This document shows, piece by piece, positions 1 to 64,000 of a stretch of DNA of 64,000 nucleotides (within the stretch, counting starts at the first letter, position 1; every line of letters starts with the position of its first letter). The position numbers were made by a program, and so were the translations under genes. The DNA comes from Desulfovibrionaceae bacterium (GTDB lineage: Bacteria > Desulfobacterota > Desulfovibrionia > Desulfovibrionales > Desulfovibrionaceae), in assembly GCA_028689675.1 (NCBI GenBank), contig JAQVCS010000007.1, positions 62,001-126,000 of the forward strand, given 5' to 3'. Under the pieces are notes generated by a model, which did not search any database, had not been told where the DNA came from, and worked only from the letters and a program-made list of their open reading frames with translations.

Positions 1-570
1 GCCGCAAGGCGGGCGCTGGCAGAAGGTATGAGCCTTGAGCTGCTGCTCAGTGAGCTTGGCGCACGCAAGCACAGCCTGCGCGCTGGGCTGGTGCTGATGG
101 GCTATATGAACCCCTTTTTGCAATATGGGCTGGAGCGCTTTGCCCGCGATGCGGCTGCGGCAGGGGTGCAGGGCTGCATTGTGCCCGACCTGCCCTATGA
201 AGAAGCAGAAGAATTTCGCTTGGCCTTGCGTGCACAGGGCATAGCGCTCATTACGCTGGTGGGGCAAAATACGTCAGAAGAGCGCATGCGCTTGTATGCC
301 ACAGTAAGCGAAGGCTATGTGTATGTTGTGTCTGTTATGGGCACAACTGGTGGCAAAGGCAGCCTGCCCGCTGCCGCTGCCGAAACTTTGGCGCGGGCGC
401 GCAAGGTCTTTACTGTGCCGCTGGCGCTTGGCTTTGGGCTGGAAAAGACCTCGCAGGTGGCTGCCCTGCCTGTTTTGCCCGATGCCGTGGTCTTTGGCAG
501 TGCTTTGCTGCGCCATATTGATGCTGGCAACAGTGCAGCATCCTTTATGCAGAACTTTGTTAATAACTAA
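1..570 (+). CDS. trpA: Tryptophan synthase alpha subunit, 5' end outside window
   Basis: The reading frame is open from base 1, so the start codon and the usual catalytic Glu/Asp region lie upstream of the window. The visible 189 residues cover the C-terminal two thirds of a TrpA TIM barrel. Recognisable are the MGYMNP stretch, AGVQGCIVPDLPYEE (loop 6 region), the VVSVMGTTG segment and the phosphate-binding GFGL and VVFGSALL near the end. TrpA cleaves indole-3-glycerol phosphate to indole, which is channelled to TrpB in the cytoplasmic complex. It is probably the last gene of a trp operon, since a hairpin and a transposase relic follow. Family assignment is secure; nothing can be said about the missing N-terminus. 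Confidence 0.93.
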   Translation, partial: AARRALAEGMSLELLLSELGARKHSLRAGLVLMGYMNPFLQYGLERFARDAAAAGVQGCIVPDLPYEEAEEFRLALRAQGIALITLVGQNTSEERMRLYATVSEGYVYVVSVMGTTGGKGSLPAAAAETLARARKVFTVPLALGFGLEKTSQVAALPVLPDAVVFGSALLRHIDAGNSAASFMQNFVNN

Positions 571-581
571 AATGGGTTAAC

Positions 582-610
582 GGCTCTGCCTCCGTCTTTG
601 GGGGAGAGCC
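582..610 (+). terminator. Stem-loop after trpA
   Basis: GGCTCT (582-587) pairs with AGAGCC (605-610), and an inner CCTCC faces GGGGG across one bulged G. It begins 12 bases after the trpA stop. There is no clear T-run after it, so intrinsic termination is only a possibility. Confidence 0.35.
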
Positions 611-629
611 GAGAAGACAATGTCAGCCT

Positions 630-869
630 TGGGTAGCCGCATTGCTTGAACGAATAAAACAGCTCAGGACAAGTCCTTTTAAGGCCATAAAAACGCTTGG
701 GAAGACACTAGATTCGTGGAAAGAAGAGGTGGCAAGGATGTTCAGGTTCGTAAAAGGAAATGGAATCACGGAAGGATTTCATAGAAAAATGAAACTGATA
801 CAACGGCGAGCTTACGCTTTCAGGAATTTTGAAAATTACCGCTTGCGTGTCCGCGTATTATGCGGATAA
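630..869 (+). pseudogene. C-terminal relic of an ISL3-type transposase
   Basis: The translated frame carries the end of an ISL3-family DDE transposase: a W-K-E-E-V-A-R-M-F-R-F segment, then NGITEGFHRKMKLIQRRAYA and FRNFENYRLRVRVLC. NGITEGFHRK-x-K-x-I-QRRAYGFRNFENYRLRV is a family hallmark, with the catalytic Glu in ITEG. Only about 75 residues of a roughly 400-residue enzyme remain. The rest of the gene and both terminal inverted repeats are missing, so this is a dead fragment. Its nearest neighbours are trpA and the tRNA-Arg pair, a common landing zone for insertions. Confidence 0.8.
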
Positions 870-946
870 AAAATTTGAAAGCAGAGACGCGGAATTGATC
901 CTTGTTGGCACTTGCCCCGTTTTTTCACGGAGAGCCCTATACAAAA

Positions 947-986
947 GGCGGTATGCTGAAGACTGTGTGCCCTCCAGCATACCGCC
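947..986. repeat. Long perfect stem-loop downstream of the tRNA-Arg genes
   Basis: A 12-bp perfect inverted repeat: GGCGGTATGCTG (947-958) and CAGCATACCGCC (975-986) around a 16-base loop. It lies between the transposase relic and the tRNA-Arg terminator and no T-run follows. It may be a leftover of the mobile element or a secondary terminator or RNA-stability element. Confidence 0.5.
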
Positions 987-992
987 AGACAT

Positions 993-1016
993 AAAAAAAG
1001 CCGATACATATCGGCT
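993..1016 (-). terminator. Intrinsic terminator of the tRNA-Arg transcript
   Basis: AGCCGAT (999-1005) pairs with ATCGGCT (1010-1016) around a four-base loop. Reading the minus strand, the stem is followed at once by a run of six T. The plus side is also T-rich, so it could act in both directions. It starts 14 bases beyond the 3' end of the second tRNA. Confidence 0.75.
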
Positions 1017-1029
1017 TATATTTTTATTG

Positions 1030-1106
1030 TGGTGCGCCCGAAGAGATTCGAACTCCTGGCCTACAGGTTCGTAGCCTGTTGCTCTATCCAGCTGAGCTAC
1101 GGACGC
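1030..1106 (-). tRNA. tRNA-Arg (anticodon ACG), distal copy
   Basis: A 77-nt cloverleaf with encoded CCA (complement of 1030-1032). The acceptor is GCGTCCG/CGGGCGC, the anticodon stem ACAGG/CCTGT holds loop CTACGAA with anticodon ACG, and the T arm has GTTCGAATC. ACG is normally read as ICG after TadA deamination, and a tadA gene is present in this window. It is the downstream member of a tandem pair with a 93-bp period. Confidence 0.97.
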
Positions 1107-1122
1107 ACAGAATGCAAAAAAA

Positions 1123-1199
1123 TGGTGCGCCCGAAGAGATTCGAACTCCTGGCCTACAGGTTCGTAGCCTGTTGCTCTATCCAGCTGAGCTACGGACGC
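1123..1199 (-). tRNA. tRNA-Arg (anticodon ACG), proximal copy
   Basis: Identical in its 77 bases to the copy at 1030-1106, including the encoded CCA. A short A-rich spacer separates the two, which indicates a recent tandem duplication and a single transcript from the promoter at 1240-1268. Confidence 0.97.
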
Positions 1200-1239
1200 A
1201 CACTGCGCGCTGAAAGCATTCTTCCCTCGCGACAGAGAA

Positions 1240-1268
1240 GGAATATAGAAAATGCTCACAAGCGTCAA
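1240..1268 (-). promoter_or_regulatory. Sigma-70-type promoter of the tRNA-Arg pair
   Basis: On the minus strand TTGACG (1263-1268) is followed after 17 bases by TATTCC (1240-1245), overlapping an alternative TATATT. Initiation would fall a little over 30 bases before the first tRNA, a normal tRNA leader. Confidence 0.6.
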
Positions 1269-1286
1269 GAACTTTTTTATCTTTTT

Positions 1287-3260
1287 TTATTTTTTGGGCA
1301 AAGCACGCTGAGCTTTTACAAATAATTCCGTCAGCGCGGGGGATGCCCCCTCGGCATCAAATAGCTTTTTGGCATCAATACGCGCCTGCTCGCCCAAGGC
1401 TCGCGCCATTTCGGGCGCTTCCATGCAGCGGCGTATGGCCTGTGCTATGCCTTCTGGCTTGCGCTGAGGCACAATAAGGGCATTGCTTTCATGCTGCAAA
1501 ATCTCTAGCTGCCCCGGCAAATCGGTGGCAACTATGGTGCAGCCATACAGCATGGCCTCTTGCAGGGCTGTGGGCAGCCCTTCCATAAAGCCGCCCTGCG
1601 CATAGCCCGCCGCCACAAAAATATCTGTTGTTTTCCATAGTTCTGGCATGCGCTCATGCGCCACCTGCCCCAAAAATTCCACCTGTTTACGCAGCCCCAA
1701 GCGCCATGTCAGCAGCTTCAGGCCGCGGCGGGCTGGGCCATCGCCAGCAATGCTCAAGCGAAAGGGCACATTCAGGCTTTTCAGGCTGGTACAAGCGCGC
1801 AGCACATCTGCTACACCTTTTTGCTTGTCAAGCGTGCCCGCCACCAGAATATGCGTTTGGCGCGGGGCATTGCCAGCCTGCGGCAGGCTTGCTTCATCTT
1901 CGGCAGGGGCTGGCAGGGTCAGGCCATCACGCAGCAGCACAAACTTATGCGCCAGCTCGGGAAAACGCGCCTGCAAGGTTTGCTGCGTTAAGGCTGTGTC
2001 GCAGCGCACAAACAAGGCTTCATCGGCCTTTATGCCCACAAGGGCAAGGTTTTCTGCAATGTCTCGTGTGCGCACCCCAAAGGCAAAAGGCACACCAGCC
2101 ATGCGCGCAGCAGCCCATGCCATGGTGGCAGGGCCGTGGCCAGAGGGGGCATACACAAATTCAATACCGTCAGAACGTACCCAACGCGCCATCAACGCCG
2201 CGCACAGCAAATGCCCCCAGCGGGAAAATAATGCCCCCAGCGTGGCATGGCGCAGGGGCAAAGCGCGACGCAGGCCGCTTATGCTGGTGACATTATCCTT
2301 TGAAAATAATGCACCCACAGCAGGCAGCAAACGCCACAAACCCACGCGGCTGATGGGCAAGGGCAAAGCATATTGCTCGCTGTCAGACAATGCCCCCAAG
2401 CCCATACCGCTGGCTGCATACACGCGCGAAAGCAAGCCAGCCTTGTGCAGGCGCAGCACATCCTGCACCGTGCTCAGGCCGCGTGGCTCTGGGAATTGTT
2501 CCATAATAAAAGCCGCTTCCAGCACACGCGGCGGGCCATCCAGCAAGTGCCCACGCTGAGAAAAATCATTGTCCATAAAGGTACGGTCATTTTTCTGGCA
2601 ATGCAAAATGCCGTCTTCCAAAGTATAAATAGTGTCGCAATAGTCTGCCATTTTGGGGTCGTGGGTCACCATAATCATGGCAACACCGCCAGAATGGCAC
2701 AGCGTGCGGAAGTTTTCCATAACCACGCGGCTTGTGCGGGCATCCAGCGCACCCGTGGGCTCGTCTGCCAGCAGCACACGCGGATTATTGACCATGGCGC
2801 GGGCAATGGCCACGCGCTGCTGCTCGCCACCAGAAAGGCGATTGCTGCGGTAATGCACGCGCGGTGAAAGGTTTACCAGCTCAAGGGCACGAATCACCCT
2901 TTCCCAACGCTTTTGCGGGGGTACTTTTTCATAAATAAGCGGAAATTCAACATTTTCAAACACGGTGGAGTGATCAAACAAATTGCTGCTCTGCATAACA
3001 AAGCCCATATTGCCACGCCGAAAGGCCGCTGTTTGCTCGCGGTCAAATTCCAGCACATTGGTGCCCAAAATTTCCAGCGTGCCCGCATCGGGGGCGTGCA
3101 GCATGCCCAGCACATGCAGCATGGTAGACTTGCCGCAGCCAGAGGGGCCCATAATGGCCACCAGCTCACCGGGTTCAACAGAAATATTCACCCCGCGCAA
3201 CACAGGGGGAAAGCCAGGGTAACACTTATATAAATCTTTAGCGATAATTACGGGTGCCAT
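1287..3260 (-). CDS. ABC-exporter ATPase fused to a GT4-family glycosyltransferase
   Basis: A 657-residue fusion. Residues 1-230 are a LolD/MacB-type ABC ATPase: Walker A GPSGCGKST (about 38-46), signature LSGGEQQR, Walker B VLLADEPTGALD and switch His in VTHD. Residues 260-657 are a complete GT-B glycosyltransferase of family 4, with an N-terminal FPEPRGLSTVQD segment, the donor-domain start AGTLDKQKGV, and EGLPTALQEAM plus DLPGQLEIL at the nucleotide-sugar site. I chose ATG at 3260 because TAGG sits about 7 bases upstream; a TTG at 3275 would overlap the permease. The permease ends 7 bases before this start, so the pair is surely cotranscribed. Fusion of these two activities in one chain is not a standard architecture. 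The glycan acceptor is unknown. Confidence 0.85.
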   Translation of the reverse strand: MAPVIIAKDLYKCYPGFPPVLRGVNISVEPGELVAIMGPSGCGKSTMLHVLGMLHAPDAGTLEILGTNVLEFDREQTAAFRRGNMGFVMQSSNLFDHSTVFENVEFPLIYEKVPPQKRWERVIRALELVNLSPRVHYRSNRLSGGEQQRVAIARAMVNNPRVLLADEPTGALDARTSRVVMENFRTLCHSGGVAMIMVTHDPKMADYCDTIYTLEDGILHCQKNDRTFMDNDFSQRGHLLDGPPRVLEAAFIMEQFPEPRGLSTVQDVLRLHKAGLLSRVYAASGMGLGALSDSEQYALPLPISRVGLWRLLPAVGALFSKDNVTSISGLRRALPLRHATLGALFSRWGHLLCAALMARWVRSDGIEFVYAPSGHGPATMAWAAARMAGVPFAFGVRTRDIAENLALVGIKADEALFVRCDTALTQQTLQARFPELAHKFVLLRDGLTLPAPAEDEASLPQAGNAPRQTHILVAGTLDKQKGVADVLRACTSLKSLNVPFRLSIAGDGPARRGLKLLTWRLGLRKQVEFLGQVAHERMPELWKTTDIFVAAGYAQGGFMEGLPTALQEAMLYGCTIVATDLPGQLEILQHESNALIVPQRKPEGIAQAIRRCMEAPEMARALGEQARIDAKKLFDAEGASPALTELFVKAQRALPKK

Positions 3261-3267
3261 AGTATAC

Positions 3268-4455
3268 CTACTCAAAACGCAGCGCGCTTACAACATCCAT
3301 ACGACTTGCCTGTACGGCAGGGAAGATACCACCAGCAACGCCAATGAAGCCAGAAAAAATGATACTGCCCAAGCTGCTGAGCATGAGCTGCCCAAGAGGA
3401 ATGGTGCTGCCCAGCATACTGGCGCCAATATACACCACTGCTGTGCCCACACCAATGCCCACCAGCCCGCCAGCAACCGATTTGCACAAGGCTTCGGTAA
3501 GAAATTGTGCCATAATATCCACATCAGAGCCGCCCATGGCCTTTTTCAAGCCCACTTCACGGGTGCGCGCCCGCACCGAAGCAAAGGTGCCATACCAAAT
3601 GCCAAAGCCACCCAGCAGCAGGGCGGCAATAATGCCCATCCACAGCAGGGCTTCTACCCAAATAAATGTGCCCTTAATGCGGTCAAGCTGCTCTGCCTGC
3701 GTTTGAATAACAAGATAGGGCGCGGCCTGATGCTCTTTCACCACATCGGGTATTTGCTGCACAATGCCAGCCACATCTTCCCAGCCAATGGCGCGGACAA
3801 AGAGCCTATTGGCCATGCCCCCGCCCCAATTGCGGTCAACCATAGTGGTATAGGGCAAAAAACCGCCCTCGCCCCAGCTGCCCAGCATAACCCCGCCCAT
3901 AACGCCCACCACTTCCACAATATCATTGCCCAAAAACAGGCGCTTGCCCACGGCGGCTTTTTCAGAGCCATATAAGTTTTGCGCTGCCTGCCGCCCAAGA
4001 AGGCACACACGGCTGCGCTGGCGCACGTCTTCTGCTGTCAGGGTACGCCCAGCAAGAATTTCTGCCGATTGCGTAGGCACAAAAAATTCATCAATACCAA
4101 TAAAATTAATGGCTATACTGCGCTCACCCACCCTTTGGGTAAAGGTAGCGCCGCCCATAATATTGGTGCTGACCATGCCCACCTTGGGTATGGCGCGCAG
4201 GGCAGCAATAGTTTCGGGGTAAAATTCCCGCTGGGGTTGGCCTGGGTATTGGTCATCTTCCATCACCACACGCACCACGTTCACGCCGCCCATCAGCACC
4301 ATATCTTGCCCGATATTGTAGCGAATTTCCTGCCCCAGCACTGAAAGCGTGATAAAAGCAGTAATGCCCAGCGCAATAGAAAAAATAACCCCCAGCCCGC
4401 GCTGGCGTATAACCTGACGTACGCTCACGCGCACTAAATCTGACATTGCAATCAT
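3268..4455 (-). CDS. MacB/FtsX-type ABC transporter permease
   Basis: A 395-residue inner-membrane protein with the MacB/LolC layout: one N-terminal membrane helix (LGVIFSIALGITAFITLSVL), a periplasmic domain of about 230 residues, then three C-terminal helices of the FtsX domain beginning near WVEALLWMGIIAALLLGG. The cytoplasmic EVGLKKAMGG segment is the usual coupling site with the ATPase. The partner ATPase is the fusion protein encoded just downstream. MacB-like systems are mechanotransmission exporters that move lipoproteins, peptides or lipidated cargo from the periplasmic side. The glycosyltransferases around it suggest a glycan- or glycolipid-related cargo, but that is inference. ATG at 4446 is an alternative start. 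Confidence 0.85.
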   Translation of the reverse strand: MIAMSDLVRVSVRQVIRQRGLGVIFSIALGITAFITLSVLGQEIRYNIGQDMVLMGGVNVVRVVMEDDQYPGQPQREFYPETIAALRAIPKVGMVSTNIMGGATFTQRVGERSIAINFIGIDEFFVPTQSAEILAGRTLTAEDVRQRSRVCLLGRQAAQNLYGSEKAAVGKRLFLGNDIVEVVGVMGGVMLGSWGEGGFLPYTTMVDRNWGGGMANRLFVRAIGWEDVAGIVQQIPDVVKEHQAAPYLVIQTQAEQLDRIKGTFIWVEALLWMGIIAALLLGGFGIWYGTFASVRARTREVGLKKAMGGSDVDIMAQFLTEALCKSVAGGLVGIGVGTAVVYIGASMLGSTIPLGQLMLSSLGSIIFSGFIGVAGGIFPAVQASRMDVVSALRFE

Positions 4456-4496
4456 AGCGCTATCTCTTTACTACCCGCATATGGCGGGGAATTTCC

Positions 4497-5663
4497 TCAA
4501 TAAATTCGGCGCATGGCGCGTACAGCCCCGCCACGCCCCACAGTATAGTCTATGCCGTGCCACACAATGCCCCGCGCCAGTGCCGTACGCACAAAAACAA
4601 GGACAAATTGGGCACAGGCCGCAGCAAAAGCAGCCAGCCACGAGCCAAGGCGGCAGCCCTCTGGCAAAAACTCGCGCCAGCGCGCCACCACAGCGGCAAG
4701 CACAGCGCAATAGAGCAGCCCCAGCCACCACGGCACAGCGCAATGCAGGCCAAACAAGGCCGCAGGCAGGCTGTACAGGGCAGTCAGCGGGGTCAGGCTC
4801 ATGATGGCGGCAAACAGCCCCAGCAGCAGCCATTGCGAAGGCACACAAAATTTTAAAAATAAAATCTGCCTGTCCATCCACGCGCCCCACACAGACCAGC
4901 GGTGCTGGCTGGCCACAGTGTGCAGCAGGGCTTGCGGGCACAACAGCACAGGCTCTTTTTTGTGCAGCAGCAGAGCGGCCAAAGAGCAATCATCCACCAC
5001 ATTGCCAGCCCACAAGGCCTTGATGTGCAGGCTTTCAAAAGTGCTGCGCTTTATAGCCATAGCCCCGCCCCAAGGCTGGGTAAACACTGCCACGGCCTGC
5101 AACAGGCGCATAAGCAAAACACAGAGCTGATAGGCACGGGTAACAATGCCCTCGTCTTCTGCCACCACCATGTGATAGCCTGTGGTCACATTTACTCTGC
5201 CCGCAGCAATGGGCTGCACAAGGCTGCGCACAAAATACGCTTTTGCCCTGTGCGTGCTGTCACAAAAAACATAGACCTCAACGGGCTCTGCGGCCAATGC
5301 GGCTATGGCGCACAAGGTATTATGATTTTTTTGCCCGCAGCCCTTTGCTGTGCCAGCTACAACATGGCGCAGGGCAGGAAATTCCTGCTGCAATTGTGCA
5401 ATAAGCAGGGCAGCAGGCTCCTCTGCCGTGGCGGTAACCATCACGGGCAGGCAAGAGGGATAGTCTTGCATAAGCAAAGAGCGCAAAGCCTGCGGCATAT
5501 TGGGGTGCTGCCCTGCCACAGGAATAATCAGGCCAGCCAAGGGCGTATGCCCCGCCAGCTCTGCGCCCACAGGGGCAGCATTCAGGCGCTGCTTGCCGCT
5601 ATGCCATAAAAACCACAGCATACCGCACTGCACACAGGCGGCAATAAACCACAACCAGAGCAT
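4497..5663 (-). CDS. Membrane glycosyltransferase, GT2/GT21 (ceramide glucosyltransferase or HpnI-like)
   Basis: 388 residues. An N-terminal membrane helix (MLWLWFIAACVQCGMLWFLW) is followed by a GT-A domain: GLIIPVAGQHPNMPQALRSL (acceptor-side start), VYVFCDST in the place of the DxD region, VTTGYHMV, PWGGAMAIKR, and HRWSVWGAWMDRQ as the Q/RW-type motif. C-terminal hydrophobic helices follow. This order matches ceramide glucosyltransferases and the hopanoid enzyme HpnI, which add a sugar to a membrane lipid from the cytoplasmic face. ATG at 5663 follows GGTGG; the frame could extend to 5714 but would then run into the upstream gene. The substrate is not determined. Confidence 0.75.
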   Translation of the reverse strand: MLWLWFIAACVQCGMLWFLWHSGKQRLNAAPVGAELAGHTPLAGLIIPVAGQHPNMPQALRSLLMQDYPSCLPVMVTATAEEPAALLIAQLQQEFPALRHVVAGTAKGCGQKNHNTLCAIAALAAEPVEVYVFCDSTHRAKAYFVRSLVQPIAAGRVNVTTGYHMVVAEDEGIVTRAYQLCVLLMRLLQAVAVFTQPWGGAMAIKRSTFESLHIKALWAGNVVDDCSLAALLLHKKEPVLLCPQALLHTVASQHRWSVWGAWMDRQILFLKFCVPSQWLLLGLFAAIMSLTPLTALYSLPAALFGLHCAVPWWLGLLYCAVLAAVVARWREFLPEGCRLGSWLAAFAAACAQFVLVFVRTALARGIVWHGIDYTVGRGGAVRAMRRIY

Positions 5664-5679
5664 AGGTACACCACCCTGA

Positions 5680-6183
5680 TTAAAAACACATATCTTTTTC
5701 AGGCACGCCAGCATTACGCCAGCGTTTGCCCTTTACCGCAAGGGAAAGCCCGCCCTTTATGGCAATCACTCCCTCCACAGCATCGTTCCCTACCAAAGTA
5801 AAGGTAAAGGTGTGCCCCGACTGATGATGCGCGGCCACCTTTTTCCCCTGCTTGCGCCCAGCAAGGTGATAGGTATCTATTTCCCCATCGGCTCTTTGTA
5901 CATAGGCCACACCGCTTAGGCTGGCATCAGGCTTGAAGCACAAACCCAGCCTGAAGGTAGAGCTGTAGGCAGAGCCTGTCCAGACCTCGCGCACGTTGCC
6001 ATCCACAGGAAAGGCAGCCCCACCCTGCTGGCTGTTGCTTGCCCCCACTAGGGGCAGCAGCACATCGGGCACAGGCTGGGCTGCCCATACTGGGGCAGCA
6101 CACAGCACAGCGCACATAAGGCACAGGGCTGCCTTAGCGCGGCACACGGCGCTGTGCCTGTATACGGTCAAAAATAGCTTCAT
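5680..6183 (-). CDS. Small exported protein of unknown function
   Basis: 167 residues with a clear signal peptide: a basic N-terminus, hydrophobic core AALCLMCAVLCAAPVWA and a probable cleavage after AWA/AQP. The mature part is about 130 residues with many beta-prone stretches (SAYSSTFRLGLCFKPD, SGVAYVQRADGEIDTYHL, HTFTFTLVG). I do not recognise the family. The start overlaps the upstream glycosyltransferase gene by 50 bases and the end lies 16 bases before the GT2 gene, so it is part of the cluster. A periplasmic role in the same export or glycan pathway is a guess from position only. Confidence 0.65.
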   Translation of the reverse strand: MKLFLTVYRHSAVCRAKAALCLMCAVLCAAPVWAAQPVPDVLLPLVGASNSQQGGAAFPVDGNVREVWTGSAYSSTFRLGLCFKPDASLSGVAYVQRADGEIDTYHLAGRKQGKKVAAHHQSGHTFTFTLVGNDAVEGVIAIKGGLSLAVKGKRWRNAGVPEKDMCF

Positions 6184-7246
6184 GCGTATTCACCATAGCA
6201 GTAAAATCAAAATGACGCAGCATATGTTCTCTGCCAGCAGCGCCCATGCTGCTGCACAGGTCAGGCTTTTGCAGCAGGGTAATCAGGTGCCGCGCCAGCG
6301 CGGCATAATCCTGCTGCTGCGCCACCAGCCCCGTTACGCCATCGGTCACAATATCGGTGCAGGCGCCACCAGCATTGGTAGTCACCACGGGCAGGCCGCT
6401 ACACATGGCCTCGAGCAGCACATTGGGCTGCCCTTCTTTAACAGAGCTTAGGCAAAAGATGCGTGCCTCGGCATAGTGCGGGCGCACATCCAGTATACCG
6501 CCCGCAAATTCCACCTTGCCGTGCAGGGCTGGCAGGGCTTGCACCTGCGCACGCAACTCGGCCTCAAGCGCACCTTCACCCACAATGCGCAAGCGGGCTT
6601 CGGGCACTTGCTGCACCACAAGGGCAAAAGCCTTTATAAGGCATTGCTGGTTTTTATTGGGCACCAGCCGCCCCACGTTGATAATAAGGGGCTGGCGCTC
6701 TGCCAAGGGCGTGGGGGCAGGGCAAAAGCGCTGCGCATCCACACCATTGCCAATAAAGGTCAAATGCTCTGGCGGTATGCCTGTTTTATTCTGCAACAAA
6801 GCATACAAGGGCGTGGAATTGCACATAATATGGTCAGCCAAGCGCCATAAATAGCGTTCATGCTGCACACGGGGGCCATCTTCACCGCGCACAGTGCCAA
6901 GCACAGCAGGGTAGCCACAATAAAAGCCCAGCAGCTTGCCATAGAGGCGGCACCAGATATTGGGAATAGCCGTGCCCGGAACAAGAATATCGGGCTTGCG
7001 GCGGTGCAATTCACGCAGTAGCGTATATAAAAAAGACAAATGCGGCTCGCGCCCTGTGCCCAAATGCACCACGGGCACATTTTTTTCTGCGGCAAAAGGT
7101 TCCAAATCCGTCTTGCCTGTCAGCGTCCAAAACGAGGGGGCAAAGCGTGTGCGATCCAGCCTGCTTGCCAATTCCACCAATTGCCTTTGCGTGCCGCCAA
7201 AGCATAAATCTTGGCTTACAAAGGCCACCTGTAAGGGTTGTGCCAT
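6134..7246 (-). CDS. Glycosyltransferase family 4
   Basis: 370 residues with both Rossmann-like halves of a GT-B enzyme. Seen are the N-terminal FGGTQRQLVELASRL (glycine loop), NGVDAQRF at the domain hinge, NVGRLVPNKNQ opening the donor domain, RIVGEGALE, and SSVKEGQPNVLLEAMCSGLPVV, the E(x7)E nucleotide-sugar site. Start at 7246 is supported by AAAGGTGA about 6 bases upstream, so I dropped 31 upstream residues. It is the first gene of the minus-strand cluster that continues to 1287. It probably transfers a sugar from an NDP-sugar to a cytoplasmic-face acceptor; specificity cannot be read. Confidence 0.85.
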   Translation of the reverse strand: MAQPLQVAFVSQDLCFGGTQRQLVELASRLDRTRFAPSFWTLTGKTDLEPFAAEKNVPVVHLGTGREPHLSFLYTLLRELHRRKPDILVPGTAIPNIWCRLYGKLLGFYCGYPAVLGTVRGEDGPRVQHERYLWRLADHIMCNSTPLYALLQNKTGIPPEHLTFIGNGVDAQRFCPAPTPLAERQPLIINVGRLVPNKNQQCLIKAFALVVQQVPEARLRIVGEGALEAELRAQVQALPALHGKVEFAGGILDVRPHYAEARIFCLSSVKEGQPNVLLEAMCSGLPVVTTNAGGACTDIVTDGVTGLVAQQQDYAALARHLITLLQKPDLCSSMGAAGREHMLRHFDFTAMVNTHEAIFDRIQAQRRVPR

Positions 7247-7442
7247 ATATGTCACCTTTGGGGCACAAAAAACAAGCCCCCTATCTATACTATATAATAA
7301 ATACCTGTTCCGTCTATCCTGCTTCCCCCTGCAAAGCAAGTTTTTTATAGGGCAGGCACATTGCCCCCCGAGCGCTTACTGCGTATACTCATGCTCAAGG
7401 CATAGCCTGCACCCCACAGTCCTTTTACCTTGAGGTTGCCTC

Positions 7443-8756
7443 ATGAGCATCAGCACACCCAGCGCCCAGCCTTTAAGTACGGCCATTACCACCCTTGGTT
7501 TGCCTAAGCTGACCTCTGCCCTGCCCTATACTTCATGGGAAGATGATAAGCGCCTTTCTTTTTTTATTGACAGCACCTCGTGTGAAGCGGTGCTTGAGCC
7601 TGCTATTATGGAATTTGAAGCCGCAGGCCCGCGCAAGCATTTGTATTTTGACCCGCACCGCGTGAAATGCGCCATTGTAACCTGCGGCGGCCTGTGCCCC
7701 GGCATTAATGATGTTATCCGCGCTCTGGTTATGGAAGCGCACCATGCCTATGGCGTGGCCTCTATCATTGGCATTCCTTATGGCTTGGAAGGCTTTATTC
7801 CCCGCTATGGCCACCCCATTGTGGAGCTTACGCCTGAAAAAGTTGCCAATATTCACCTTTTTGGCGGTACAATGCTGGGCTCTTCACGCGGCCCTCAGCC
7901 AGCAGATGAAATTGTTGATATGCTGGAACGCGCCAATATCAATGCCCTTTTTGTTATTGGCGGCGACGGCACCATGAAGGCGGCGCAGGCCATCAGCTCT
8001 GAAGTGCAGGCACGCAGCCTCAGGCTTTCTGTTATAGGCATACCCAAAACTATTGATAATGACATCAACTTTATTCAACAATCCTTTGGCTTTGAAACAG
8101 CCGTCTTCAAAGCCACCGAAGCCATACAATGCGCGCATACCGAAGCCTGCGGCGTGCCCAATGGTATTGGCATAGTCAAGCTGATGGGGCGAGAATCAGG
8201 CTTTATTGCCGCCCTTGCTACCTTGGCGCTTAAAGAAGTAAATTTTGTCCTTGTGCCCGAAGCCCCCTTCAGCCTGCATGGAGAAGGCGGCCTGTTGCCT
8301 GCGCTGGAGCAGCGCATACGGCAGCGCGGGCATGCCGTGCTGGTGGTGGCAGAAGGCGCAGGCCAGCATTTGCTTGCGCAGAATGAAGAAAAGGACGCCT
8401 CGGGCAACCCTGTGCTGGGGGATATTGCCAGTGTGCTCAAAGACAGCATCAGCAAGCACTTTGCCGCGGTGAACCTACCCTATTCCCTTAAATATATCGA
8501 CCCCAGCTATATCATTCGCGCCGTGCCCGCCAATGCCAATGACAAAGTATATTGCGGCTTTTTGGGGCAGCATGCCGTGCATGCCGCTATGGCTGGGCGC
8601 ACCGATATGGTGGTGGCAAAATTGCAGGAACGCTTTGTGCACCTGCCTTTCCACCTCGTCACCAGCAAACGCCGCAAGCTGGATATTCATTCCGACTTAT
8701 GGCGTGCCGTGCTGGAATCGACAGGGCAGGGAAGGCTGGCAGGGATGCAGCCGTAG
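7443..8756 (+). CDS. pfkA: ATP-dependent 6-phosphofructokinase (long form)
   Basis: 437 residues, longer than the 320-residue E. coli PfkA and like the plant/PPi-PFK-related long clade found in sulfate reducers and spirochetes. It has an N-terminal extension of about 75 residues before VTCGGLCPGINDVIR. Then come IPYGLEG, LGSSRGPQ, GGDGTMKAA and PKTIDNDI with the catalytic Asp, then KLMGRESGFIAA. GGDGT rather than GGDD favours ATP over pyrophosphate as phosphoryl donor. It phosphorylates fructose 6-phosphate in glycolysis. TGAGGT precedes the ATG. It is divergent from the glycosyltransferase cluster and stands as a single gene. Confidence 0.88.
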   Translation: MSISTPSAQPLSTAITTLGLPKLTSALPYTSWEDDKRLSFFIDSTSCEAVLEPAIMEFEAAGPRKHLYFDPHRVKCAIVTCGGLCPGINDVIRALVMEAHHAYGVASIIGIPYGLEGFIPRYGHPIVELTPEKVANIHLFGGTMLGSSRGPQPADEIVDMLERANINALFVIGGDGTMKAAQAISSEVQARSLRLSVIGIPKTIDNDINFIQQSFGFETAVFKATEAIQCAHTEACGVPNGIGIVKLMGRESGFIAALATLALKEVNFVLVPEAPFSLHGEGGLLPALEQRIRQRGHAVLVVAEGAGQHLLAQNEEKDASGNPVLGDIASVLKDSISKHFAAVNLPYSLKYIDPSYIIRAVPANANDKVYCGFLGQHAVHAAMAGRTDMVVAKLQERFVHLPFHLVTSKRRKLDIHSDLWRAVLESTGQGRLAGMQP

Positions 8757-8863
8757 CAGCCCTGATACAGCAAAGGCATATTCTCTTCCAGCTTGCCGCC
8801 AAGATACGCCATGAGCGCATGGAGGCCGCAGCAGCCCTAATGCAGCAAAGGCGTATTTCTTCC
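8755..8863 (+). repeat. Imperfect direct repeat between pfkA and addA
   Basis: Two copies of about 34 bases (8755-8788 and 8830-8863) share AGCAGCCCT, CAGCAAAGGC and GTATTTCTTCC-like ends with few mismatches. Copy starts are 75 bases apart. The first overlaps the pfkA stop codon and the second ends just before the addA ribosome-binding region, so this looks like a local duplication. Confidence 0.55.
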
Positions 8864-8895
8864 CCACGCCCCTCAGCATGCAGCAAGGAAGCATC

Positions 8896-11800
8896 ATGAC
8901 AGCATCACAAAACAGCAATCTTGCTGCGGCAGAGCAGCCCCTGCTGCAAATTCAGGCATCGGCAGGCTCGGGCAAAACCTATGACCTCACGCGGCGCTTT
9001 CTTATACGCTTGCAACAGGCGCAGGCCGATATTCCCGTGGCCTGCGCTTTGGGCAATGCCCCCGAGGCTTGGGGCGATATTATTGCCATTACCTTTACCA
9101 ATGCCGCCGCCGCAGAAATGAAACAGCGCGTTATTACTGCGCTTAAAAGCATAGCCCTTGGTCTGGAGCGCCCAGAAGGGGTCAGCCTCAGCCCTGCCGA
9201 GGCCAAGCACAGGCTGGCCATGATTTTGCGTAATTACAGCTGCCTGAACATACGCACTATTGACAGTCTGCTGCATACTGTGGTGCGGGCTGCGGCCATT
9301 GATTTGGAGCTGCCCCCAGAATTTGAACCCGTCTTTGCCACCGAAGAAGCCCTTGCCCCCGTGCTGGACGCCCTGCTGGAAGACGCGCAGAATAATGACA
9401 CCAGCCCCATGTATCACTGGCTGGTTGAAGCCTGCCGCAGCCTTGTGTATGAAAGCGAAACCAAGGGCTTTCTGGCTGGCGAAAAGCTCATCAGCCGCCT
9501 GCGCCCCCTGCTGGACGGCGCTTTGCTGCACCAGTATGACGAGCTTACCGCGCCCGATATTGTACAGCAGCGCTTGCAGCAATGCCGCCACGAGCCGCAA
9601 GTGCAGGCGCAGCGTTTGCGTGGCCTTGTGCAGGAAGGGGGGCTTTCCTGCAACAGCCGTATGCTGAATGCGCTAGAAAAAGTGGCCGCTGGCGATACAA
9701 AAGCCCTAGAGAGTGCCTATTGGCAAAAAACAAGCCTTGACGACTGCCTGAACAAAGCCTCGCGCGGGGCAAGCACAGCCGCGCACGAGGCTGCCTATGC
9801 CGCCCTGTGCGCAGCGGTGCAGCGCTATGCCACGCAGGGCAAGCTGCTGCAAGGAGCAGTGAACCAAGCCCCCTTTATTACCTTGGCACAGGCTTTGGCC
9901 GCAGGCTTTACCCGTTTAATCACGGCCGAGCACAAAATCCCCACAGTGCTCATGCCCTATAAAGCACTGGACGTGCTGGAAGGCGAGCACGGTGCACCCG
10001 ATGTGCTGTGCCGCATGGGTTCACGCCTCAGCCATTTTCTGATTGATGAATTTCAAGACACCAGCCACATACAATGGCAGGCCATGCGCCCCTTGGTGGT
10101 GGAAGCACTTTCCCGTGGGGGCACGCTCACATGGGTGGGGGATGTGAAGCAGGCTATTTACAGCTGGCGCGGGGGAGATTCCCGCCTGTTTGATATGCTT
10201 GCCCATGATGAACAGCTTTTGTGCATGCTGGAAAAGCCACAGGCAGGCACAGCCCCGCTCACAACCAATTGGCGCAGCCGCACAGTTATTGTTGAGCACA
10301 ACAATGCCTTTTTTTGCCAGCTTGCCCAGCCCGATGTGGTAAAAGCCCTGCTTGCCTGCACCCTGCCCAAAGAAATTGCCCCCCTGTGCAGCGAGCAAGC
10401 CAGTGCCGATATTATGCAGGCTTTTACAGGCACACAGCAAAACAGCCGCAGCACGCCAGAAGCACAGGGTGGTTTTGTGAACATTCTGCCCCTTGAAGCA
10501 GACAATACCACCGAGCTGCGCGAAGCAGTGCTTGAGCGCTTGCTTGCGCTTTTGCAGGAAGATATAGGCCTTCGCCGCCCTTGGGGCGATGTGGCTGTGC
10601 TGGTGCGCTCTAACAGCACAGCGTCTACCGTGGCCGAAGCGTTAATGGGGGCTGGCATTCCCGTGGTAACAGAAAACAGCCTGTTGCTGGCAGAGCACCC
10701 GCTTATTCGGCAATGTATGGCCTTTTTGGAATTTCTGGATAATCCCGATAATGACATAGCCTTTCTTAGCTTTATGACAGGCAGTATTGTGAGCGAGCTG
10801 CCCGAAGCGCAGGCCTGCGGCTGCACGGCGGCCGCATTAACCGACCTTGCCGCGCAGGAAAAACGCGCCCCCTTATACAGCGAATGCAAAAAAGCCCTGC
10901 CCGAAATCTGGCGGCTGTTTATCAACCCCTTTATCAACCAAGCAGGGCTGGTCACAGCCTATGACCTAGTGCAGGAATGGTTTGCCCGCATGGATGTGCT
11001 GGCACGCTTCCCTGCCGAAGATACCTTTTTGCGCCGCTTTTTAGAAGTGCTTTTTGCCGCAGAAGGGCGCGGCTATGGTTTAGTGCCCGCTTTTGTTGCC
11101 CACTGGAAAGAAAGGGGCGGGGAAGAAAAAGTCCCCATGGCAGAAGGGCTAGACGCGGTGCAAATTATGACTATACACAAGGCCAAGGGCTTGGAATTTC
11201 CCATTGTCATTGTACCGTGGATGAGCTTTACGCACAAGGTGCAGCCAGAGCCAGTGCGTATGGAATGCGACAATATGGTTATTATGACACCGCGCCGCAA
11301 AGAAACGGGCAAGCACTATGCCGCAGCCCTGAGCACAGCTATACAAGAAAATCTGAACCTGCTCTATGTGGCATGGACAAGGGCGCAAGATGAGCTGTAT
11401 TGCTTTCATACCGCCACGCCTGCCCTGCGCAACAGCGGCAGCATCATTGCGGCCATTGATATGCTGCTGGAAAAAGCCAATATCAGCCTGCCCTACAGCG
11501 TGGGGCAAGCCCTGCCCTGCCCTGCAAAGCACCAACCTGCCCTGCCGCAGCCAGAGGAAAGCAGCGCACAGGCACAAGAGCCTAGCCCCCACCTTGACAC
11601 CTGCCAGTCCTGCAATGAAGCCCTGCTACAGCAGCAAAAGAACAGCGTACAGGCCGCACAGAAGCAGACGGATTCCCCCAGTTGTAAATCCTGCCAACTC
11701 CGGAATGGAGCTTCTCTGCCGCTACCAGAGGAAAACAAGGCGCGAGCTGCCGCACAGGCACAAGAGCCTAGCCCAAGCCCCCTGCCTGAGCAGTATTTAA

Positions 11801-12432
11801 GCAAGGTTGAGCAGCCCGAAGAAGCTCTGCCCGCCAGCCCAACGGCATGGCGCCCTATGCGCTGGCTGCCACGGCTCAAGGTTTTTCGCAACCCGCTGCA
11901 AGAGCTGGAATTTTCGGCAAAAGACCGCGGTACGTTAATGCATGCCTGCCTTGAGCATTTGCTGCTGTGTGGCGACCCGCAGCGCGATAAAGAGCACGCT
12001 GCCCTTGCTGTGCAGCAGGCCATGGCCAGCTTTCCCAAAGCCCTGCCCAACGACCCCGCCTTGCAGGCTTCGCTCACGCAGGCAGCGCAATGGTTTGCCT
12101 CTTTGCCACAGGCAGCGCACTGGCGGCACAATGCCATTCCCGAACAAAGCATTTTGGACGAGCATGGCCAGCAGCACCGTGTGGATTTACTGTTGGAACA
12201 AGAGCATGACTACCTTGTGATTGAGTATAAAACAGGGCAGCCGCAAGACAGCCACATAGCGCAGGTGCGGCGTTATTTGGGGCTGCTGCACCGTGCCACA
12301 GGGCTACCAGCACAAGGCGTGCTGATTTATTTAGATTTGCAGCAAGTGCGCCTTGTCAGCCCTGTGGCTATTTCTGCCCTTGCCCCCACGCTGGAACACT
12401 GCCTTTTGCCCAGCGCCTCAGCCAAAGAGTAA
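8896..12432 (+). CDS. addA: AddA-type helicase-nuclease subunit (UvrD/RecB superfamily)
   Basis: 1178 residues. Superfamily 1A helicase motifs are present: Walker A ASAGSGKT (21-28), motif II DEFQDTS, motif III GDVKQAIYSWRGGD, motif V IHKAKGLEFP and motif VI LLYVAWTRAQDEL. A RecB-like nuclease domain ends the protein with RVDLLLE and VIEYKTGQ, where E-Y-K-T replaces the more common D-Y-K-T. It would form the AddAB complex with the next gene, 4 bases downstream, resecting double-strand breaks for RecA. AAGGAAG precedes ATG 8896. Odd feature: residues about 875-978 are a Pro/Gln/Ala-rich insert with an internal duplication and two CxxC pairs, placed between the helicase and nuclease domains. 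Confidence 0.9.
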   Translation: MTASQNSNLAAAEQPLLQIQASAGSGKTYDLTRRFLIRLQQAQADIPVACALGNAPEAWGDIIAITFTNAAAAEMKQRVITALKSIALGLERPEGVSLSPAEAKHRLAMILRNYSCLNIRTIDSLLHTVVRAAAIDLELPPEFEPVFATEEALAPVLDALLEDAQNNDTSPMYHWLVEACRSLVYESETKGFLAGEKLISRLRPLLDGALLHQYDELTAPDIVQQRLQQCRHEPQVQAQRLRGLVQEGGLSCNSRMLNALEKVAAGDTKALESAYWQKTSLDDCLNKASRGASTAAHEAAYAALCAAVQRYATQGKLLQGAVNQAPFITLAQALAAGFTRLITAEHKIPTVLMPYKALDVLEGEHGAPDVLCRMGSRLSHFLIDEFQDTSHIQWQAMRPLVVEALSRGGTLTWVGDVKQAIYSWRGGDSRLFDMLAHDEQLLCMLEKPQAGTAPLTTNWRSRTVIVEHNNAFFCQLAQPDVVKALLACTLPKEIAPLCSEQASADIMQAFTGTQQNSRSTPEAQGGFVNILPLEADNTTELREAVLERLLALLQEDIGLRRPWGDVAVLVRSNSTASTVAEALMGAGIPVVTENSLLLAEHPLIRQCMAFLEFLDNPDNDIAFLSFMTGSIVSELPEAQACGCTAAALTDLAAQEKRAPLYSECKKALPEIWRLFINPFINQAGLVTAYDLVQEWFARMDVLARFPAEDTFLRRFLEVLFAAEGRGYGLVPAFVAHWKERGGEEKVPMAEGLDAVQIMTIHKAKGLEFPIVIVPWMSFTHKVQPEPVRMECDNMVIMTPRRKETGKHYAAALSTAIQENLNLLYVAWTRAQDELYCFHTATPALRNSGSIIAAIDMLLEKANISLPYSVGQALPCPAKHQPALPQPEESSAQAQEPSPHLDTCQSCNEALLQQQKNSVQAAQKQTDSPSCKSCQLRNGASLPLPEENKARAAAQAQEPSPSPLPEQYLSKVEQPEEALPASPTAWRPMRWLPRLKVFRNPLQELEFSAKDRGTLMHACLEHLLLCGDPQRDKEHAALAVQQAMASFPKALPNDPALQASLTQAAQWFASLPQAAHWRHNAIPEQSILDEHGQQHRVDLLLEQEHDYLVIEYKTGQPQDSHIAQVRRYLGLLHRATGLPAQGVLIYLDLQQVRLVSPVAISALAPTLEHCLLPSASAKE

Positions 12433-12436
12433 ACAC

Positions 12437-15427
12437 ATGAGCACGCCCTTTTTACTGTTCCCTTGGAACAAGCCCTTTTTGCCCGCCCTCAAGCAAGAAA
12501 TAGCCCGCCGTGTTGATGCGCACTGGGGGCGTGTTGTGCTTATCATTCCGCACAACCGCCCACGCCGTTATTTTTTAGAATTGTTCAAAGCTGATGCTGG
12601 GCAGGCCATGCTGCTGCCGCGTGTGCTCACCTTAAGTGAGCTTGTGGCAGAATACCGCGCCGCAGGCAAGCGCCAGCCGCGTCAGGCAGAACTATTGGAC
12701 AGAGTTGCCCTGCTGTACCGCTGCCTTGCCAGCGTTGCCGCGCAGGATGATGCCTTGCGCCACAAGCTGGGCGCTATGGATATGGAGCATTTTTTGCCTT
12801 GGGGCATACGCCTTTCTGGTATTATGGAAGAATGCTTTGCCCATTGCATAAGCGCGCAGGATTTGCACTATACCGAGCATGACGTGCCACCCTTTGCCGC
12901 TGCCCTGCTGGGCTCGCTGGCGGCACTGCAGCAAAGCTATACCCAGCTTTTGCTTAACGAAGGCTGGAGCACCCCGAGCTTTGATGTTTTTTCTGCAGCA
13001 GAAGCAGCCAATAACATCCCCCCCCTGTTCCGCCCACAGGCCAACCGCGCTGTTTTTATTGCAGGCTTTGCCATGCTGACCGAAGGGGAAAACCGCCTGT
13101 TTAAAGCCTTGTGGGGAGCTGGGGCGCATATTTGCCTGCATACCGATGCGCGCCTTGCCACAGGGGCAGGCATTCATTGGTCAACCCAAGACCACCGCAC
13201 ATGGCTACACGAATGGCATGCCTCAGCAGAGGTCATAGAAAGCGCAGCCCAGCCCAGCCCCCACCAGCCAGCCCCGCAGCAATACAGCCTGATGGCAGAG
13301 CACAAAACAGCCCAGCCGCACATTCATTTCTGCGCTGGGCATGATGTGCATTCGCAATTGCTTGCCTTGCAGCGCGATTTGCACAAAGCTCATGAAGAAG
13401 ACAGCCGCACAGGCAGCAGCCCAAGCACAGCCATTGTGCTGACAGGCAATGAATTGCTTATGCCCGTGCTGCACCACCTGCCAGAAAAAGCGGTAAACAT
13501 TTCCATGGGCTACCCTCTCAGCCGCTCCCCCCTCTTTTCCTTACTGGAAAGCCTGCTGGCGCTGGCGCAAGAAAGCCGCGCCCCAGCTGCAGGGCAAGGG
13601 CGGCGCTTTCACTGGCGAGCCCTGCTGCAATGCCTGCGCCACCCCTATATTACCATGCTTCATGTCAGCACAGCAGAGGGGCACAGCCTTGCCCTGCGCG
13701 AAAGCATACGCATAGCAGAAAAAAGCATACGCGCAGGCCAGCGTTTTGTGAGCCTGCCCGAAATAATGCAAGAATGCCGTGCCACTGCCCCAGCCGAGGC
13801 CATGGCCTTGCTGGAAGAGCTGTGCACCCTGTGCTTTGAAAGCCTGCCCGCCGCCACTACCACAGCCCACATTGCCGCCTGTTTCGAGCAACTGGCAAGC
13901 CTGCTGCTGCGCTATGGCGGGGATATTTGGGAACGCTTCCCGCTGGATGCCGAATGCCTGTACCGCCTTGTGCAGCGCCTGCTGCCACAATTGCGGCAAA
14001 ACAGCTTGGCCAACACGCCTTTCAGCTTTTCTTTGCTGCACGCCCTCACGCGCGAGCTTGTGCAGGCAGAGCGCGTGCCCTTTGACGTGGAGCCCATCAC
14101 GGGCATGCAGGTGCTGGGCATGCTGGAAACCCGCCTGCTGCATTTTGACCGCCTGTTTATTCTTGATGCTACCGATGACGCTCTGCCCGGTGCCGCCACG
14201 CAAGACCCACTTTTGCCCGACGCCCTGCGCGGCCTGCTGGGGCTGCCCGCAACGCAGCATAGAGAGCGCATCGCCGCCCACACCTTGTATAGGCTGACAA
14301 GCTCGGCAGACGATGTGTATTTTTATTGGCAGGAAGGCATACAGCGTTCCAGCCTTTTCAGCGGTAAAAAAATACGCAGCCGCTTTGTGGAACAATATTT
14401 GTGGCAAGAGGAACAAAAACGAGGGCACTTACTCACGCCGGGGCAAGCGCCTTTGCGTCAGGCTGGCTGCCGCGTGCATGCCCTTGTGCCAGCGGCGCAT
14501 GCTCTGCCCGCCAGCCCTGCCCTGCACGCGGCCATGCAGCGCCTGCTGGCCAAGCCCCTTTCCCCCACCACCTTGGACAGCTACCTCACCTGCCCTTTGC
14601 GCTTTGCCTACCGCCATTTGTGCAAAGCCAAAGTCTTGCAGGAAGTGAACGAAGGCGACGACCCAGCAACCGTGGGTACGGTTGTGCACAACAGCTTAAA
14701 GCAGCTTTTTGAGCCCTATCTGGGCAAAGATGTGCACGCTGGGGATATTAGCCAGCACGCTGTGGAAGACTGCATTGCCGCCGCCATGCAGCAGCAGGAT
14801 ATACGCGCCACCCTGCCCGTAGAAAGCTACATCATGCTGCGCACGGCTGCCCCTTTGCGCCTGCATTCCTTTTTGCAGCATCAGCCAGCCCTTACGCATA
14901 TTTTGGCTTTGGAACAAGCCTATACAGCGCCCCTTACTGTGCAGGGGCACGGTGTTACGCTGTACGGCGTCCTTGACAGAATGGATATACGCAATGGGCA
15001 GGCGTATATTCTTGACTACAAAACAGGGGCTATCAAGGCCACGCACAGTGCTGTGTGGTCTGACCCGCTTTTACAGCAGCGCATAGCTGCCCTGAGCCAT
15101 AATGAAAAAAAACCCGATGCCGAAGACTTACAAATGTTGTCAGCCCTGATGCCTTCGGTACAATTGCCTTGCTATATTCTGCTGGGGCAGACCAACGCCC
15201 CTGTGCCCGTGGGCAATGCAGCCCTTGTGAACCTAAAAGAAAATGGTGCCGAAGTGCCCCTGTTTGATGCCGACATGGATGCCGAAGCCATAGCGCAGGC
15301 AATAGAATACAATATACCAGATTTATTATCTTTTATTTTGTTACACATGCAAAAAGCACAGTACTACCCGCCTATAGAGGGCACACACTGCCGCTATTGT
15401 GAGTATTACTCACTTTGCCACAAGTAA
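12437..15427 (+). CDS. addB: AddB-type nuclease subunit with Fe-S cluster cysteines
   Basis: 996 residues. The C-terminal PD-(D/E)XK nuclease has GVLDRMD and YILDYKTG (around 858). The four AddB cluster cysteines are visible: one in LTCPLRFAYRH (about 717) and the CxxCxxxxxC set C985, C988, C994 in the last 12 residues. The N-terminal half has inactive helicase-like folds (AGFAMLTEGENRLF; ILDATDDALPGA) without a good Walker A, as expected for the Chi-scanning subunit. ATG 12437 lies 4 bases after the addA stop. Its role is DNA break resection with AddA. The nucleoid-acting pair is usually constitutive and no separate promoter is visible. Confidence 0.88.
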   Translation: MSTPFLLFPWNKPFLPALKQEIARRVDAHWGRVVLIIPHNRPRRYFLELFKADAGQAMLLPRVLTLSELVAEYRAAGKRQPRQAELLDRVALLYRCLASVAAQDDALRHKLGAMDMEHFLPWGIRLSGIMEECFAHCISAQDLHYTEHDVPPFAAALLGSLAALQQSYTQLLLNEGWSTPSFDVFSAAEAANNIPPLFRPQANRAVFIAGFAMLTEGENRLFKALWGAGAHICLHTDARLATGAGIHWSTQDHRTWLHEWHASAEVIESAAQPSPHQPAPQQYSLMAEHKTAQPHIHFCAGHDVHSQLLALQRDLHKAHEEDSRTGSSPSTAIVLTGNELLMPVLHHLPEKAVNISMGYPLSRSPLFSLLESLLALAQESRAPAAGQGRRFHWRALLQCLRHPYITMLHVSTAEGHSLALRESIRIAEKSIRAGQRFVSLPEIMQECRATAPAEAMALLEELCTLCFESLPAATTTAHIAACFEQLASLLLRYGGDIWERFPLDAECLYRLVQRLLPQLRQNSLANTPFSFSLLHALTRELVQAERVPFDVEPITGMQVLGMLETRLLHFDRLFILDATDDALPGAATQDPLLPDALRGLLGLPATQHRERIAAHTLYRLTSSADDVYFYWQEGIQRSSLFSGKKIRSRFVEQYLWQEEQKRGHLLTPGQAPLRQAGCRVHALVPAAHALPASPALHAAMQRLLAKPLSPTTLDSYLTCPLRFAYRHLCKAKVLQEVNEGDDPATVGTVVHNSLKQLFEPYLGKDVHAGDISQHAVEDCIAAAMQQQDIRATLPVESYIMLRTAAPLRLHSFLQHQPALTHILALEQAYTAPLTVQGHGVTLYGVLDRMDIRNGQAYILDYKTGAIKATHSAVWSDPLLQQRIAALSHNEKKPDAEDLQMLSALMPSVQLPCYILLGQTNAPVPVGNAALVNLKENGAEVPLFDADMDAEAIAQAIEYNIPDLLSFILLHMQKAQYYPPIEGTHCRYCEYYSLCHK

Positions 15428-15552
15428 TACGGCAGTAAAATAATGTATTGCCCAAGAAGAAAGAATGCGCTACTACCATTGTGGTCGGATATATATACTG
15501 CGGAAAATCTGTAGTATTTTTTACCATATGTGGACTTACAATGGAGGTTTCC

Positions 15553-16683
15553 ATGTCCTTTCCCAGCTTACAAATAGGTGATCTTACAGCCCGTATTCCT
15601 GTTGTACAGGGTGGTATGGGTGTTGGCATATCGCTTTCTGGTTTGGCCTCTGCTGTGGCAGAGCAAGGCGGCATTGGCGTTATTGCTGGTGCTATGATAG
15701 GTATGCGCGAGCCTGATGTGGCCAAAAATCCGCTTGAGGCCAATTTGCGCGCCCTGCGCCATGAAATTCAAAAAGCAAAAGAAAAAACGTCGGGCATTAT
15801 TGGCGTAAACATTATGGTGGCGTTAACCACCTTTCGTGAAATGGTGCGTACCTCTATTGAAAATAAGGCAGACATCATTTTTTCTGGCGCAGGCCTGCCC
15901 CTTGATATGCCCAAGCACTTGCTTGACCTGTGCGAGCAGAAAAAAGAAGAATTCCGCACCAAGCTGGTGCCTATTGTTTCATCGGCGCGCGCGGCCAATA
16001 TTATTGCCAAAAAATGGCTTTCGCGCTACGGCTACCTGCCCGATGCCTTTGTGGTGGAAGGGCCTAAGGCTGGCGGGCATTTGGGCTTTAAGCCTGAAGA
16101 CATTACCGACCCGCAGCATTCGCTTGAAATACTCATTCCTGAAGTAGTGCAGGCCGCCCATGCTTTAGAAGACAAAGCAGGCCGCGCTGTGCCCGTTATT
16201 GCCGCTGGCGGGGTGTACACGGGCGAAGATATTCAAAAATTCCTCGCACTGGGGGCTTCGGGTGTGCAAATGGGCACGCGCTTTGTGGCCACACACGAAT
16301 GTGATGCCGACGAGCGCTTTAAGCAAAGCTACATCAATGCCCGCGAGCAGGATGTTACTATTATTAAAAGCCCTGTGGGCATGCCTGGGCGCGCTTTATA
16401 CAATGACTTTGTACAGGCCTCGCGCGATGGGCTGAAAAAACCCTTCAAGTGCATTTTCCACTGCGTCAGCACCTGCGAGCAGGAAAAAACACCCTATTGC
16501 ATAGCCGCCGCCCTTATCAATGCCATGAAGGGCAATTTAGAAAAAGGCTTTGCTTTTTGTGGGGCAAATGTTGCCAAGGTGGACAAAATTATTTCTGTGC
16601 ATGAATTGATGCAATCTTTGCAGCAGGAATTTGATGACGCTCTTGCCAAACTGCACAATAAAATGCAGTTCAGCCACAGCTAG
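15553..16683 (+). CDS. Nitronate monooxygenase-like FMN protein
   Basis: 376 residues with the NMO/2-nitropropane dioxygenase TIM-barrel signature: VVQGGMGVGIS at the N-terminus, GVNIMVAL, KAGGHLGF, PVIAAGGVYTGEDI and GASGVQMGTRF (FMN phosphate site). Family members oxidise alkyl nitronates or act as enoyl-ACP reductase-like flavoproteins (FabK relatives). The long C-terminal portion with CIFHCVSTCEQ and CIAAALINAMKGN is shared with clostridial and deltaproteobacterial members of uncertain substrate. GGAGG sits 6 bases before ATG 15553. It is monocistronic, followed by a strong terminator. Confidence 0.82.
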   Translation: MSFPSLQIGDLTARIPVVQGGMGVGISLSGLASAVAEQGGIGVIAGAMIGMREPDVAKNPLEANLRALRHEIQKAKEKTSGIIGVNIMVALTTFREMVRTSIENKADIIFSGAGLPLDMPKHLLDLCEQKKEEFRTKLVPIVSSARAANIIAKKWLSRYGYLPDAFVVEGPKAGGHLGFKPEDITDPQHSLEILIPEVVQAAHALEDKAGRAVPVIAAGGVYTGEDIQKFLALGASGVQMGTRFVATHECDADERFKQSYINAREQDVTIIKSPVGMPGRALYNDFVQASRDGLKKPFKCIFHCVSTCEQEKTPYCIAAALINAMKGNLEKGFAFCGANVAKVDKIISVHELMQSLQQEFDDALAKLHNKMQFSHS

Positions 16684-16696
16684 AGCCTTTTTGTTT

Positions 16697-16795
16697 TAGA
16701 GCATATTACTTTAAAATGCTTGCAAGGTTTCATAAGAAATTCTTGCTGCTCAAAGCGCACAAGGGGAATTCACTTCTCCCCCTCTGTGCGCTTTT
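16697..16795 (+). repeat. Dispersed intergenic repeat, copy 1, carrying a terminator
   Basis: This segment matches the reverse complement of 61867-61983: both start TAGAGCAT and share GCAAGGTTTC, TAAGAAAT, GCTCAAAGC and AAGGGGAAT in the same order. The right half is an intrinsic terminator: AAGCGCACA (16753-16761) pairs with TGTGCGCTT (16785-16793) and is followed by T and A bases. It serves the flavoprotein gene upstream. Confidence 0.65.
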
Positions 16796-16825
16796 AAATA
16801 AAAAAACATGCACACTTTAGCTCGT

Positions 16826-16915
16826 AACAGCGCAAATAAAGTGCGCTTAGATCTTCTTGCGCGCGTTTACTCCCGCTCTTGCCAGCACCATTTTAAAGCA
16901 ACTGTACTCTAATAA
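16826..16915 (+). repeat. Second intergenic repeat, copy related to 31377-31465
   Basis: Both segments begin CAGCGCAAATAAA and carry CTCTTGCCAG followed by an ATTT-AAA-CAA stretch at the same distance. Similarity is partial, roughly two thirds by eye. No coding potential is seen. Confidence 0.4.
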
Positions 16916-16947
16916 AATTCTGGCCTGCCAAGGGGGAAAGAAAGGAA

Positions 16948-16985
16948 CGAGCGGGCGCAAATGCTGCCCGCTCGCCCTTTTCTTT
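16948..16985 (+). terminator. GC-rich hairpin with T-rich tail
   Basis: CGAGCGGGC (16948-16956) pairs perfectly with GCCCGCTCG (16966-16974), followed by CCCTTTTCTTTT. It lies between the flavoprotein gene and rpmB and would insulate rpmB from upstream transcription. The rest of 16796-17179 holds no gene I can support. Confidence 0.6.
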
Positions 16986-17179
16986 TCCCCTTGTGCCCTG
17001 CACCCTGCCATATTTTTTTTCATTTGGCGGCTAAACACCTTGCCTTTTAAGGCAGTTCACGCTATAAGACCGCCTTGCAACAAGGGTGAGCCGCCATTTT
17101 CGGCAATAGCGCTTCCGCTGTGTGAAGCCTCCCCCATACCACATGTGATTACTGAAAATTTCCATATACGGAGGATATC

Positions 17180-17392
17180 ATGAGCAAAGAATGCGATTTT
17201 TGCGGCAAAAAGCCTCAGGTCGGCAATCTTGTCAGCCATTCCAACATCAAGACCAAGCGTCGTTTCAACCCCAACTTGCAGAGCGTGCGCCATCAGTTTG
17301 CTGACGGCACTGTGCGCACCTTGAGCGTGTGCACCCGTTGCATCCGTGCAGGCTATGTGACCAAGCCCATGGCTCGTAAGGCTCAGGCATAA
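17180..17392 (+). CDS. rpmB: 50S ribosomal protein L28
   Basis: 70 residues, normal length for L28. The sequence has the family pattern of [24 protein letters not shown] and [11 protein letters not shown]. It is the zinc-ribbon (C+) form: CDFC near the N-terminus and CTRC near the C-terminus supply four cysteine ligands. GGAGG lies 6 bases before the ATG. It is monocistronic, closed by the terminator at 17416-17446. Confidence 0.97.
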
Positions 17393-17415
17393 GCTGCCCC
17401 TGTTTTTGTATGTGT

Positions 17416-17446
17416 AAGGCGTCTGATTTTCAGACGCCTTTTTTTA
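17416..17446 (+). terminator. Intrinsic terminator of rpmB
   Basis: AAGGCGTCTGA (17416-17426) and TCAGACGCCTT (17430-17440) form an 11-bp perfect stem with a three-base loop, followed by six T. Confidence 0.9.
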
Positions 17447-17565
17447 TAGCCCAGCGGCACTATGTTCTTTCCCTCTCTGCAAGGCAGCCACGTGACAACG
17501 CGCTTGCTACCATTCAAGCAAGTGCCAGCCAAAGGCACTTGCATGGCCGCCAACGTGCCAACTCT

Positions 17566-18783
17566 TTAGGCAGGCACATAATGAAAATCGTACTGGCTGC
17601 CCGTTAAAGAGCGCGCCCCATCTTCGGTAATTTCATAGGTGTGCTCCACCCCCACCATACCATGCCCTGCCACACTTATTTTAGGCTCTACAGCCAGCAC
17701 CATGCCCGCCTGCACAGGCTGGCTGAAGCTGCGCGCCAGCACAGGCCATTCATCCATAGCAAGCCCTATGCCATGCCCCAAGAATGGTACAGCATCACGC
17801 CCCATGCCCATGAAGCAACCTTCAAAGCCACGCGCGGCAGCTTGGGCGCAAGCCTCTTGCCACAAAAGCGCGGGTATTGCACCCGGCTTGAGCTGCTCTG
17901 CTGTGCGCTGCACAATTTCCATGCAGGCATCTTGCGCCAAGCGCAAAGCCTTGGGCACAGTATGTGCTGCGCCAGACCAATAACATTGCGTGCGGTCGGT
18001 CAGGTAGCCCTCGTGAGCATAGCCCAAATCAAGCGCCAGCAGGCTGTGCTGTGCCCATGGCTTGTCCGAGCCCATAAAGGGTACGGCAGGATGTTTGCCA
18101 CGGCAACCTAAAGGCCCATTATAATAGGTGGGGTACAGGCTCGATTCCCCAGCAGAAGCATAACCCCAAAAGTTTTCTTCCCCTGCGGCCTGCATACGAA
18201 TAAGCCCGCTTGAGCCAAGAGCAAGGGCTTCTGTGCTATATATACGGGCAATTTCCATTTCTGTCATGCCAGCATGCAGGTGCTTGGGCAGCAGCACATC
18301 AAGCAGGTGAGCATGGGCAGCACCAGCGCGGCGCATTCTTTCCAATTCCCACGGGCTTTTTACGGCACGCGCCTTGGCAAGCACGGCATCCCCCGCCACA
18401 AAACGCCTTTCTGGTATGCGGCTTTGCAGCATTTCTGCCATGCCCCAAGTAAAGGCATTTTTATCCACCGCCAGCACCGAGCCAAGGGGGCTGCCCATGT
18501 GGGCACACAGGCCAGCTACTTCTTTATAGGAGCTGAAGCCCACGGACTGCACAGGGCTTTCTAAAGCCGCCCTTGCCAGCCCCTTGCGCAGCAGCAATAG
18601 CGGTGCACCTTCCAAGGGCAGCCACAGCAGCCCCCAGCCCAGCGTACCCGTTAAATAATAAATATGCACGCGGGAACAAAGCAAGAGCCCGCTGGCTTCG
18701 GGAGCTTCGTGCTGTAGCAAGCGGCGGCAGGCGGCATGGCGCAGAGCCAATTCTGCCATAGGAATAAGTGCTGATTCTTGCAT
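17566..18783 (-). CDS. M24-family Xaa-Pro aminopeptidase-like protein
   Basis: 405 residues. An N-terminal creatinase-like domain (about 1-140) is followed by a pita-bread metallopeptidase domain with the five metal ligands in order: ALDLGYAHEGYLTDRT (two Asp), GHGIGLAMDEWP (His), AVEPKI (Glu) and VEHTYEITE (Glu). It would remove N-terminal residues before proline in the cytoplasm. ATG 18783 is preceded by AGGAG at 6 bases, which decides the start against a frame open to 19116. The neighbour on the other strand is a DUF523 gene, and an inverted repeat lies between them. Confidence 0.87.
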   Translation of the reverse strand: MQESALIPMAELALRHAACRRLLQHEAPEASGLLLCSRVHIYYLTGTLGWGLLWLPLEGAPLLLLRKGLARAALESPVQSVGFSSYKEVAGLCAHMGSPLGSVLAVDKNAFTWGMAEMLQSRIPERRFVAGDAVLAKARAVKSPWELERMRRAGAAHAHLLDVLLPKHLHAGMTEMEIARIYSTEALALGSSGLIRMQAAGEENFWGYASAGESSLYPTYYNGPLGCRGKHPAVPFMGSDKPWAQHSLLALDLGYAHEGYLTDRTQCYWSGAAHTVPKALRLAQDACMEIVQRTAEQLKPGAIPALLWQEACAQAAARGFEGCFMGMGRDAVPFLGHGIGLAMDEWPVLARSFSQPVQAGMVLAVEPKISVAGHGMVGVEHTYEITEDGARSLTGSQYDFHYVPA

Positions 18784-18886
18784 GGGCTGCTCCTTGTGTT
18801 TGGACAGGTATTTACTTGCCCAGTGTAGGCAAAAAAAAGCGGCTTGCCAAGCAGGGCAGGCATGTACGCCATGCAGCACATTGTTT

Positions 18887-18930
18887 TTATTGACAATTAA
18901 AAAATCATACCTGTGAATAACTGTCAATAA
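18887..18930. promoter_or_regulatory. Inverted repeat in the divergent intergenic region
   Basis: TTATTGACA (18887-18895) and TGTCAATAA (18922-18930) are perfect reverse complements, each containing a TTGACA -35-like hexamer pointing inward. The layout fits a regulator site or paired promoters between the M24 peptidase and DUF523 genes. Confidence 0.4.
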
Positions 18931-18982
18931 TAACATGTGGTTATGTATGTAAGCGTCTGCCTTGGCTTGCCAAGCCAGCGTG

Positions 18983-19011
18983 TTGACCTTGGGGCAGAGA
19001 ACTTTTATACT
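18983..19011 (+). promoter_or_regulatory. Sigma-70-type promoter abutting the DUF523 start codon
   Basis: TTGACC (18983-18988), a 17-base spacer, then TATACT (19006-19011). Initiation about 7 bases downstream would fall on the ATG at 19018, which would make the mRNA leaderless. Confidence 0.6.
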
Positions 19012-19017
19012 GAGGGC

Positions 19018-19479
19018 ATGAAAGAATTTATTGTTAGTGCTTGTCTTGCAGGGCTGCCCTGCAAATATAATGGCGGCAGCAATACCTGCCCTGCTGTGGT
19101 TGCCCTTGTGCGTCAAGGGCGGGCTGTAACTGCCTGCCCAGAAAGCTTGGGCGGCTTAAAAGCCCCCCGCCCACCAGCCGAGCAGCAGCAAGGCAAAGTG
19201 CTGGATAAAACAGGTAAAGACGTAAGCGAGGCCTTTCATAAAGGGGCACAGGCAGCCATGGAGGTTGCGCGGCATTTTGGCTGCACCAAGGCTATTGTCA
19301 AAACAAAATCCCCTTCGTGCGGCGCTGGGCACATTTATGACGGAACCTTTAGCCACACCCTCACCCCGGGTGATGGCCTGTGGGTGCAGGCGCTGAAAGC
19401 AGAAGGTATAGCTATTTATACAGAAAAAGACCTGCCCCCCGAATGCGCCGAGCCACATTTCTTGGCAAAAAAATCTTGA
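19018..19479 (+). CDS. DUF523 family protein (YbbK-like)
   Basis: 153 residues. Conserved cysteine motifs of DUF523 are present: VSACLAGLPCKYNGG at the N-terminus, VTACPESLGGL and KTKSPSCGAGHIYDG. The family is widespread, about 150 residues long and of unknown biochemistry; the cysteines suggest metal binding or a thiol role. The start at 19018 matches the family N-terminus (K-E-F-I-V-S-A-C). A strong promoter ends 7 bases before this ATG, and only a GAGG at 2 bases could serve as ribosome site, so leaderless initiation is likely. tRNA-Thr follows 35 bases downstream. Confidence 0.88.
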   Translation: MKEFIVSACLAGLPCKYNGGSNTCPAVVALVRQGRAVTACPESLGGLKAPRPPAEQQQGKVLDKTGKDVSEAFHKGAQAAMEVARHFGCTKAIVKTKSPSCGAGHIYDGTFSHTLTPGDGLWVQALKAEGIAIYTEKDLPPECAEPHFLAKKS

Positions 19480-19514
19480 CACTACAGTTTTTTTTTGCAA
19501 TACATCATTTTCGC

Positions 19515-19590
<76 letters not shown>

Positions 19591-19597
19591 AATTTTG

Positions 19598-19638
19598 CAG
19601 GGGCTGAGGTGTTTATGCAACACTTCAGCCCCTGTTTT
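19598..19638 (+). terminator. Intrinsic terminator after tRNA-Thr
   Basis: CAGGGGCTGA plus GTGTT pairs with AACAC plus TCAGCCCCTG (19598-19634) around a short loop, followed by TTTT. Confidence 0.85.
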
Positions 19639-19655
19639 GCGTCCAAAGGGCTTTT

Positions 19656-19799
19656 CTAGCCTATTGAGAGCATGGCGGCGGATTTGCGTCGCCCTTCCTC
19701 GGAAATCTCTATGGTATCCCCCTGTGTCGTCGTAGTTTGCTTTGCTACATCTTCCTTCCTATTTTGGTCTGTGCGCTGATTTTTTTTGCATCTCTTCAA
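19656..19799 (-). CDS. Possible small protein or gene remnant
   Basis: A 47-codon frame from TTG at 19799, ending in QGDTIEISEEGRRKSAAM. The tail (T-I-E-I-S-E-E-G-R) resembles endings of small Desulfovibrio proteins of FlgM-like style, but no family can be named. No ribosome site is visible before the TTG, so it may be the 3' end of a broken gene. It lies just downstream of the GNAT gene on the same strand. Confidence 0.25.
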   Translation of the reverse strand: MKRCKKNQRTDQNRKEDVAKQTTTTQGDTIEISEEGRRKSAAMLSIG

Positions 19800-19801
19800 T
19801 G

Positions 19802-20467
19802 CTAGAGCTTTGCGTACGGATTATCCCGATGTTCATAGTCTCTCCTTGTCTTATTTGTGTTTATTGTATCGAGCAAAGTATGCGCTTCTGAGGGGACTTC
19901 GCCATGTTTGGAAAATTGTACATTGAACATCCCGCAGAGTTCCCAGTCTTTTTTCAAAATTGCATAGATGAAGGTGTTTTCGTATTTGGGTGTGCCATCG
20001 GAATTTTTTATAAAAGATATAAAATCTATGAAAAGCCCCTCATTACGCATATCGAGACGTTCACACAATTTTTGTGAACGGATATTATTTTCTTCCACAT
20101 AGGCATAAATTCGCCGTGCCCCCTTGTTGGTGAAAAGAAAATCAAGAAAGGCTCGTGCCGCTTCGCTTGCGTATCCCTTTCCTTGGTACTGCTCGTTGAA
20201 ATGCCATCCAACACTATAGGTATCCGGTTCTTCTTTCATGGCAAAGACATTGCCTATAATGCTATCTTCTTTCTTCAGGCAAACAGCGTATTGCAGGTCA
20301 TCATCACCTCTACGCTCGACATCGGCAACAGCCTCTTCCAAGGTGCGAAGCTGCTCATCCATGAAACAATTCACACGCGGCTGAGAAAGATACGCAAACA
20401 ATCCTTCAGCATCCTTAATTTCAAAATTTCGTATATAAAGTCTTTCTGTTTTGATGCTTGTTTCCAT
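19802..20467 (-). CDS. GNAT acetyltransferase, RimJ/RimL type
   Basis: 221 residues. The N-terminus TERLYIRNFEIKDAEGLFAYL and the acetyl-CoA loop QYQGKGYASEAARAFLDFLF identify an Acetyltransf_3 enzyme. EENNIRSQKLCERLDMRNEG is the typical C-terminal half. Members acetylate ribosomal proteins, small molecules or antibiotics; the substrate here is not readable. A tail of about 45 residues after ILKKDWELCG is extra relative to the core fold. ATG 20467 was chosen because the homologous N-terminus starts there. Lower GC and codon use differ from the core genes, as with the rest of this region. Confidence 0.85.
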   Translation of the reverse strand: METSIKTERLYIRNFEIKDAEGLFAYLSQPRVNCFMDEQLRTLEEAVADVERRGDDDLQYAVCLKKEDSIIGNVFAMKEEPDTYSVGWHFNEQYQGKGYASEAARAFLDFLFTNKGARRIYAYVEENNIRSQKLCERLDMRNEGLFIDFISFIKNSDGTPKYENTFIYAILKKDWELCGMFNVQFSKHGEVPSEAHTLLDTINTNKTRRDYEHRDNPYAKL

Positions 20468-20551
20468 GAATATATCCACAATTTTGATTATGATTTTTTA
20501 TACCCGATGTCCCACTATGCAGCGGGAGCCGTCGATGAAACGGTGGTGTAC

Positions 20552-23500
20552 TCATTCTTCTTTTTTTCGACCCAAGAATCGTGTCACAAAAACAAAAAAT
20601 AAGGGTGTAAGGTAGATGCCAAGCCCGGTTGCCGTGAGCATGCCCGCTATCACCGCAGTGCCAAGCGCGTTTTGCGCACCAGAACCGGCACCACTGCTCA
20701 AGGCTAAAGGTACAACGCCGAGAATGAAACACAGCGAAGTCATAAGAACAGGCCGCAAACGGAGGCGTGACGCTTCCACTGTTGCCGAGAGCAGGTCTTT
20801 TCCACCATGATGTAAGTCTCTTGCAAATTCCACGATCAGAATGGAATTCTTGGCGGACAAGCCTATGATGGTAAGCAGGGCGATCTGAAAGTATATGTCA
20901 TTGTTCATACCCCGAAGGTACACACCGCTTAACGCTCCTATTACACCGGAGGGAACCACCATGAGCACTGCCAGTGGAATCGTCCAGCTTTCATACAGAG
21001 CGGCAAGGCTGAGAAAAACAACAATAATGGAAATAGTATACAGGAATGGAGCCTGATTGGATGCTGTTCGCTGCTGATACGAAAGCCCCGTCCACGCAGA
21101 GTCAAAGCCCGCAGGCAGTTTAGCCGCACTTTCTTCCATTTCTGTCATGGCCTGTCCAGAGCTTTTTCCTTGGACCGCGGCTCCTTCGATTTTTATCGAC
21201 GGAATACCTTGGTAACGGGTCAGGCTGGGGGAGGCCAAAACGGATTTCACGTTAAGAATGTTGGAGAGCGCTACCATTTCTCCTTTTATATTGCGCAGGT
21301 AAAAGCGTTTGAAGTCGTCTGCGCTGGTTCGATAGGACGGTTCAGCCTGGAAATACACCTTTTTCATTCTGCCTTGATCGGCAAAGTTATTGATATATTC
21401 ACCCGCCCAGTAGGCACTGAGTGCAGTATTTATGTCCCCTTTGGAAAGACCGTATGCTCCAGCCTTGCCACTGTCGATTTTAAGGTCATACTGCTCTGCG
21501 TCATCCATTCCGCTATAACGAGCGTAGGAAATGGAGGGCTGTTGGGCGGCGTCTTTCAGCAAAGCATCTTTAGCTCTGAGCAAGGCCTCATGTCCGCTCC
21601 CTCCTCGATCCATCAATTCCATTTCAAAACCTGACGACGTACCCAATTCCATAGCCGCTGGAGGTGCCATAACAACAATTTCAGCACCGAGGATTGAGGA
21701 AAAGCGTTCAGCAGCCCGTTTCATAACATCAAAGGCACTTTGTCCTTGTCCCCGTTCACTCCAATCTTTCAAAACGGGAAGTATCATGGCTGAGTTTTGA
21801 CCAGAGCTGCTGAATCCCCAGCCGATCATCGTCATGACACTTTGAATGGATTCTTTCTCCTCGGTACGAAAATAGGCGTCGATTTCCTTGACTATCTTTT
21901 GGGTGCGTTCCAGTGAAGCCCCGGGGGGCAGCTGTACATCAACATATAAGGTTCCCTGATCTTCATCGGGTAAAAATGAAGTTGGCAGGCGTATGAACAA
22001 TGCCGCACACACCACAATTCCCAATAAGAAGGCGATTCCCCATCGTTGTGGCCGTCTGATGATGCGTTCTACACATACGGCATATCGTTCAACGAGCGTA
22101 TCAAACCATCGGTTGAATTTTCCGAACAAACCTGTTTCTGCTCTGTACTCTTTAGCTGTCAGCAGGCTGGCGCACAGAGCCGGAGTGAGTACAATGGCAA
22201 CAACAACGGAAAGCACCATAGAGGCAACAATCGTGATGGAAAATTGCCTAAAAATACCTCCCGTTGAACCGGGCATAAAGGCCATAGGTATGAATACAGC
22301 GGAAATGACCACGGCAACGCCGACAAGGGCTCCCGTTATCTGGCGCATGGATTTAAGAGCAGCCTCTTTGGCGGAAAGTTTTTCATGACGCATCAGGCGC
22401 TCCACATTTTCCACCACAACAATGGCATCATCAACTAACAGGCCTATGGCCAGAACCATGCCGAACATGGTCAGTGTGTTGATAGAAAAACCGGCAGCGG
22501 CCAACACCGCAAACACGCCCAGCAAGACAACCAGAACGGCAATAGCCGGGATGAGCGTGGCACGGAAGCTCTGAAGGAATACGAACATTACCACCACAAC
22601 CAGAGCTATGGCCTCAAAAAGGGTGCGCGCCACGGATTGAATGGATTTTTCTACAATAGGAGCTTTGTCTTCGGCATAGGCAAAGGAGAGTCCTTGCGGG
22701 AAAAAAGCGGCAAGATTGTTTATTTCAGCCTTGATAGCCTTGGTGGTTTTCAGGACATTGGCCCCAGAGGAAAGTTTGAACGCCACCCCTGTTCCCGCAT
22801 GCCCATTAAAAGAGGTTAGACCTGTAAAACTCTCTTCATTCAGTTCAATACGGGCAACATCCTTGAGCAGCAGCACGGCTCCGTTTTCTTCCACACGCAA
22901 AAGTATTTTTTCAAATTCTTCTACGGTTTTCAGACTGGATGAGGCATTGATGCTGATATTTATTTCCTGCCCGGACGGGGCAGGAGCTTCGCCCACCTGT
23001 CCACCGGCGACCTGAGCATTCTGTTCACGAACAGCGCTCAGAACATCCTGCGGATTCAACCCGTACTGCCGCATTTTATCAGGATCACACCAGATTCTCA
23101 TGGCATTCTGTGAACCATAGAGCGTGACAGACCCCACCCCCTGAATGCGGCTGAGCGGATCAACGAGGGAACTCGCCACATAGTCGCTGATGTCGCTGGC
23201 CCGCATGGTGTCGTGCGCGTCATAAAAGGCAATGGTCATAAAGGAATTCTCAACGGCCTTGAAGGCCTGAACCCCTTGTCGCTGCACGGACTCCGGCAAC
23301 AAGGACATGGCTTGCTGTACTTTGTTTTGTACCTGTACCTGTGCGGTATCTATATCCGTTCCTGCTGCGAATGTGAGCGTGATTTCCGAACCACTGGAAG
23401 AACTGCTGGTAGAATTCATGTGCAGCAGATTGTCCAGCCCCTTGAGTTGCTGCTCAAGAGGCTGTGTGACGCTCTGGTCGACAATGGACGCGGACGCGCC

Positions 23501-23650
23501 GGGGTACGGTGCTGAAATAGATATTTGCGGCAAGGCGATGTCTGGGTAATGGGTCACGGGAAGCGTGGTCAGGGCAAGCCCTCCAGCAAGCATAATGGCG
23601 ATGGAAATAACCCATGCAAAAATAGGACGATTGATGAAGAACGCGGCCAT
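20552..23650 (-). CDS. RND multidrug efflux pump, HAE1 family (AcrB/MexB-like)
   Basis: 1032 residues, full length for the family. It starts with the typical FFINRPIFAWVISI, has PVTHYPDIALPQISISAPYPGAS, the proton-relay GLLVDDAIVVVENVER with the twin Asp in TM4, FMPGSTGGIFRQFSIT, and FLPDEDQGTLYVDVQLPPGAS after TM7. Twelve membrane helices and two large periplasmic loops are expected. It exports drugs, dyes or detergents from periplasm and membrane through the tripartite channel. The adaptor gene ends 3 bases upstream, so the two are translationally linked. It is expressed from the MerR-controlled promoter at 26488-26519. Confidence 0.95.
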   Translation of the reverse strand: MAAFFINRPIFAWVISIAIMLAGGLALTTLPVTHYPDIALPQISISAPYPGASASIVDQSVTQPLEQQLKGLDNLLHMNSTSSSSSGSEITLTFAAGTDIDTAQVQVQNKVQQAMSLLPESVQRQGVQAFKAVENSFMTIAFYDAHDTMRASDISDYVASSLVDPLSRIQGVGSVTLYGSQNAMRIWCDPDKMRQYGLNPQDVLSAVREQNAQVAGGQVGEAPAPSGQEINISINASSSLKTVEEFEKILLRVEENGAVLLLKDVARIELNEESFTGLTSFNGHAGTGVAFKLSSGANVLKTTKAIKAEINNLAAFFPQGLSFAYAEDKAPIVEKSIQSVARTLFEAIALVVVVMFVFLQSFRATLIPAIAVLVVLLGVFAVLAAAGFSINTLTMFGMVLAIGLLVDDAIVVVENVERLMRHEKLSAKEAALKSMRQITGALVGVAVVISAVFIPMAFMPGSTGGIFRQFSITIVASMVLSVVVAIVLTPALCASLLTAKEYRAETGLFGKFNRWFDTLVERYAVCVERIIRRPQRWGIAFLLGIVVCAALFIRLPTSFLPDEDQGTLYVDVQLPPGASLERTQKIVKEIDAYFRTEEKESIQSVMTMIGWGFSSSGQNSAMILPVLKDWSERGQGQSAFDVMKRAAERFSSILGAEIVVMAPPAAMELGTSSGFEMELMDRGGSGHEALLRAKDALLKDAAQQPSISYARYSGMDDAEQYDLKIDSGKAGAYGLSKGDINTALSAYWAGEYINNFADQGRMKKVYFQAEPSYRTSADDFKRFYLRNIKGEMVALSNILNVKSVLASPSLTRYQGIPSIKIEGAAVQGKSSGQAMTEMEESAAKLPAGFDSAWTGLSYQQRTASNQAPFLYTISIIVVFLSLAALYESWTIPLAVLMVVPSGVIGALSGVYLRGMNNDIYFQIALLTIIGLSAKNSILIVEFARDLHHGGKDLLSATVEASRLRLRPVLMTSLCFILGVVPLALSSGAGSGAQNALGTAVIAGMLTATGLGIYLTPLFFVFVTRFLGRKKEE

Positions 23651-23653
23651 TGA

Positions 23654-24868
23654 TTACGAATCCTTTCTTTCCGTTGGTGTGGCGGCGGACACAGCGGCAG
23701 CATCCTCTTCTGGGATGCCTTGAACAAAATCGCCGGGGGCGACTTTTTGAAGTCCTTCCAGAATCAGGCGATCACCAGGCTTGAGGCCGGAGCTGACTAT
23801 CCAGCGATGGCCAAGTGCGCGTTCAAGCTGCACATCACGGCGTTCAACCCGAAAGAGTCCGTCTTGAGCTTCAGTCTCTTGCAAAACATAGACAGAATGT
23901 CCGCTTATGTTGTTGGCAAACGGAATGCGTTGAGGAATGAGTATGGCGTTATTCACTGTCCCTTCTTCAATAATTGCTTTGACATACATGCCGGGTAAAA
24001 GCAGTCCGTCTGGGTTGCTGAACACGGCTCGCAAGGTAAGGCTTCCCGTGCTTTGCCCGACGGATATTTCTGAAAACAAGAGAACTCCCTGTATCCATTC
24101 AGGTTCTCCATCCGTCTGTGTTATCGCCGTATAGGGAGAGCCGTCTTCAAGAGTGAGGCGAACTTTGGCAGTTCCGTTGGATGCCATTTGCCCTTGAGCC
24201 ATAGCGCGGCGCAGACGAATATTGTCTGTGATGGACTGGGTTATATCGACATATACCCGATCCGTTTGCTGGATGACGGCAAGAGCAGAGGACTGGTTAG
24301 CCGTAACGAGAGCGCCAACGGTTACGGAAGAAGCGCCGATGCGGCCTGAAACCGGTGCTTTGATCTGCGTATAGGCAAGATTGATAGCGGCGGTTTCCAG
24401 TTCAGCCTTGGCCCGCGCAATACGGGCGCGTGCCTGGGCGTGTTCGGCGATAGCGTTATCCAGCTCCTGCCTGCTGATGGATTTTGTCACTATAAGGCGG
24501 CGATAGCGCTTTTCCTTGAGCGCCAGGGCAAGAACATTGGCCTCGGCTTCCGCAAGAATCGCCTTGGCCGTATTGTAGGCGGCCTGATAAACAGCGGGAT
24601 CAACATGATACAGAACTTGTCCTTTCTTTACGTCAGCGCCTTCTTCAAACAGACGTTCAAGGATGATTCCATCTACCTGTGGCCTGACTTCCGACATGAC
24701 AAGGGCGGAAACCCGACCCGGCAGATCGGTAGTCATGGCTATTCGTTCCGTCTCCACAGTGGCATAGCGGACTTTTTCAGGAGTATGCGTCTCGGACACC
24801 TCTTCGGTGCAACCAGAGAGTATTGTTAGCAAAAGCCCCAGCAGAGCCTTTTTTGTTATCGTACTCAT
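23654..24868 (-). CDS. RND periplasmic adaptor lipoprotein (AcrA-like)
   Basis: 404 residues. The signal LLGLLLTILSGCTEE carries a lipobox with Cys about 20, so it should be lipid-anchored. The mature chain has the lipoyl/hairpin pattern: PGRVSALVMSEVRPQVDGII, GADVKKGQVLYHVD, a coiled-coil hairpin (AILAEAEANVLALALKEKRY and ISRQELDNAIAEHAQARARI), and IKAPVSGRIGASSVTVG. It links the RND pump to the outer membrane channel. It precedes the pump gene by 3 bases and follows the channel gene by 94 bases. Confidence 0.93.
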   Translation of the reverse strand: MSTITKKALLGLLLTILSGCTEEVSETHTPEKVRYATVETERIAMTTDLPGRVSALVMSEVRPQVDGIILERLFEEGADVKKGQVLYHVDPAVYQAAYNTAKAILAEAEANVLALALKEKRYRRLIVTKSISRQELDNAIAEHAQARARIARAKAELETAAINLAYTQIKAPVSGRIGASSVTVGALVTANQSSALAVIQQTDRVYVDITQSITDNIRLRRAMAQGQMASNGTAKVRLTLEDGSPYTAITQTDGEPEWIQGVLLFSEISVGQSTGSLTLRAVFSNPDGLLLPGMYVKAIIEEGTVNNAILIPQRIPFANNISGHSVYVLQETEAQDGLFRVERRDVQLERALGHRWIVSSGLKPGDRLILEGLQKVAPGDFVQGIPEEDAAAVSAATPTERKDS

Positions 24869-24962
24869 TTCAGTATTCTTCTTTTCTCTTTGTATAAACG
24901 CCGAGCCATATGCGGCGATTGATGTCGTTTGTATGCGCTATGCGGCAGTGTGTGACCATGGT

Positions 24963-26423
24963 TCAGAAAGACGGCTTGTCATCTTTGCGGGCTGTGGCGG
25001 GAATTGGGACGCCTCCCCATGACGGCTCCCATCCTCCGCCCAGAGCCTTGTACAGAGCCAGTACGTTGACCTCCCGCAACAGGCGGGCGGAAATGAGACT
25101 GCTTTGTGCTGAAAAAAGGGTTCGTTCGGCATCAAGAACATTAATGTAGGATGATACGCCCGCTTCGTACCGGGCGTTGGCGTGCAGGGAGCCGCGCTCA
25201 CCGGCTGATACCAGCGACTGCTGCGCTTCCAGTTGGGCGCTGATATTTTCGCGTTGCACCAAGGCGTCGGCAACCTCTCTAAAAGCGTTTTGTATCGCTT
25301 TTTCATAACGAGCCACGGCGATATCGCGTTCCGCCTCGGCAACTTTCAGGCGAGCCGTGTTTCGTCCCATATCGAAAATGGGGAGCGTGAGCTGCGGAAT
25401 AAAACTCCAGCTTTTTGAAGCATTGTCCCACAGGTTTGTGTAATCCGCGCTTATCTTGCCGAACGTTCCGGTAAGGCTGATAGCTGGGAAAAAATTCGCC
25501 CGCGCCGCGCCAATATTGGCATTGGCTCCTTTAAGGACATGCTCGGCGGCTAGAATGTCAGGGCGACGCTCAAGAAGAGCCGAGGGAATCCCCTCGGGAA
25601 TGTCAGGTAACGAGGGTATGTCGGCTAACTTCCGCACTTCAGGAATATCCGCCGGAATAGCGCACCCCAGAAGCAGCGTCAGAGAATGAGCGCTCCGCGC
25701 AACCGTTGTGTCGGCGACGGCCAGGCTGACGCGGGCTTCATCCAGAAGAGCCTGAGCCTGGCTGAGTTCGAGATCAGACGCCGTGCCTTCTTGAAAACGG
25801 CTGCGGATTATCTCGAAATTCTGCCGCCTGTTTTCGACCGTTGCGGCAGTTACGTCATAAAGCTCGCGGTCGGCCACAAGCTGCAAGTACAGTGATGCGC
25901 TTTCGGCGATCAAGGAGAGTCGAGCGCTTCGTGCTTCTTCTTCGACAGAGTAGTAGTTTTCCAGTGATTGTTCCGTAAGGCTGCGAATGCGCCCAAAGAG
26001 GTCAAGTTCAAATGATGTAAACCCCAACTCCACCGTATACTGTCGCGAAACGCTTTTGGTTCCGTCTGTGGAGAGACTATCTGGGAGATGCCGGGTTGAA
26101 GCCTCCCCAGAAGCGTTGACTGTGGGTAGTATATCCGTCCGTTGGATGCGGTATTGGGCACGGTTTTTTTCAATATTGAGCAATGAAACGCGCAAGTCGC
26201 GGTTATTTTCCAGAGCAAGCTGGATCAGACGCAGCATGGCCTGATCCGCGAAAAAATCTTCCCAAGGGGCGAGGGAGGCGCTCATTTCCGTTTGACTTGT
26301 GCCGTAGGTATTGGGGATTGGTGCGTCAGGCCGGATATATTTGGGTGACATGGTACACCCCCCTGACGTGATGGCAAACAAAAGGACGAGCGCCCACAAT
26401 CCCTTTCTCTTACCCAAACTCAT
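24963..26423 (-). CDS. Outer membrane efflux lipoprotein, NodT/OprM family
   Basis: 486 residues. The lipobox TSGGC follows a hydrophobic signal (GLWALVLLFAITSGGC). The mature start SPKYIRPDAPIPNTYG is the usual NodT-type tail. Repeated helical halves with ARSARLSLIAESASLYLQLV and YEKAIQNAFREVADALVQRE mark the TolC-like alpha-barrel. It is the exit duct of the pump encoded downstream. ATG 26423 is favoured by the signal peptide; the frame is open to 26480, but that ATG sits inside the promoter leader without a ribosome site. It is the first gene of the operon. Confidence 0.92.
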   Translation of the reverse strand: MSLGKRKGLWALVLLFAITSGGCTMSPKYIRPDAPIPNTYGTSQTEMSASLAPWEDFFADQAMLRLIQLALENNRDLRVSLLNIEKNRAQYRIQRTDILPTVNASGEASTRHLPDSLSTDGTKSVSRQYTVELGFTSFELDLFGRIRSLTEQSLENYYSVEEEARSARLSLIAESASLYLQLVADRELYDVTAATVENRRQNFEIIRSRFQEGTASDLELSQAQALLDEARVSLAVADTTVARSAHSLTLLLGCAIPADIPEVRKLADIPSLPDIPEGIPSALLERRPDILAAEHVLKGANANIGAARANFFPAISLTGTFGKISADYTNLWDNASKSWSFIPQLTLPIFDMGRNTARLKVAEAERDIAVARYEKAIQNAFREVADALVQRENISAQLEAQQSLVSAGERGSLHANARYEAGVSSYINVLDAERTLFSAQSSLISARLLREVNVLALYKALGGGWEPSWGGVPIPATARKDDKPSF

Positions 26424-26487
26424 TCCAGTCACCCCTGATTTATTCTGTGCAAGCAAATAGCAGCTTGCTGTTTTTTTCATTATCTGC

Positions 26488-26519
26488 GACTATAAAGGAT
26501 ACAGTAACTTTAGAGTCAA
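26488..26519 (-). promoter_or_regulatory. MerR-type promoter-operator of the efflux operon
   Basis: On the minus strand TTGACT (26514-26519) and TATAGT (26489-26494) are separated by 19 bases, the over-long spacer typical of MerR-activated promoters. The spacer holds an inverted repeat: GACTATAAAG (26488-26497) against CTTTAGAGTC (26508-26517), one mismatch. It lies between the efflux operon and the divergent MerR gene. Confidence 0.85.
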
Positions 26520-26532
26520 GAGAAAAATAATC

Positions 26533-27348
26533 ATGAAAAATTATTTACTTACAACTGGAGAGTTCGCAAAACTATGCAGAGTCCCAAAAGGAACCCTGCT
26601 CTTTTATGACAAGGAAGATTTGCTGAAACCGAACCATATTTCCGAAAACGGCTATCGGCGATACGGGGTTGAGCAATATTTTGAATTTGAATTTCTCTCT
26701 ATGTTCAAGGAAATGGGCAGTTCGCTCAAAGAAATCAAAACGTATTTACGGCATATGGACGGAGAAGACTTTTTGTCCTTTCTCGAGAAAAAACAGATTG
26801 CCGCTGTAAGAGAATTGAACAGGATGCGGCAACGGACGCTTATGCTTGGGGATATGACCGAATGTTTGCGGGATGCCCTAAATTTCCACTATGACGTATT
26901 GAAGGTGGAGCAACAGGCGGAAGAACGGTTGGAGGTGACCGCGACCGGGGCAAGCCCAGACGAATCACGATGGGAACTTATTCAGCGTTTTGCCGAATAT
27001 AACGATGAGTATAAAGAGCAGAGCCAAAAGCCCCGCTCTCCATTTGGTTTTATCATTGGTATGGATGATGTGCGCCAGGGAAACCATATTGAACGCTACT
27101 TTTTTCATAGGGCGAGGCGCACAACGCCGCGTTCCCGACTTCATGTCAAACCTCAAGGAGCATGCGCCGTTCTGGCTCATAAGGGAACTGACGAAACACA
27201 CCGGCAAGCTCTCTGGGGGATGATCGAAAAAATCAATTCTGCCGGTATGCTCATTAAGAGCGATATTTATGTCTATGACATGATGAGCTACATTCTCCAA
27301 GAAACCGGTGATTGTTATGCTTTGAAGTATTGTGTTCTAGTGGAATAG
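26533..27348 (+). CDS. MerR-family regulator with effector domain, divergent to the efflux operon
   Basis: 271 residues. The N-terminal winged helix TTGEFAKLCRVPKGTLLFYDKEDLL and NGYRRYGVEQYFEFEF is MerR-type, followed by a dimerisation coil (FLSFLEKKQIAAVRELNRMRQR). The C-terminal 140 residues resemble the GyrI-like drug-binding domain of BmrR-type activators (EKINSAGMLIKSDIYVYDMMSYI). It should bind the 19-bp-spacer operator 16 bases upstream and activate the pump when a substrate binds. It starts 16 bases after that operator, so autoregulation is expected. Between its end and 27612 I see only short ORFs without recognisable content. Confidence 0.88.
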   Translation: MKNYLLTTGEFAKLCRVPKGTLLFYDKEDLLKPNHISENGYRRYGVEQYFEFEFLSMFKEMGSSLKEIKTYLRHMDGEDFLSFLEKKQIAAVRELNRMRQRTLMLGDMTECLRDALNFHYDVLKVEQQAEERLEVTATGASPDESRWELIQRFAEYNDEYKEQSQKPRSPFGFIIGMDDVRQGNHIERYFFHRARRTTPRSRLHVKPQGACAVLAHKGTDETHRQALWGMIEKINSAGMLIKSDIYVYDMMSYILQETGDCYALKYCVLVE

Positions 27349-27612
27349 CGTATGCAGGCAGACTGCAAATAGAATTATTTGTATATATTGGTTGTTGTAC
27401 ACTCCGGCCAGCCGGAACAGCCCAAAAAAACAAATCGCAAGTTTTCTGACTTTATGGGGCAAATATGTGCGACAAATTCAAAGCGCCATTCGAGCGAGCG
27501 GCTCAGTTTCTCTTTCCCCGTGAGGAAGAACAGTACAGAAATAGTTCGTAAGTGGCGCACATCAGTACCAAGAGGCAAAAAATAAAATACCTAGCTTCGC
27601 TGAAGGGTGATG

Positions 27613-27924
27613 CTAATCTTCTTCTCCGATATAAATATCCGCCGTCTGATTGTGACCTTCAGCATGTTGATATTCCCCAAATAACGCCGCAACGAATTGT
27701 CGGATAAATTTATATTCTCTCATTAACAGCAATAAATCCAAGGCTGTCATACCAGTATTTTTATAGAACCAGTTTCGAACTCGTTCTGTTGGAACAACAA
27801 TATCACTTGCAACTTGTTTAGAAGTAAGCTCTTGCTCACGTATTGCTTGGACGATATTTCCTGTAAGAAGTTTATTTCCCAGATTATTTTTGTGGCAAAT
27901 TTGCCACATATTACTTCTGGACAT
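27613..27924 (-). CDS. Small HTH protein, probable regulator of the recombinase module
   Basis: 103 residues. The middle part TSKQVASDIVVPTERVRNWFYKNTG reads as a helix-turn-helix, and a second conserved-looking stretch is DLLLLMREYKFIRQFVAALFG. The family is not recognised. Start at 27924 is supported by AAGGAG 6 bases upstream. It is divergent from the serine recombinase gene and shares a short control region with it. An 18-bp perfect palindrome lies inside its own codons 6-11, so it could repress itself or the recombinase. The function is inferred from position. Confidence 0.7.
   Translation of the reverse strand: MSRSNMWQICHKNNLGNKLLTGNIVQAIREQELTSKQVASDIVVPTERVRNWFYKNTGMTALDLLLLMREYKFIRQFVAALFGEYQHAEGHNQTADIYIGEED
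27891..27908. promoter_or_regulatory. 18-bp perfect palindrome, candidate operator
   Basis: TGTGGCAAATTTGCCACA reads the same on both strands. It lies inside the HTH gene just after its start and about 85 bases before the recombinase start. Possible users are the HTH protein or one of the two ParB-like proteins. Confidence 0.5.
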
Positions 27925-27991
27925 GGCTTTCTCCTTAGTTGAAATTATGAGCCTAGGCTATTTTCAGTCTCAGCAAGGAGATACATACCTC

Positions 27992-29644
27992 ATGCGGCAG
28001 CCGGGAATACCATATACAAGAGAAGAAATAAAAAAACTACACTTGAGAAGTGCAATTTACATTCGCATGTCCACAGAGTTGCAGGTGGAATCCCCAGAAA
28101 ACCAAGAGCGTGAAATCCGTGCCTATGCGGAGAAATATGGAATAGAGATCGTCAAAATTTACGCCGATCTTGGTGTAAGCGGCATGACAGCAGAAAAACG
28201 GGGGCAGTTTCAGACCCTACTTGATGATGTGGACTCTGGTCGCAATAGCTTTAGTATTGTTCTGTACCTAGATGACAGCCGCTGGGGGCGGTTTGTGGAT
28301 AGCCGAGACGCAGACTATTACCGCATGAGGCTGGAACGCAATGGTGTTATTTGTCAGGCTTGCGATAAACCTCTGACCATGACCACGACTATTGCCGACC
28401 GAATCATGACCATGCTTAGTGATGAGAACGCCAGCGACTATTGCCGCCAACTTTCACAGAAAGTTTTTGTCGGACAAAGAAATCTCATCCTCAAGGGCTA
28501 CCGCCAAGGTGGCTCCGCAGGCTTTGGGCTTCGTCGTATGCTGTTGACTGAAACAGGTGAACCCAAGCAAGAGCTGTGCATAGGGCAACGCAAAAGTCTT
28601 CAGACAGAGCGGGTTGTATTGGTTCCTGGCCCGCAATTGGAATGCGACAAGGTACTCTGGATGTATGATCAGCTTCTTGTCGGAAAAAAAGAAAACGAAA
28701 TTGCTGACATCCTCAATGCCGAGGGCTGGAAAACAGACTTTGGAAGACCTTGGACAAGGGGAACAGTGCGCGAGGTGCTTACCAATGAAAAATATATTGG
28801 CAACAATCTGTTCAACCGATGTTCTGGCAAACTGAAAAGCAAACAACGGAAAAATCCCGAACACGAGTGGGTAAGAAAGGAAAGAGCGTTCCAGCCTGTG
28901 GTGGATGCAGAGCGCTTTTTTGCTGCTCAAAAAATTATCCAAGAGCGACATCGAAAAATATCCAATGAGGAGTTACTTGAACGCCTCTCGAGCCTTCAGC
29001 GTCAAAGCGAACGCCTTTCCGCCATGATTATCGATGAGTCGGAAGATATGCCGCCAAGCAGCCTGTATAGGCATCGCTTTGGTGGTCTGCTTCGCGCCTA
29101 CCACCTGATTGGCTACATCTCGGAGCGGGATTACCGCTATGTGGAAATCAACCAACGGCTCCGAGCCATGCACAGTAATATTGTGCTACAAACAGTTGCG
29201 GATATTGAGAAACTTTGCGGAAGAAAAATCTTTGTTGATCCAGTGACAAATCTGTTGGAGCTGAATTATCACCTGTTCATATCTATTGTAATTAGTCGGT
29301 GCTTTATCACTCCTTCTGGACTCAGGCGATGGAAAATCCGCTTTGACACAGGCCTCCATCCAGACATCACCGTTGCCGTGCGCATGAATGCGGCAAACGA
29401 CACTATTCATGATTATTACATTCTTCCTGCTCTGGAGTTCGGACAGGCCGATCTGAAATTGCAGGATGAAAACACAGACCTTCTGGACAGCTTCCGCGCA
29501 GACAGCTTGGAATATCTTCTGGGCATGAGCGTCAACATCGGCCTCGACAAGGCGGTATACTATGACAAGCTGCGAAATTACTCTTGTACCAGTGGAAGAA
29601 GTTTACATCCTGAACCCACGGGTGCGCAACCAAGTAATTGCTGA
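27992..29644 (+). CDS. Large serine recombinase
   Basis: 550 residues. The catalytic resolvase domain begins AIYIRMSTELQ with the nucleophilic Ser, then SPENQEREIRAYAEKYG, DLGVSGM and YLDDSRWGRF. A recombinase domain (NEIADILNAEGWKTDFGRPWTRGTVREVL, then NEKYIGNNLFN) and a coiled segment follow. ATG 27992 has AAGGAG about 11 bases upstream, a little far. Upstream in-frame ATGs at 27890 and 27947 lack a ribosome site. The 3' end overlaps the ParB-like gene by 83 bases, so the three genes form one transcription unit. It probably integrates, excises or inverts DNA; no core att site could be identified. Confidence 0.88.
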   Translation: MRQPGIPYTREEIKKLHLRSAIYIRMSTELQVESPENQEREIRAYAEKYGIEIVKIYADLGVSGMTAEKRGQFQTLLDDVDSGRNSFSIVLYLDDSRWGRFVDSRDADYYRMRLERNGVICQACDKPLTMTTTIADRIMTMLSDENASDYCRQLSQKVFVGQRNLILKGYRQGGSAGFGLRRMLLTETGEPKQELCIGQRKSLQTERVVLVPGPQLECDKVLWMYDQLLVGKKENEIADILNAEGWKTDFGRPWTRGTVREVLTNEKYIGNNLFNRCSGKLKSKQRKNPEHEWVRKERAFQPVVDAERFFAAQKIIQERHRKISNEELLERLSSLQRQSERLSAMIIDESEDMPPSSLYRHRFGGLLRAYHLIGYISERDYRYVEINQRLRAMHSNIVLQTVADIEKLCGRKIFVDPVTNLLELNYHLFISIVISRCFITPSGLRRWKIRFDTGLHPDITVAVRMNAANDTIHDYYILPALEFGQADLKLQDENTDLLDSFRADSLEYLLGMSVNIGLDKAVYYDKLRNYSCTSGRSLHPEPTGAQPSNC

Positions 29645-30434
29645 AGAAATCTGGCGCAATATTCGCAATGTTGGTCTGAAGCGGCCAATTACCGTTACCC
29701 TGAGCACCGACCCGAAAACAGGAAAGAAGTACGATCTTGTTTGTGGTCAAGGTCGCTTGGAAGCCTTTATGGATGCTGGTGAAACAGAAATTCCCGCTAT
29801 CATCATCGATACTGACAAGGAACACGCCCATATTATGAGCTTGGTTGAAAATATTGCCCGCCGCAATAATAACCCCATGGAACTGCTGCACGGCATACGG
29901 CATCTGAAAACCCAAGGCTATGGCGACTCGGAAATAGCGGAAAAAACAGGATTGGGTCGTGACTGGATTCGTGGAATCATCAAGCTTCTAAATAAAGGGG
30001 AAGAACGACTGGTCAGCGCGGTAGAAAAAGGCCGTATCCCTTTATATATTGCGCTAAAAATTGCAACAGAAGACGAGGCGGCCATACAGGTTGCCTTGAC
30101 AGAAGCTTATGAATCAGGCCAGCTCGTTGGGGGCAGGCTCATCTCCGTGCAGAAGCTGCTTGATCGACGTAATCACTTAGGCAAAAAATTGTCCACGACG
30201 TTAAAACCAAGAAAAGCTCCTTCGGTTGGCGAATTAAACGCCTTGTATGCCACCGACATAAAGAGAAAAAAACGCCTTATGGCCAAGGCTGAACGGCTCA
30301 GACAGATTCTTACATACACTTCCGCCGCCCTGAACAAGCTATTGCGTGATGAACATTTTACAAACCAACTCAAGGCGGAAGGGATGAATGACCTCCCACA
30401 GCAACTGGCGGATATGCTGCGGGAGGTGCGCTAA
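29562..30434 (+). CDS. ParB-like protein associated with serine recombinase
   Basis: 290 residues. The ParB N-terminal domain is recognisable: VPVEEVYILNPRVRN, VCGQGRLEAF at the position of ParB box II (GERR in canonical ParB), and SLVENIARRNNNPMELLHGI. An HTH follows (DSEIAEKTGLGRDWIRGIIKLL). The rest is basic and helical (KRKKRLMAKAERLRQI). It begins inside the recombinase gene and ends one base before the next ATG. No ParA is encoded here, so ordinary plasmid partition is unlikely. A DNA-binding accessory role to the recombinase is plausible. Confidence 0.8.
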   Translation: MTSCEITLVPVEEVYILNPRVRNQVIAEEIWRNIRNVGLKRPITVTLSTDPKTGKKYDLVCGQGRLEAFMDAGETEIPAIIIDTDKEHAHIMSLVENIARRNNNPMELLHGIRHLKTQGYGDSEIAEKTGLGRDWIRGIIKLLNKGEERLVSAVEKGRIPLYIALKIATEDEAAIQVALTEAYESGQLVGGRLISVQKLLDRRNHLGKKLSTTLKPRKAPSVGELNALYATDIKRKKRLMAKAERLRQILTYTSAALNKLLRDEHFTNQLKAEGMNDLPQQLADMLREVR

Positions 30435-30435
30435 C

Positions 30436-31329
30436 ATGGGGATAGGTATTAAACAAGGGTTTGAAAAAAGATTGGTAGAACTCGCCATTACTGACTTGCG
30501 GCTCACAAAAAGCTTGAATGTCAACGTCAAACAAGGAAGAAAATATTCGCAAATTATTTCATCGCTTCGCGAGGTGGGGCTAATTGAACCCCCAGTGGTG
30601 GCTCTTTGTAACAACAAAAAAGAATATCTCCTTCTCGATGGACATCTCAGAATTATGGCGCTTAAAGAACTGGGCGAAAGGCGGGTGAACTGCCTGGTGT
30701 CTGTAGACGATGAAGGCTATACCTACAACAAATTCATCAACCGACTTTCCGCTGTTCAGGAACATAAAATGATCGTTAAAGCCCTTAAAGCCGGCGTATC
30801 TGAAACCAAGCTCGCCGCCGCCCTGAATCTTGATATAAAGTCACTCCGCAGCAAAAAAAGCATGTTGTGCGGGGTATGCGAAGAAGCAGTTAACTTGCTA
30901 AAAGACAAGATCATGTCGGAATCGGTTTTCCGAGTTCTTAAAAAAATGAAGCCCTTACGGCAAATTAGTGCGGCTCGAAGTATGAATGCTCAAAACCGCT
31001 ATAGTTATAAATATGCACAAAATCTGCTTGTGGCCACCCCAGCAGAACAGCTACTTGATGCCACAAAAAGCAAAAGAATGTCACAGGCCGAACTGGCTAA
31101 ACATATTCGACTGGAAGAAGAAAATTTGTCTCTAACCGAAGATATCTGCTCCCTGCATAACTCTTATGGAGTGGATATGCTGCACCTTAGCTCCCTTCAG
31201 TCATACCTGAAAAAAATGATGAGTAACGAGAAGGTGGCAGGCTACCTTTCACGGCACCATCCAGAAATTCATGAAAAATTTCTTGAAATTATCGGAATAG
31301 ACTTTTTAAAAATGAGCAACATCAGCTAA
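30436..31329 (+). CDS. RepB-like ParB-domain protein, second of a pair
   Basis: 297 residues. A degenerate ParB N-domain contains YSQIISSLREVGLIEPPVV and YLLLDGHLRIMALKELG (GxxR box). The remainder, with KSKRMSQAELAKHIRLEEENL, matches the style of the plasmid partition RepB C-terminal family that often sits beside recombinase genes. GGAGGT lies 8 bases before ATG 30436, and the previous gene stops two bases earlier. It is probably the partner of the ParB-like protein upstream. No plasmid replication gene is visible. Confidence 0.75.
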   Translation: MGIGIKQGFEKRLVELAITDLRLTKSLNVNVKQGRKYSQIISSLREVGLIEPPVVALCNNKKEYLLLDGHLRIMALKELGERRVNCLVSVDDEGYTYNKFINRLSAVQEHKMIVKALKAGVSETKLAAALNLDIKSLRSKKSMLCGVCEEAVNLLKDKIMSESVFRVLKKMKPLRQISAARSMNAQNRYSYKYAQNLLVATPAEQLLDATKSKRMSQAELAKHIRLEEENLSLTEDICSLHNSYGVDMLHLSSLQSYLKKMMSNEKVAGYLSRHHPEIHEKFLEIIGIDFLKMSNIS

Positions 31330-31376
31330 CAGGATTTAGTGAATTGTGTGATTCATAGACATCGTTTCGGCATATA

Positions 31377-31465
31377 CCAGCGCAAATAAACTACACTTAT
31401 GCTTTCGTGGCAGGTGTCTGCACCCACTCTTGCCAGAATAATTTCAAAACAAAATTGTCCTAAAT
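31377..31465 (+). repeat. Second intergenic repeat, copy related to 16826-16915
   Basis: It shares CAGCGCAAATAAA, CTCTTGCCAG and an ATTT-AAA-CAA stretch in the same order with 16826-16915. It falls at the right end of the accessory region, in a gene-free stretch (31330-31623) where nothing else is supported. Confidence 0.4.
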
Positions 31466-31623
31466 CAGCAGACCCCAAGCAACATTCGCGGCAGTAGCCT
31501 GCATGCGCTCCTCGCGGCGCTTGCTTCAACAGCGGCTGTGCCCACTTTCAATGCCAATAATTGTACATATATTCAGCAAGTAGTGTAAATACGCTCAAAT
31601 CATATCTACTCCTCTCTATATTC

Positions 31624-32298
31624 TTATTGTTCTTCTGTGGTAAAAGTGTACAGTGTCGCAAGAAATTGTATGCGATTTTCAAGTAATATATTATCACATT
31701 GTATGCTTACCAAGGCAGCTACAGTGCCACTACTTTTGTCATAGATCAGTTTATTTATGTCATTTCGCTGTGCAAGCCATGTGCGCTGTGCTTGGCGCAA
31801 TGTTTTTTCAAGGGGTGTACCCTTAGTGCTTGCCATAATTTCTTTATAGGCTCTGTTCAGTACGGTATCAAGATTCTTATTATATTCTGACAATGCTGTT
31901 GCCATACTTGCAGTGCTTTCTGCTGTTTCTAATTGCTTATTAAGCTGTGCCTCATAGTATTTTACCTGCATTGCTACAGGCAAGGGGCTTTTTTCCATTG
32001 TAGAGGATGAAGAAAAATCCCCTGCAATGGAAAGTATTTTTTCACCATTGACTTGTGCTTGAAACACTGCGCTCTTTACAAATTTATCTTTATTTTGCAG
32101 AAAAAAGCCATGGGCTGGCGTTGCTTCATAAATAATATATTCATGGCATTCTGCGCTTTCAGGCACACAGGCATAGAGGTGCACATCATCATTGGCAATG
32201 AAATACTCTTGCAATGCCAATCCTACTTGTTCACTCTTGGCAAAAACTGGTGACACACTCATAAGCAAAACTAAGAGTAAGAGGAGATGCTTCATCAT
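31624..32298 (-). CDS. Exported LprI/DUF1311-like protein
   Basis: 224 residues with a signal peptide (HLLLLLVLLMSVSPVFA, cleavage about residue 21). The C-terminal third carries the LprI-type pattern: LDTVLNRAYKEIMAS, then TLRQAQRTWLAQRNDINKLI and a final Cys-containing helix. LprI proteins of mycobacteria inhibit lysozyme; in proteobacteria this domain is common in periplasmic proteins of unknown role. The central region is not recognised and has two close cysteines (ACVPESAEC). It is a single gene. Confidence 0.7.
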   Translation of the reverse strand: MMKHLLLLLVLLMSVSPVFAKSEQVGLALQEYFIANDDVHLYACVPESAECHEYIIYEATPAHGFFLQNKDKFVKSAVFQAQVNGEKILSIAGDFSSSSTMEKSPLPVAMQVKYYEAQLNKQLETAESTASMATALSEYNKNLDTVLNRAYKEIMASTKGTPLEKTLRQAQRTWLAQRNDINKLIYDKSSGTVAALVSIQCDNILLENRIQFLATLYTFTTEEQ

Positions 32299-32405
32299 TT
32301 CTTTGATTCCTTGTTGTGTTTTCTCTCTCCAAGCCTGAGCATAGTCTGCTTGAAGGGAGGGCTACCGAGGGCATTTCGTAACACTTCTGCTTTTTCTTTG
32401 CCTGC

Positions 32406-33461
32406 TCACACTAAATGCAATGCTTTGCCATCGGCACGAGGGGGCAGCACTTCCCCAATGACAGCAGCGCAGTCACCACTGGCGGCAAGCATTTCGCGGG
32501 CTTGGTCAAGCTTGCGTGCTGGCACGGCCAGCACAAGGCCGCCCGAAGTTTGTACATCAAAAACAAGGCTTTCCATCTCTGGGCTCACAGTGCTTGCAAC
32601 CGAGCATGAAGAAGCCCAGTGCTGGCGGTTGCTGTGGCTGCTGGCTGGGATAAGCCCATTGCGAGCATAGGGCAGTGCCGCGTCAAACAGCGGCAGGCTG
32701 GCGCTCTCAATACGCACGCATTTGTGCGAAGCCAAAGCCATTTCCAGCAAATGCCCACCCAGCCCAAAACCAGTAATATCCGTAGCCGCGCGCAAGCCAA
32801 GGGCGCGGATGACCGCTGCCCCGCCAGCACTCAGCCTGCCGCACCAATGGCACAGCGCAGCTTCGCTTTGCTGCCAATCATCCCAACGTGCCTTTATGCC
32901 AGTGGAAAGAATGCCGCTGCCCAAGGGTTTGGTGAGCACAAGCACATCGCCCTCACGCAGGCCATCGTTGGTGGCTATGCACTGCGGGTCTATAAGGCCG
33001 CTCACGGCAAGACCATATTTAATGTCCCTGTCATCCACCGTGTGCCCGCCCACCAGCACCGCGCCAGCTTGGCTAAGGGTATCAAGCCCACCACGCAAAA
33101 TAGCTTGCAGCGTATCGGCCTGCTCTTCCACAAGACAGGCAGGAAAACAGGCAATATTCATGGCGCACCACGGCGTGCCCCCCACAGCGTAGACGTCTGA
33201 AAGGGCATTGGCCGCAGCAATGCGCCCAAATTCATAGGCATCATCCACAAGGGGCGCAAGAATATCCACTGTCTGCACAAGAGCCTTGCCATCGGGCATG
33301 GTTACCACGCAGGCATCTTCATTACGGGCGCGCCCTGCCAGCACACGGCTTTCAAGGGCAGCGGGGGCAGGCTTCAGCCCCGAAAGTATTTTCTCCAGAC
33401 CCGCTGGAGGCACTTTCGCCGCTCAGCCTGGGGCTTTGGCCAAAGAAAGCAAGGGTATCAT
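32406..33461 (-). CDS. selD: Selenide, water dikinase with in-frame UGA (selenocysteine)
   Basis: 351 residues if UGA is read as Sec. ATG 33461 has an excellent AAGGAG 7 bases upstream. The chain starts M-I-P-L-L-S-L-A-K-A-P-G-Sec-A-A-K-V, where Sec13 (codon at 33423-33425) takes the place of the catalytic Cys of SelD (AGCGCK in E. coli) and is followed by the expected Lys. Further motifs are VDILAPLVDDAYEFGRIAAANALSD, VGGHTVDD and TDITGFGLGGHLLEMA. It makes selenophosphate from selenide and ATP in the cytoplasm for Sec-tRNA synthesis. A SECIS-like hairpin directly follows the UGA. A start downstream of the UGA would remove the active site. selA/selB are not in this window. Confidence 0.93.
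33381..33425 (-). promoter_or_regulatory. Bacterial SECIS element of selD
   Basis: The RNA after UGA folds as an outer stem CGAAAGT (complement of 33412-33418) with ACTTTCG (33381-33387) and an inner stem CTCCAG/CTGGAG with loop CGGGT, which has the G-rich apical loop expected for SelB binding. Distance from the UGA and size agree with bacterial SECIS elements. Confidence 0.8.
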
Positions 33462-33521
33462 GCTGGTCTCCTTTATTGCTACATAAACACGCCATGCCAC
33501 AGCGTGCGGCATAGCTACTCA

Positions 33522-33550
33522 AGTATAGGCAAGGGTACAGGGCGAAGCAA
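33522..33550 (-). promoter_or_regulatory. Probable selD promoter
   Basis: On the minus strand TTGCTT (33545-33550), a 17-base spacer and TATACT (33522-33527), giving a leader of about 55 bases before ATG 33461. Confidence 0.5.
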
Positions 33551-33735
33551 GTAGGAAAAAAGCAAGAAATATTGTTCTGGTGCGGCATCAGAAACATTTA
33601 GACGGCAATAAGCGGCTTGGCATAGTTACGCAGTTGCTCTTTTGCCTGTTTTGCGGCACTCTTGCACAAGGATATACGCAAAGATGTTCAAAGCCGCCTG
33701 TTGCGTGCAAAACCGTAACCATAGGGATGTATTGA

Positions 33736-34905
33736 ATGAATTTTTCTCACCATATTCCCACTCGTATTGTTTTTGGGTCAGGCTCGTTGCAGTCATTGCA
33801 CAAACAAAAACTGCCCGGCAACAATGCGCTGATTGTCATTTCAGCAGGCAAGTCAACAAGGGTGCATGGCTCACTTGACAGCCTGCTGGCAGAACTGAAC
33901 AAAGCACATATACGCTTTGTACTTTTTGATAAAATTTTATCGAACCCTATTAAACAGCATGTTATGGAAGGGGCAGAGCTGGCGCGTATTTCTGGCTGTG
34001 ACTTTGTCATTGGGCTGGGGGGCGGTAGCAGCATAGACAGCGCCAAAGCCATAGCCATTATGGCTACCAATGGCGGCGACTATTGGGATTATATAGGCAG
34101 CGGCACTGGCAAGCGCATTTTGCTGGGGGCAAAGCCCCTACCCATTGTGGCCATTCCCACCACGGCAGGCACAGGCACCGAAGTTGACCCATGGACGGTG
34201 ATAACCAATGAAGAAAGCATAGAAAAAATAGGCTTTGGCACAGCAGATACCTTTCCCGCCCTTGCCCTTGTTGACCCAGAGCTCATGCTGACCGTGCCGC
34301 CCCTGTTCACGGCCTATCAAGGCTTTGACGCCCTCTTTCACAGCGTGGAGGGCTATTTGTGCCGTCAGGCCACGCCGCTGAGCGATGTGTATGCCTTGCA
34401 ATCCATTGAACTCGTGGCACAGCATTTGCCCACGGCCGTGCACGAGGGGCAAAACCTTGCCGCGCGTGAAGGCATGGCACTGGCCAGCACTCTTGCTGGC
34501 ATGGTAGAGGCAACATCGCGCTGCATTTCAGAACATTCGCTGGAACATGCCCTTTCAGCCTTTTTCCCCTCTTTACCGCACGGGGCAGGGCTTATTATGA
34601 TAAGCAAGGCATATTACACGCATTTCGCAAAATATGCTGTATGTGCCGAGCGCATGGTGCGCATGGCGCATGCTCTGGGCTGCCCACAGGCAAGCACTGC
34701 TCTTGATTTTGTCACTGCTCTTGAAAACTTGCAGCAGGCCTGCGGTGTGGGCACGCTCTGCATGTCTGACTATGGCATAAAAAAAGAAGATGCCCGCCTG
34801 TATGCACAAAATGCCCGCAGCGCTATGGGGCATTTATTTGAAGGCGACCCCGTGGCGCTGAGCGAAAATGATTGTGTTGCCCTGTATGAAGCGGCATATC
34901 GCTAG
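33736..34905 (+). CDS. Iron-containing alcohol dehydrogenase
   Basis: 389 residues, full length for the group III Fe-ADH family. NAD-binding GLGGGSSIDSAKA, then IPTTAGTGTEVDPWT, and metal ligands in GFDALFHSVEGY (Asp and His four apart), SLEHALSAFF (His) and PSLPHGAG (His). It oxidises alcohols or reduces aldehydes with NAD(P); in sulfate reducers such enzymes feed ethanol or 1,3-propanediol metabolism, but the substrate is not readable here. The gene stands alone, divergent from selD. Confidence 0.92.
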   Translation: MNFSHHIPTRIVFGSGSLQSLHKQKLPGNNALIVISAGKSTRVHGSLDSLLAELNKAHIRFVLFDKILSNPIKQHVMEGAELARISGCDFVIGLGGGSSIDSAKAIAIMATNGGDYWDYIGSGTGKRILLGAKPLPIVAIPTTAGTGTEVDPWTVITNEESIEKIGFGTADTFPALALVDPELMLTVPPLFTAYQGFDALFHSVEGYLCRQATPLSDVYALQSIELVAQHLPTAVHEGQNLAAREGMALASTLAGMVEATSRCISEHSLEHALSAFFPSLPHGAGLIMISKAYYTHFAKYAVCAERMVRMAHALGCPQASTALDFVTALENLQQACGVGTLCMSDYGIKKEDARLYAQNARSAMGHLFEGDPVALSENDCVALYEAAYR

Positions 34906-35049
34906 GGAGTATTAACACTGCGTTCTTTTGCCCGCTGGCGGCGCTAGATTGCAGCTTTTATTGGGGTAAGTTCTATAGAGTGCACTGCCGGCATACGAGC
35001 CCCCTCTTCCTTGCCAGCAAACAACATTCTGGAGCGTTAGCACGCCCTA

Positions 35050-35147
35050 GTATGCTGTTTGCGCTTTTGTGCAGGCAAAGCATACAGCCAGCTTTGTGCC
35101 TATACCTGTACCCTTGCCCTGAACTTGAAAGTGCTCAGGGCAAGGGT
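35050..35147. terminator. Two hairpins between convergent genes
   Basis: The first stem-loop (35050-35085) pairs GTATGCT with AGCATAC plus inner TTTGC/GCAAA. The second has a 13-bp perfect stem, ACCCTTGCCCTGA (35110-35122) with TCAGGGCAAGGGT (35135-35147). Neither has a strong T-run. They separate the convergent alcohol dehydrogenase and ruvC genes. Confidence 0.45.
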
Positions 35148-35181
35148 GCAGGCCTTGTCGGTGCGGTTTTCGCCCATGCGC

Positions 35182-35694
35182 TTACTTTTGTTTGCCCCAT
35201 TGGGCATAACGGCGCAGGGTCAAGTGGCATAGCGCTATGGCAAGGGCATCGCTGGTATCCAGCGCCCATTGCGGATTTTTTACTTGTAAGAGCCGTGCTA
35301 CCATGTAGCGCACCTGTTCTTTTTCTGCGCGCCCTGTACCCACAATAGTTTTTTTTACCAGAGTGGGTTCATAATCGCTGATGCTTATACCCTGTGCAGC
35401 GCAGGCCGCCACAGCCACCCCGCGCGCCTGCCCCAGCTTGAGCGCTGTGGCGGCATTGTGCGCGGTAAAAACCTGCTCTACGGCGGCCTCTTGCGGGTTC
35501 AGGCGGGCAAGCACCGTGCTCAGTTCACGGTAAATGCAGGCCAGCCTTTCGGAAAAAACCGCCCCGCCCGCAGAGCCTGTGCGAATGACACCACATTCCA
35601 CTAAAGAAAGCACGCCCGAAACTTCTTGCACCACGCCCCAGCCCGTATTTTGTGAACCAGGGTCTATACCAATAACTGTAATTGCTGCTGCCAT
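35182..35694 (-). CDS. ruvC: Holliday junction resolvase RuvC
   Basis: 170 residues, normal length. Catalytic acidic residues are visible in VIGIDPGSQNTGWGV (Asp), AVEQVF (Glu) and LDTSDALAIALCH (two Asp). VKKTIVGTGRAEKEQV is the typical central motif. It resolves Holliday junctions with RuvAB. It lies downstream of yebC, the usual neighbour of ruv genes, but a hairpin at 35712-35746 separates them. Confidence 0.96.
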   Translation of the reverse strand: MAAAITVIGIDPGSQNTGWGVVQEVSGVLSLVECGVIRTGSAGGAVFSERLACIYRELSTVLARLNPQEAAVEQVFTAHNAATALKLGQARGVAVAACAAQGISISDYEPTLVKKTIVGTGRAEKEQVRYMVARLLQVKNPQWALDTSDALAIALCHLTLRRYAQWGKQK

Positions 35695-35711
35695 AGCCTG
35701 CCTTTACGCAA

Positions 35712-35746
35712 AACAGGCCAGAAAAGAAGCACTTTTCTGGCCTGTT
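35712..35746 (-). terminator. Perfect 15-bp hairpin between yebC and ruvC
   Basis: AACAGGCCAGAAAAG (35712-35726) pairs with CTTTTCTGGCCTGTT (35732-35746) around five bases; the minus strand continues with TTTGCG. It may terminate or attenuate the rlmE-yebC transcript ahead of ruvC. Confidence 0.6.
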
Positions 35747-35798
35747 GCTCTTATTTACGCTCTGCACAGCCATAGAACAATGCTGTGCACAAAGGCTG

Positions 35799-36536
35799 TT
35801 AGCCTTCCATTAATTCATCGGGGAAGTCAATATTGACATACACATTTTGCACGTCATCATTGTCATCCAGCGCGTCCATAAAGCGCAGCACCTTGGCGGC
35901 GGTTTCGGCATCCACTTCCATCATGGTTTGCGGCACCATGTTCAGCTCTGCCGATTCCATAGGTATGCCTGCTGTTTCCAGCGCATCACGCACCAAAGCA
36001 AAATCGGCCATGGCGGTTTGCACAGTCCAGCTGTCGCCATCGTCAATCACGTCTTCCGCGCCTGCTTCCAGCGCAATTTCCATAAGCTGGTCTTCGCTCA
36101 CCTTGGCATGGTCAAGGCAAATAACGCCCTTGCGGTCAAACATCCATGCCACGCTGCCGCTTTCACCCATATTGCCGCCATGCTTAGAAAAGAGGTGGCG
36201 CACGTCGGCAACGGTGCGGTTTTTATTGTCGGTGGCAGCTTCCACCATAACGGCAACGCCGCCAGAGGCATAGCCTTCATAAAAAATTTCAAAGAAATCG
36301 CCGCCGGCATCTTCGCCCGTGCCTTTGCGTATGGCCGCTTCAATTCTGTCTTTGGGCAGGTTTACAGCCTTGGCTGCCGCAATGGCAGAGCGCAGACGAG
36401 CATTGCCCGAAGGGTCACCGCCACCCTTGGCAGCAAGGATAATTTCCTTGGCAGCCTTGGTGAAAACCTTGCCGCGTTTTTCGTCCTGACGACCCTTACG
36501 ATGCTGAATATTGGCCCATTTGCTATGCCCAGACAT
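35799..36536 (-). CDS. yebC: YebC/PmpR-family protein (TACO1-like)
   Basis: 245 residues. The N-terminus [22 protein letters not shown] is diagnostic. [32 protein letters not shown] and [21 protein letters not shown] complete the family pattern. Members act as DNA-binding regulators or as translation factors relieving polyproline stalls. GGAGG precedes the ATG. rlmE ends 20 bases upstream, so the two are probably cotranscribed. Confidence 0.96.
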
Positions 36537-36556
36537 AAATCCTCCAAAAAAATTTA

Positions 36557-37180
36557 TTACGAAACGGTATCTGTATCTTCGGCCAAAGCCTTGCCTTTAA
36601 AGCCCATGCCCACAAAGAAGGTTTCTTTACTTTCCTGACGTGAACTTTTTGGCTTGAAGGACTTGACCGTGCTAAAGAGCTTGCGCATAGGGAGCAGCAA
36701 TTCCTGAATATCTGGCCCCATGAATATTTTTACAATAAACGAGCCCTGCGGCAACAGCCATTGTTCTGCCACGGCAAGCGCTTCAAGGCACAGCTCCAGC
36801 GAGCGTGCCTGATCGGTAAACTTTGTGCCCGTCGTGCGCGGCGCCATGTCACTCATAACAATGTGAAATGGCCCAAGCTCGGCCAGCTTTGCCTCAAAGG
36901 CTGCTGAGCGGTTAAAGACATCTTCCTGCATAAACAGGACATTCTTGGGGAAGACTGTTTCTGTGCTTTGCAGGTCGCACCCCAAAACCAGCCCCGCAGC
37001 GCCGACTTTTTCAGCCGCACCCAAAGACCACGAACCAGGCGCTGCACCTAAATCCAGCACCTTCATGCCTTTACGAAACAGCGCAAATTTCCCATCCAGC
37101 TCTTTGAGTTTGTACACAGAGCGGGCGGGATAATTTTCGCGCTTGGCCTTTAAAAAATAATGATCACGATACTCTTTCAT
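36557..37180 (-). CDS. rlmE: 23S rRNA 2'-O-methyltransferase RlmE (FtsJ)
   Basis: 207 residues. SAM site [15 protein letters not shown], catalytic tetrad Lys in ARSVYKL, Asp in [10 protein letters not shown], Lys in SFIVKIFMG and Glu near the C-terminus fit FtsJ. It methylates U2552 of 23S rRNA late in 50S assembly. It starts the minus-strand group rlmE-yebC(-ruvC). Confidence 0.95.
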
Positions 37181-37354
37181 ATAGATACCAACACGCCATA
37201 GTATACAAAACTTTTTTGTTAGCCAAGGCCTTTGTACACTATTTTTTATATCTACCTAGAATAAAATAGAATAATTTTATATACACCATGAAGGACAGGA
37301 AGAATTTTTCTTTTCTCCTTTCGTGACTGGCTGGGGCGAAAACAGAAATAATGC

Positions 37355-37384
37355 TTGACGCCCCTGTCTGCTTTGCCGTATACA
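37355..37384 (+). promoter_or_regulatory. Promoter of tRNA-Ala
   Basis: TTGACG (37355-37360), an 18-base spacer, TATACA (37379-37384). Transcription would start about 6 bases before the tRNA. Confidence 0.65.
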
Positions 37385-37396
37385 TAGCGCCGTTAT

Positions 37397-37472
37397 GGGG
37401 AAGTGGCTCAGCTGGGAGAGCATCGCCTTCGCAAGGCGGGGGTCGAGGGTTCAAATCCCTTCTTCTCCACCA
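37397..37472 (+). tRNA. tRNA-Ala (anticodon CGC)
   Basis: A 76-nt cloverleaf with encoded CCA. Acceptor GGGGAAG/CTTCTCC includes the G3-U70 pair that identifies alanine tRNAs. The anticodon loop TTCGCAA gives CGC. The T arm is GAGGG/CCCTT around TTCAAAT. An integrase relic begins 107 bases downstream, so this tRNA was probably an attachment site. Confidence 0.96.
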
Positions 37473-37579
37473 AACAGAAACCTCATAAAGCCCTATAAAG
37501 CCTCTAAAGCCTTGTAGGGCTTTACTTTTTCCCTTCCTGTTATCTCGCGTGGTCTCATGTAGTCCATAGACATACCAAC

Positions 37580-37898
37580 ATGCCCCTTTCTGATGCCTTT
37601 ATTCGCGCTGTAAAGGCCGCCTCAACTGCAAAGAAATATGCAGACAGTGGCGGGCTTTATTTGCACGTCTCTCCTGCTGGGGGGAAGCTCTGGCGCATGG
37701 CATACCGCTTTAACGGCAAACAAAAAACATTGAGCTTTGGTGCATGGCCAGCCGTGAGCCTGAAAGAAGCCCGTGCCCTACCCCCCCTCTTCACCATTAC
37801 TGGCAATGAGTGGCGGCGGCCTTACACTCATGGAAAGGCGGCGTAAGCTAATGCAGGAATGGGCGGACTATCTGGACGGCTTGCGGGGCGGGGTGTAG
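37580..37898 (+). pseudogene. Tyrosine integrase (P4-like) with internal deletion
   Basis: The first 69 codons are the arm-DNA-binding start of a P4-type integrase: PLSDAFIRAVKAA, KKYADSGGLYLHVSPAGGKLWRMAYRF and KTLSFGAWPAVSLKEARAL. After 37785 the similarity ends. From 37830 another frame carries the family's C-terminal tail, MERRRKLMQEWADYLDGLRGG, ending at 37898. The catalytic domain of about 300 residues is gone, so an internal deletion joined both ends and shifted the frame. Its place beside tRNA-Ala marks a former integrated element. Confidence 0.82.
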
Positions 37899-37930
37899 TC
37901 TCATATTCTCTTATATTGGCTATCAAGGTC

Positions 37931-37959
37931 TTGCAAATGATGATAGCGTGCCTTATTAT
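37931..37959 (+). promoter_or_regulatory. Promoter of the small toxin-antitoxin-like pair
   Basis: TTGCAA (37931-37936), a 17-base spacer and TATTAT (37954-37959), followed by a strong AGGAGG at 37971-37976 before the ATG at 37983. Confidence 0.65.
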
Positions 37960-37982
37960 ACAGAATACACAGGAGGTAGCCT

Positions 37983-38147
37983 ATGGCAATACCTATCTAC
38001 GAAACCCCTATTTTATCGAGGAAGGATGCGGAAAACTTCGTCAACCGCATGAAGACGAAACAAGAAAAAAGACCGCCAGTGGATTACCAGAAGATAATGA
38101 AAAAGGTGGCAGAAAAGGCGGCGCAAAGTGGAAAGAAATACCTATAG
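37983..38147 (+). CDS. Small basic protein, possible antitoxin of a GNAT pair
   Basis: 54 residues, starting M-A-I-P-I-Y-E-T-P-I-L and ending in a basic helix (KIMKKVAEKAAQSGKKYL). AGGAGGT 6 bases upstream and a near-consensus promoter support real expression. It overlaps the start of the GNAT reading frame by 20 bases, the arrangement of toxin-antitoxin operons. I do not recognise a named antitoxin family; similar short proteins in front of GNAT genes are known in gut anaerobes. Its partner is now frameshifted. Confidence 0.65.
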   Translation: MAIPIYETPILSRKDAENFVNRMKTKQEKRPPVDYQKIMKKVAEKAAQSGKKYL

Positions 38148-38656
38148 CCAAGGGCAGCTCACCCTTTCCCCCGTGACGGACTTTTCTACCGTGACGGGGG
38201 CTTCTTTTTTTACAGGTGACGAGGATATAGACGATTTCTTTTGGCATGACGCAGCACAACATTACCGTGACGGCATGGCGGTGACCTATAGCCTCTGCCA
38301 TGAACATGGGCAACGCCCTTTAGCCTTGGTTTCTCTACAAAATGACGCCATTCGCTTGACGCCAGAAGCAAGAACAAGGCTTGGTTACCCCTACCGCTCC
38401 ACTCCTGCCGTGAAAATAGGTAGGCTGGGAGTACAGCAGGACTTACAAGGCGCAAGGCATAGGCACAGCGTTGCTTGATATGGTGCGGCATTTCATGCGG
38501 ACGGAAAATAGAACGGGGTGCAGATTTATCACGCTGGACGCCTACAACAAAGAATCCGTTCTGAAGTTTTACCAAAAGAATGGGTTCGCTATTCTGAAAC
38601 CCCCAAAGCCTGAACAAGAAACCGTTCCCATGTGTGCAGACCTTTGGGAAGACTAA
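38128..38656 (+). pseudogene. GNAT acetyltransferase (toxin-like) broken by a frameshift
   Basis: The frame from GTG 38128 gives SFFTGDEDIDDFFWHDAAQH, VTYSLCHEHGQRPLALVSLQ and VKIGRLGVQQDLQG, the start of a GNAT fold up to the acetyl-CoA loop. Near 38450-38456 the loop Q-G-x-G-I-G-T-A is interrupted because four bases (GCAA) stand where a codon is expected. The following frame continues GIGTALLDMVRHFM, LDAYNKESVLKFYQKNGF to 38656. One base removed would restore a protein of about 175 residues. Such enzymes of TA operons acetylate aminoacyl-tRNA. A sequencing error cannot be excluded. Confidence 0.75.
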
Positions 38657-38680
38657 TTCCAAGCGGGGGTAGCAACAGCC

Positions 38681-38905
38681 ATGAGCATTGGGCAAGAAAT
38701 TATTGCTGGTCTGCATGATGCCGTGGGCTACATAGACGGCACGGCGGAAAAGGAAACCTTCCGCGCTCACAGCGTCCCAGCAGGGCGCATTCCAGACGTC
38801 ATTGACGTAAAGGCATTGCGCCAGCGCATGGGCGTATCACAGCCTGTCTTTGCCTCCATGTTCGGCTTGTCTCTCTATACGCTGCGGAATTGGGAAGCCG
38901 CATAG
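38681..38905 (+). CDS. Truncated HTH antitoxin-like protein (NadS/HigA type)
   Basis: 74 residues. The N-terminal part is followed by an XRE-type helix-turn-helix, DVKALRQRMGVSQPVFASMFGLSLYTLRNWE. Normal family members continue after RNWE with a conserved QGRR-x-P-x-G-P-A tail of about 25 residues. Here the frame stops two residues later and the sequence switches to a phage ERCC4-like remnant. The gene is therefore probably a deletion product and may be inactive. Confidence 0.65.
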   Translation: MSIGQEIIAGLHDAVGYIDGTAEKETFRAHSVPAGRIPDVIDVKALRQRMGVSQPVFASMFGLSLYTLRNWEAA

Positions 38906-38906
38906 T

Positions 38907-39083
38907 GCCTACCAGAGCGTGGCAGCCTTTATGGCGTGCTATCGTGTTCCCTTCCTTTTTGCAGGAAGCCGCGCGGCGGCGGAGTATGTTTGCTGGTCGT
39001 TCCTTCGGCAGTATTTGGAGGGGGCAAGGAAACGCTGGAAGGCTATTGCTAAGGCGCATGGGGAACAGGGGGACGCGGCCTAA
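38907..39083 (+). pseudogene. C-terminal remnant of a phage ERCC4-type nuclease-like protein
   Basis: The frame translates AYQSVAAFMACYRVPFLFAG and then AAEYVCWSFLRQYLEGARKRW, ending KAHGEQGDAA at 39083. This resembles the end of ERCC4-domain proteins of prophages (pattern S-V-x-A-F-x-x-R-Y-x-V-P-F-L-F-A-G, then E-Y-x-x-W-x-x-L). The nuclease core is absent. It is joined directly to the truncated HTH gene, so a deletion removed everything between. Confidence 0.55.
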
Positions 39084-39665
39084 GTAAACGGCACGCCAGC
39101 AGTAATTTTGAAGCCTCCTCTTATCTGCCGTGGGGCATAATCGGCTTATGCCTTCCATTCATCAGAAACAGTCTGAAAAAGAGTTACTATGGGCGCTGTT
39201 TGGGTTTCGTGGTTGTTATGCAATTACATGCGTAAGTCCTTTTTTTATTTATTTTTTTCATAGTTTTTTACCCAAAATACGCTTTAAGCAAAGAAATTCA
39301 ATACTCGACTAATGTATAAAATTTTACTATAGAAACACAGGGCATAAAAAACCATGCTTAAACTCAAAATTTCAAGACTCTTTCTTAGCCGAGTACAATA
39401 TAAATACTATAGCAAAAAAGAAAAAATGGGATATGCCAACGTCTTATTTCAAGTATAAGCCTCCTTGCTTTGTATAAATAAAAAGTGATATATAGTATAC
39501 GCTATATTTTTATAAATAAAAGAATTGTTGCCGCCCCTTTTTGCTGAAAATATCTCTGCTAGGCGCAACGGGGCAATATTTTTATAAAATTAAATAAATT
39601 CAGCATATTAAAATACACTCAGCTATGTATATATAACTGATAGCAATACCATGGGTAGGTGTTCT
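39084..39665 (+). other. AT-rich gene-free stretch before the EAL gene
   Basis: About 580 bases, clearly richer in A and T than the surroundings (several runs of 5-7 T or A between 39240 and 39620). I see no ORF with recognisable content. It may be the right boundary of the degraded element plus the promoter region of the EAL gene. Confidence 0.5.
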
Positions 39666-41729
39666 ATGGCTGTTCATAAAAAAATTCTTGCTATCGGTGA
39701 CCATGAAGAAGATTTCTACCTGCTCAAAAAAGACTTATCACCAGAATATGACATAGTTCGAGCAAAAAACACTCAGCAGGGCTTAGATATTTTTGCAAAG
39801 CACGAAGATGCTCTTGCCGCTATTATGCTTGATTTTGGCACTGCTATGGCAGATGAATATGCTTTTCTCCAAACTATACGGGCAGAGCACAGCACTTTAC
39901 CGCTTCTTGTTCTGGCAAAAAACAAGGATGCCGAGCTCACAGCTCTTACTCTGGGGGCAACAGATTTTATCTGCAAACCATACCAGCCAGCCATTGTGCA
40001 TCAACGTCTGAAAAATTTATTATTGCTTCATGAAAGAGCCGCCCTGCGCAATACAACAGAGCATGATACGCTTACGCATTTATACAATAAAGAAACATTT
40101 TTTGCTAAGGCACGTTCTCTTTTAGATACGCATGCAGAACAACAGTATGCCCTTATTTGTATTGATATTGAGCACTTTAAGCTGGTGAATGATTTATACG
40201 GTGTGGCGCAGGGGGATGCCGTGCTGCGCCATGTGGCAAAAGCACTCAGACAACAGCTCAAAACCTTTCATGGCATAGCCGCACGCCTGCGGTCTGATTT
40301 ATTTGCTTTGTGCCTGCCTTTACGCCCTTCCTTAAAAGAAGACCTTACCCAATTTGCCGCTGCTACACTTAAAGAATATCCCCTTGATATGAAGCTGGTG
40401 CTGAAAATAGGCATTTATCCTATTGAAGATAGCAGCTTGCCTATTGATGTTATGTGTGACCGCGCACAAATGGCCATTAGCCTTATTAAGGGCAAATTTA
40501 ACCAGTCTTGTGCCAGCTATAATGATTCGCTACGGCGTATTCTGCTTGAAGAGCAGGAAATATTGAACTCCATGCATGAATCATTATCGAAAAAGCAAAT
40601 TTCTGTCTATTTTCAGCCCAAGGTCGATTTATATTCCCTAAAAATTATTGGGGCAGAGGCTTTGGCACGCTGGCATCACCCTGTGATGGGCGCTATTTCC
40701 CCTAGTCGTTTTATTCCTATTTTTGAAAAAAACGGCTTCATATCCACTATGGATGAATTCATTTGGGAAGAAACATGCAGGCTTATTCGCTTGTGGCTGG
40801 ATGCCGGGCTGCCAGTTGTGCCTGTTTCAATGAATGTTTCTCGCGTTGATACATATAATCCCAATTTGTGCAACATACTGAATGCGCTTGTAAAAAAATA
40901 TTCTATTCCCTACGAATTACTTAATTTGGAAGTGACGGAAAGCGCTTATGTGGAGCACCCCGAGCAGGTGATTGCCGCAGTCAGCGCCCTGCGTACCTTG
41001 GGTTTTCGTGTGGAAATGGATGATTTTGGTTCTGGCTATTCCTCATTGAATATGCTGAAGGATATTCCTGTTGATGTCTTAAAAATTGACTTGCGTTTTT
41101 TGCGCGGGGCGGAAGAAACAGAACGTGGCTTACGCATTTTGGCCTCTGTTGTGCGCATGGCAAAGTGGATTGCCCTACCTGTGATTGCAGAAGGCGTTGA
41201 AAAGAAAGAAGAAGTGGATTTTTTACGCAGCATAGGCTGTAACAGCGCGCAAGGCTTCTTTTTTGCTCGCCCCATGCCAGAACAAGAATTCAGGCAATAC
41301 CTGCGTAATAAAGCTGCCCCACAAGAACGCTATGAAAGCGTTCTTGATGTGCCCAGAACATTTTTGTGGAGTGACAAAGAAGAATCCTGCTTCATTTTTA
41401 ATATGCTGCCCAGTGCGGCAGCGCTTATTGAATATGATGGCAACCATGTAGAACTTTTGCGTGTAAACAAAACCATGATTGAACAAATACATATTCAAGG
41501 TTTTCCTAGTACAGAATGGTCTAATTTTATTGAAGAATATATACAAAAAGCCTATTGGGGCGCAGTGCATGCCGCATTGCACACTGCGGCAGAAAAAAGA
41601 TGCACTGAAAAAGTGTGCTGCCATTTACAAACCAAGGCAAAAACGATGTGGGTGCGTTTAAATTTTTTCTGTATATCACAAGAAATAAATAAAACGCTCT
41701 TTACTATGACAGTAGAAAACCTTGAGTAA
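39666..41729 (+). CDS. Response regulator - degenerate GGDEF - EAL - PAS-like protein, c-di-GMP phosphodiesterase
   Basis: 687 residues. 1-120: receiver domain (ILAIGDHEED, acceptor Asp in IMLDFG, Lys in FICKPYQP). 130-290: GGDEF fold whose signature is lost: ARLRSDLFAL stands where RxGGDEF is expected, so no cyclase activity. 300-550: EAL domain with intact catalytic motifs, GAEALARWHHP, NLEVTES, DDFGSGYSSL, LKIDLRF and VIAEGVE. 560-687: PAS-like C-terminus. It should hydrolyse c-di-GMP under two-component control; no kinase gene is adjacent. ATG 39666 has TAGGTG upstream; ATG 39651 is possible. The last base of its stop codon is the first base of the ogt ATG. Confidence 0.9.
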   Translation: MAVHKKILAIGDHEEDFYLLKKDLSPEYDIVRAKNTQQGLDIFAKHEDALAAIMLDFGTAMADEYAFLQTIRAEHSTLPLLVLAKNKDAELTALTLGATDFICKPYQPAIVHQRLKNLLLLHERAALRNTTEHDTLTHLYNKETFFAKARSLLDTHAEQQYALICIDIEHFKLVNDLYGVAQGDAVLRHVAKALRQQLKTFHGIAARLRSDLFALCLPLRPSLKEDLTQFAAATLKEYPLDMKLVLKIGIYPIEDSSLPIDVMCDRAQMAISLIKGKFNQSCASYNDSLRRILLEEQEILNSMHESLSKKQISVYFQPKVDLYSLKIIGAEALARWHHPVMGAISPSRFIPIFEKNGFISTMDEFIWEETCRLIRLWLDAGLPVVPVSMNVSRVDTYNPNLCNILNALVKKYSIPYELLNLEVTESAYVEHPEQVIAAVSALRTLGFRVEMDDFGSGYSSLNMLKDIPVDVLKIDLRFLRGAEETERGLRILASVVRMAKWIALPVIAEGVEKKEEVDFLRSIGCNSAQGFFFARPMPEQEFRQYLRNKAAPQERYESVLDVPRTFLWSDKEESCFIFNMLPSAAALIEYDGNHVELLRVNKTMIEQIHIQGFPSTEWSNFIEEYIQKAYWGAVHAALHTAAEKRCTEKVCCHLQTKAKTMWVRLNFFCISQEINKTLFTMTVENLE

Positions 41730-42289
41730 TGTGCCTTATGGCATATGCTCTGCACCTCCCAAGCCCCAAGCTGCCTATGAATACGCAAGAAAGCCTCTGG
41801 ATAAAAACCTCGCTTTTGGGCGGGCTGTTGCTTTGCGCCAATACAGAGGGTTTAACGCATGTGCACTTTATGGCGCAGCCGCCTGCGCTTGCGCCAGCCC
41901 CTGCACCATGGGCACAGCCCTTGCTTCACGAAGCTGCCCGCCAAATACAGGCCTATTGCGCTGGTAGGCTGCGCGTGTTCAGCCTGCCCCTTACCCCTGC
42001 GGGCACAGCCTTTCAACACAAAGTGTGGCAGGCTGTGCTGCACATAGCGTATGGCACAACCTGCTCGTATGCCGCTGTGGCCAAGGCCATTGGTCAGCCG
42101 CAGGCGGCTAGGGCTGTGGGCAGAGCCAATAATGCCAACCCTCTGCCCATACTCATTCCTTGCCACCGCGTTATTGGCGCATCGGGCAAGCTGGTGGGCT
42201 ATGCTGGCGGCCTAGCCATAAAGCAGAGCCTGCTGCTCAGGGAAGGGCTCATACTGCAAGCAGGCCTGTGGGAAGAGGCCGCGAACTGA
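41729..42289 (+). CDS. ogt: Methylated-DNA-[protein]-cysteine S-methyltransferase
   Basis: 186 residues. The active-site motif LIPCHRVIGASGKLVGYAGG with the acceptor Cys is intact, preceded by FQHKVWQAVLHIAYGTTCSYAAVA and RAVGRANNANPLPI. It repairs O6-methylguanine by suicide transfer. The ATG overlaps the stop of the phosphodiesterase gene by one base, so expression is probably coupled. ATGs at 41738 and 41777 are alternative starts; the first 25 residues are not conserved-looking. Confidence 0.9.
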   Translation: MCLMAYALHLPSPKLPMNTQESLWIKTSLLGGLLLCANTEGLTHVHFMAQPPALAPAPAPWAQPLLHEAARQIQAYCAGRLRVFSLPLTPAGTAFQHKVWQAVLHIAYGTTCSYAAVAKAIGQPQAARAVGRANNANPLPILIPCHRVIGASGKLVGYAGGLAIKQSLLLREGLILQAGLWEEAAN

Positions 42290-42310
42290 GCGCGAAAAAC
42301 AGCCCTAGAC

Positions 42311-42350
42311 CAAGCCAAGCCAAGCCAAGCCAAGCCAAGCCAAGCCAAGA
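42311..42350 (+). repeat. Pentanucleotide tandem repeat (CAAGC)
   Basis: Seven exact CAAGC units and one CAAGA, beginning 21 bases after the ogt stop. It is intergenic between convergent ogt and ppaC. Tract length is likely to vary between strains. Confidence 0.9.
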
Positions 42351-42386
42351 AAAATTATGGGCTGTGGCTCTCCTTTGCAATAAGAA

Positions 42387-42414
42387 AAGCCGACCTCATG
42401 GCAGGGGTCGGCTT
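42387..42414 (-). terminator. Terminator of the pyrophosphatase gene
   Basis: AAGCCGACC (42387-42395) pairs with GGTCGGCTT (42406-42414); the minus strand continues TTCTTATTG. Confidence 0.75.
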
Positions 42415-42455
42415 AACAAACCTAAAGAATGGTACTTGCTAACGCAAGGGCGGGC

Positions 42456-43373
42456 TTATTTAAAAGCGGTCTGGAAGGGGGGCACAACCTGCTTTTTGCG
42501 GCTCAGCACGCCATCCAACCACACGGCGTCGCCTTCGGGCTTTTTGCCAAAAGCTTTTTCCACCACGGCAATGTCATCAGAATTGATGAGCATTTCAGAG
42601 CCTTCTTTCATGATATCGGTAAGCAGCAGGAACACGCTGTGACAGCCGCGTTCGGCTTTCACTTTGGCCAGTTCGGCGCGCAGGTCGCCCTTGATGCCGT
42701 CAGCCATAGCAATATCAATCAGTTCAACCTGACCAATGCCCACTTTTTTGCCGTTCATATCAAAATCTTTGTAGTCACGGAAAACGAGGTCTTTTGCAGG
42801 AATGCCGTCGATAGAGGATTTCACCTTCAGCATATCCATGCCCACTTTTTCGTAATCCACACCAGCAATAGCGGCAAGGGCTTTCACAGCGGCCTTGTCA
42901 GCATCGGTGCAGGTGGGGGACTTGAAGAGCACGGTATCAGAAAGAATAGCACACATCAAACCACCAGCAATGGCCTTGGGGATTTCGATGCCGTAGAAGT
43001 CATACATGGCTTTCAGCACGGTGCCTGTGCAGCCCACCGGCCAAATCCAAGCTTCCAGAGGAGAATTGGTGGTCACATCGCCCAGCTTGTGGTGGTCAAC
43101 AATGCCCAGCACATTGGCTTCGGCAAGACCCTTGGGGCCCTGAGCAAGGTCAGAAAAGTCCACCAAGTACACGTCCTTGCCTGCCACATCATCAATGATG
43201 GCAGGGGCGGTCAAACCAAAGGTATCCAGCACAAACTGTGTGTCGGGGGTGGGGGCACCCTGAGCGGCGGCGCTTACAGCCAAGCCACGCTTGGTGTACA
43301 AATCAGCCGCGGCAAGAGCAGAAATGGTGCTGTCAGTATCTGGATTCATGTGACCAAAAACGATTGCGGACAT
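42456..43373 (-). CDS. ppaC: Manganese-dependent inorganic pyrophosphatase (family II)
   Basis: 305 residues. DHH-superfamily motifs: GHMNPDTDS (metal ligands), VDFSD, VDHHKLGD (the DHH), and MCAILSDTVLFKSPT. The C-terminal DHHA2 domain carries the substrate-binding basic residues (LSRKKQ). It hydrolyses pyrophosphate, important in sulfate reducers because sulfate activation to APS releases PPi. ATG 43373 with GGAGG upstream fits the family N-terminus; the frame open to 43451 is not needed. A terminator follows. Confidence 0.94.
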   Translation of the reverse strand: MSAIVFGHMNPDTDSTISALAAADLYTKRGLAVSAAAQGAPTPDTQFVLDTFGLTAPAIIDDVAGKDVYLVDFSDLAQGPKGLAEANVLGIVDHHKLGDVTTNSPLEAWIWPVGCTGTVLKAMYDFYGIEIPKAIAGGLMCAILSDTVLFKSPTCTDADKAAVKALAAIAGVDYEKVGMDMLKVKSSIDGIPAKDLVFRDYKDFDMNGKKVGIGQVELIDIAMADGIKGDLRAELAKVKAERGCHSVFLLLTDIMKEGSEMLINSDDIAVVEKAFGKKPEGDAVWLDGVLSRKKQVVPPFQTAFK

Positions 43374-43542
43374 AACTATTTTCCTCCAAAGATTGGTTAG
43401 GTGCGGATAATGCCTTACGATCAGATCCGCTTGGCTTGTTATCTTTAGCACAAAGTCACATGACTGCCAAGTCCTCTGTCACCATTTAGGAGAAAAAAAC
43501 TAAAAATATCACCTTAATATATTGAATTTATTCGCTTATAAT

Positions 43543-44505
43543 TTATTTCACTTTTATATCGGCGCGGGGGTGTGCTTTGTCATACACAGCCATTAGGCGT
43601 TCGAGCGTTACTTGGGTATAGCGCTGTGTGGTGGCAAGGCGCTGATGCCCCAAGAGTTCTTGCACACTACGCAAATCTGCCCCCGCTTCAAGCAGATGCG
43701 TGGCAAAAGAATGGCGCAAAGCATGGGGGGAAATAGCCGTGGGCAGGGCTGCCGCCGCGCACAGGCGCTCCATGGCGCGTATAGCCTCGCGCCTGTTCAA
43801 GCGCGCGCCACGCACCCCCACAAAAAGCGCTTGTTCTGCACTTGTTGTGTACTCCTGCCGCAAAGAAAGCCATGTTTGCAAAGCCTTCAAGGCTGTGTCT
43901 GAAAGCGGTGCCACGCGCTCGCGCGAGCCCTTGCCCATAACGCGCACATGGCTTTGCCCATGGTTAACATCGCTGACGGTAAGCGACAAGGCCTCTGAAA
44001 TACGCAGGCCTGCACCATACAGCACCTCGGCCAAGGCCACATCGCGGCAGTGCAGCCAATGCTGCTTTGCCCTGTCGCCCCTGCTGTAGCTGGCTGCCTC
44101 GGGGCTATCCAGCAGGGCAAAGGTTTGGTCTACATTCAGCATGGTGGGGTGGTGCTGGGCTTGCTTAGGGTTGCGAACCCCCTCTGTGGGGTTGCTGACA
44201 ATGCGTCGCTGCCGCACAAGATAGTGAAAAAAAGAACGCACCGCAGCCAGCTTGCGCGCGGCTGTGCTGCTGGCATCACCAGCACGAAAAAGCGCTGCCA
44301 GAAAGGACTGGATGTGACGGCGCTCTATGCGCTCTGGCGCGTTCACATCTAGCTTTGCCTGCTCACAATGCGCGCAGAATTGCCGTAAATCATTGGCATA
44401 GGCGGCACGGGTGGCGGGGGAATAGCCCTTTTGCACTTCTTGCCATGTAAGAAATTCCTGCATCAAGGGGGGCAGGCTTGCGGCAGACGGTAAAATCATG
44501 GTCAT
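43543..44505 (-). CDS. xerC: Tyrosine recombinase XerC/XerD
   Basis: 320 residues. The core-binding domain (FLTWQEVQKGYSPATRAAYANDLRQF) is followed by the catalytic domain with Arg in LYGAGLRISEAL, Lys in MGKGSRER, HALRHSFATHLLEAGADL, and LLGHQRLATTQRYTQV with the nucleophilic Tyr. It resolves chromosome dimers at dif. The ATG overlaps the dprA stop (4 bases), indicating coupled translation. XerC rather than XerD is a judgement from length and context. Confidence 0.88.
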   Translation of the reverse strand: MTMILPSAASLPPLMQEFLTWQEVQKGYSPATRAAYANDLRQFCAHCEQAKLDVNAPERIERRHIQSFLAALFRAGDASSTAARKLAAVRSFFHYLVRQRRIVSNPTEGVRNPKQAQHHPTMLNVDQTFALLDSPEAASYSRGDRAKQHWLHCRDVALAEVLYGAGLRISEALSLTVSDVNHGQSHVRVMGKGSRERVAPLSDTALKALQTWLSLRQEYTTSAEQALFVGVRGARLNRREAIRAMERLCAAAALPTAISPHALRHSFATHLLEAGADLRSVQELLGHQRLATTQRYTQVTLERLMAVYDKAHPRADIKVK

Positions 44506-45989
44506 CCTCCTGCCCTATAACGCCCACCGGGCAAACGGTGCACACAGCCTTCCATTTCAAGCACTACAAGCTGGGCATTGGCCTGCCCTGCCCCGCATGA
44601 AAGCTGTTCGCACAGGGCATCCACAGTACATTCTGGGTGAGCGGCAATAGAGTGGTACAATTGCGCGGCCAAGGCTGGCAAGGCCGCAAGGGGCGCAGGC
44701 ACTGCCGTGGCTGTGGGCTTGAGTGCAGCTTGCGCTGTAGGCTGAGGCCTAGCCTTGGCTTGCTCTGGGGCGGCATTGGGCTTGTTTTGTTCAAAAAAAG
44801 GCGCTGCTACCGCGGCACTGCGCGTAGCTGGCGGCAAAAGGTCTGCCCTTGTATTGTGGTTTATTTGCGGTTCAAGCTCTGCCCCTGAGCTGTGGCGTGC
44901 TGGAAGGGCAAGCCCTTCCTGAATGTGCACGGCTGGCACAAGGGGCGCTGCCTGCGGCTTAGAGGCTGCTGCACTATGAGCAGAGGGTGCTGTTGAAGTA
45001 AGGGGCTGGGCAGGCTTGGGCGCAGGGCAGCAGGCAGACAAATGCGGTGCTAAATCACACAAAATTTGTTCAGCATTGTCAACAACCTGCGCCCCTTCTA
45101 GCGCCAAAGCACGGCAGCCTTCTGAAAAAGCCGTGTGCTGGTGCGCGGCGGGCACAATATAGACTTCTCTGTTTTGCTCCAGCGCAAGGCGGGCGGTGAT
45201 AAGGCTGCCACTCTTGAATGCGGCTTCAACAATGACCACGCCCAAAGAAAGCCCGCTAATAATGCGATTACGCACAGGGAAATTGCTTGGGTGTGCCTGC
45301 GTGCCAGGGGCAAATTCACTCAGCAGCAGGCCGTGCCGTGCCATGGCGCTGTGCAGCGCCTCGTGAGCGGGCGGGTACACACAATCAATGCCCGTACCCA
45401 ACACACCAATGCTGCTGCCCACCTTGTCTAAAGCAGCGCTGTGGGCGGCGCTGTCAATGCCCTTGGCCATGCCAGAAACAATAGTCAGCCCGCTGGCAGC
45501 CAGATCGCCCGCCATACCTGCACAGAGGCGCAAGCCCTGTGCCGAGCAATGGCGCGAGCCAACCATGCCCAGTAAGGCGCCAGAAAGCAAAGACAAAGCC
45601 CCGCGGCAATAGAGCAAGGCTGGGGCATCGGGCAATTGGCGCAGCGCTGTGGGGTAGCAAGCATCATGCCAGAGCACAATATGGGCATCAAGGCTTTGCG
45701 CACGCCGCCATTCCTGCTCTGCCGTCACCCGCCACGAGCCAGAACAAAACGCAGCCACCACGCTTTCGCGCAGGCCAAGCACACGCCGCCACTGCCCTGC
45801 TGCCTGCACCGCCGCATAGGCCGTGCCATAATGGTGCAGCAGGCGCGCCACAGAGCGCACGCCCAAGCCCTGCGTGTGGCGCAAAGCCAGCGTGGCCCAA
45901 AACTGCCGCCGCATAGCCTCGTCATAGCGCTGCCATGCGGCAGATTGCCCCAATGCACCTGTGTGCAATGCTGCCCTGTGTGCTGTCAT
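44502..45989 (-). CDS. dprA: DNA processing protein DprA (Smf)
   Basis: 495 residues. The Rossmann-like DprA core includes GMVGSRHCSAQGLRLC, SGMAKGIDSAAHSAAL, FPVRNRIISGLSLGVVIVEA and KSGSLITARLALEQNREV. An N-terminal SAM/HhH-like part (LGVRSVARLLHHYG) and a C-terminal winged helix (CTVDALCEQLSCGAGQANAQLVVLEMEG) flank it, the latter after an unusually long Ala/Pro-rich linker of about 110 residues. DprA loads RecA on incoming single strands during transformation. xerC follows with a 4-base overlap. Confidence 0.93.
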   Translation of the reverse strand: MTAHRAALHTGALGQSAAWQRYDEAMRRQFWATLALRHTQGLGVRSVARLLHHYGTAYAAVQAAGQWRRVLGLRESVVAAFCSGSWRVTAEQEWRRAQSLDAHIVLWHDACYPTALRQLPDAPALLYCRGALSLLSGALLGMVGSRHCSAQGLRLCAGMAGDLAASGLTIVSGMAKGIDSAAHSAALDKVGSSIGVLGTGIDCVYPPAHEALHSAMARHGLLLSEFAPGTQAHPSNFPVRNRIISGLSLGVVIVEAAFKSGSLITARLALEQNREVYIVPAAHQHTAFSEGCRALALEGAQVVDNAEQILCDLAPHLSACCPAPKPAQPLTSTAPSAHSAAASKPQAAPLVPAVHIQEGLALPARHSSGAELEPQINHNTRADLLPPATRSAAVAAPFFEQNKPNAAPEQAKARPQPTAQAALKPTATAVPAPLAALPALAAQLYHSIAAHPECTVDALCEQLSCGAGQANAQLVVLEMEGCVHRLPGGRYRAGG

Positions 45990-46276
45990 TCCTGCCCTCT
46001 GCTTCTTTGTCAGCCCCTTGTTTTGCCTCTTCTGCTCGTCAAAATAGGGGCTGTGGCACTACCTTCCTTTTTACCAAAGGAGCATAAAGAATTTCATCGA
46101 CATGCGCAGCTGTCAATGCTTTTTCGCAACCCAAAACCTACTTTGCGGCTTTATGCCTGTGCTTGGCTGGCAAGGTACTGGTGCAAGGCAAAGCGGCAAG
46201 CCGCTTGCCACTTTGGGCTTTTTCAGGCACAAGGCGAGTGACAAGGGCTGTAAACAAGTACAGCGAGGAGCATGGT

Positions 46277-47269
46277 ATGGAGAATCTGGTTCTTTACTGG
46301 CAGCAAGCGCTTGCTGCCTATGCAAGCATTATGGAGCACTACCCTTTTGTGCATACTACGCTTGCCCTACTAGCTGTTGTGTTGCCGCTGGCAGCGCTGC
46401 TGGCCTTTCCCGGTTTGGCACTCATGGCCATAACGGGGCAATTGCTGGCTATAAAGCGCAAACGATCTTTTTATGATAAAGGTGCAAAGCAGCTTGCCCT
46501 GCTGGCCACCCTGCTGGGCTGGCTGTTGAGCACAGGCGGGGCAGTGTGGCTGCTCTGCCGCTACACACCGCAAACAATACCGCTTGATGCCATACCCTTG
46601 CAGGTTATGGTGCATTGCTTGGCATGGCTGCTGATTACCCTAGGGGCATTTTTTGCCAGCCTGCATTATTCTTTGTGGAAGGGTTTGAAGCAATACCCGC
46701 GCATGCATCAATTTATTGGCCTGTTTGCTCTGGTCAGCGCCTACCTTGGTGCCTATACGCTTATGGCCAGCCTTGTTTTGCAAAGCCAGCTGGATGCGGG
46801 TCTTGTGGTGGAAAATATACAGCAAGCCCTTGTACCAGCAGAAAATTCCCCACTATGGAATGCTGTCTATTATTTGCCTGTACTGGTGGCCGCCATGGCT
46901 GGGGGGCTGGGCAGCCTGTGGTTTGTTGTGCGGCGCAAGCGCGATGACTTTGGGCGCGATCATTACAATACCGTTGTGCCTTGGGCAGCCTGCTGGGCGC
47001 GCAATGCTTGGCTGTGCCTGTGGCTCATTCTGCTCTTTTTTACAGGCTGGGAAGTTATTACCGCCGCGCAGGAGCATGACATTCTTCCACAGCAGGAATT
47101 GCTCAACCATGCCCTGCGCCTTGCCCTGTGGCTTATCCCCCTGCTGCTGTGGTGCATTGTTACGCGCAGCGCCACCCCTTTGCGCCACAAATTCACCCTG
47201 CTGCTGGCACAAATTTTGGTCATGGGCTTTTTAATACCTTTTTCCACGGGCTTGAGCTGGGGTTATTAA
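46277..47269 (+). CDS. Polytopic membrane protein of unknown function
   Basis: 330 residues with about eight predicted membrane helices (for example TTLALLAVVLPLAALLAF, LLATLLGWLLSTGGAVWLL, LAWLLITLGAFFASLHY, WLCLWLILLFFTGWEVI). No catalytic motif or known family is recognised. AGGAG 6 bases before ATG 46277 decides the start. It is divergent from dprA and closed by a strong terminator, hence monocistronic. Confidence 0.75.
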   Translation: MENLVLYWQQALAAYASIMEHYPFVHTTLALLAVVLPLAALLAFPGLALMAITGQLLAIKRKRSFYDKGAKQLALLATLLGWLLSTGGAVWLLCRYTPQTIPLDAIPLQVMVHCLAWLLITLGAFFASLHYSLWKGLKQYPRMHQFIGLFALVSAYLGAYTLMASLVLQSQLDAGLVVENIQQALVPAENSPLWNAVYYLPVLVAAMAGGLGSLWFVVRRKRDDFGRDHYNTVVPWAACWARNAWLCLWLILLFFTGWEVITAAQEHDILPQQELLNHALRLALWLIPLLLWCIVTRSATPLRHKFTLLLAQILVMGFLIPFSTGLSWGY

Positions 47270-47284
47270 AAAAAACTTGGCTGT

Positions 47285-47319
47285 AAAAAAAGACCGTCGT
47301 AGGCAGGCGGTCTTTTTTT
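47285..47319 (+). terminator. Intrinsic terminator after the membrane protein gene
   Basis: AAAAAGACCG (47287-47296) pairs with CGGTCTTTTT (47308-47317) and the T-run continues. It also serves the convergent small gene. Confidence 0.85.
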
Positions 47320-47326
47320 GTGCTCT

Positions 47327-47611
47327 TTATTGATCCCAATCGCTCCAATGATTATGCAGCCAGTTCGAAATATTTTTGCGCGTCATAAAGCAGGAGGGCA
47401 CATATTCGCGTATCATTTGCTCGATGCGCAGGGCATCGTCTTTTTCTGTCAGCCCATAGTCACGCATAAACACATTGATAAAGGCCAGCAATTCATAGCC
47501 ATTGGCTCTGTTCAAATTTGTCTCATCCGCCTCGCCTGTGCCGCGCGGGTCACCAGCGGGGATGGGGGTCATGGCATATGTATGGCGCAAATCGTCAAAC
47601 GTTATATTCAC
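47327..47611 (-). CDS. Conserved-looking hypothetical protein
   Basis: 94 residues from GTG 47611, chosen because AAGGGAG lies 6 bases upstream; the frame continues to 47650 without a ribosome site. The protein is acidic, mostly helical (RANGYELLAFINVFMRDYGL, DALRIEQMIREYV) and ends NWLHNHWSDWDQ. No family recognised. It is convergent with the membrane protein gene. Confidence 0.6.
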   Translation of the reverse strand: MNITFDDLRHTYAMTPIPAGDPRGTGEADETNLNRANGYELLAFINVFMRDYGLTEKDDALRIEQMIREYVPSCFMTRKNISNWLHNHWSDWDQ

Positions 47612-47779
47612 AAATGCTCCCTTTGGTAGCAGGTTAACTGTGCTGGTCATGCTAGCCGCTTAGGGCACGGGCGTCAACGCATCCCTTGACCTTTTGCCCT
47701 GCATTCTTATGTATACATTGTTATCGGGCTTTGCCCCGAGCTGTATACAGCCACTCATTCCAACGTACGAGGATATTGT

Positions 47780-48697
47780 ATGATTTTCCTTTCCGATTCC
47801 ATGCTTGCCAAGCTGCGTATTGCTGGCAAAACCATTGTGGTGCAAATTGCCCTGTTGTGCGCTCTGCTTTTTATGGTGTGGGGTTCGCAGCATTTGTATT
47901 CCTTTATTGATAAAACAACCTTCCCCAATGCCGTTGCCCTTGGCGATACCAGCACACTGGATGACAATGCCAAGGGGAAATTGATGATTGATGCCATTAC
48001 CCACCAAATGCGCTACGAGCTTTCTTCCACCTTTGGCTGGTCGGCCAATGACATTGTGTTTAACCGCTGGCTGCTTGACAACCGCGCCTACCGCCAATAC
48101 GGCGTGTATCAGGCAACAAAAGAGCTGGTGGATTTATATTCCACCCAAATCGCCAAGCTGGGCGCTAATGACCGCGAAAGCGAATTTTTGTATAAGGCTC
48201 GCTTAAACAGCTTTGCCATTGACCCCTATAAATTCTGGTTCCCTTCTGCTGAAAGTGCCTACCAAAAGGGCTTGGCGCTGGTGGAACAATACAAAGCTGG
48301 TCTGGACACGGGCAAATCTGTTTATAATGTGCGCACCGATGATATTTATGCGGCCTACAACCTTGTTGTGGGTGAAAAATTGCTGGGTTACGCGCTGGGT
48401 TTGCTGAACAATGCCCAGAATATGCCCTTTTATACCTTGGATAATGCCATTTATCAGGCGCAAGGCATAGCCCTTGTGGTGCGTGACTTTATCACTGCCC
48501 TGTACACCCTGCACCCCGATATTGCCGGCAAGGGTAACAAAGAAAATATGGACGCGGCCATGAATTATTTAACCCGCATTGCCACCTATGACCCTTTGTA
48601 TATTACGGCCAATGTCAATTCGGGCGAGCTTGTTATTTCCTACCTGCTTTTTGCGAAAAACAGGCTGGAAGATATACGCGACAGCATACGCATGTAA
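47780..48697 (+). CDS. DUF2333 family protein
   Basis: 305 residues. An N-terminal membrane helix (TIVVQIALLCALLFMVWG) anchors a large soluble part. The segment MRYELSSTFGWSANDIV, then FNRWLLDNRAYRQYGV and ATKELVDLYSTQIAKLG matches the DUF2333 pattern (G-W-x-x-N-D, then R-W-L-D-N-R). The function is unknown; the family is found across proteobacteria. GAGG precedes the ATG. A hairpin at 48780-48813 follows. Confidence 0.75.
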   Translation: MIFLSDSMLAKLRIAGKTIVVQIALLCALLFMVWGSQHLYSFIDKTTFPNAVALGDTSTLDDNAKGKLMIDAITHQMRYELSSTFGWSANDIVFNRWLLDNRAYRQYGVYQATKELVDLYSTQIAKLGANDRESEFLYKARLNSFAIDPYKFWFPSAESAYQKGLALVEQYKAGLDTGKSVYNVRTDDIYAAYNLVVGEKLLGYALGLLNNAQNMPFYTLDNAIYQAQGIALVVRDFITALYTLHPDIAGKGNKENMDAAMNYLTRIATYDPLYITANVNSGELVISYLLFAKNRLEDIRDSIRM

Positions 48698-48779
48698 AAA
48701 ATTCAGCGTCTGCCCCCAAAGGCTTGCCCGCGAAAAAGTCCGCAGGCAGGCTTTAGGACAAGGCGCTCGTCAAGACCAA

Positions 48780-48813
48780 CAAAGCCTCCCCAGCACAGTG
48801 TGGGGAGGCTTTG
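48780..48813 (+). terminator. Hairpin between convergent genes
   Basis: CAAAGCCTCCCC (48780-48791) pairs with GGGGAGGCTTTG (48802-48813), then TTG. It is a strong stem with a weak T tail. Confidence 0.6.
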
Positions 48814-48861
48814 TTGTGCCAAAGGGCAAAAAGCCCCGTGAAAGAGAACACGGGGCAGAGC

Positions 48862-49149
48862 TTATTCTTTGGGCAGCCAGCTTGTCAGCACATCAATCAA
48901 TTGCCGAGCTTGCTTAGGGCTTGAAATGGAAAATTTTGATTGTGGCTTATATTCTTCACCCACTTTTTTGTAGCGGCGAATGACATATTTATCGGGGCCA
49001 TAGTCATTTTCCTGCACACGCCATTCCTGATAGCGAAAAATAATGGTGGACCACAAACCACGAGATAAAATTACTTTATCCAATTCCTTACAGACCAAAG
49101 TGCCATTTTCTTCATAATTGACTGTTAATTCATCAATACTACTGCTCAA
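48862..49149 (-). CDS. Small conserved-looking hypothetical protein
   Basis: 95 residues from TTG 49149, which has GGAG 8 bases upstream; no ATG lies nearby in frame and the longer frame to 49260 lacks a ribosome site. Beta-rich N-terminal part (ILSRGLWSTIIFRYQEW), central YVIRRYKKVG and a C-terminal helix SKFSISSPKQARQLIDVLTSWL. The overall look recalls small PC4-like proteins, but I cannot assign the family. Confidence 0.6.
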   Translation of the reverse strand: MSSSIDELTVNYEENGTLVCKELDKVILSRGLWSTIIFRYQEWRVQENDYGPDKYVIRRYKKVGEEYKPQSKFSISSPKQARQLIDVLTSWLPKE

Positions 49150-49478
49150 AATAGTTTCTCCGTGGGGGCTGGTAAAAAGTGTTATGCCCGCATAGAAGGT
49201 TGGTCTATCGTGTTTACCGCCAGACCGCAAGCCACAAAAGCGCATTGCAGCAACTGCCAAAGAACCTTGCTTTCACGCTGTGCTGCCCATCTGCCCAGTA
49301 TAGCAAGTAGGTTTGCCCTCATTACCATGCCTTTCGCGAAAGTCGATTTTTCTTTACGCTGGCAAGGCGCATCAAGAAAAGGGCGGCAAAGCGCTACGGC
49401 AAGGCGGCATTTTTTTGTGCAACGCAGCCAGCGTGGAAAAAACGGCTTTGCCGCAGGTAATGTGCTAAGGGCTAGCCC

Positions 49479-49985
49479 CTAGCGTGCATTGGCAAAAAAA
49501 GTGCGTAACTGTGCAGCACAGCGCGCAGCCAAAATGCCCCCCATATGCCACACTGTATGATTATACAAAGGTAAATCAAGCCCATCAAAGCAGGAAGTAA
49601 CCGCGCCAGCGCGGGCATCTTCTGCACCGTACACCAGCCCCGCAATGCGGGCATGCACCATGGCCGCCGTGCACATAGCGCAAGGCTCAAGGGTGACCAC
49701 AAGCGTGCACCCCTCTAAACGATAATTGCCCAAAGCCGCACCAGCACGGCGCAAAGCCAGCACCTCGGCATGGGCGGTGGGGTCGTGCAGGCTTATGGGC
49801 TCATTGTGCGCCTGTGCGAGCAGCTGCCCCTGTGCATTCACCAGCACAGCCCCTACGGGCACTTCACCCTTGGTCTGCCCCAAGGCTGCCTGCGCTAGGG
49901 CACATTCCATCAGGCTTTCCCATGTCCAGCCCCGCGGGGGGCTGGGGCAAGGGCCACCATAGGCCTGCACCCTTGCCCTTGGCAT
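49479..49985 (-). CDS. tadA: tRNA-specific adenosine deaminase TadA
   Basis: 168 residues from ATG 49985; the frame is open to 50096 and a shorter ATG exists, so the start is uncertain. Zinc-deaminase motifs are clear: TAHAEVLALRRAG with His and catalytic Glu, and LEPCAMCTAAM with the two Cys ligands. It converts A34 to inosine in tRNA-Arg(ACG), the tRNA encoded twice at 1030-1199. Confidence 0.92.
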   Translation of the reverse strand: MPRARVQAYGGPCPSPPRGWTWESLMECALAQAALGQTKGEVPVGAVLVNAQGQLLAQAHNEPISLHDPTAHAEVLALRRAGAALGNYRLEGCTLVVTLEPCAMCTAAMVHARIAGLVYGAEDARAGAVTSCFDGLDLPLYNHTVWHMGGILAARCAAQLRTFFANAR

Positions 49986-50104
49986 ATCAGCAGTGCACAA
50001 GGCTTTTGTGCCACACGGGGTCTGTATGCCCTGCGCGGCTTTTGCCCTATACGCATCATATGCACTGGCACTACACAAGGCTTCAGCTTTACACATGTAT
50101 AGCG

Positions 50105-50773
50105 CTACACAAGCAGGGCGCGGTACAGCACGGCAACAGCATCTTCGGGCGTATCACACACGGTGATAAGGCGGTCAACTTCTTCTGTCCGAATAGTGCC
50201 CGCTGCCACCATAGTTTTTTTCAGCCAGTCAACAAGACCCTGCCAAAAATCGCTACCGTACAGCACAATGGGGAAGGGGCGTATGCGCCCTGTTTGTGCC
50301 AGCACAAAGGCTTCAGAAAGTTCATCAATAGTGCCCATGCCGCCGGGCATAACCACATAGGCGCGAGAGTATTTTACAAACATGAATTTTCGCAAAAAGA
50401 AATAACGAAAATCGCAACGTGTTGTGACATATTTGTTGCAGCCCTGCTCATGGGGAAGCTCAATGCGCAGGCCTATGGATTCCCCCCCAGCCTCGGCAGC
50501 GCCCTTGTTGGCCGCTTCCATAATACCAGGGCCACCGCCAGTAATCACCGCAAAGCCTTTTTGTGCCAATAATGAAGCTATTTTTTCAGCATCACGGTAA
50601 TAGCGAGAGTCTTCTTTAAGACGGGCAGAGCCAAAAATGGATATGCCGTCGTGCTGTACATCATTTAATTTGTCCAAAGCGGTAACCGATTCTGCCAAAA
50701 TACGAAAGGTACGCCACGATTCAGTACCCGAAGAGGCAAGATCATCAATAAAGTTTTGTCTTGTTGTTGGCAT
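50105..50773 (-). CDS. LOG-family protein (TIGR00730 / lysine decarboxylase-like)
   Basis: 222 residues. The two family motifs are GGGPGIMEAANKGA and PGGMGTIDELSE. Homologues hydrolyse cytokinin nucleotide or other nucleoside monophosphates. AAGGAGA lies 4 bases before ATG 50773. It is divergent from the MBL-fold gene. Confidence 0.9.
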   Translation of the reverse strand: MPTTRQNFIDDLASSGTESWRTFRILAESVTALDKLNDVQHDGISIFGSARLKEDSRYYRDAEKIASLLAQKGFAVITGGGPGIMEAANKGAAEAGGESIGLRIELPHEQGCNKYVTTRCDFRYFFLRKFMFVKYSRAYVVMPGGMGTIDELSEAFVLAQTGRIRPFPIVLYGSDFWQGLVDWLKKTMVAAGTIRTEEVDRLITVCDTPEDAVAVLYRALLV

Positions 50774-51037
50774 ATACTCTCCTTGATGTTTCTGCGTCAT
50801 AGTACAGAGACTGCACCCTTCCCGCAAGCGCGAAATAATCTCTTTTTACGTTCTTTGTTATTTTTTACACATAAAATAGCCCTTGTTTACTTGCACTTGG
50901 CCAAGCAGCAGTGCATAGTTAACGCACACTGTTGTAACCTGCTCACGGCATACAAAGGCAGGCAAGAGGGCAGCACGATCGAAGTCTTCACGCCCTTTTT
51001 GCTACGATTTTGGCTTTATACTGTAAAGGAGTTCTGG

Positions 51038-52648
51038 ATGAAGGTGCAGCTACTGGGCGCAGCCCGCACGGTAACAGGGTCTTGCTATATGATAGAGGCA
51101 TGTGGCGCACGCTTTTGCGTTGATTGCGGCATGCATCAGGGCAATAAAGCTATTGAAGAGCGCAACCGTAATGTGCGCGTATACCGCCCTGAAGCTATTG
51201 ACTTTATTCTTGTCACCCATGCTCATATGGATCATTCTGGGCTCTTGCCCCTTATGGTAAGCGCTGGCTTTAACAAAACTATTTATTGCACCAAGGCAAC
51301 CTTGGATCTGCTTGATATTATGCTGCTTGACAGCGCCCATATTCAGGAAATGGAAGCCGAATTTGCCGCCAGAAAGTTTAGCCGCCGCGGCCTAAAAAAC
51401 CCGCCAGCAGCCCTGTACACCACAGAAGATGCCCAAAATACCACGCCGCTCTTGCGGGCAGTGAATTATCATGAAAGCTTTGAACCTGTGCCCGGGGTGA
51501 AAATAACCTATTATGACGCTGGGCATATTTTAGGCTCGGGCTTCCTTGCTATGGAAGTGACAGAGCAGGGCAAAACCACCAGCCTCATTTTTTCGGGCGA
51601 TATTGGCCGCCCCAACTCGCTCATTGTGCGTAATCCCGAAAATCCGCCCAAGGCCGACTATGTTTTTTTAGAAAGCACTTATGGCGACCGCGAGCATAAA
51701 AATGAAGATACCAGCGTTACCGAGCTGGGCGAAGCCATAGCCTACAGCTATGCAAAGCGCGAAAAAGTCATTATTCCCGCTTTTGCGGTGGAGCGCACCC
51801 AAGAAGTGCTCTATTGCCTGCACCAGTTGGCCAAAATGGGTAAATTGCCCGACGACATGCCCGTTTTTGTGGACAGCCCCCTTGCCATACGCGCCACCGA
51901 AGTGTTTAAGCATAACAGAGAACTCTTTGACGCCAATGCCAAAAACCTGCTTTCTAATGGCGATGACCCCTTTGCCCTGCCCAATTTGCGCTATACCCTT
52001 GATGCCACAGAATCGCGCTCACTGAATGAAATGAAAGGCCCTGCCATTATTATTTCTGCCAGCGGCATGTGCAATGCGGGACGCATCAAGCATCACCTCA
52101 AGCACAATGTGTGGAAGCCCGGCGCCAGTATTGTTTTTGTGGGCTATCAGGCTGTCGGCACACTGGGGCGCAAGCTGGTGGAGCAGGCAAAAACCATTAC
52201 CCTTTTTGGCGAAGATGTTGAAGTGGCCGCCAAAATTGTGACCATTGGTGGTTTTTCTGGGCATGCAGGGCAAAGCCAGCTGGTGGAATGGGTCAGCCCC
52301 TTGGCCAAGGCTGGCTCGCAAATTGTGCTGGTGCATGGTGAAGAAAAAGCGCAAACTATTTTTGCCGCTGTTTTGCAAGAAAAACTGGGCGTAACGCCTA
52401 TTATTCCGCAATATTTAGAAGAAATGGTGCTGGAAGGCAAAAGCGTGCCCCAGCTTGTTACGCATGAAGAGGCCTCGTACCCCAGCGTCAATTGGGATTT
52501 TCTGTCTGCCGAGGTGGAGCGCAAGTGGGATATGTTCAAAGGCAAGCTGGCCACTGCAGGGCAGCGCCCTTGGGTGGAACAAACCGAATTGCGCGACGAA
52601 ATTGCCCGTATGGACTACTACTTGACGCGCCTGCTTTCTGAATTATAA
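51038..52648 (+). CDS. MBL-fold RNA-processing exonuclease (beta-CASP, YSH1-like)
   Basis: 536 residues. HxHxDH in THAHMDHSGLLP, downstream ligands in YYDAGHILGSGFL and FSGDIGRPN, a beta-CASP domain (YGDREHKN, AFAVERTQEVLYCLHQL, ISASGMCNAGRIKHHLKHN) and the RNA-specificity motif GGFSGHAGQSQLVEWV. Relatives of CPSF-73 in bacteria are ribonucleases; the length here is that of the compact bacterial form. AAAGGAG 6 bases upstream supports ATG 51038. The next gene, rsmD, follows after 56 bases, so they may be cotranscribed. Confidence 0.9.
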   Translation: MKVQLLGAARTVTGSCYMIEACGARFCVDCGMHQGNKAIEERNRNVRVYRPEAIDFILVTHAHMDHSGLLPLMVSAGFNKTIYCTKATLDLLDIMLLDSAHIQEMEAEFAARKFSRRGLKNPPAALYTTEDAQNTTPLLRAVNYHESFEPVPGVKITYYDAGHILGSGFLAMEVTEQGKTTSLIFSGDIGRPNSLIVRNPENPPKADYVFLESTYGDREHKNEDTSVTELGEAIAYSYAKREKVIIPAFAVERTQEVLYCLHQLAKMGKLPDDMPVFVDSPLAIRATEVFKHNRELFDANAKNLLSNGDDPFALPNLRYTLDATESRSLNEMKGPAIIISASGMCNAGRIKHHLKHNVWKPGASIVFVGYQAVGTLGRKLVEQAKTITLFGEDVEVAAKIVTIGGFSGHAGQSQLVEWVSPLAKAGSQIVLVHGEEKAQTIFAAVLQEKLGVTPIIPQYLEEMVLEGKSVPQLVTHEEASYPSVNWDFLSAEVERKWDMFKGKLATAGQRPWVEQTELRDEIARMDYYLTRLLSEL

Positions 52649-52704
52649 AAGAGGAAGGGGCAGGCATAATGCTTGCCCCACATTTTTGCCTGAAGGAAAG
52701 ACCC

Positions 52705-53277
52705 ATGCGCATTATTGCGGGAACATTTGGCGGAAGAATTTTAAAAACTGTGGAAGGCCCTGGCTACCGCCCTGCCATGAGCCGTGTGCGGGAATCGCTG
52801 TTTTCCATGCTTGAATCACGCGGTGTGCTGTGGCAGACAAGCCGCGTGATGGATGTATTTGCTGGCAGCGGCAGCTTGGCTTTTGAAGCCCTTTCCCGTG
52901 GGGCGCTGGAAGCCCGTTTGGTAGAAATGGCGCCGCAGGCTGTGCGCTGCCTGCAAGGCAATGCCCGCCTGCTGGGGCTGGATGCCAGCCGCTGCCAAAT
53001 TGTGGCAGACGATGCTATAAAAATGCTTGCCAAAGCCTGCCATAAGCCCTATCAGGTTGTTTTTATTGACCCACCCTATGGCAAGAACTTGTTGCAGCCC
53101 ACGCTCAACAACCTTTTGCGCCGTGGCTGGCTGGCTGAAGACGGCCTTGTTTGTGCTGAAATTGAAATGGCGCTGGCCTATCATGCCGATACGGCGCACG
53201 ATTCTTTAGAACTTCTTGCTGACCGCACCTTTGGTCAAACACGAATACTGATATGGCAGAACATAAGCACACAATAG
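52705..53277 (+). CDS. rsmD: 16S rRNA (guanine966-N2)-methyltransferase
   Basis: 190 residues. It starts MRIIAGTFGGRILKTV, has RPAMSRVRESLFSML, the SAM site VMDVFAGSGSLAFEALSRGA and the catalytic FIDPPYGKN. It methylates G966 in assembled 30S particles. It overlaps coaD by 25 bases, the standard rsmD-coaD pairing. Confidence 0.95.
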   Translation: MRIIAGTFGGRILKTVEGPGYRPAMSRVRESLFSMLESRGVLWQTSRVMDVFAGSGSLAFEALSRGALEARLVEMAPQAVRCLQGNARLLGLDASRCQIVADDAIKMLAKACHKPYQVVFIDPPYGKNLLQPTLNNLLRRGWLAEDGLVCAEIEMALAYHADTAHDSLELLADRTFGQTRILIWQNISTQ

Positions 53278-53804
53278 CAATTTATGCAGGCACCTTTGAC
53301 CCCCTTACCATGGGTCACCTCAGCCTGATACGGCGCGGCAGGGAACTCTTTGATGAGGTGGTGGTTGCTGTGGCAGACAACACCCCCAAAGCCCCGCTCT
53401 TTTCGCATGAAGAGCGCGTTGCCATGGCACAAGAGGCCGTGGCAAGCATGAAGGGCGTGGTGGTAGAGCCTTTTTCTGGCCTGCTGGTGCATTATGCTGC
53501 CCAGCGTGGGGCTACTGCCCTACTGCGCGGCCTGCGCGCTGTGTCTGATTTCGAATATGAATTTCAGCTGGCGCTCATGAACCGCCGCCTAGACAAAGAA
53601 ATTCAGACCGTCTTTTTAATGACAGACTATCAATGGCTGTATATTTCCAGCACCATTGTTAAAGCCGCGGCCAGCCATGGCGGTGATGTCAGCGGGCTTG
53701 TACCCAATAATGTGCTGAAAAAATTAAAAGAAAAATATACTAAAGGGGAAGTGCGCCAAGGCACACCCTGCCTTGCCCCTTCTGTGGGCGGCTTCAGGCT
53801 ATAG
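53253..53804 (+). CDS. coaD: Phosphopantetheine adenylyltransferase
   Basis: 183 residues. Nucleotidyltransferase motif AGTFDPLTMGH with the HxGH-like His, RGLRAVSDFEYEFQLALMNR and YISSTIVK. It makes dephospho-CoA from phosphopantetheine and ATP. An extension of about 20 residues after the core (RQGTPCLAPSVGGFRL) is unusual. miaA starts one base after its stop. Confidence 0.95.
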   Translation: MAEHKHTIAIYAGTFDPLTMGHLSLIRRGRELFDEVVVAVADNTPKAPLFSHEERVAMAQEAVASMKGVVVEPFSGLLVHYAAQRGATALLRGLRAVSDFEYEFQLALMNRRLDKEIQTVFLMTDYQWLYISSTIVKAAASHGGDVSGLVPNNVLKKLKEKYTKGEVRQGTPCLAPSVGGFRL

Positions 53805-53805
53805 C

Positions 53806-54783
53806 ATGAGCCAAGGCACACAGCCCACAGCACACAGCCCTGCCCTGCCGCAGGGGCAGTTGCCTGTACCCGTTATCTGTCTTGCTGGCCCCACAGGCTC
53901 TGGCAAAACAGCCGCTGCCCTTGCTTTGGCACAAGCACTGGGCGGGGAAGTCATCAATGCTGATTCCCGTCAGGTCTATGCCGACTTCCCCATTATCACA
54001 GCCCAGCCTCTGCCCGAAGAACGCGCCCTGTGCCCCCATCATTTATATGGCTTTTTGCCCACGCAGGAAAAAATAGCCGCAGGTGTTTGGGCTGAACAGG
54101 CTGTGGCACAGGCAAAGCAGGTGCTGGCTCGCGGGCATATTCCCCTTATTGTCGGGGGCACGGGGCTGTATTTCAAAACGCTGTTGCACGGCCTTGCCGA
54201 AATTCCCCCCATTGATGCCGCCCTTACGGCTGCTCTTACCCAGCAATGCGCCCTGCGCGGCTCTGCTGCCCTGCACCAAGACTTACAGAGCATAGACCCT
54301 GCCTATGCGGCCAAAATACACCCCAATGACCGCCAGCGCATTGTGCGCGCCCTAGAAGTAGCGCAGGGCACAGGGCGTTCTTTTTCGTGGTGGCATGAAC
54401 ATGCCGCGCAAGAGCCCCTGTGCACTGGGGCTTTGTTTGGCCTTGCTATCACGCTGGAAGGGTTGAGCCCGCGCCTAGACGCCCGCATTGATGCCATGAT
54501 GGCCGCAGGCGCATTGCAAGAGGCACAGCAGGCTTTTGCCCTGTGCCCGCAAGGCTCTGCCCCGGGTTGGAGCGGTATAGGCTGTGCAGAGCTCTATGCT
54601 CACTTGCGCGGCAGGCTTTCGTGGCAGGAAGCACGCAGCCTGTGGATGCACAACACGCGTGCCTATGCCAAACGGCAATTGACATGGTTTAAGGCGCAGC
54701 CCGAGCTTGTGTGGTTTGCCCCCAATGATGCAAAAGGGCTTTTACAAGCCGCAAAAAAGGCTATAAAAACCTTCTTTGTGTAA
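53806..54783 (+). CDS. miaA: tRNA dimethylallyltransferase
   Basis: 325 residues. P-loop LAGPTGSGKTAAAL, INADSRQVYADF, IVGGTGLYFKTLLHGL, HPNDRQRIVRALEV and NTRAYAKRQLTWFK. It prenylates A37 of UNN-reading tRNAs. It is last in the rsmD-coaD-miaA operon. Confidence 0.95.
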   Translation: MSQGTQPTAHSPALPQGQLPVPVICLAGPTGSGKTAAALALAQALGGEVINADSRQVYADFPIITAQPLPEERALCPHHLYGFLPTQEKIAAGVWAEQAVAQAKQVLARGHIPLIVGGTGLYFKTLLHGLAEIPPIDAALTAALTQQCALRGSAALHQDLQSIDPAYAAKIHPNDRQRIVRALEVAQGTGRSFSWWHEHAAQEPLCTGALFGLAITLEGLSPRLDARIDAMMAAGALQEAQQAFALCPQGSAPGWSGIGCAELYAHLRGRLSWQEARSLWMHNTRAYAKRQLTWFKAQPELVWFAPNDAKGLLQAAKKAIKTFFV

Positions 54784-54892
54784 TCAATCTAGTACTCACC
54801 AGAAAAATAAAATAAATTTAAGATTTTTTTCACAGCCCCGCCGTGCCTACTGCCCCAAGGATAAAGCGCACTGGCGGCCTTTACTTTCACCG

Positions 54893-54923
54893 CCCCCCCC
54901 CTTGACGTAACCCTTTCTCTAGG
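54893..54923 (+). promoter_or_regulatory. Possible nhc promoter preceded by a poly-C tract
   Basis: Nine C (54893-54901) directly precede TTGACG (54902-54907). A weak -10 candidate (GATACC region, about 54922) lies 16-17 bases further. This would leave a leader of about 145 bases before nhcA, which has several short GC-rich inverted repeats but no recognisable riboswitch. Confidence 0.4.
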
Positions 54924-55075
54924 ATACCCAAAACGGCATATTCTGCCTGCATTTCTGCCTGCTGCAATTACTGAGGATGCGGCAGGCAGCATCGACCGTG
55001 CGGGCGGCCGTATCGAAAATTGTCTTTCGGTGCGGCGTTGGGGGTTTAATGTTCTGTATCCAAAAGGACAAGCAC

Positions 55076-56053
55076 ATGAGGAACGGTAAAACACTGCTGC
55101 GATGGATGGTTGCAATGGTAGTGGTTGCCGTGGCGTGTACTGGCCTGGTGCTGACAAGCCATGTGGCCAACGCCACTGAGCCAGCACTTGAACCCACTGA
55201 AAGTGGGGCGCCTTCTGCCATGGTACTCTTCCCCGTGACCGAAAAGCCCAATCCCGCTAAAGCGGCGATGCGGCCTGTGGTTTTTAACCACTTGGTTCAC
55301 GAAAAAAAAGTCACCGACTGCGAAAGCTGTCACCACACGGGGGAACCCGTTGCCTGTAGCACCTGCCACACTGTGGAAGGCAAGGCTGAAGGCAAATTTA
55401 TCACGCTTGAGCGTGCCATGCATGCGGAAAATATTGCCCCGCGTAAAAATGGCGTTACGCCCAAAAGCTGCGTGAGCTGTCACAATGAAAACCTGAAACG
55501 CCGCGAATGCGCTGGCTGCCACAATATTGTCAAGCCCAGCCGTGGCGAAGCGTATTGCGGCACTTGCCACAATGTTAGCGCCACTATGACCGACGAACAA
55601 ATGGCCAAGGGCATGAAGGGCACGCTGGCTTCTGATGCCGACCTTGCTGCCGCCACCGTGGCAGAAAAGAAGGCCGCCCAGCTTATTGCGCCCGAAGCTG
55701 TGCCCTATAAGGTCACTATTGACAGCATTGCCGACAAGTATGAAGGCAACAGCTTTATGCATGCCCGCCACATCAGCTCGCTGATGAAGCGCATTGAAGG
55801 TGACAAGCTGGCAGGTGCTTTCCATAACAACCCCGCCACCTTGTGCTCTACCTGTCATCACAACAGCCCGCTTTCGGCTACCCCGCCCAAGTGCTCTAGC
55901 TGCCACAGCGCCAAGCCAGATATGAAAAACCCTGGCCGCCCCGCGCTCAAGGCTGCGTATCACTTACAGTGCATGGGCTGCCATGAAGGTATGAAGGTTG
56001 CGCGTCCCCGCAATACCGATTGCACCACTTGCCATAAGGAACGCGCAAAGTAG
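55076..56053 (+). CDS. nhcA: Nine-heme cytochrome c
   Basis: 325 residues. A signal peptide (LRWMVAMVVVAVACTGLVL, cleavage near SHVANA) directs export. Exactly nine CxxCH motifs are present (CESCH, CSTCH, CVSCH, CAGCH, CGTCH, CSTCH, CSSCH, CMGCH, CTTCH), plus many extra His for axial ligation, the layout of 9HcA: two cytochrome-c3-like tetraheme units and one isolated heme. It accepts electrons from periplasmic hydrogenase/cytochrome c3 and passes them to the membrane partner. AAGGA 7 bases before ATG 55076. First gene of nhcABCD. Confidence 0.93.
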   Translation: MRNGKTLLRWMVAMVVVAVACTGLVLTSHVANATEPALEPTESGAPSAMVLFPVTEKPNPAKAAMRPVVFNHLVHEKKVTDCESCHHTGEPVACSTCHTVEGKAEGKFITLERAMHAENIAPRKNGVTPKSCVSCHNENLKRRECAGCHNIVKPSRGEAYCGTCHNVSATMTDEQMAKGMKGTLASDADLAAATVAEKKAAQLIAPEAVPYKVTIDSIADKYEGNSFMHARHISSLMKRIEGDKLAGAFHNNPATLCSTCHHNSPLSATPPKCSSCHSAKPDMKNPGRPALKAAYHLQCMGCHEGMKVARPRNTDCTTCHKERAK

Positions 56054-56068
56054 CGCCGAGGAGCACAT

Positions 56069-57097
56069 ATGAACCGCAGAAAATTCCTGACCGTTATGGG
56101 CAGTGCGGGTGTGGCCTCTGCTCTTGGCACGACCGTGGCCACAGAGTCTCAGGCCTCGCACACCTACCCTTATTTTCCTGAAAGCTACGGCGTGCTGCAC
56201 GACACCACCCGTTGCATAGGCTGCCGCCGCTGTGAAGAAGGCTGCCAAAAAGCCAACCACCTGCCCGAGCCCAAGCGCCCCTTTTCGGATCTTTCCGTTA
56301 CGGGCACTAAGCGCCGCACCACTGCCTATGAATGGACAGTGGTCAATAAGTATCAGGTGGGCAATGTGGAAGTGTTCCGCAAGTTGCAGTGCTATCACTG
56401 CCAAGACCCGGCCTGTGCCTCTGCCTGCTTTGCCAAATGCTTCCAAAAGATGCCCGATGGCACAGTGCATTATGAAGGCTCGCAATGCGTGGGCTGCCGT
56501 TATTGCATGGTGGCTTGCCCCTTCTATGTGCCTGGCTTCCAATATGATGAAGCGTGGGATCCTTTAGTGCAAAAGTGTACCTTCTGCCAAGAACGCACCC
56601 AAAAAGGCTTGCTGCCCGCCTGTGTGGAAGCCTGCCCCATGGAAGCACTGGTGTTTGGCAAGCGCTCTGACCTCATCAAGATTGCCCGTCAACGTATGCG
56701 CGACAACCCCGAGCGCTATGTAGACTACATTTATGGCGAACACGATGCTGGCGGCACGGCATGGCTGACCATTTCTGGCGTGCCCCACAGCGAGCTTGGC
56801 ATGGATACCCACTTGGGCAACCGCCCCATGGGTGAACTGACCTATGGTGCTTTGGGCGCTGTGCCCATGATCATTGGCTTCTGGCCTGTGCTCTTTGGCG
56901 GCGTGTATGGCGTCAATAAATTCAAGGAATCGGTAGCCAAGCGCGAAAAGGCCAAGGCTGCCCAAGCTGCCACCGAAGCCGCACTGAAGCAAATTGAAGA
57001 ATTGCAGGGTGCAGAAGCGGCAGCCAAGGTGCGTGAAGCACTGGCAGAAGCCCAAAAAGGCTCTGCCTGCTCCTGCAAGCACGGGGAGGATGCGTAA
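56069..57097 (+). CDS. nhcB: Periplasmic 4Fe-4S ferredoxin-like subunit with Tat signal
   Basis: 342 residues. The Tat motif is N-RRKFLTVMGSAG. Four cysteine groups follow: CIGCRRCEEGCQKAN, CYHCQDPACASAC, CVGCRYCMVACPF and CTFCQERTQ with CVEACP, enough for four 4Fe-4S clusters as in HmcB/DsrO. Near the C-terminus a membrane helix (LGAVPMIIGFWPVLFGGVYG) anchors the protein, followed by a charged coiled tail ending in CSCKHGEDA. It relays electrons between NhcA and NhcC. It lies 15 bases after nhcA. Confidence 0.92.
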   Translation: MNRRKFLTVMGSAGVASALGTTVATESQASHTYPYFPESYGVLHDTTRCIGCRRCEEGCQKANHLPEPKRPFSDLSVTGTKRRTTAYEWTVVNKYQVGNVEVFRKLQCYHCQDPACASACFAKCFQKMPDGTVHYEGSQCVGCRYCMVACPFYVPGFQYDEAWDPLVQKCTFCQERTQKGLLPACVEACPMEALVFGKRSDLIKIARQRMRDNPERYVDYIYGEHDAGGTAWLTISGVPHSELGMDTHLGNRPMGELTYGALGAVPMIIGFWPVLFGGVYGVNKFKESVAKREKAKAAQAATEAALKQIEELQGAEAAAKVREALAEAQKGSACSCKHGEDA

Positions 57098-58321
57098 ATG
57101 TCCGCACACGAACACTATATCGCCATTCCCACCAAGGATAAAATGCTGAACATCGGCGAATTTTCGCTGAAGCGCCCCGGCAACCAGATTACGGCTGTCA
57201 TCCTTATTGTGGGCATTATTTTAACCATTATCCGCTTCACACAGGGTATTGGTTCTATTACTAACCTTGACGACAACCAGCCTTGGGGCATGTGGATTGG
57301 CTTTGACTTGCTGTGCGGCGTGTGCCTTGCAGCGGGCGGCTATTTCACCACCGTTGCCTGCTATGTGCTGAAAGTGCCCGGCATTCATTCTGCCGTGCGC
57401 CCTGCCGTTACCACCGCCTTTTTGGGCTATGCCTTTGTGGTTGTGGCGCTGTTGTATGACCTTGGTCATCCTCTGCGCCTGCCCTACATGTTCTTCTTCC
57501 CCGGCACAACGTCTGTGCTCTTTGAAGTGGGCTTGTGCGTTGCCACCTATTTGACTGTGCTCTTCCTCGAATTCTCCATTGCTCCTATTGAATGGCTTTC
57601 GGTGAAGTGGCAGTTCCTTGCCAAGTGGCGCAAGCCGCTCATTCGCGTGGGCATTTTGCTGACCATTATGGGCATGTGCCTTTCCACATTGCACCAGTCT
57701 TCTTTGGGCGCTTTGTACCTTATTGCCCCCAACAAGCTGCATCCTTTGTGGTATTCGCCCTTCATGCCCATGTTCTTCTTTGTGTCTTCTATGGCTGCTG
57801 GTGCATCCATGGTTATTTTTGAAGGCATGTTTGCCCACAAGGGCGTGCACCAGTATATGGACGCCACCCATTTAGCTGAAGCCGACGGCGTTACCTTCAA
57901 GTTTGCCAAGGCTGCTTCCATGATTCTCTTCAGCTACTTTATTTTGAAGTTCACGGACATGGTTGTGCAGGCCAACACCCATTACCTTTTCTCTGGTTAT
58001 GGTGTGTGGTGGCTGGTGGAAATGCTCTTCTTTGTGCTGACCCCTGCGCTTATTTACGCCAAGGGCTCGCGTGACCAGAACATCCTGCTGTGCCGCATTG
58101 GCTCGGTGAACGCCGTTGCTGGTATTGTGCTGAACCGCTTTAACGTCAGCATGATTGCCTACAACTGGCAGTTGCCTTCTGCCGAGCGTTACTTCCCCTC
58201 TATTTGGGAAGTGTGCATCTCCATCTTCGTGGTGACCTGCATTGTCACGGTGTATCGTGTTGTTGTGTATCACACGCCTACCCTGTACGAACATCCCTTG
58301 TACAAGGGCGAAGAACACTAG
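57098..58321 (+). CDS. nhcC: NrfD/HmcC-like quinone-interacting membrane subunit
   Basis: 407 residues with about ten membrane helices. The NrfD (PsrC-like) fold is seen in PWGMWIGFDLLCGVCLAAGG, DLGHPLRLPYMFFFPGTTSV, LSTLHQSSLGALYLIAP and SSMAAGASMVIFEG. Such subunits exchange electrons with menaquinone and may contribute to charge transfer. The ATG follows the nhcB stop without a gap. Confidence 0.93.
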   Translation: MSAHEHYIAIPTKDKMLNIGEFSLKRPGNQITAVILIVGIILTIIRFTQGIGSITNLDDNQPWGMWIGFDLLCGVCLAAGGYFTTVACYVLKVPGIHSAVRPAVTTAFLGYAFVVVALLYDLGHPLRLPYMFFFPGTTSVLFEVGLCVATYLTVLFLEFSIAPIEWLSVKWQFLAKWRKPLIRVGILLTIMGMCLSTLHQSSLGALYLIAPNKLHPLWYSPFMPMFFFVSSMAAGASMVIFEGMFAHKGVHQYMDATHLAEADGVTFKFAKAASMILFSYFILKFTDMVVQANTHYLFSGYGVWWLVEMLFFVLTPALIYAKGSRDQNILLCRIGSVNAVAGIVLNRFNVSMIAYNWQLPSAERYFPSIWEVCISIFVVTCIVTVYRVVVYHTPTLYEHPLYKGEEH

Positions 58322-58330
58322 GAGTGAACC

Positions 58331-58513
58331 ATGTTTGAAACATTCTACAGCTACTTTCTCTACACCAAGAGCTGGGCATACATTTTGATGTTTATCATTC
58401 TGCCCACCTTTGTGGCGTATTGGAATTATGTTCTTTTCCCCATGAAGGAAAAGAACCCCGTCAAGGCTATCTTTACCGATGCCAATGACGAACACGGTGC
58501 TTGCGATCACTAA
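58331..58513 (+). CDS. nhcD: Small membrane subunit of the nine-heme complex
   Basis: 60 residues with one membrane helix (SWAYILMFIILPTFVAYWNYVLF) and a charged C-terminal tail. HmcD and 9HcD are short one-helix proteins in the same place. It follows nhcC by 9 bases and is closed by a strong terminator. Confidence 0.85.
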   Translation: MFETFYSYFLYTKSWAYILMFIILPTFVAYWNYVLFPMKEKNPVKAIFTDANDEHGACDH

Positions 58514-58537
58514 AAAAGCGCACATAGAGTAAGCATA

Positions 58538-58576
58538 AAGGGCGTATCGGATTGGCCGATACGCCCTTGTTTTTTA
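58538..58576 (+). terminator. Intrinsic terminator of nhcABCD
   Basis: AAGGGCGTATCGG (58538-58550) and CCGATACGCCCTT (58556-58568), a perfect 13-bp stem with five-base loop, followed by GTTTTTTA. Confidence 0.92.
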
Positions 58577-58601
58577 TGTACAAAAACAGTGCCAAAAAAG
58601 A

Positions 58602-60638
58602 TTATGCTGGTGTTACATGCAAAATATCCAGCGCGGCTATTTCTTCACGCGCTACGCGCTCTGTTTCTTCCAGCATGCGGCGCTCGCCATGCGCCCAAAT
58701 GAGCAAGAGCTTGTCGCTTAAAATACGCTGAAAAGCCTGTGCCTGTTGTTCGCCCAGTGCCGTTATGCGGCTTTCTGTTAATAAATACCCGCGTACCAGC
58801 GAGGGCAATTGCCATTCCAGCACGCTATTGGTCACTTTTTTGCCCAAGGGCAAGTATTTTACAGCAGCACCGCCCAGCCCTGCCGCCACCAATAAGGGCA
58901 GGGCAAACACCCCAGCTGCCGCCATGCCCACAGCCCCAGCAGCCAAACCAGCAGCCCCCACAGCCCCAGCAGCCGCCCATGCGGCCTTGTCGCGCAAAGG
59001 GGCAAGGGTGGCTTCTTCTAGGGCGGCACGCATGGCCTGCATCAATTCATCCATTTGAATAAGCGCTGTTTTTTGCAAGCGCTCTGGCACAATGGGCACA
59101 GCCTTTTCTGCAAACCAGCTCTTCAGCTCTTCTGCACAAATCTGCGCCATGTCTGCCCCAAGGCGCTGCACAGCCTCACCCATAAGCTGAGAAAGCAGCT
59201 CTTTTTGTGTTTCCATGGCATGCGCTGTACGCACCATCAAATCACGCAATGAGCCGCCCTGCTGTTTATACAGCAGGCATTGGGGCACAATAACAGCATC
59301 GCGCAAAAAGGCAGAGCAATCAAACAAAGCCCCTGTCACTGCGCTATCAAGCCCACGCCGCAGGGCGCGGGCAAGGCGGCGCTCTAAAAACACGCCCAAT
59401 TCTTCCTGCAAGGCCTGCCGCCCCTTGTGCAGCTTTTCTGAAAAATTATAAAATTGCGCCAGCCCCTTGGCAATGTCGGCATAGGGTTCATCCCCCGTGA
59501 GCACCAGCACGTCATTGCCGCAGCATTGGCGCACCAAGTCGCCCACAAAAGGCCAGCCAGAAGAACCGCCTGTTAACAGCACCGTGGGCAGCTGCCCTGC
59601 GGGGCAGTCGCGCAGGCTTTGTCGCAGCAATTGCTCAAACCAATCAATCAAATCAACACGCCGCCCCGCCAGCAATGCCGCGCCATACTGGCTTAGGTTA
59701 CCTGCCTGCGCAGGGCTGGCCAACAGCTCCAGCAGGGCTGGAGAGGCGGCATAGTTCCCAGCCCGCAATAAAAATTCCTGCCATGTCAGCCCCTCAATAT
59801 AGGCTGCCCTTTCCACAGCTTTGCGCCCATCCCAGCGCGACCAGCGCACCCGCACCGTAACAGAGCGGCTGCGCTCACGCCCCATAGCGCGCGAAAATTC
59901 TTCTTTGGCCTGACGGCAGGCCAGCCAATGCACATAATAGCTATTGCCCTCTGCGGCTACTTCTTCTTCCAACCCCGGGTTGCATTCCAGCAGCATTTGC
60001 CAAAAAAGGTCATCAAAAAGCCGCCCGCCAAAAAGCATGTCCCCGCTGCGTTCACTCACCGCTGCACGCCGCAGCACGGCAAAGTCACAAGTGCCGCCGC
60101 CAAAATCCACAGTCAGCACGCCGCGGGCGGCCTGCGAGGGCGGTAAAGCTCCTTTTACTATGTAATGAATTACCGCCCCCAAAGGCTCACTTAAAAAATG
60201 AGCCTCTGCCCAGCCAGCTTGTGCCAAACATTGGCGCAGGGTTTCGCGGTATTGGTTGCCCGCTTCAGAGGGCACACCCACCAGCAGGGTTTGCGGCATG
60301 GGCGTGTAGCGGCGTAGCAGGCTTAAAAAATCCAGCATGGCCTGCCTTGCCTGCGGGCGCGCGGCCACATCGGGCTTAAACAGGGCACTCAGGCGGTATT
60401 CAGCCCTTTCGTTCAGGCTGGCTTCGCCATATTCATCTTCTGCCTGCGCGCCAATGGCAAGGGCATTCTCACCTTTATACAGCACAAGGGTGGGTATGGT
60501 GCCGCTGCTGCTGTTATTGCAGCAGGGGTCGGGGCTGATCATTTCCAGCTTGCCAGCCGCATCGCACAGCACAAGGCAGGTATTGCTTGTGCCCAAATCC
60601 ATAGCCAGCACCACACGTTGTTGTGTTGCCTGTGTCAT
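58602..60638 (-). CDS. Atypical Hsp70 with hydrophobic C-terminal segment
   Basis: 678 residues. The actin-like ATPase is intact: LAMDLGTSNTCLVL (phosphate 1), VLTVDFGGGTCDFAVL (phosphate 2), LFGGRLFDDLFWQ and VLLTGGSSGWPFVGDLV (adenosine). The canonical beta-sandwich substrate domain is not recognisable. Instead residues 400-545 are helical, and residues about 549-596 form a Gly/Ala-rich hydrophobic stretch (AAGAVGAAGLAAGAVGM, VFALPLLVAAGLGGAAV) that could insert into the membrane. A helical tail follows. Its ATG overlaps the stop of the upstream membrane protein by 4 bases. It is not DnaK. The client is unknown; a membrane-linked chaperone is the simplest reading. Confidence 0.85.
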   Translation of the reverse strand: MTQATQQRVVLAMDLGTSNTCLVLCDAAGKLEMISPDPCCNNSSSGTIPTLVLYKGENALAIGAQAEDEYGEASLNERAEYRLSALFKPDVAARPQARQAMLDFLSLLRRYTPMPQTLLVGVPSEAGNQYRETLRQCLAQAGWAEAHFLSEPLGAVIHYIVKGALPPSQAARGVLTVDFGGGTCDFAVLRRAAVSERSGDMLFGGRLFDDLFWQMLLECNPGLEEEVAAEGNSYYVHWLACRQAKEEFSRAMGRERSRSVTVRVRWSRWDGRKAVERAAYIEGLTWQEFLLRAGNYAASPALLELLASPAQAGNLSQYGAALLAGRRVDLIDWFEQLLRQSLRDCPAGQLPTVLLTGGSSGWPFVGDLVRQCCGNDVLVLTGDEPYADIAKGLAQFYNFSEKLHKGRQALQEELGVFLERRLARALRRGLDSAVTGALFDCSAFLRDAVIVPQCLLYKQQGGSLRDLMVRTAHAMETQKELLSQLMGEAVQRLGADMAQICAEELKSWFAEKAVPIVPERLQKTALIQMDELMQAMRAALEEATLAPLRDKAAWAAAGAVGAAGLAAGAVGMAAAGVFALPLLVAAGLGGAAVKYLPLGKKVTNSVLEWQLPSLVRGYLLTESRITALGEQQAQAFQRILSDKLLLIWAHGERRMLEETERVAREEIAALDILHVTPA

Positions 60639-61849
60639 CGCCGCACCTTTCGTAACAAACCTTTGCGCAGCACCACGCCTTCTTTCATTTCGGGCACTCT
60701 GTCCACAAAGCAGGGGTCGCCCTCATGAATAATACCCAACTTGTCATAGTGCTCTGCCAAAGCCTCATGCCACAGCATTTCGCCACGGCTTTCTTCAAAT
60801 TCCAGCCCCAAGTCGCGCAGCCGCTCTATCAGCCAATCCCGCCTTTCTGCGCTCAGCTCATGGGCAAAAGAATAGACATCCTGCCCCAAGGCCTCAAGCC
60901 TTTGCCCTGCGGGGCTTTGCTCGGGCTTGTGGGCAAGGTCTTGTAAACGCAGCATGGCCTGCGCTGTTTCATACCATGTTTGGCAGGCTTGGGCTATGCG
61001 CGCCTGTGCCACAGCCTTGTTGAGCCGCTTGGGCAAAGAAAGCAGCATCAGCCACAGCGCCAGCCACAACCAAAAACCGTAAAAAGAGCTGAACAAAGGC
61101 CACAGTGTGCCCTGTGTGAGCAGGCTGTTTATGCCAGCCAAAAAAGTTTCCAGCACAGGGCGCCCCAGCACAAAATCGCGCAGCAGGGCAAAGCACAGCG
61201 CCGCGCCAAAAATGCACCACAGGGCAAGGCGCACATTGCCGCGCAAAAAGACAAAAAAGAACACAAGGCGGCGCAGGTTTTTCCACACCAGCCACGCCAC
61301 CAAGCCCTTTTTTTGCCATGAAGCATTCCAGCGCTCTTTCAGCGCTGCTTTTTGCCCCGCATCTTCCTTTGCCTGCGTGTTGGGGGGCAGGGCAGCCTCG
61401 GCTTTTTGTGCTGCCGCCTGCACCTGCGGGCGGGTAAGCAAGAGTACTTCCCATTGGCTTATTTTTTCTGCTAACCGCAACAGCCCTGCTGTGCACAGGG
61501 CAATAAAGGCCAGCCCCAGCAGCCCGCCCAAGGGCACAGAGGCCAAGCCCAAGCCCTGCCACAGCGCCCCTGCCGCCGCCAAGGTTAAAAAAATAACTGC
61601 GGCAGTGTGCAGCCAGCCAAGGGGATAGGCCAGCGCATCATCCAGCGGCACAACAAGAGGCGGCAGGTTTTGCCTTGCCTTGCGCTGCCACGAAAGGGGG
61701 GCTTCTGCATAAGGGGCAAGGGCAAGGTTCATCAGCTCGCGCCGCACTAAAAAAAGCGTGGCACGCACCTGCTGCACCCCTGACACAGAGGGCACTTTTT
61801 CAAGCACAGCCTGCACTACCGTGCTTATTTCATTATCCTTGTCTGGCAT
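60635..61849 (-). CDS. Membrane protein with C-terminal GrpE-like domain
   Basis: 404 residues. Hydrophobic helices cluster at about 75-125 (AAVIFLTLAAAGALW, LGLAFIALCTAGLL) and 205-285 (LVFFFVFL, LALWCIFGAALCFALL, FWLWLALWLMLLSL). The last 75 residues resemble the core of GrpE: a helix, LGLEFEESRGEMLWHEALAE at the F-D-P-x-x-H-E-A-V position, and VPEMKEGVVLRKGLLRKV at the final G-x-V-L-R-P-A-x-V strand. It may thus be a membrane-anchored nucleotide exchange factor for the Hsp70 encoded immediately downstream (ATGA overlap). Homology to GrpE is my reading of a weak pattern. Confidence 0.7.
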   Translation of the reverse strand: MPDKDNEISTVVQAVLEKVPSVSGVQQVRATLFLVRRELMNLALAPYAEAPLSWQRKARQNLPPLVVPLDDALAYPLGWLHTAAVIFLTLAAAGALWQGLGLASVPLGGLLGLAFIALCTAGLLRLAEKISQWEVLLLTRPQVQAAAQKAEAALPPNTQAKEDAGQKAALKERWNASWQKKGLVAWLVWKNLRRLVFFFVFLRGNVRLALWCIFGAALCFALLRDFVLGRPVLETFLAGINSLLTQGTLWPLFSSFYGFWLWLALWLMLLSLPKRLNKAVAQARIAQACQTWYETAQAMLRLQDLAHKPEQSPAGQRLEALGQDVYSFAHELSAERRDWLIERLRDLGLEFEESRGEMLWHEALAEHYDKLGIIHEGDPCFVDRVPEMKEGVVLRKGLLRKVRR

Positions 61850-61866
61850 ATATACCTCACACGACC

Positions 61867-61983
61867 TAGAGCAGATTCCCTTTCAAAGCTCACATAATAG
61901 GGAAGGATATTCCCCTTATGAGCTTTGAGCGGCAAAGATTTCTTACGAAACCTTGCGCATATTTTCAAAGGTAAAATGCTCTA
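61867..61983 (-). repeat. Dispersed intergenic repeat, copy 2
   Basis: The reverse complement matches 16697-16795 over most of its length (see there). It contains its own hairpin, CAAAGCTCA (61884-61892) with TGAGCTTTG (61919-61927). Between the membrane protein gene and tgt nothing else but a second hairpin is present. Confidence 0.65.
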
Positions 61984-61991
61984 GCTGACAA

Positions 61992-62029
61992 GGGGGGCGA
62001 AAGGGGCTTGCAAGCCCATCTCTCCCCCC
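61992..62029 (-). terminator. Nested GC-rich hairpin downstream of tgt
   Basis: GGGGGG (61992-61997) pairs with CCCCCC (62024-62029) and encloses the palindrome GGGCTTGCAAGCCC (62004-62017). No T-run follows on the minus strand, so its termination role is uncertain. Confidence 0.4.
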
Positions 62030-62084
62030 ATAGCGCACTTTGCCCTGTTTTGCCCAGCACTTCTGCTTGCATACGGGGCGCGGC

Positions 62085-63371
<1,287 letters not shown>

Positions 63372-63391
63372 TTACAGGCTGGTAAAAAACA

Positions 63392-64000
63392 ATGAATACA
63401 TTCGCCATAAGCCCATGCACTGCAGTCATTAACCTTGGCGCTATTAAGCGTAATTATCAAACCATGACAGCGCATGGCACAATGATGCCTGTTATCAAGT
63501 CTGACGCCTATGGCCACGGCATGCTGCCCGTGGCGGCAGCGCTGGGCGAAATGGGCGCACGCCACTTTGCTGTGGGCATTGTGGAGGAAGGGCTTGCCCT
63601 GCGCGCGGCTGGCCATGACCAAAGCATAGTTACCCTGCTTGGCGGGCACAGCCAAAAAGACATGGCCAATGCCTATGCCCACTGCATTACGCCCCTAGTG
63701 CATTCTTTTGATTCCTTGCAGCGCGCCGCCGCGTGTGGCAGTGCTGAAAAACCCTTTGCCGTGGGCATTAAGTGCAACACGGGCATGACAAGGCTGGGCT
63801 TTGAATCAGCCGAGCTGCCCGCCCTGCTGGATGCCCTGCGCAGCCTGCCCCAGCTCAAGCCTGTGCTGGCACTTTCGCATTTTGCCTGCTCGGATATGCC
63901 GCAGGAACAGGCCTATACAGCCCAGCAATTGCGCATTTTTGCGGCCATGAGTGATACTTTGCGGGACGCCTTCCCCGAAATGCGCCGCTCTTTGGCCAAT
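63392..64000 (+). CDS. alr: Alanine racemase, 3' end outside window
   Basis: The frame from ATG 63392 stays open to the window end (203 codons). The PLP-binding VIKSDAYGHG with its Lys is near residue 37, followed by FAVGIVEEGLALR, VGIKCNTGMTRLG and LSHFACSD, all alanine racemase hallmarks. It makes D-alanine for peptidoglycan. The catalytic Tyr domain lies beyond the window. The upstream region shows no strong ribosome site. Confidence 0.93.
   Translation, partial: MNTFAISPCTAVINLGAIKRNYQTMTAHGTMMPVIKSDAYGHGMLPVAAALGEMGARHFAVGIVEEGLALRAAGHDQSIVTLLGGHSQKDMANAYAHCITPLVHSFDSLQRAAACGSAEKPFAVGIKCNTGMTRLGFESAELPALLDALRSLPQLKPVLALSHFACSDMPQEQAYTAQQLRIFAAMSDTLRDAFPEMRRSLAN

Follow-up and report, generated by a model that had tools for sequence, protein, structure and literature searches.

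The selD gene of this bacterium raises the question of whether a UGA codon close to its start ends translation or encodes selenocysteine (Sec). The gene lies on the reverse strand of the window, that is, the whole stretch of 64,000 nucleotides that was analysed; the source genome assembly (26 contigs, 2.36 Mb) is 99.49% complete. A preliminary description of the sequence had proposed a selenoprotein. This is supported by features established computationally: the reading frame, the UGA in a cysteine column and its conservation, the hairpin with its conserved stem, and the complete Sec machinery encoded by the assembly. Almost certainly, the gene encodes the Sec-containing SelD of a Desulfovibrionaceae bacterium, with the UGA decoded as Sec through the hairpin and SelB.

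The selD gene and its in-frame UGA codon

32406..33461, reverse strand: selD coding sequence, ATG start, 351 residues, Sec at codon 13, terminal TGA at 32408-32406; translated with TGA as Sec
33468..33472, reverse strand: Shine-Dalgarno box AGGAG, 6-nt spacer to the ATG at 33461-33459; found by sequence inspection
33423..33425, reverse strand: UGA codon for Sec, catalytic Cys position in the motif GUAAK, codon 13
32406..33413, reverse strand: shorter GTG-started ORF of the mechanical ORF list, 335 aa, without the active-site loop

The frame consists of the ATG, eleven further codons and the UGA, and is then free of stops up to the TGA at 32408-32406. The earlier claim of an ATG at 33461 with a good ribosome site and a frame running through the UGA into SelD was exact in its coordinates, with AGGAG 6 nt upstream. 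In the alignment of a relative (L018) with the window selD, the ATG column differs. In the profile search the product scores 313.9 bits against the equivalog TIGR00476 (curated cut-off 125 bits), the match covering residues 6-316; its Pfam domains are AIRS and AIRS_C.

Among solved structures, the product best matches the selenide, water dikinase 3u0o (E 8.7e-52), which we take to be SelD of Escherichia coli. Residue 13, encoded by the UGA, aligns with Cys17 of 3u0o, in agreement with the catalytic Cys position assigned to it beforehand, and K16 aligns with Lys20; the UGA codon also aligns with a Cys of 2yye. The Lys of the K16 column, in the N-terminal loop of SelD, is presumably an active-site residue. 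A passage of the 2026 review PMC13188914 gives Sec as the catalytic residue of this loop.

The relatives share the position of the UGA codon. It occurs at the same SelD codon in 83 of the 85 rows read (84 loci and the window, with two genes present twice), and the other two rows (L064, L065) have Cys. The motif in the SelD rows is G-[U/C]-[A/G/S]-[A/S]-K. An in-frame UGA thus stands where two genomes of the family and 3u0o have Cys, the pattern by which a selenoprotein is recognised. Compared with two genes of the same genus, L018 and L019, the 48 bases preceding the ATG site agree at 9 and 12 positions, the 33 bases of the 11 codons ahead of the UGA at 20 and 18, and the 114 bases following the UGA at 90 and 56, respectively. 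A codon-position test is unsuited to the stretch before the UGA, as 11 codons are too few.

Consensus scans gave no promoter sites (shuffle mean 1.1) and one terminator site (shuffle mean 1.9); since both counts are below the shuffle means, neither element is claimed. An inverted repeat of 11 pairs with a 3-nt loop lies at 33491-33515 on the reverse strand, about 30 nt ahead of the ATG. It may be a terminator-like or leader element; conservation here is low in L018 and L019 (the same 9 and 12 of 48 bases). Downstream of selD, the gene at 31624-32298 (reverse strand) encodes a domain of the lysozyme inhibitor LprI type (39.6 bits). It is adjoined by what looks like a mobile element at 27890-31329 on the forward strand, consisting of a large serine recombinase gene followed by two RepB/ParB-like partition genes.

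The hairpin downstream of the UGA codon

33381..33418, reverse strand: SECIS-like hairpin, lower stem 33418-33411 with 33388-33381; 45-nt fold
33393..33409, reverse strand: upper SECIS stem-loop, stem 33409-33404 with 33398-33393, loop CGGGU at 33403-33399

The hairpin has a lower stem of 8 bp and an upper stem of 6 bp, separated by an asymmetric internal loop, and is capped by the loop CGGGU; its energy is -14.4 kcal/mol (45 nt counted from the UGA). The two-part stem-loop with a G-rich loop of the preliminary description is present, but it does not begin immediately after the UGA: the stem starts after a gap of 4 nt and the loop lies at 19 nt. The rules for bacterial SECIS elements (bSECISearch) were coded by hand from the legend to Fig. 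2A of PMC13188914, which contains the bacterial consensus. The hairpin conforms to the coded rules, with a 5-nt loop, a 6-bp upper stem, a distance of 19 nt from the UGA and an energy below -7.5 kcal/mol; the loop has a G within its first two positions followed by another G.

The specificity of these rules is poor: of 1701 UGAs of the window, 353 pass, and 178 under a stricter loop rule. The folding energy is unexceptional: 432, 73, 53 and 250 of 1000 dinucleotide shuffles reach the same stability at lengths of 42, 45, 50 and 60 nt, respectively, the best z value being -1.7 and the outcome varying with the folded length. By energy (45 nt), the hairpin ranks 156th among 1704 UGAs of the window. 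No SECIS element was found in the window by Rfam at gathering thresholds, where four tRNAs were the only matches. Since the rules pass many other UGAs, the weight of the hairpin rests on conservation.

The hairpin was aligned in 73 UGA rows, after 10 of the 83 had been dropped as duplicate or near-identical (L024, L034-L038, L062, L063, L078, L091). L062 and L063 apparently duplicate L018 and L019, with identical rows, and further overlap among the surveyed genomes and loci is possible. The upper stem is formed by standard pairs in 96.8% of 438 cells; shifting one side by 1-3 columns lowers this share to 55.5% or less. In the shuffle control the mean is 95.9%, and the observed value was reached in 0 of 500 shuffles. 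Two-sided changes occur in 3 of the 438 cells, in two pairs; of 500 shuffles, one matches this number of pairs and none this number of cells. The pairing is thus only slightly above that of the shuffles and two-sided changes are few, which counts against the stem. RNAalifold yields the same upper stem without the outermost pair (17-33) and with an additional inner pair 23-27. The latter changes on both sides in 14 cases and is broken in 9 rows; in the window it would be C-U and is not formed. Covariation contributes little to the energy (-0.37 of -7.29 kcal/mol). Loop columns 23-24 contain G in all 73 rows, 71 of which have G in column 24. In individual folds, the register of the lower stem varies among relatives.

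Among 74 distinct 60-base UGA segments from relatives (the true row of L068 being displaced by a second, unrelated motif match at that locus), 8 failed the SECIS rules, and all of these have a single mismatched pair within the upper stem. The Cys-type gene L064 also passes. Conservation of the hairpin may be partly driven by the protein, as the region encodes a conserved peptide. Weak on energy alone but conserved in its upper stem, the hairpin is supported as a candidate SECIS element to which SelB may bind.

Selenocysteine machinery in the genome and the family

The preliminary description had named the absence of selB or tRNA-Sec as evidence against a selenoprotein; SelA, SelB and tRNA-Sec were all found. 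The genome contains one tRNA-Sec (88.3 bits, anticodon TCA, i.e. UCA), and the remaining ten matches to the tRNA-Sec model are all below the cut-off of 47 bits. SelA was found with 596.8 bits, SelU with 349.3 bits, and SelB with 340.8 bits in a 682-aa frame comprising GTP_EFTU, domain 2, the SelB beta-barrel and two SelB winged helices. Hence selA, selB, selC and selD are all in the source genome.

Three molybdopterin oxidoreductase genes (L104, L106, L107) each have one in-frame TGA in the context R-(L/V)-U-H-S. L104 is identified by profile as Fdh-alpha (753 bits), and by this motif L106 and L107 would be formate-dehydrogenase-like. An additional UGA context at L106, on the other strand and outside the molybdopterin match, was set aside as unrelated; the UGA of the gene itself was found separately. 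With three formate-dehydrogenase-like genes carrying an in-frame UGA, the genome probably encodes at least one further selenoprotein besides SelD.

The survey covered 149 genomes drawn from Desulfovibrionaceae. SelD was found above the cut-off in 130 of them, with an in-frame UGA in 128 and Cys in two, G008 and G110 (loci L064 and L065). The 128 comprise 126 genomes from the survey listing together with G017 and G112, whose best match is partial (via L101 and L100); the position of the UGA was read at the codon in 69, including the window, and inferred from the listing in the other 59. The 14 relatives with names are all labelled Desulfovibrionaceae or Desulfovibrio, and several are from goat, sheep and buffalo gut; by these labels the window most probably belongs to the same family.

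tRNA-Sec was found in 130 of the 149 genomes at E 3.3e-15 or better, a threshold set at a gap in the match listing. The Rfam cut-off would pass 137, and matches near 50 bits (e.g. in G083) are presumed to be other tRNAs. Among the 128 genomes with UGA-SelD, 125 have tRNA-Sec, compared with 5 of the 21 others; the Fisher p value, 1.4e-14, is too small because the surveyed genomes are related. The three UGA-SelD genomes without tRNA-Sec (G022, G134, G144) are 62-75% complete; in the profile search SelB was above the cut-off in G134 and was not found in G022 and G144.

The five tRNA-Sec genomes outside the UGA-SelD set are G110, with Cys-SelD, and G010, G014, G047 and G145, with no SelD above the cut-off. 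In G014 there is a partial SelD match, so selD may be truncated there at the edge of a contig. G110 (L065) has kept tRNA-Sec and SelB on the same contig as its Cys-containing SelD, possibly following a Sec-to-Cys change or a gene replacement. G010, G047 and G145 are 99-100% complete and contain tRNA-Sec and SelB with no SelD match above the cut-off; either selD lies in an assembly gap, or selenophosphate is made otherwise.

Alternative readings and proposed decoding

One could suppose that the UGA is a true stop or a sequencing error, and that the working protein begins at the GTG at 33413 without the active-site loop. The mechanical ORF list does start there, as the preliminary description had predicted in expecting the active site to be lost by ORF calling. 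However, the codons ahead of the UGA encode the conserved SelD loop, and it is the ATG that has a Shine-Dalgarno box, none being seen in the sequence ahead of the GTG. The residue aligned with Cys17 is lost in the GTG-started form, as the latter lacks the loop. As the UGA is found at the same codon in relatives from many separate assemblies, a sequencing error is untenable, and we regard this reading as a whole as extremely improbable. We give even less credence, close to none, to decoding of the UGA as an amino acid other than Sec, by a changed genetic code or general read-through. An open frame across the UGA does not by itself identify the inserted residue, and the terminal TGA of selD also passes the loose SECIS rules. 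But selD itself ends at that TGA, where the strict loop rule is failed and the downstream fold is weaker (-8.1 kcal/mol against -18.8 kcal/mol at the Sec UGA, 50 nt); moreover, relatives lacking the UGA have Cys in its column, and tRNA-Sec and SelB exist in the genome.

A more speculative reading makes the UGA a selenium-dependent switch. When selenium is short, translation would stop at codon 13 or restart at GTG 33413, giving a SelD-like protein without the active-site loop and perhaps with another role; the selenium pathway would then be bistable and inherited through the cytoplasm. We consider this very unlikely.

For the preferred reading, a Sec-containing SelD, the following scheme is drawn by analogy with the known pathway. 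SelB, together with GTP and Sec-tRNA-Sec, would bind the hairpin just 3' of the UGA and deliver Sec at codon 13. In the product, Sec and the nearby Lys of GUAAK would convert selenide and ATP into selenophosphate, which would be passed to SelA for the synthesis of Sec-tRNA-Sec and to SelU for 2-selenouridine in tRNA. As the selenophosphate made by Sec-SelD would be used for Sec-tRNA-Sec, synthesis of the enzyme would require its own product.

For annotation, this means that callers reading UGA only as a stop would drop the catalytic residue of a key selenium enzyme. The survey supplies family-wide counts of the co-occurrence of UGA-SelD and tRNA-Sec; existing knowledge of selenoproteins is unchanged.

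SelD of E. coli (3u0o) is homologous to the window SelD across query residues 5-347 and shares the column of the active-site motif. It has Cys17 where the window SelD has Sec, and therefore needs neither a UGA nor a SECIS element. From the bacterial SECIS consensus, as given in the figure legend of PMC13188914, the hairpin shows no departure in the coded rules, which are themselves loose. According to a passage of PMC12013277, SelD is a selenoprotein in many organisms, and in the set of PMC1794560, as described there, FdhA and SelD are the most widespread selenoproteins. Table 3 of the latter paper, published in 2006, includes SelD among the selenoproteins of Desulfovibrio vulgaris and D. desulfuricans, and in this sense the finding is ordinary. 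These proteins belong to the same enzyme family and bacterial group and likewise occur as selenoproteins beside FdhA; likened from the published listing, they show no substantial difference from the window SelD except the species. The Sec-containing SelD described here is the usual, already known form of the enzyme in Desulfovibrionaceae.

Follow-up and report, generated by a model that had tools for sequence, protein, structure and literature searches.

A widely conserved gene pair encoding a divergent Hsp70-type ATPase and a polytopic membrane protein suggests a membrane-bound Hsp70 machine

The usual picture of a bacterial Hsp70 is that of a soluble chaperone in which a beta domain binds unfolded chains, and GrpE is the factor that recharges Hsp70s. 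Among the divergent Hsp70s, we know of no membrane partner or hydrophobic hairpin for HscA, YegD, or HscC. Analysis of a 64,000-nucleotide stretch of Desulfovibrionaceae DNA (referred to here as the window) showed a gene for a 678-amino-acid (aa) Hsp70-like ATPase directly downstream of a gene for a 404-aa polytopic membrane protein (Table 1). An earlier note on this DNA had claimed that the start codon of the Hsp70 gene overlaps the stop codon of the membrane protein gene, and this proved correct: both open reading frames were found, sharing 4 nt. Since a canonical DnaK (890 bits) and a canonical GrpE are also encoded in the source genome, the 678-aa ATPase is an additional Hsp70. No description of such an Hsp70/membrane-partner pair was found in the open-licence literature, in agreement with a remark in the same note that no named system has this layout. 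Adjoining the pair on the opposite strand, at window positions 54977 to 58321, genes for a multiheme cytochrome, a ferredoxin-type iron-sulfur protein, and a polytopic membrane protein were read by eye; this gene run resembles a respiratory membrane complex.

Table 1. Features of the gene pair, with positions in the window and the evidence for each
Feature	Position	Strand	Evidence
Hsp70-like ATPase gene, 678 aa	58602..60638	(-)	ORF; PF00012 above cut-off; Foldseek matches all Hsp70
Hsp70 nucleotide-binding domain, residues 1-395	59454..60638	(-)	AF2 model; invariant catalytic residues; alignment to own DnaK
All-helical C-terminal domain, residues 396-678, replacing the substrate-binding domain	58605..59453	(-)	AF2 secondary structure
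Putatively membrane-inserted hydrophobic hairpin rich in Gly/Ala, residues about 549-606	58821..58994	(-)	Family hydropathy
4-nt stretch shared by the stop codon of the partner gene and the start codon of the Hsp70 gene	60635..60638	(-)	ORFs; identical geometry in 22/80 loci
Polytopic membrane partner gene, 404 aa	60635..61849	(-)	ORF; upstream of Hsp70 in 73/80 loci
Membrane region of partner with roughly four transmembrane helices, residues about 78-272	61034..61618	(-)	Family hydropathy and AF2 helices
GrpE-like C-terminal part of partner, residues 278-404	60638..61018	(-)	AF2; Foldseek; collinear profile matches

The 678-aa protein is a divergent Hsp70-type ATPase with putative chaperone activity. 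In its AlphaFold2 model (pLDDT 85.9, pTM 0.82), an ATPase domain extends to about residue 395 and is followed by helices only. A single-sequence Pfam search placed PF00012 above the gathering cut-off over residues 123 to 250 only, with MreB scoring about equally. When a profile of the ATPase family was compared to the PDB, DnaK was the best match (8.9e-22), and the best 50 listed Foldseek matches of the model were all Hsp70 or DnaK chains. Because of these two results, the protein belongs, by profile and predicted fold, to the Hsp70 branch and not to the actin/MreB branch. Most catalytic residues were placed through an alignment to DnaK. D14, K88, E151, D178, T183, and D185 are invariant in the family (48 homologues), as is the GGS of the adenosine motif, and K88 probably corresponds to K70 of DnaK. 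The Hsp70 signatures GGRLFDDLF and KEEFS were also found. The protein has the Hsp70-type ATPase fold with both the phosphate and the adenosine motifs, and the intact ATPase motifs reported in the earlier note were borne out by the PF00012, DnaK, and Foldseek matches and by the invariant residues.

Beyond the ATPase domain, no beta-sandwich substrate-binding domain with a helical lid was found, as had been noticed earlier; past residue 395 the model consists of helices, and PF00012 covers the ATPase part only. The Gly/Ala-rich hydrophobic stretch that the first reading placed at about residues 549 to 596 is conserved in the family (consensus 550 to 591), and hydropathy analysis detected two hydrophobic segments in 41 of the 48 members. 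This segment pair would fit a membrane hairpin. Profile searches with the helical domain found no confident homologue in the PDB or Pfam. The only matches, to apolipoprotein A-I, Spx, and chains of phage cargo proteins (E ≥ 0.0014), were interpreted as amphipathic-helix or hydrophobic-stretch noise and rejected.

The 404-aa partner matched nothing in Pfam, NCBIfam, or PADLOC, and comparison of its family profile to the PDB gave only chance matches, for instance to FliG and NhaA, with GrpE absent. Its description as polytopic held up, since the modal number of hydrophobic segments across 58 homologues is four. Four segments would be consistent with both ends of the protein lying on one side of the membrane, with the qualification that one of the segments is weak and the loop charges are ambiguous. 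The pair is probably located in the inner membrane.

The C-terminal part of the partner was predicted by AlphaFold2 to consist of a helix (residues 278 to 306), two short helices (314 to 329 and 334 to 346), and a beta part (349 to 401). GrpE (1DKG) has its elements in this same order, from the long helix to the beta part. When the whole partner model was searched with Foldseek against 350,542 PDB chains, the top 11 places were all taken by GrpE or GrpEL1 from five species (E. coli 1dkg, Geobacillus 4ani, Thermus 3a6m, human 9bls/9blt, and 9a81, presumably GrpE of B. subtilis), each match being weak by itself (E of 0.33 to 2.1, TM-scores of at most 0.37). This concentration would be hard to obtain by chance because the PDB contains few distinct GrpE sequences. 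The same model searched against a viral structure library gave incoherent matches and no coherent family.

Sequence comparisons of the partner with GrpE gave collinear signals that lie below threshold. The Pfam GrpE family (PF01025) was absent among the 25 families listed for the 58 partner homologues. With hhalign, the probability was about 1% against canonical GrpE, with out-of-register or short matches only, and 5 to 14% against divergent GrpEs; against the GrpEs of other divergent Hsp70 operons, a collinear 68-column alignment was obtained, with an E value of 0.007 for one comparison. For both the helix segment preceding the beta part and the terminal 28-residue segment, the best window was the equivalent position of GrpE, although about 5% of trials with column-shuffled GrpE also reached the score of the 28-residue segment. 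A gapped profile Smith-Waterman comparison was discarded, as it did not separate GrpE from controls. In a ranking of 3,544 sequences by an HMM of the partner C-domain, membrane-anchored GrpEs of planctomycetes came out on top; the ranking was made with many spurious ORFs as background and with related GrpEs, so that its p-values are not to be taken at face value.

The earlier note had also recognized a GrpE pattern at the end of the partner, and this was correct in part. Conservation is high in the terminal GxVxxKGLVRKxR strand, which scores best against GrpE in the window that is in register. The "HEA" at residues 361 to 363, on the other hand, is a chance occurrence; only the preceding W360 is conserved. 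Other conserved residues are G348, Y368, G372, GD377-378, and the terminal KGxVRK, and a W...Y(D/E)xFG stretch stands in the partner family in place of the FDPxxHEAV motif of GrpE. The structure and profile comparisons with GrpE that the note had proposed were likewise divided, with GrpE ranking above all other PDB entries in the model search, at weak E values, and profile-profile comparison to canonical GrpE failing. The GrpE reading depends on the structural model and not on standard sequence profiles. Since neither the sequence model nor the motif of GrpE was found, the partner should not be filed as a GrpE; that it works like one is our leading hypothesis.

The two genes were found to be strictly associated. 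A profile of the ATPase family matched 7 of 395 genomes of the phylum, each with an upstream polytopic gene having the same conserved C terminus, and a reciprocal search with the partner profile returned exactly the same 7, so that neither gene occurred alone in the other 388 (both profiles contain some members of the matched genomes). Three other genomes of the same family carry the pair, each with a 4-nt overlap, and in one further genome the ATPase lies at one contig end and the partner at another. The question of conservation within Desulfovibrionaceae, raised in the earlier note, can be answered: the genes are conserved neighbors well beyond the family. A single-sequence scan of genome contigs found nothing; an alignment-based scan, in which each species was represented by one genome, detected at least 138 Hsp70 relatives, of which 80 loci were kept. 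In 73 of these, the Hsp70 gene is preceded on the same strand by the partner gene, usually within a few bases. Two of the seven exceptions begin at the edge of a contig, and the other five are metagenome-assembled genomes (MAGs) of termite-gut-type Planctomycetaceae; in all seven, the partner is present at another place in the genome. In the five MAGs (L076, L090, L091, L095, and L100), both genes are kept but unlinked, and no common neighbor of the partner was seen. The L120 and L116/L124 genomes carry several copies of the Hsp70 each, including two in tandem.

A tree of 42 relatives spans nine phyla (Planctomycetota, Myxococcota, Thermodesulfobacteriota, Pseudomonadota, Synergistota, Bacillota, Spirochaetota, Calditrichota, and Chlamydiota) and mostly tracks them. 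Across the 42 loci, the pairwise identities of the two proteins are correlated (r = 0.95), to which shared phylogeny contributes. No neighbor other than the partner, and no J-protein gene in particular, was conserved. The pair is ancient and apparently obligate, and the conserved adjacency, the co-occurrence, and the lack of any other conserved neighbor mean that it forms a self-contained two-gene unit. Because the cultured type strains Thiocystis violacea DSM 207, Allochromatium palmeri DSM 15591, and Lamprocystis purpurea DSM 4197 carry the pair, its function is directly testable.

The pair probably represents an obligate two-part machine of the inner membrane, in which an Hsp70 ATPase is served by a dedicated nucleotide-exchange partner integral to the membrane. 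The domain architecture, the conserved catalytic residues, the conserved hairpin, the obligate pairing, and the GrpE-like model support this computationally. We infer the membrane location, the physical interaction, the exchange activity, and the client as follows. The Hsp70-fold ATPase would bind and hydrolyze ATP, and it would be anchored by the hydrophobic hairpin of the helical domain, for which the substrate-binding domain has been exchanged and which would be put into the membrane. The polytopic partner in the same membrane would offer its domain, a probable distant relative of GrpE, to the ATPase lobe on the cytosolic side; there it may serve as a dedicated exchange factor releasing ADP or as a regulator of the ATPase. 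Cycling of ATP would then alter the helical domain, which may act on a membrane client (a protein, a lipid, or the partner itself). The proposal of a dedicated chaperone/exchange-factor pair in the earlier note is in this way partly upheld: the conserved pairing and the model search led by GrpE speak for it, and the weak E values and the failure of canonical GrpE profiles speak against it. Neither of the two outcomes that the note had named as refuting its proposal was observed. The missing FDPxxHEAV motif, the lack of a linked J-protein gene, and the ambiguous topology of the partner also count against the exchange-factor reading.

Three other explanations were weighed against the exchange-factor reading. 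The pair may be real and the C-domain of the partner may be no exchange factor but a small beta domain for docking, through which the ATPase is brought to a membrane complex. The lack of a significant sequence link to GrpE and of a conserved FDPxxHEAV motif would agree with this, but GrpE filling the top 11 structural matches, the order of helix, two short helices, and beta part, and the collinear, if weak, profile matches count against it, and we regard simple docking as unlikely. Still less probable is a membrane-tethered filament former of the actin or MreB/ParM kind, anchored by the polytopic protein and resembling GrpE by convergence. The helical tail could indeed be a coiled coil or a membrane anchor, and in single-sequence searches MreB and an actin-family protein score as high as Hsp70; the family profile, the best 50 listed fold matches, and the two Hsp70 signatures nevertheless all favor Hsp70. 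An antiphage defense or toxin-like module, which the patchy distribution within phyla (the 7 of 395 genomes) might bring to mind, is highly improbable given that the PADLOC-DB defense protein models match neither protein, the neighbors are neither conserved nor defense genes, the Thiocystis homologue of the ATPase had no plasmid match, and the tree mostly tracks phyla.

The two genes occur together in at least nine phyla, an indication of a membrane-bound Hsp70 machine not yet described. If this is true, the cycle of Hsp70 would have become part of a membrane device in a lineage spanning nine phyla, without the beta domain and with a hairpin and a membrane-embedded exchange partner. There is a realistic chance that the pair is a membrane machine of another kind. 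The fuller version of that idea is doubtful but conceivable, namely, an altogether new membrane ATPase machine in which the Hsp70 motor has traded folding for membrane insertion through the hairpin, is recharged by a GrpE-type exchange factor integral to the membrane, and has the bilayer or membrane complexes as its target in place of unfolded chains.

Among known systems, the nearest sequence relatives of the partner C-domain are the membrane-anchored GrpEs of planctomycetes. For example, in one operon (L184:852-3753), such a GrpE (2467-3753) lies beside an Hsp70-like gene (852-2411) and, like the partner, has a GrpE-type domain at the C terminus of a membrane protein. Unlike the partner, it is recognized by Pfam GrpE (37.3 bits) and has two hydrophobic segments, and unlike in the 678-aa ATPase, PF00012 covers residues 85 to 511 of its Hsp70-like neighbor. 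This operon and similar ones (L185, L188, L189, L191, and L179) encode a membrane-anchored GrpE (428 to 513 aa) and an Hsp70-like protein bearing a substrate-binding domain; a type II/IV secretion ATPase (T2SSE) gene adjoins the L184 operon and, as read by eye, those of L179 and L189 as well. In gut planctomycetes (L192:1941-4744 and L193:1837-4795), a borderline GrpE-like protein (18.5 bits in L193) lies beside an Hsp70-like gene, and its C-terminal part aligns with the W...Y...GD stretch of the partner; it may be an evolutionary intermediate. Consecutive genes for a small J-like protein, a divergent GrpE, and a divergent Hsp70, all soluble, were seen in several phyla (L195:1724-4475, L197:1726-4785, L175, and L177). 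HscA, YegD, and HscC share a divergent Hsp70 ATPase with the 678-aa protein, which weakly matches the HscA and YegD family models and falls far below the curated cut-offs. The superfamily fold is also common to MreB and ParM, to which Hsp70 is clearly preferred by profile and structure. With the DnaK-GrpE system, the pair shares the Hsp70 ATPase fold, the conserved catalytic residues, the predicted GrpE-like helix/beta order in the partner, and strict pairing; it differs in that its Hsp70 has a putative membrane-inserting helical tail in place of the beta-sandwich substrate domain, and its partner is polytopic, with a sequence below GrpE thresholds.
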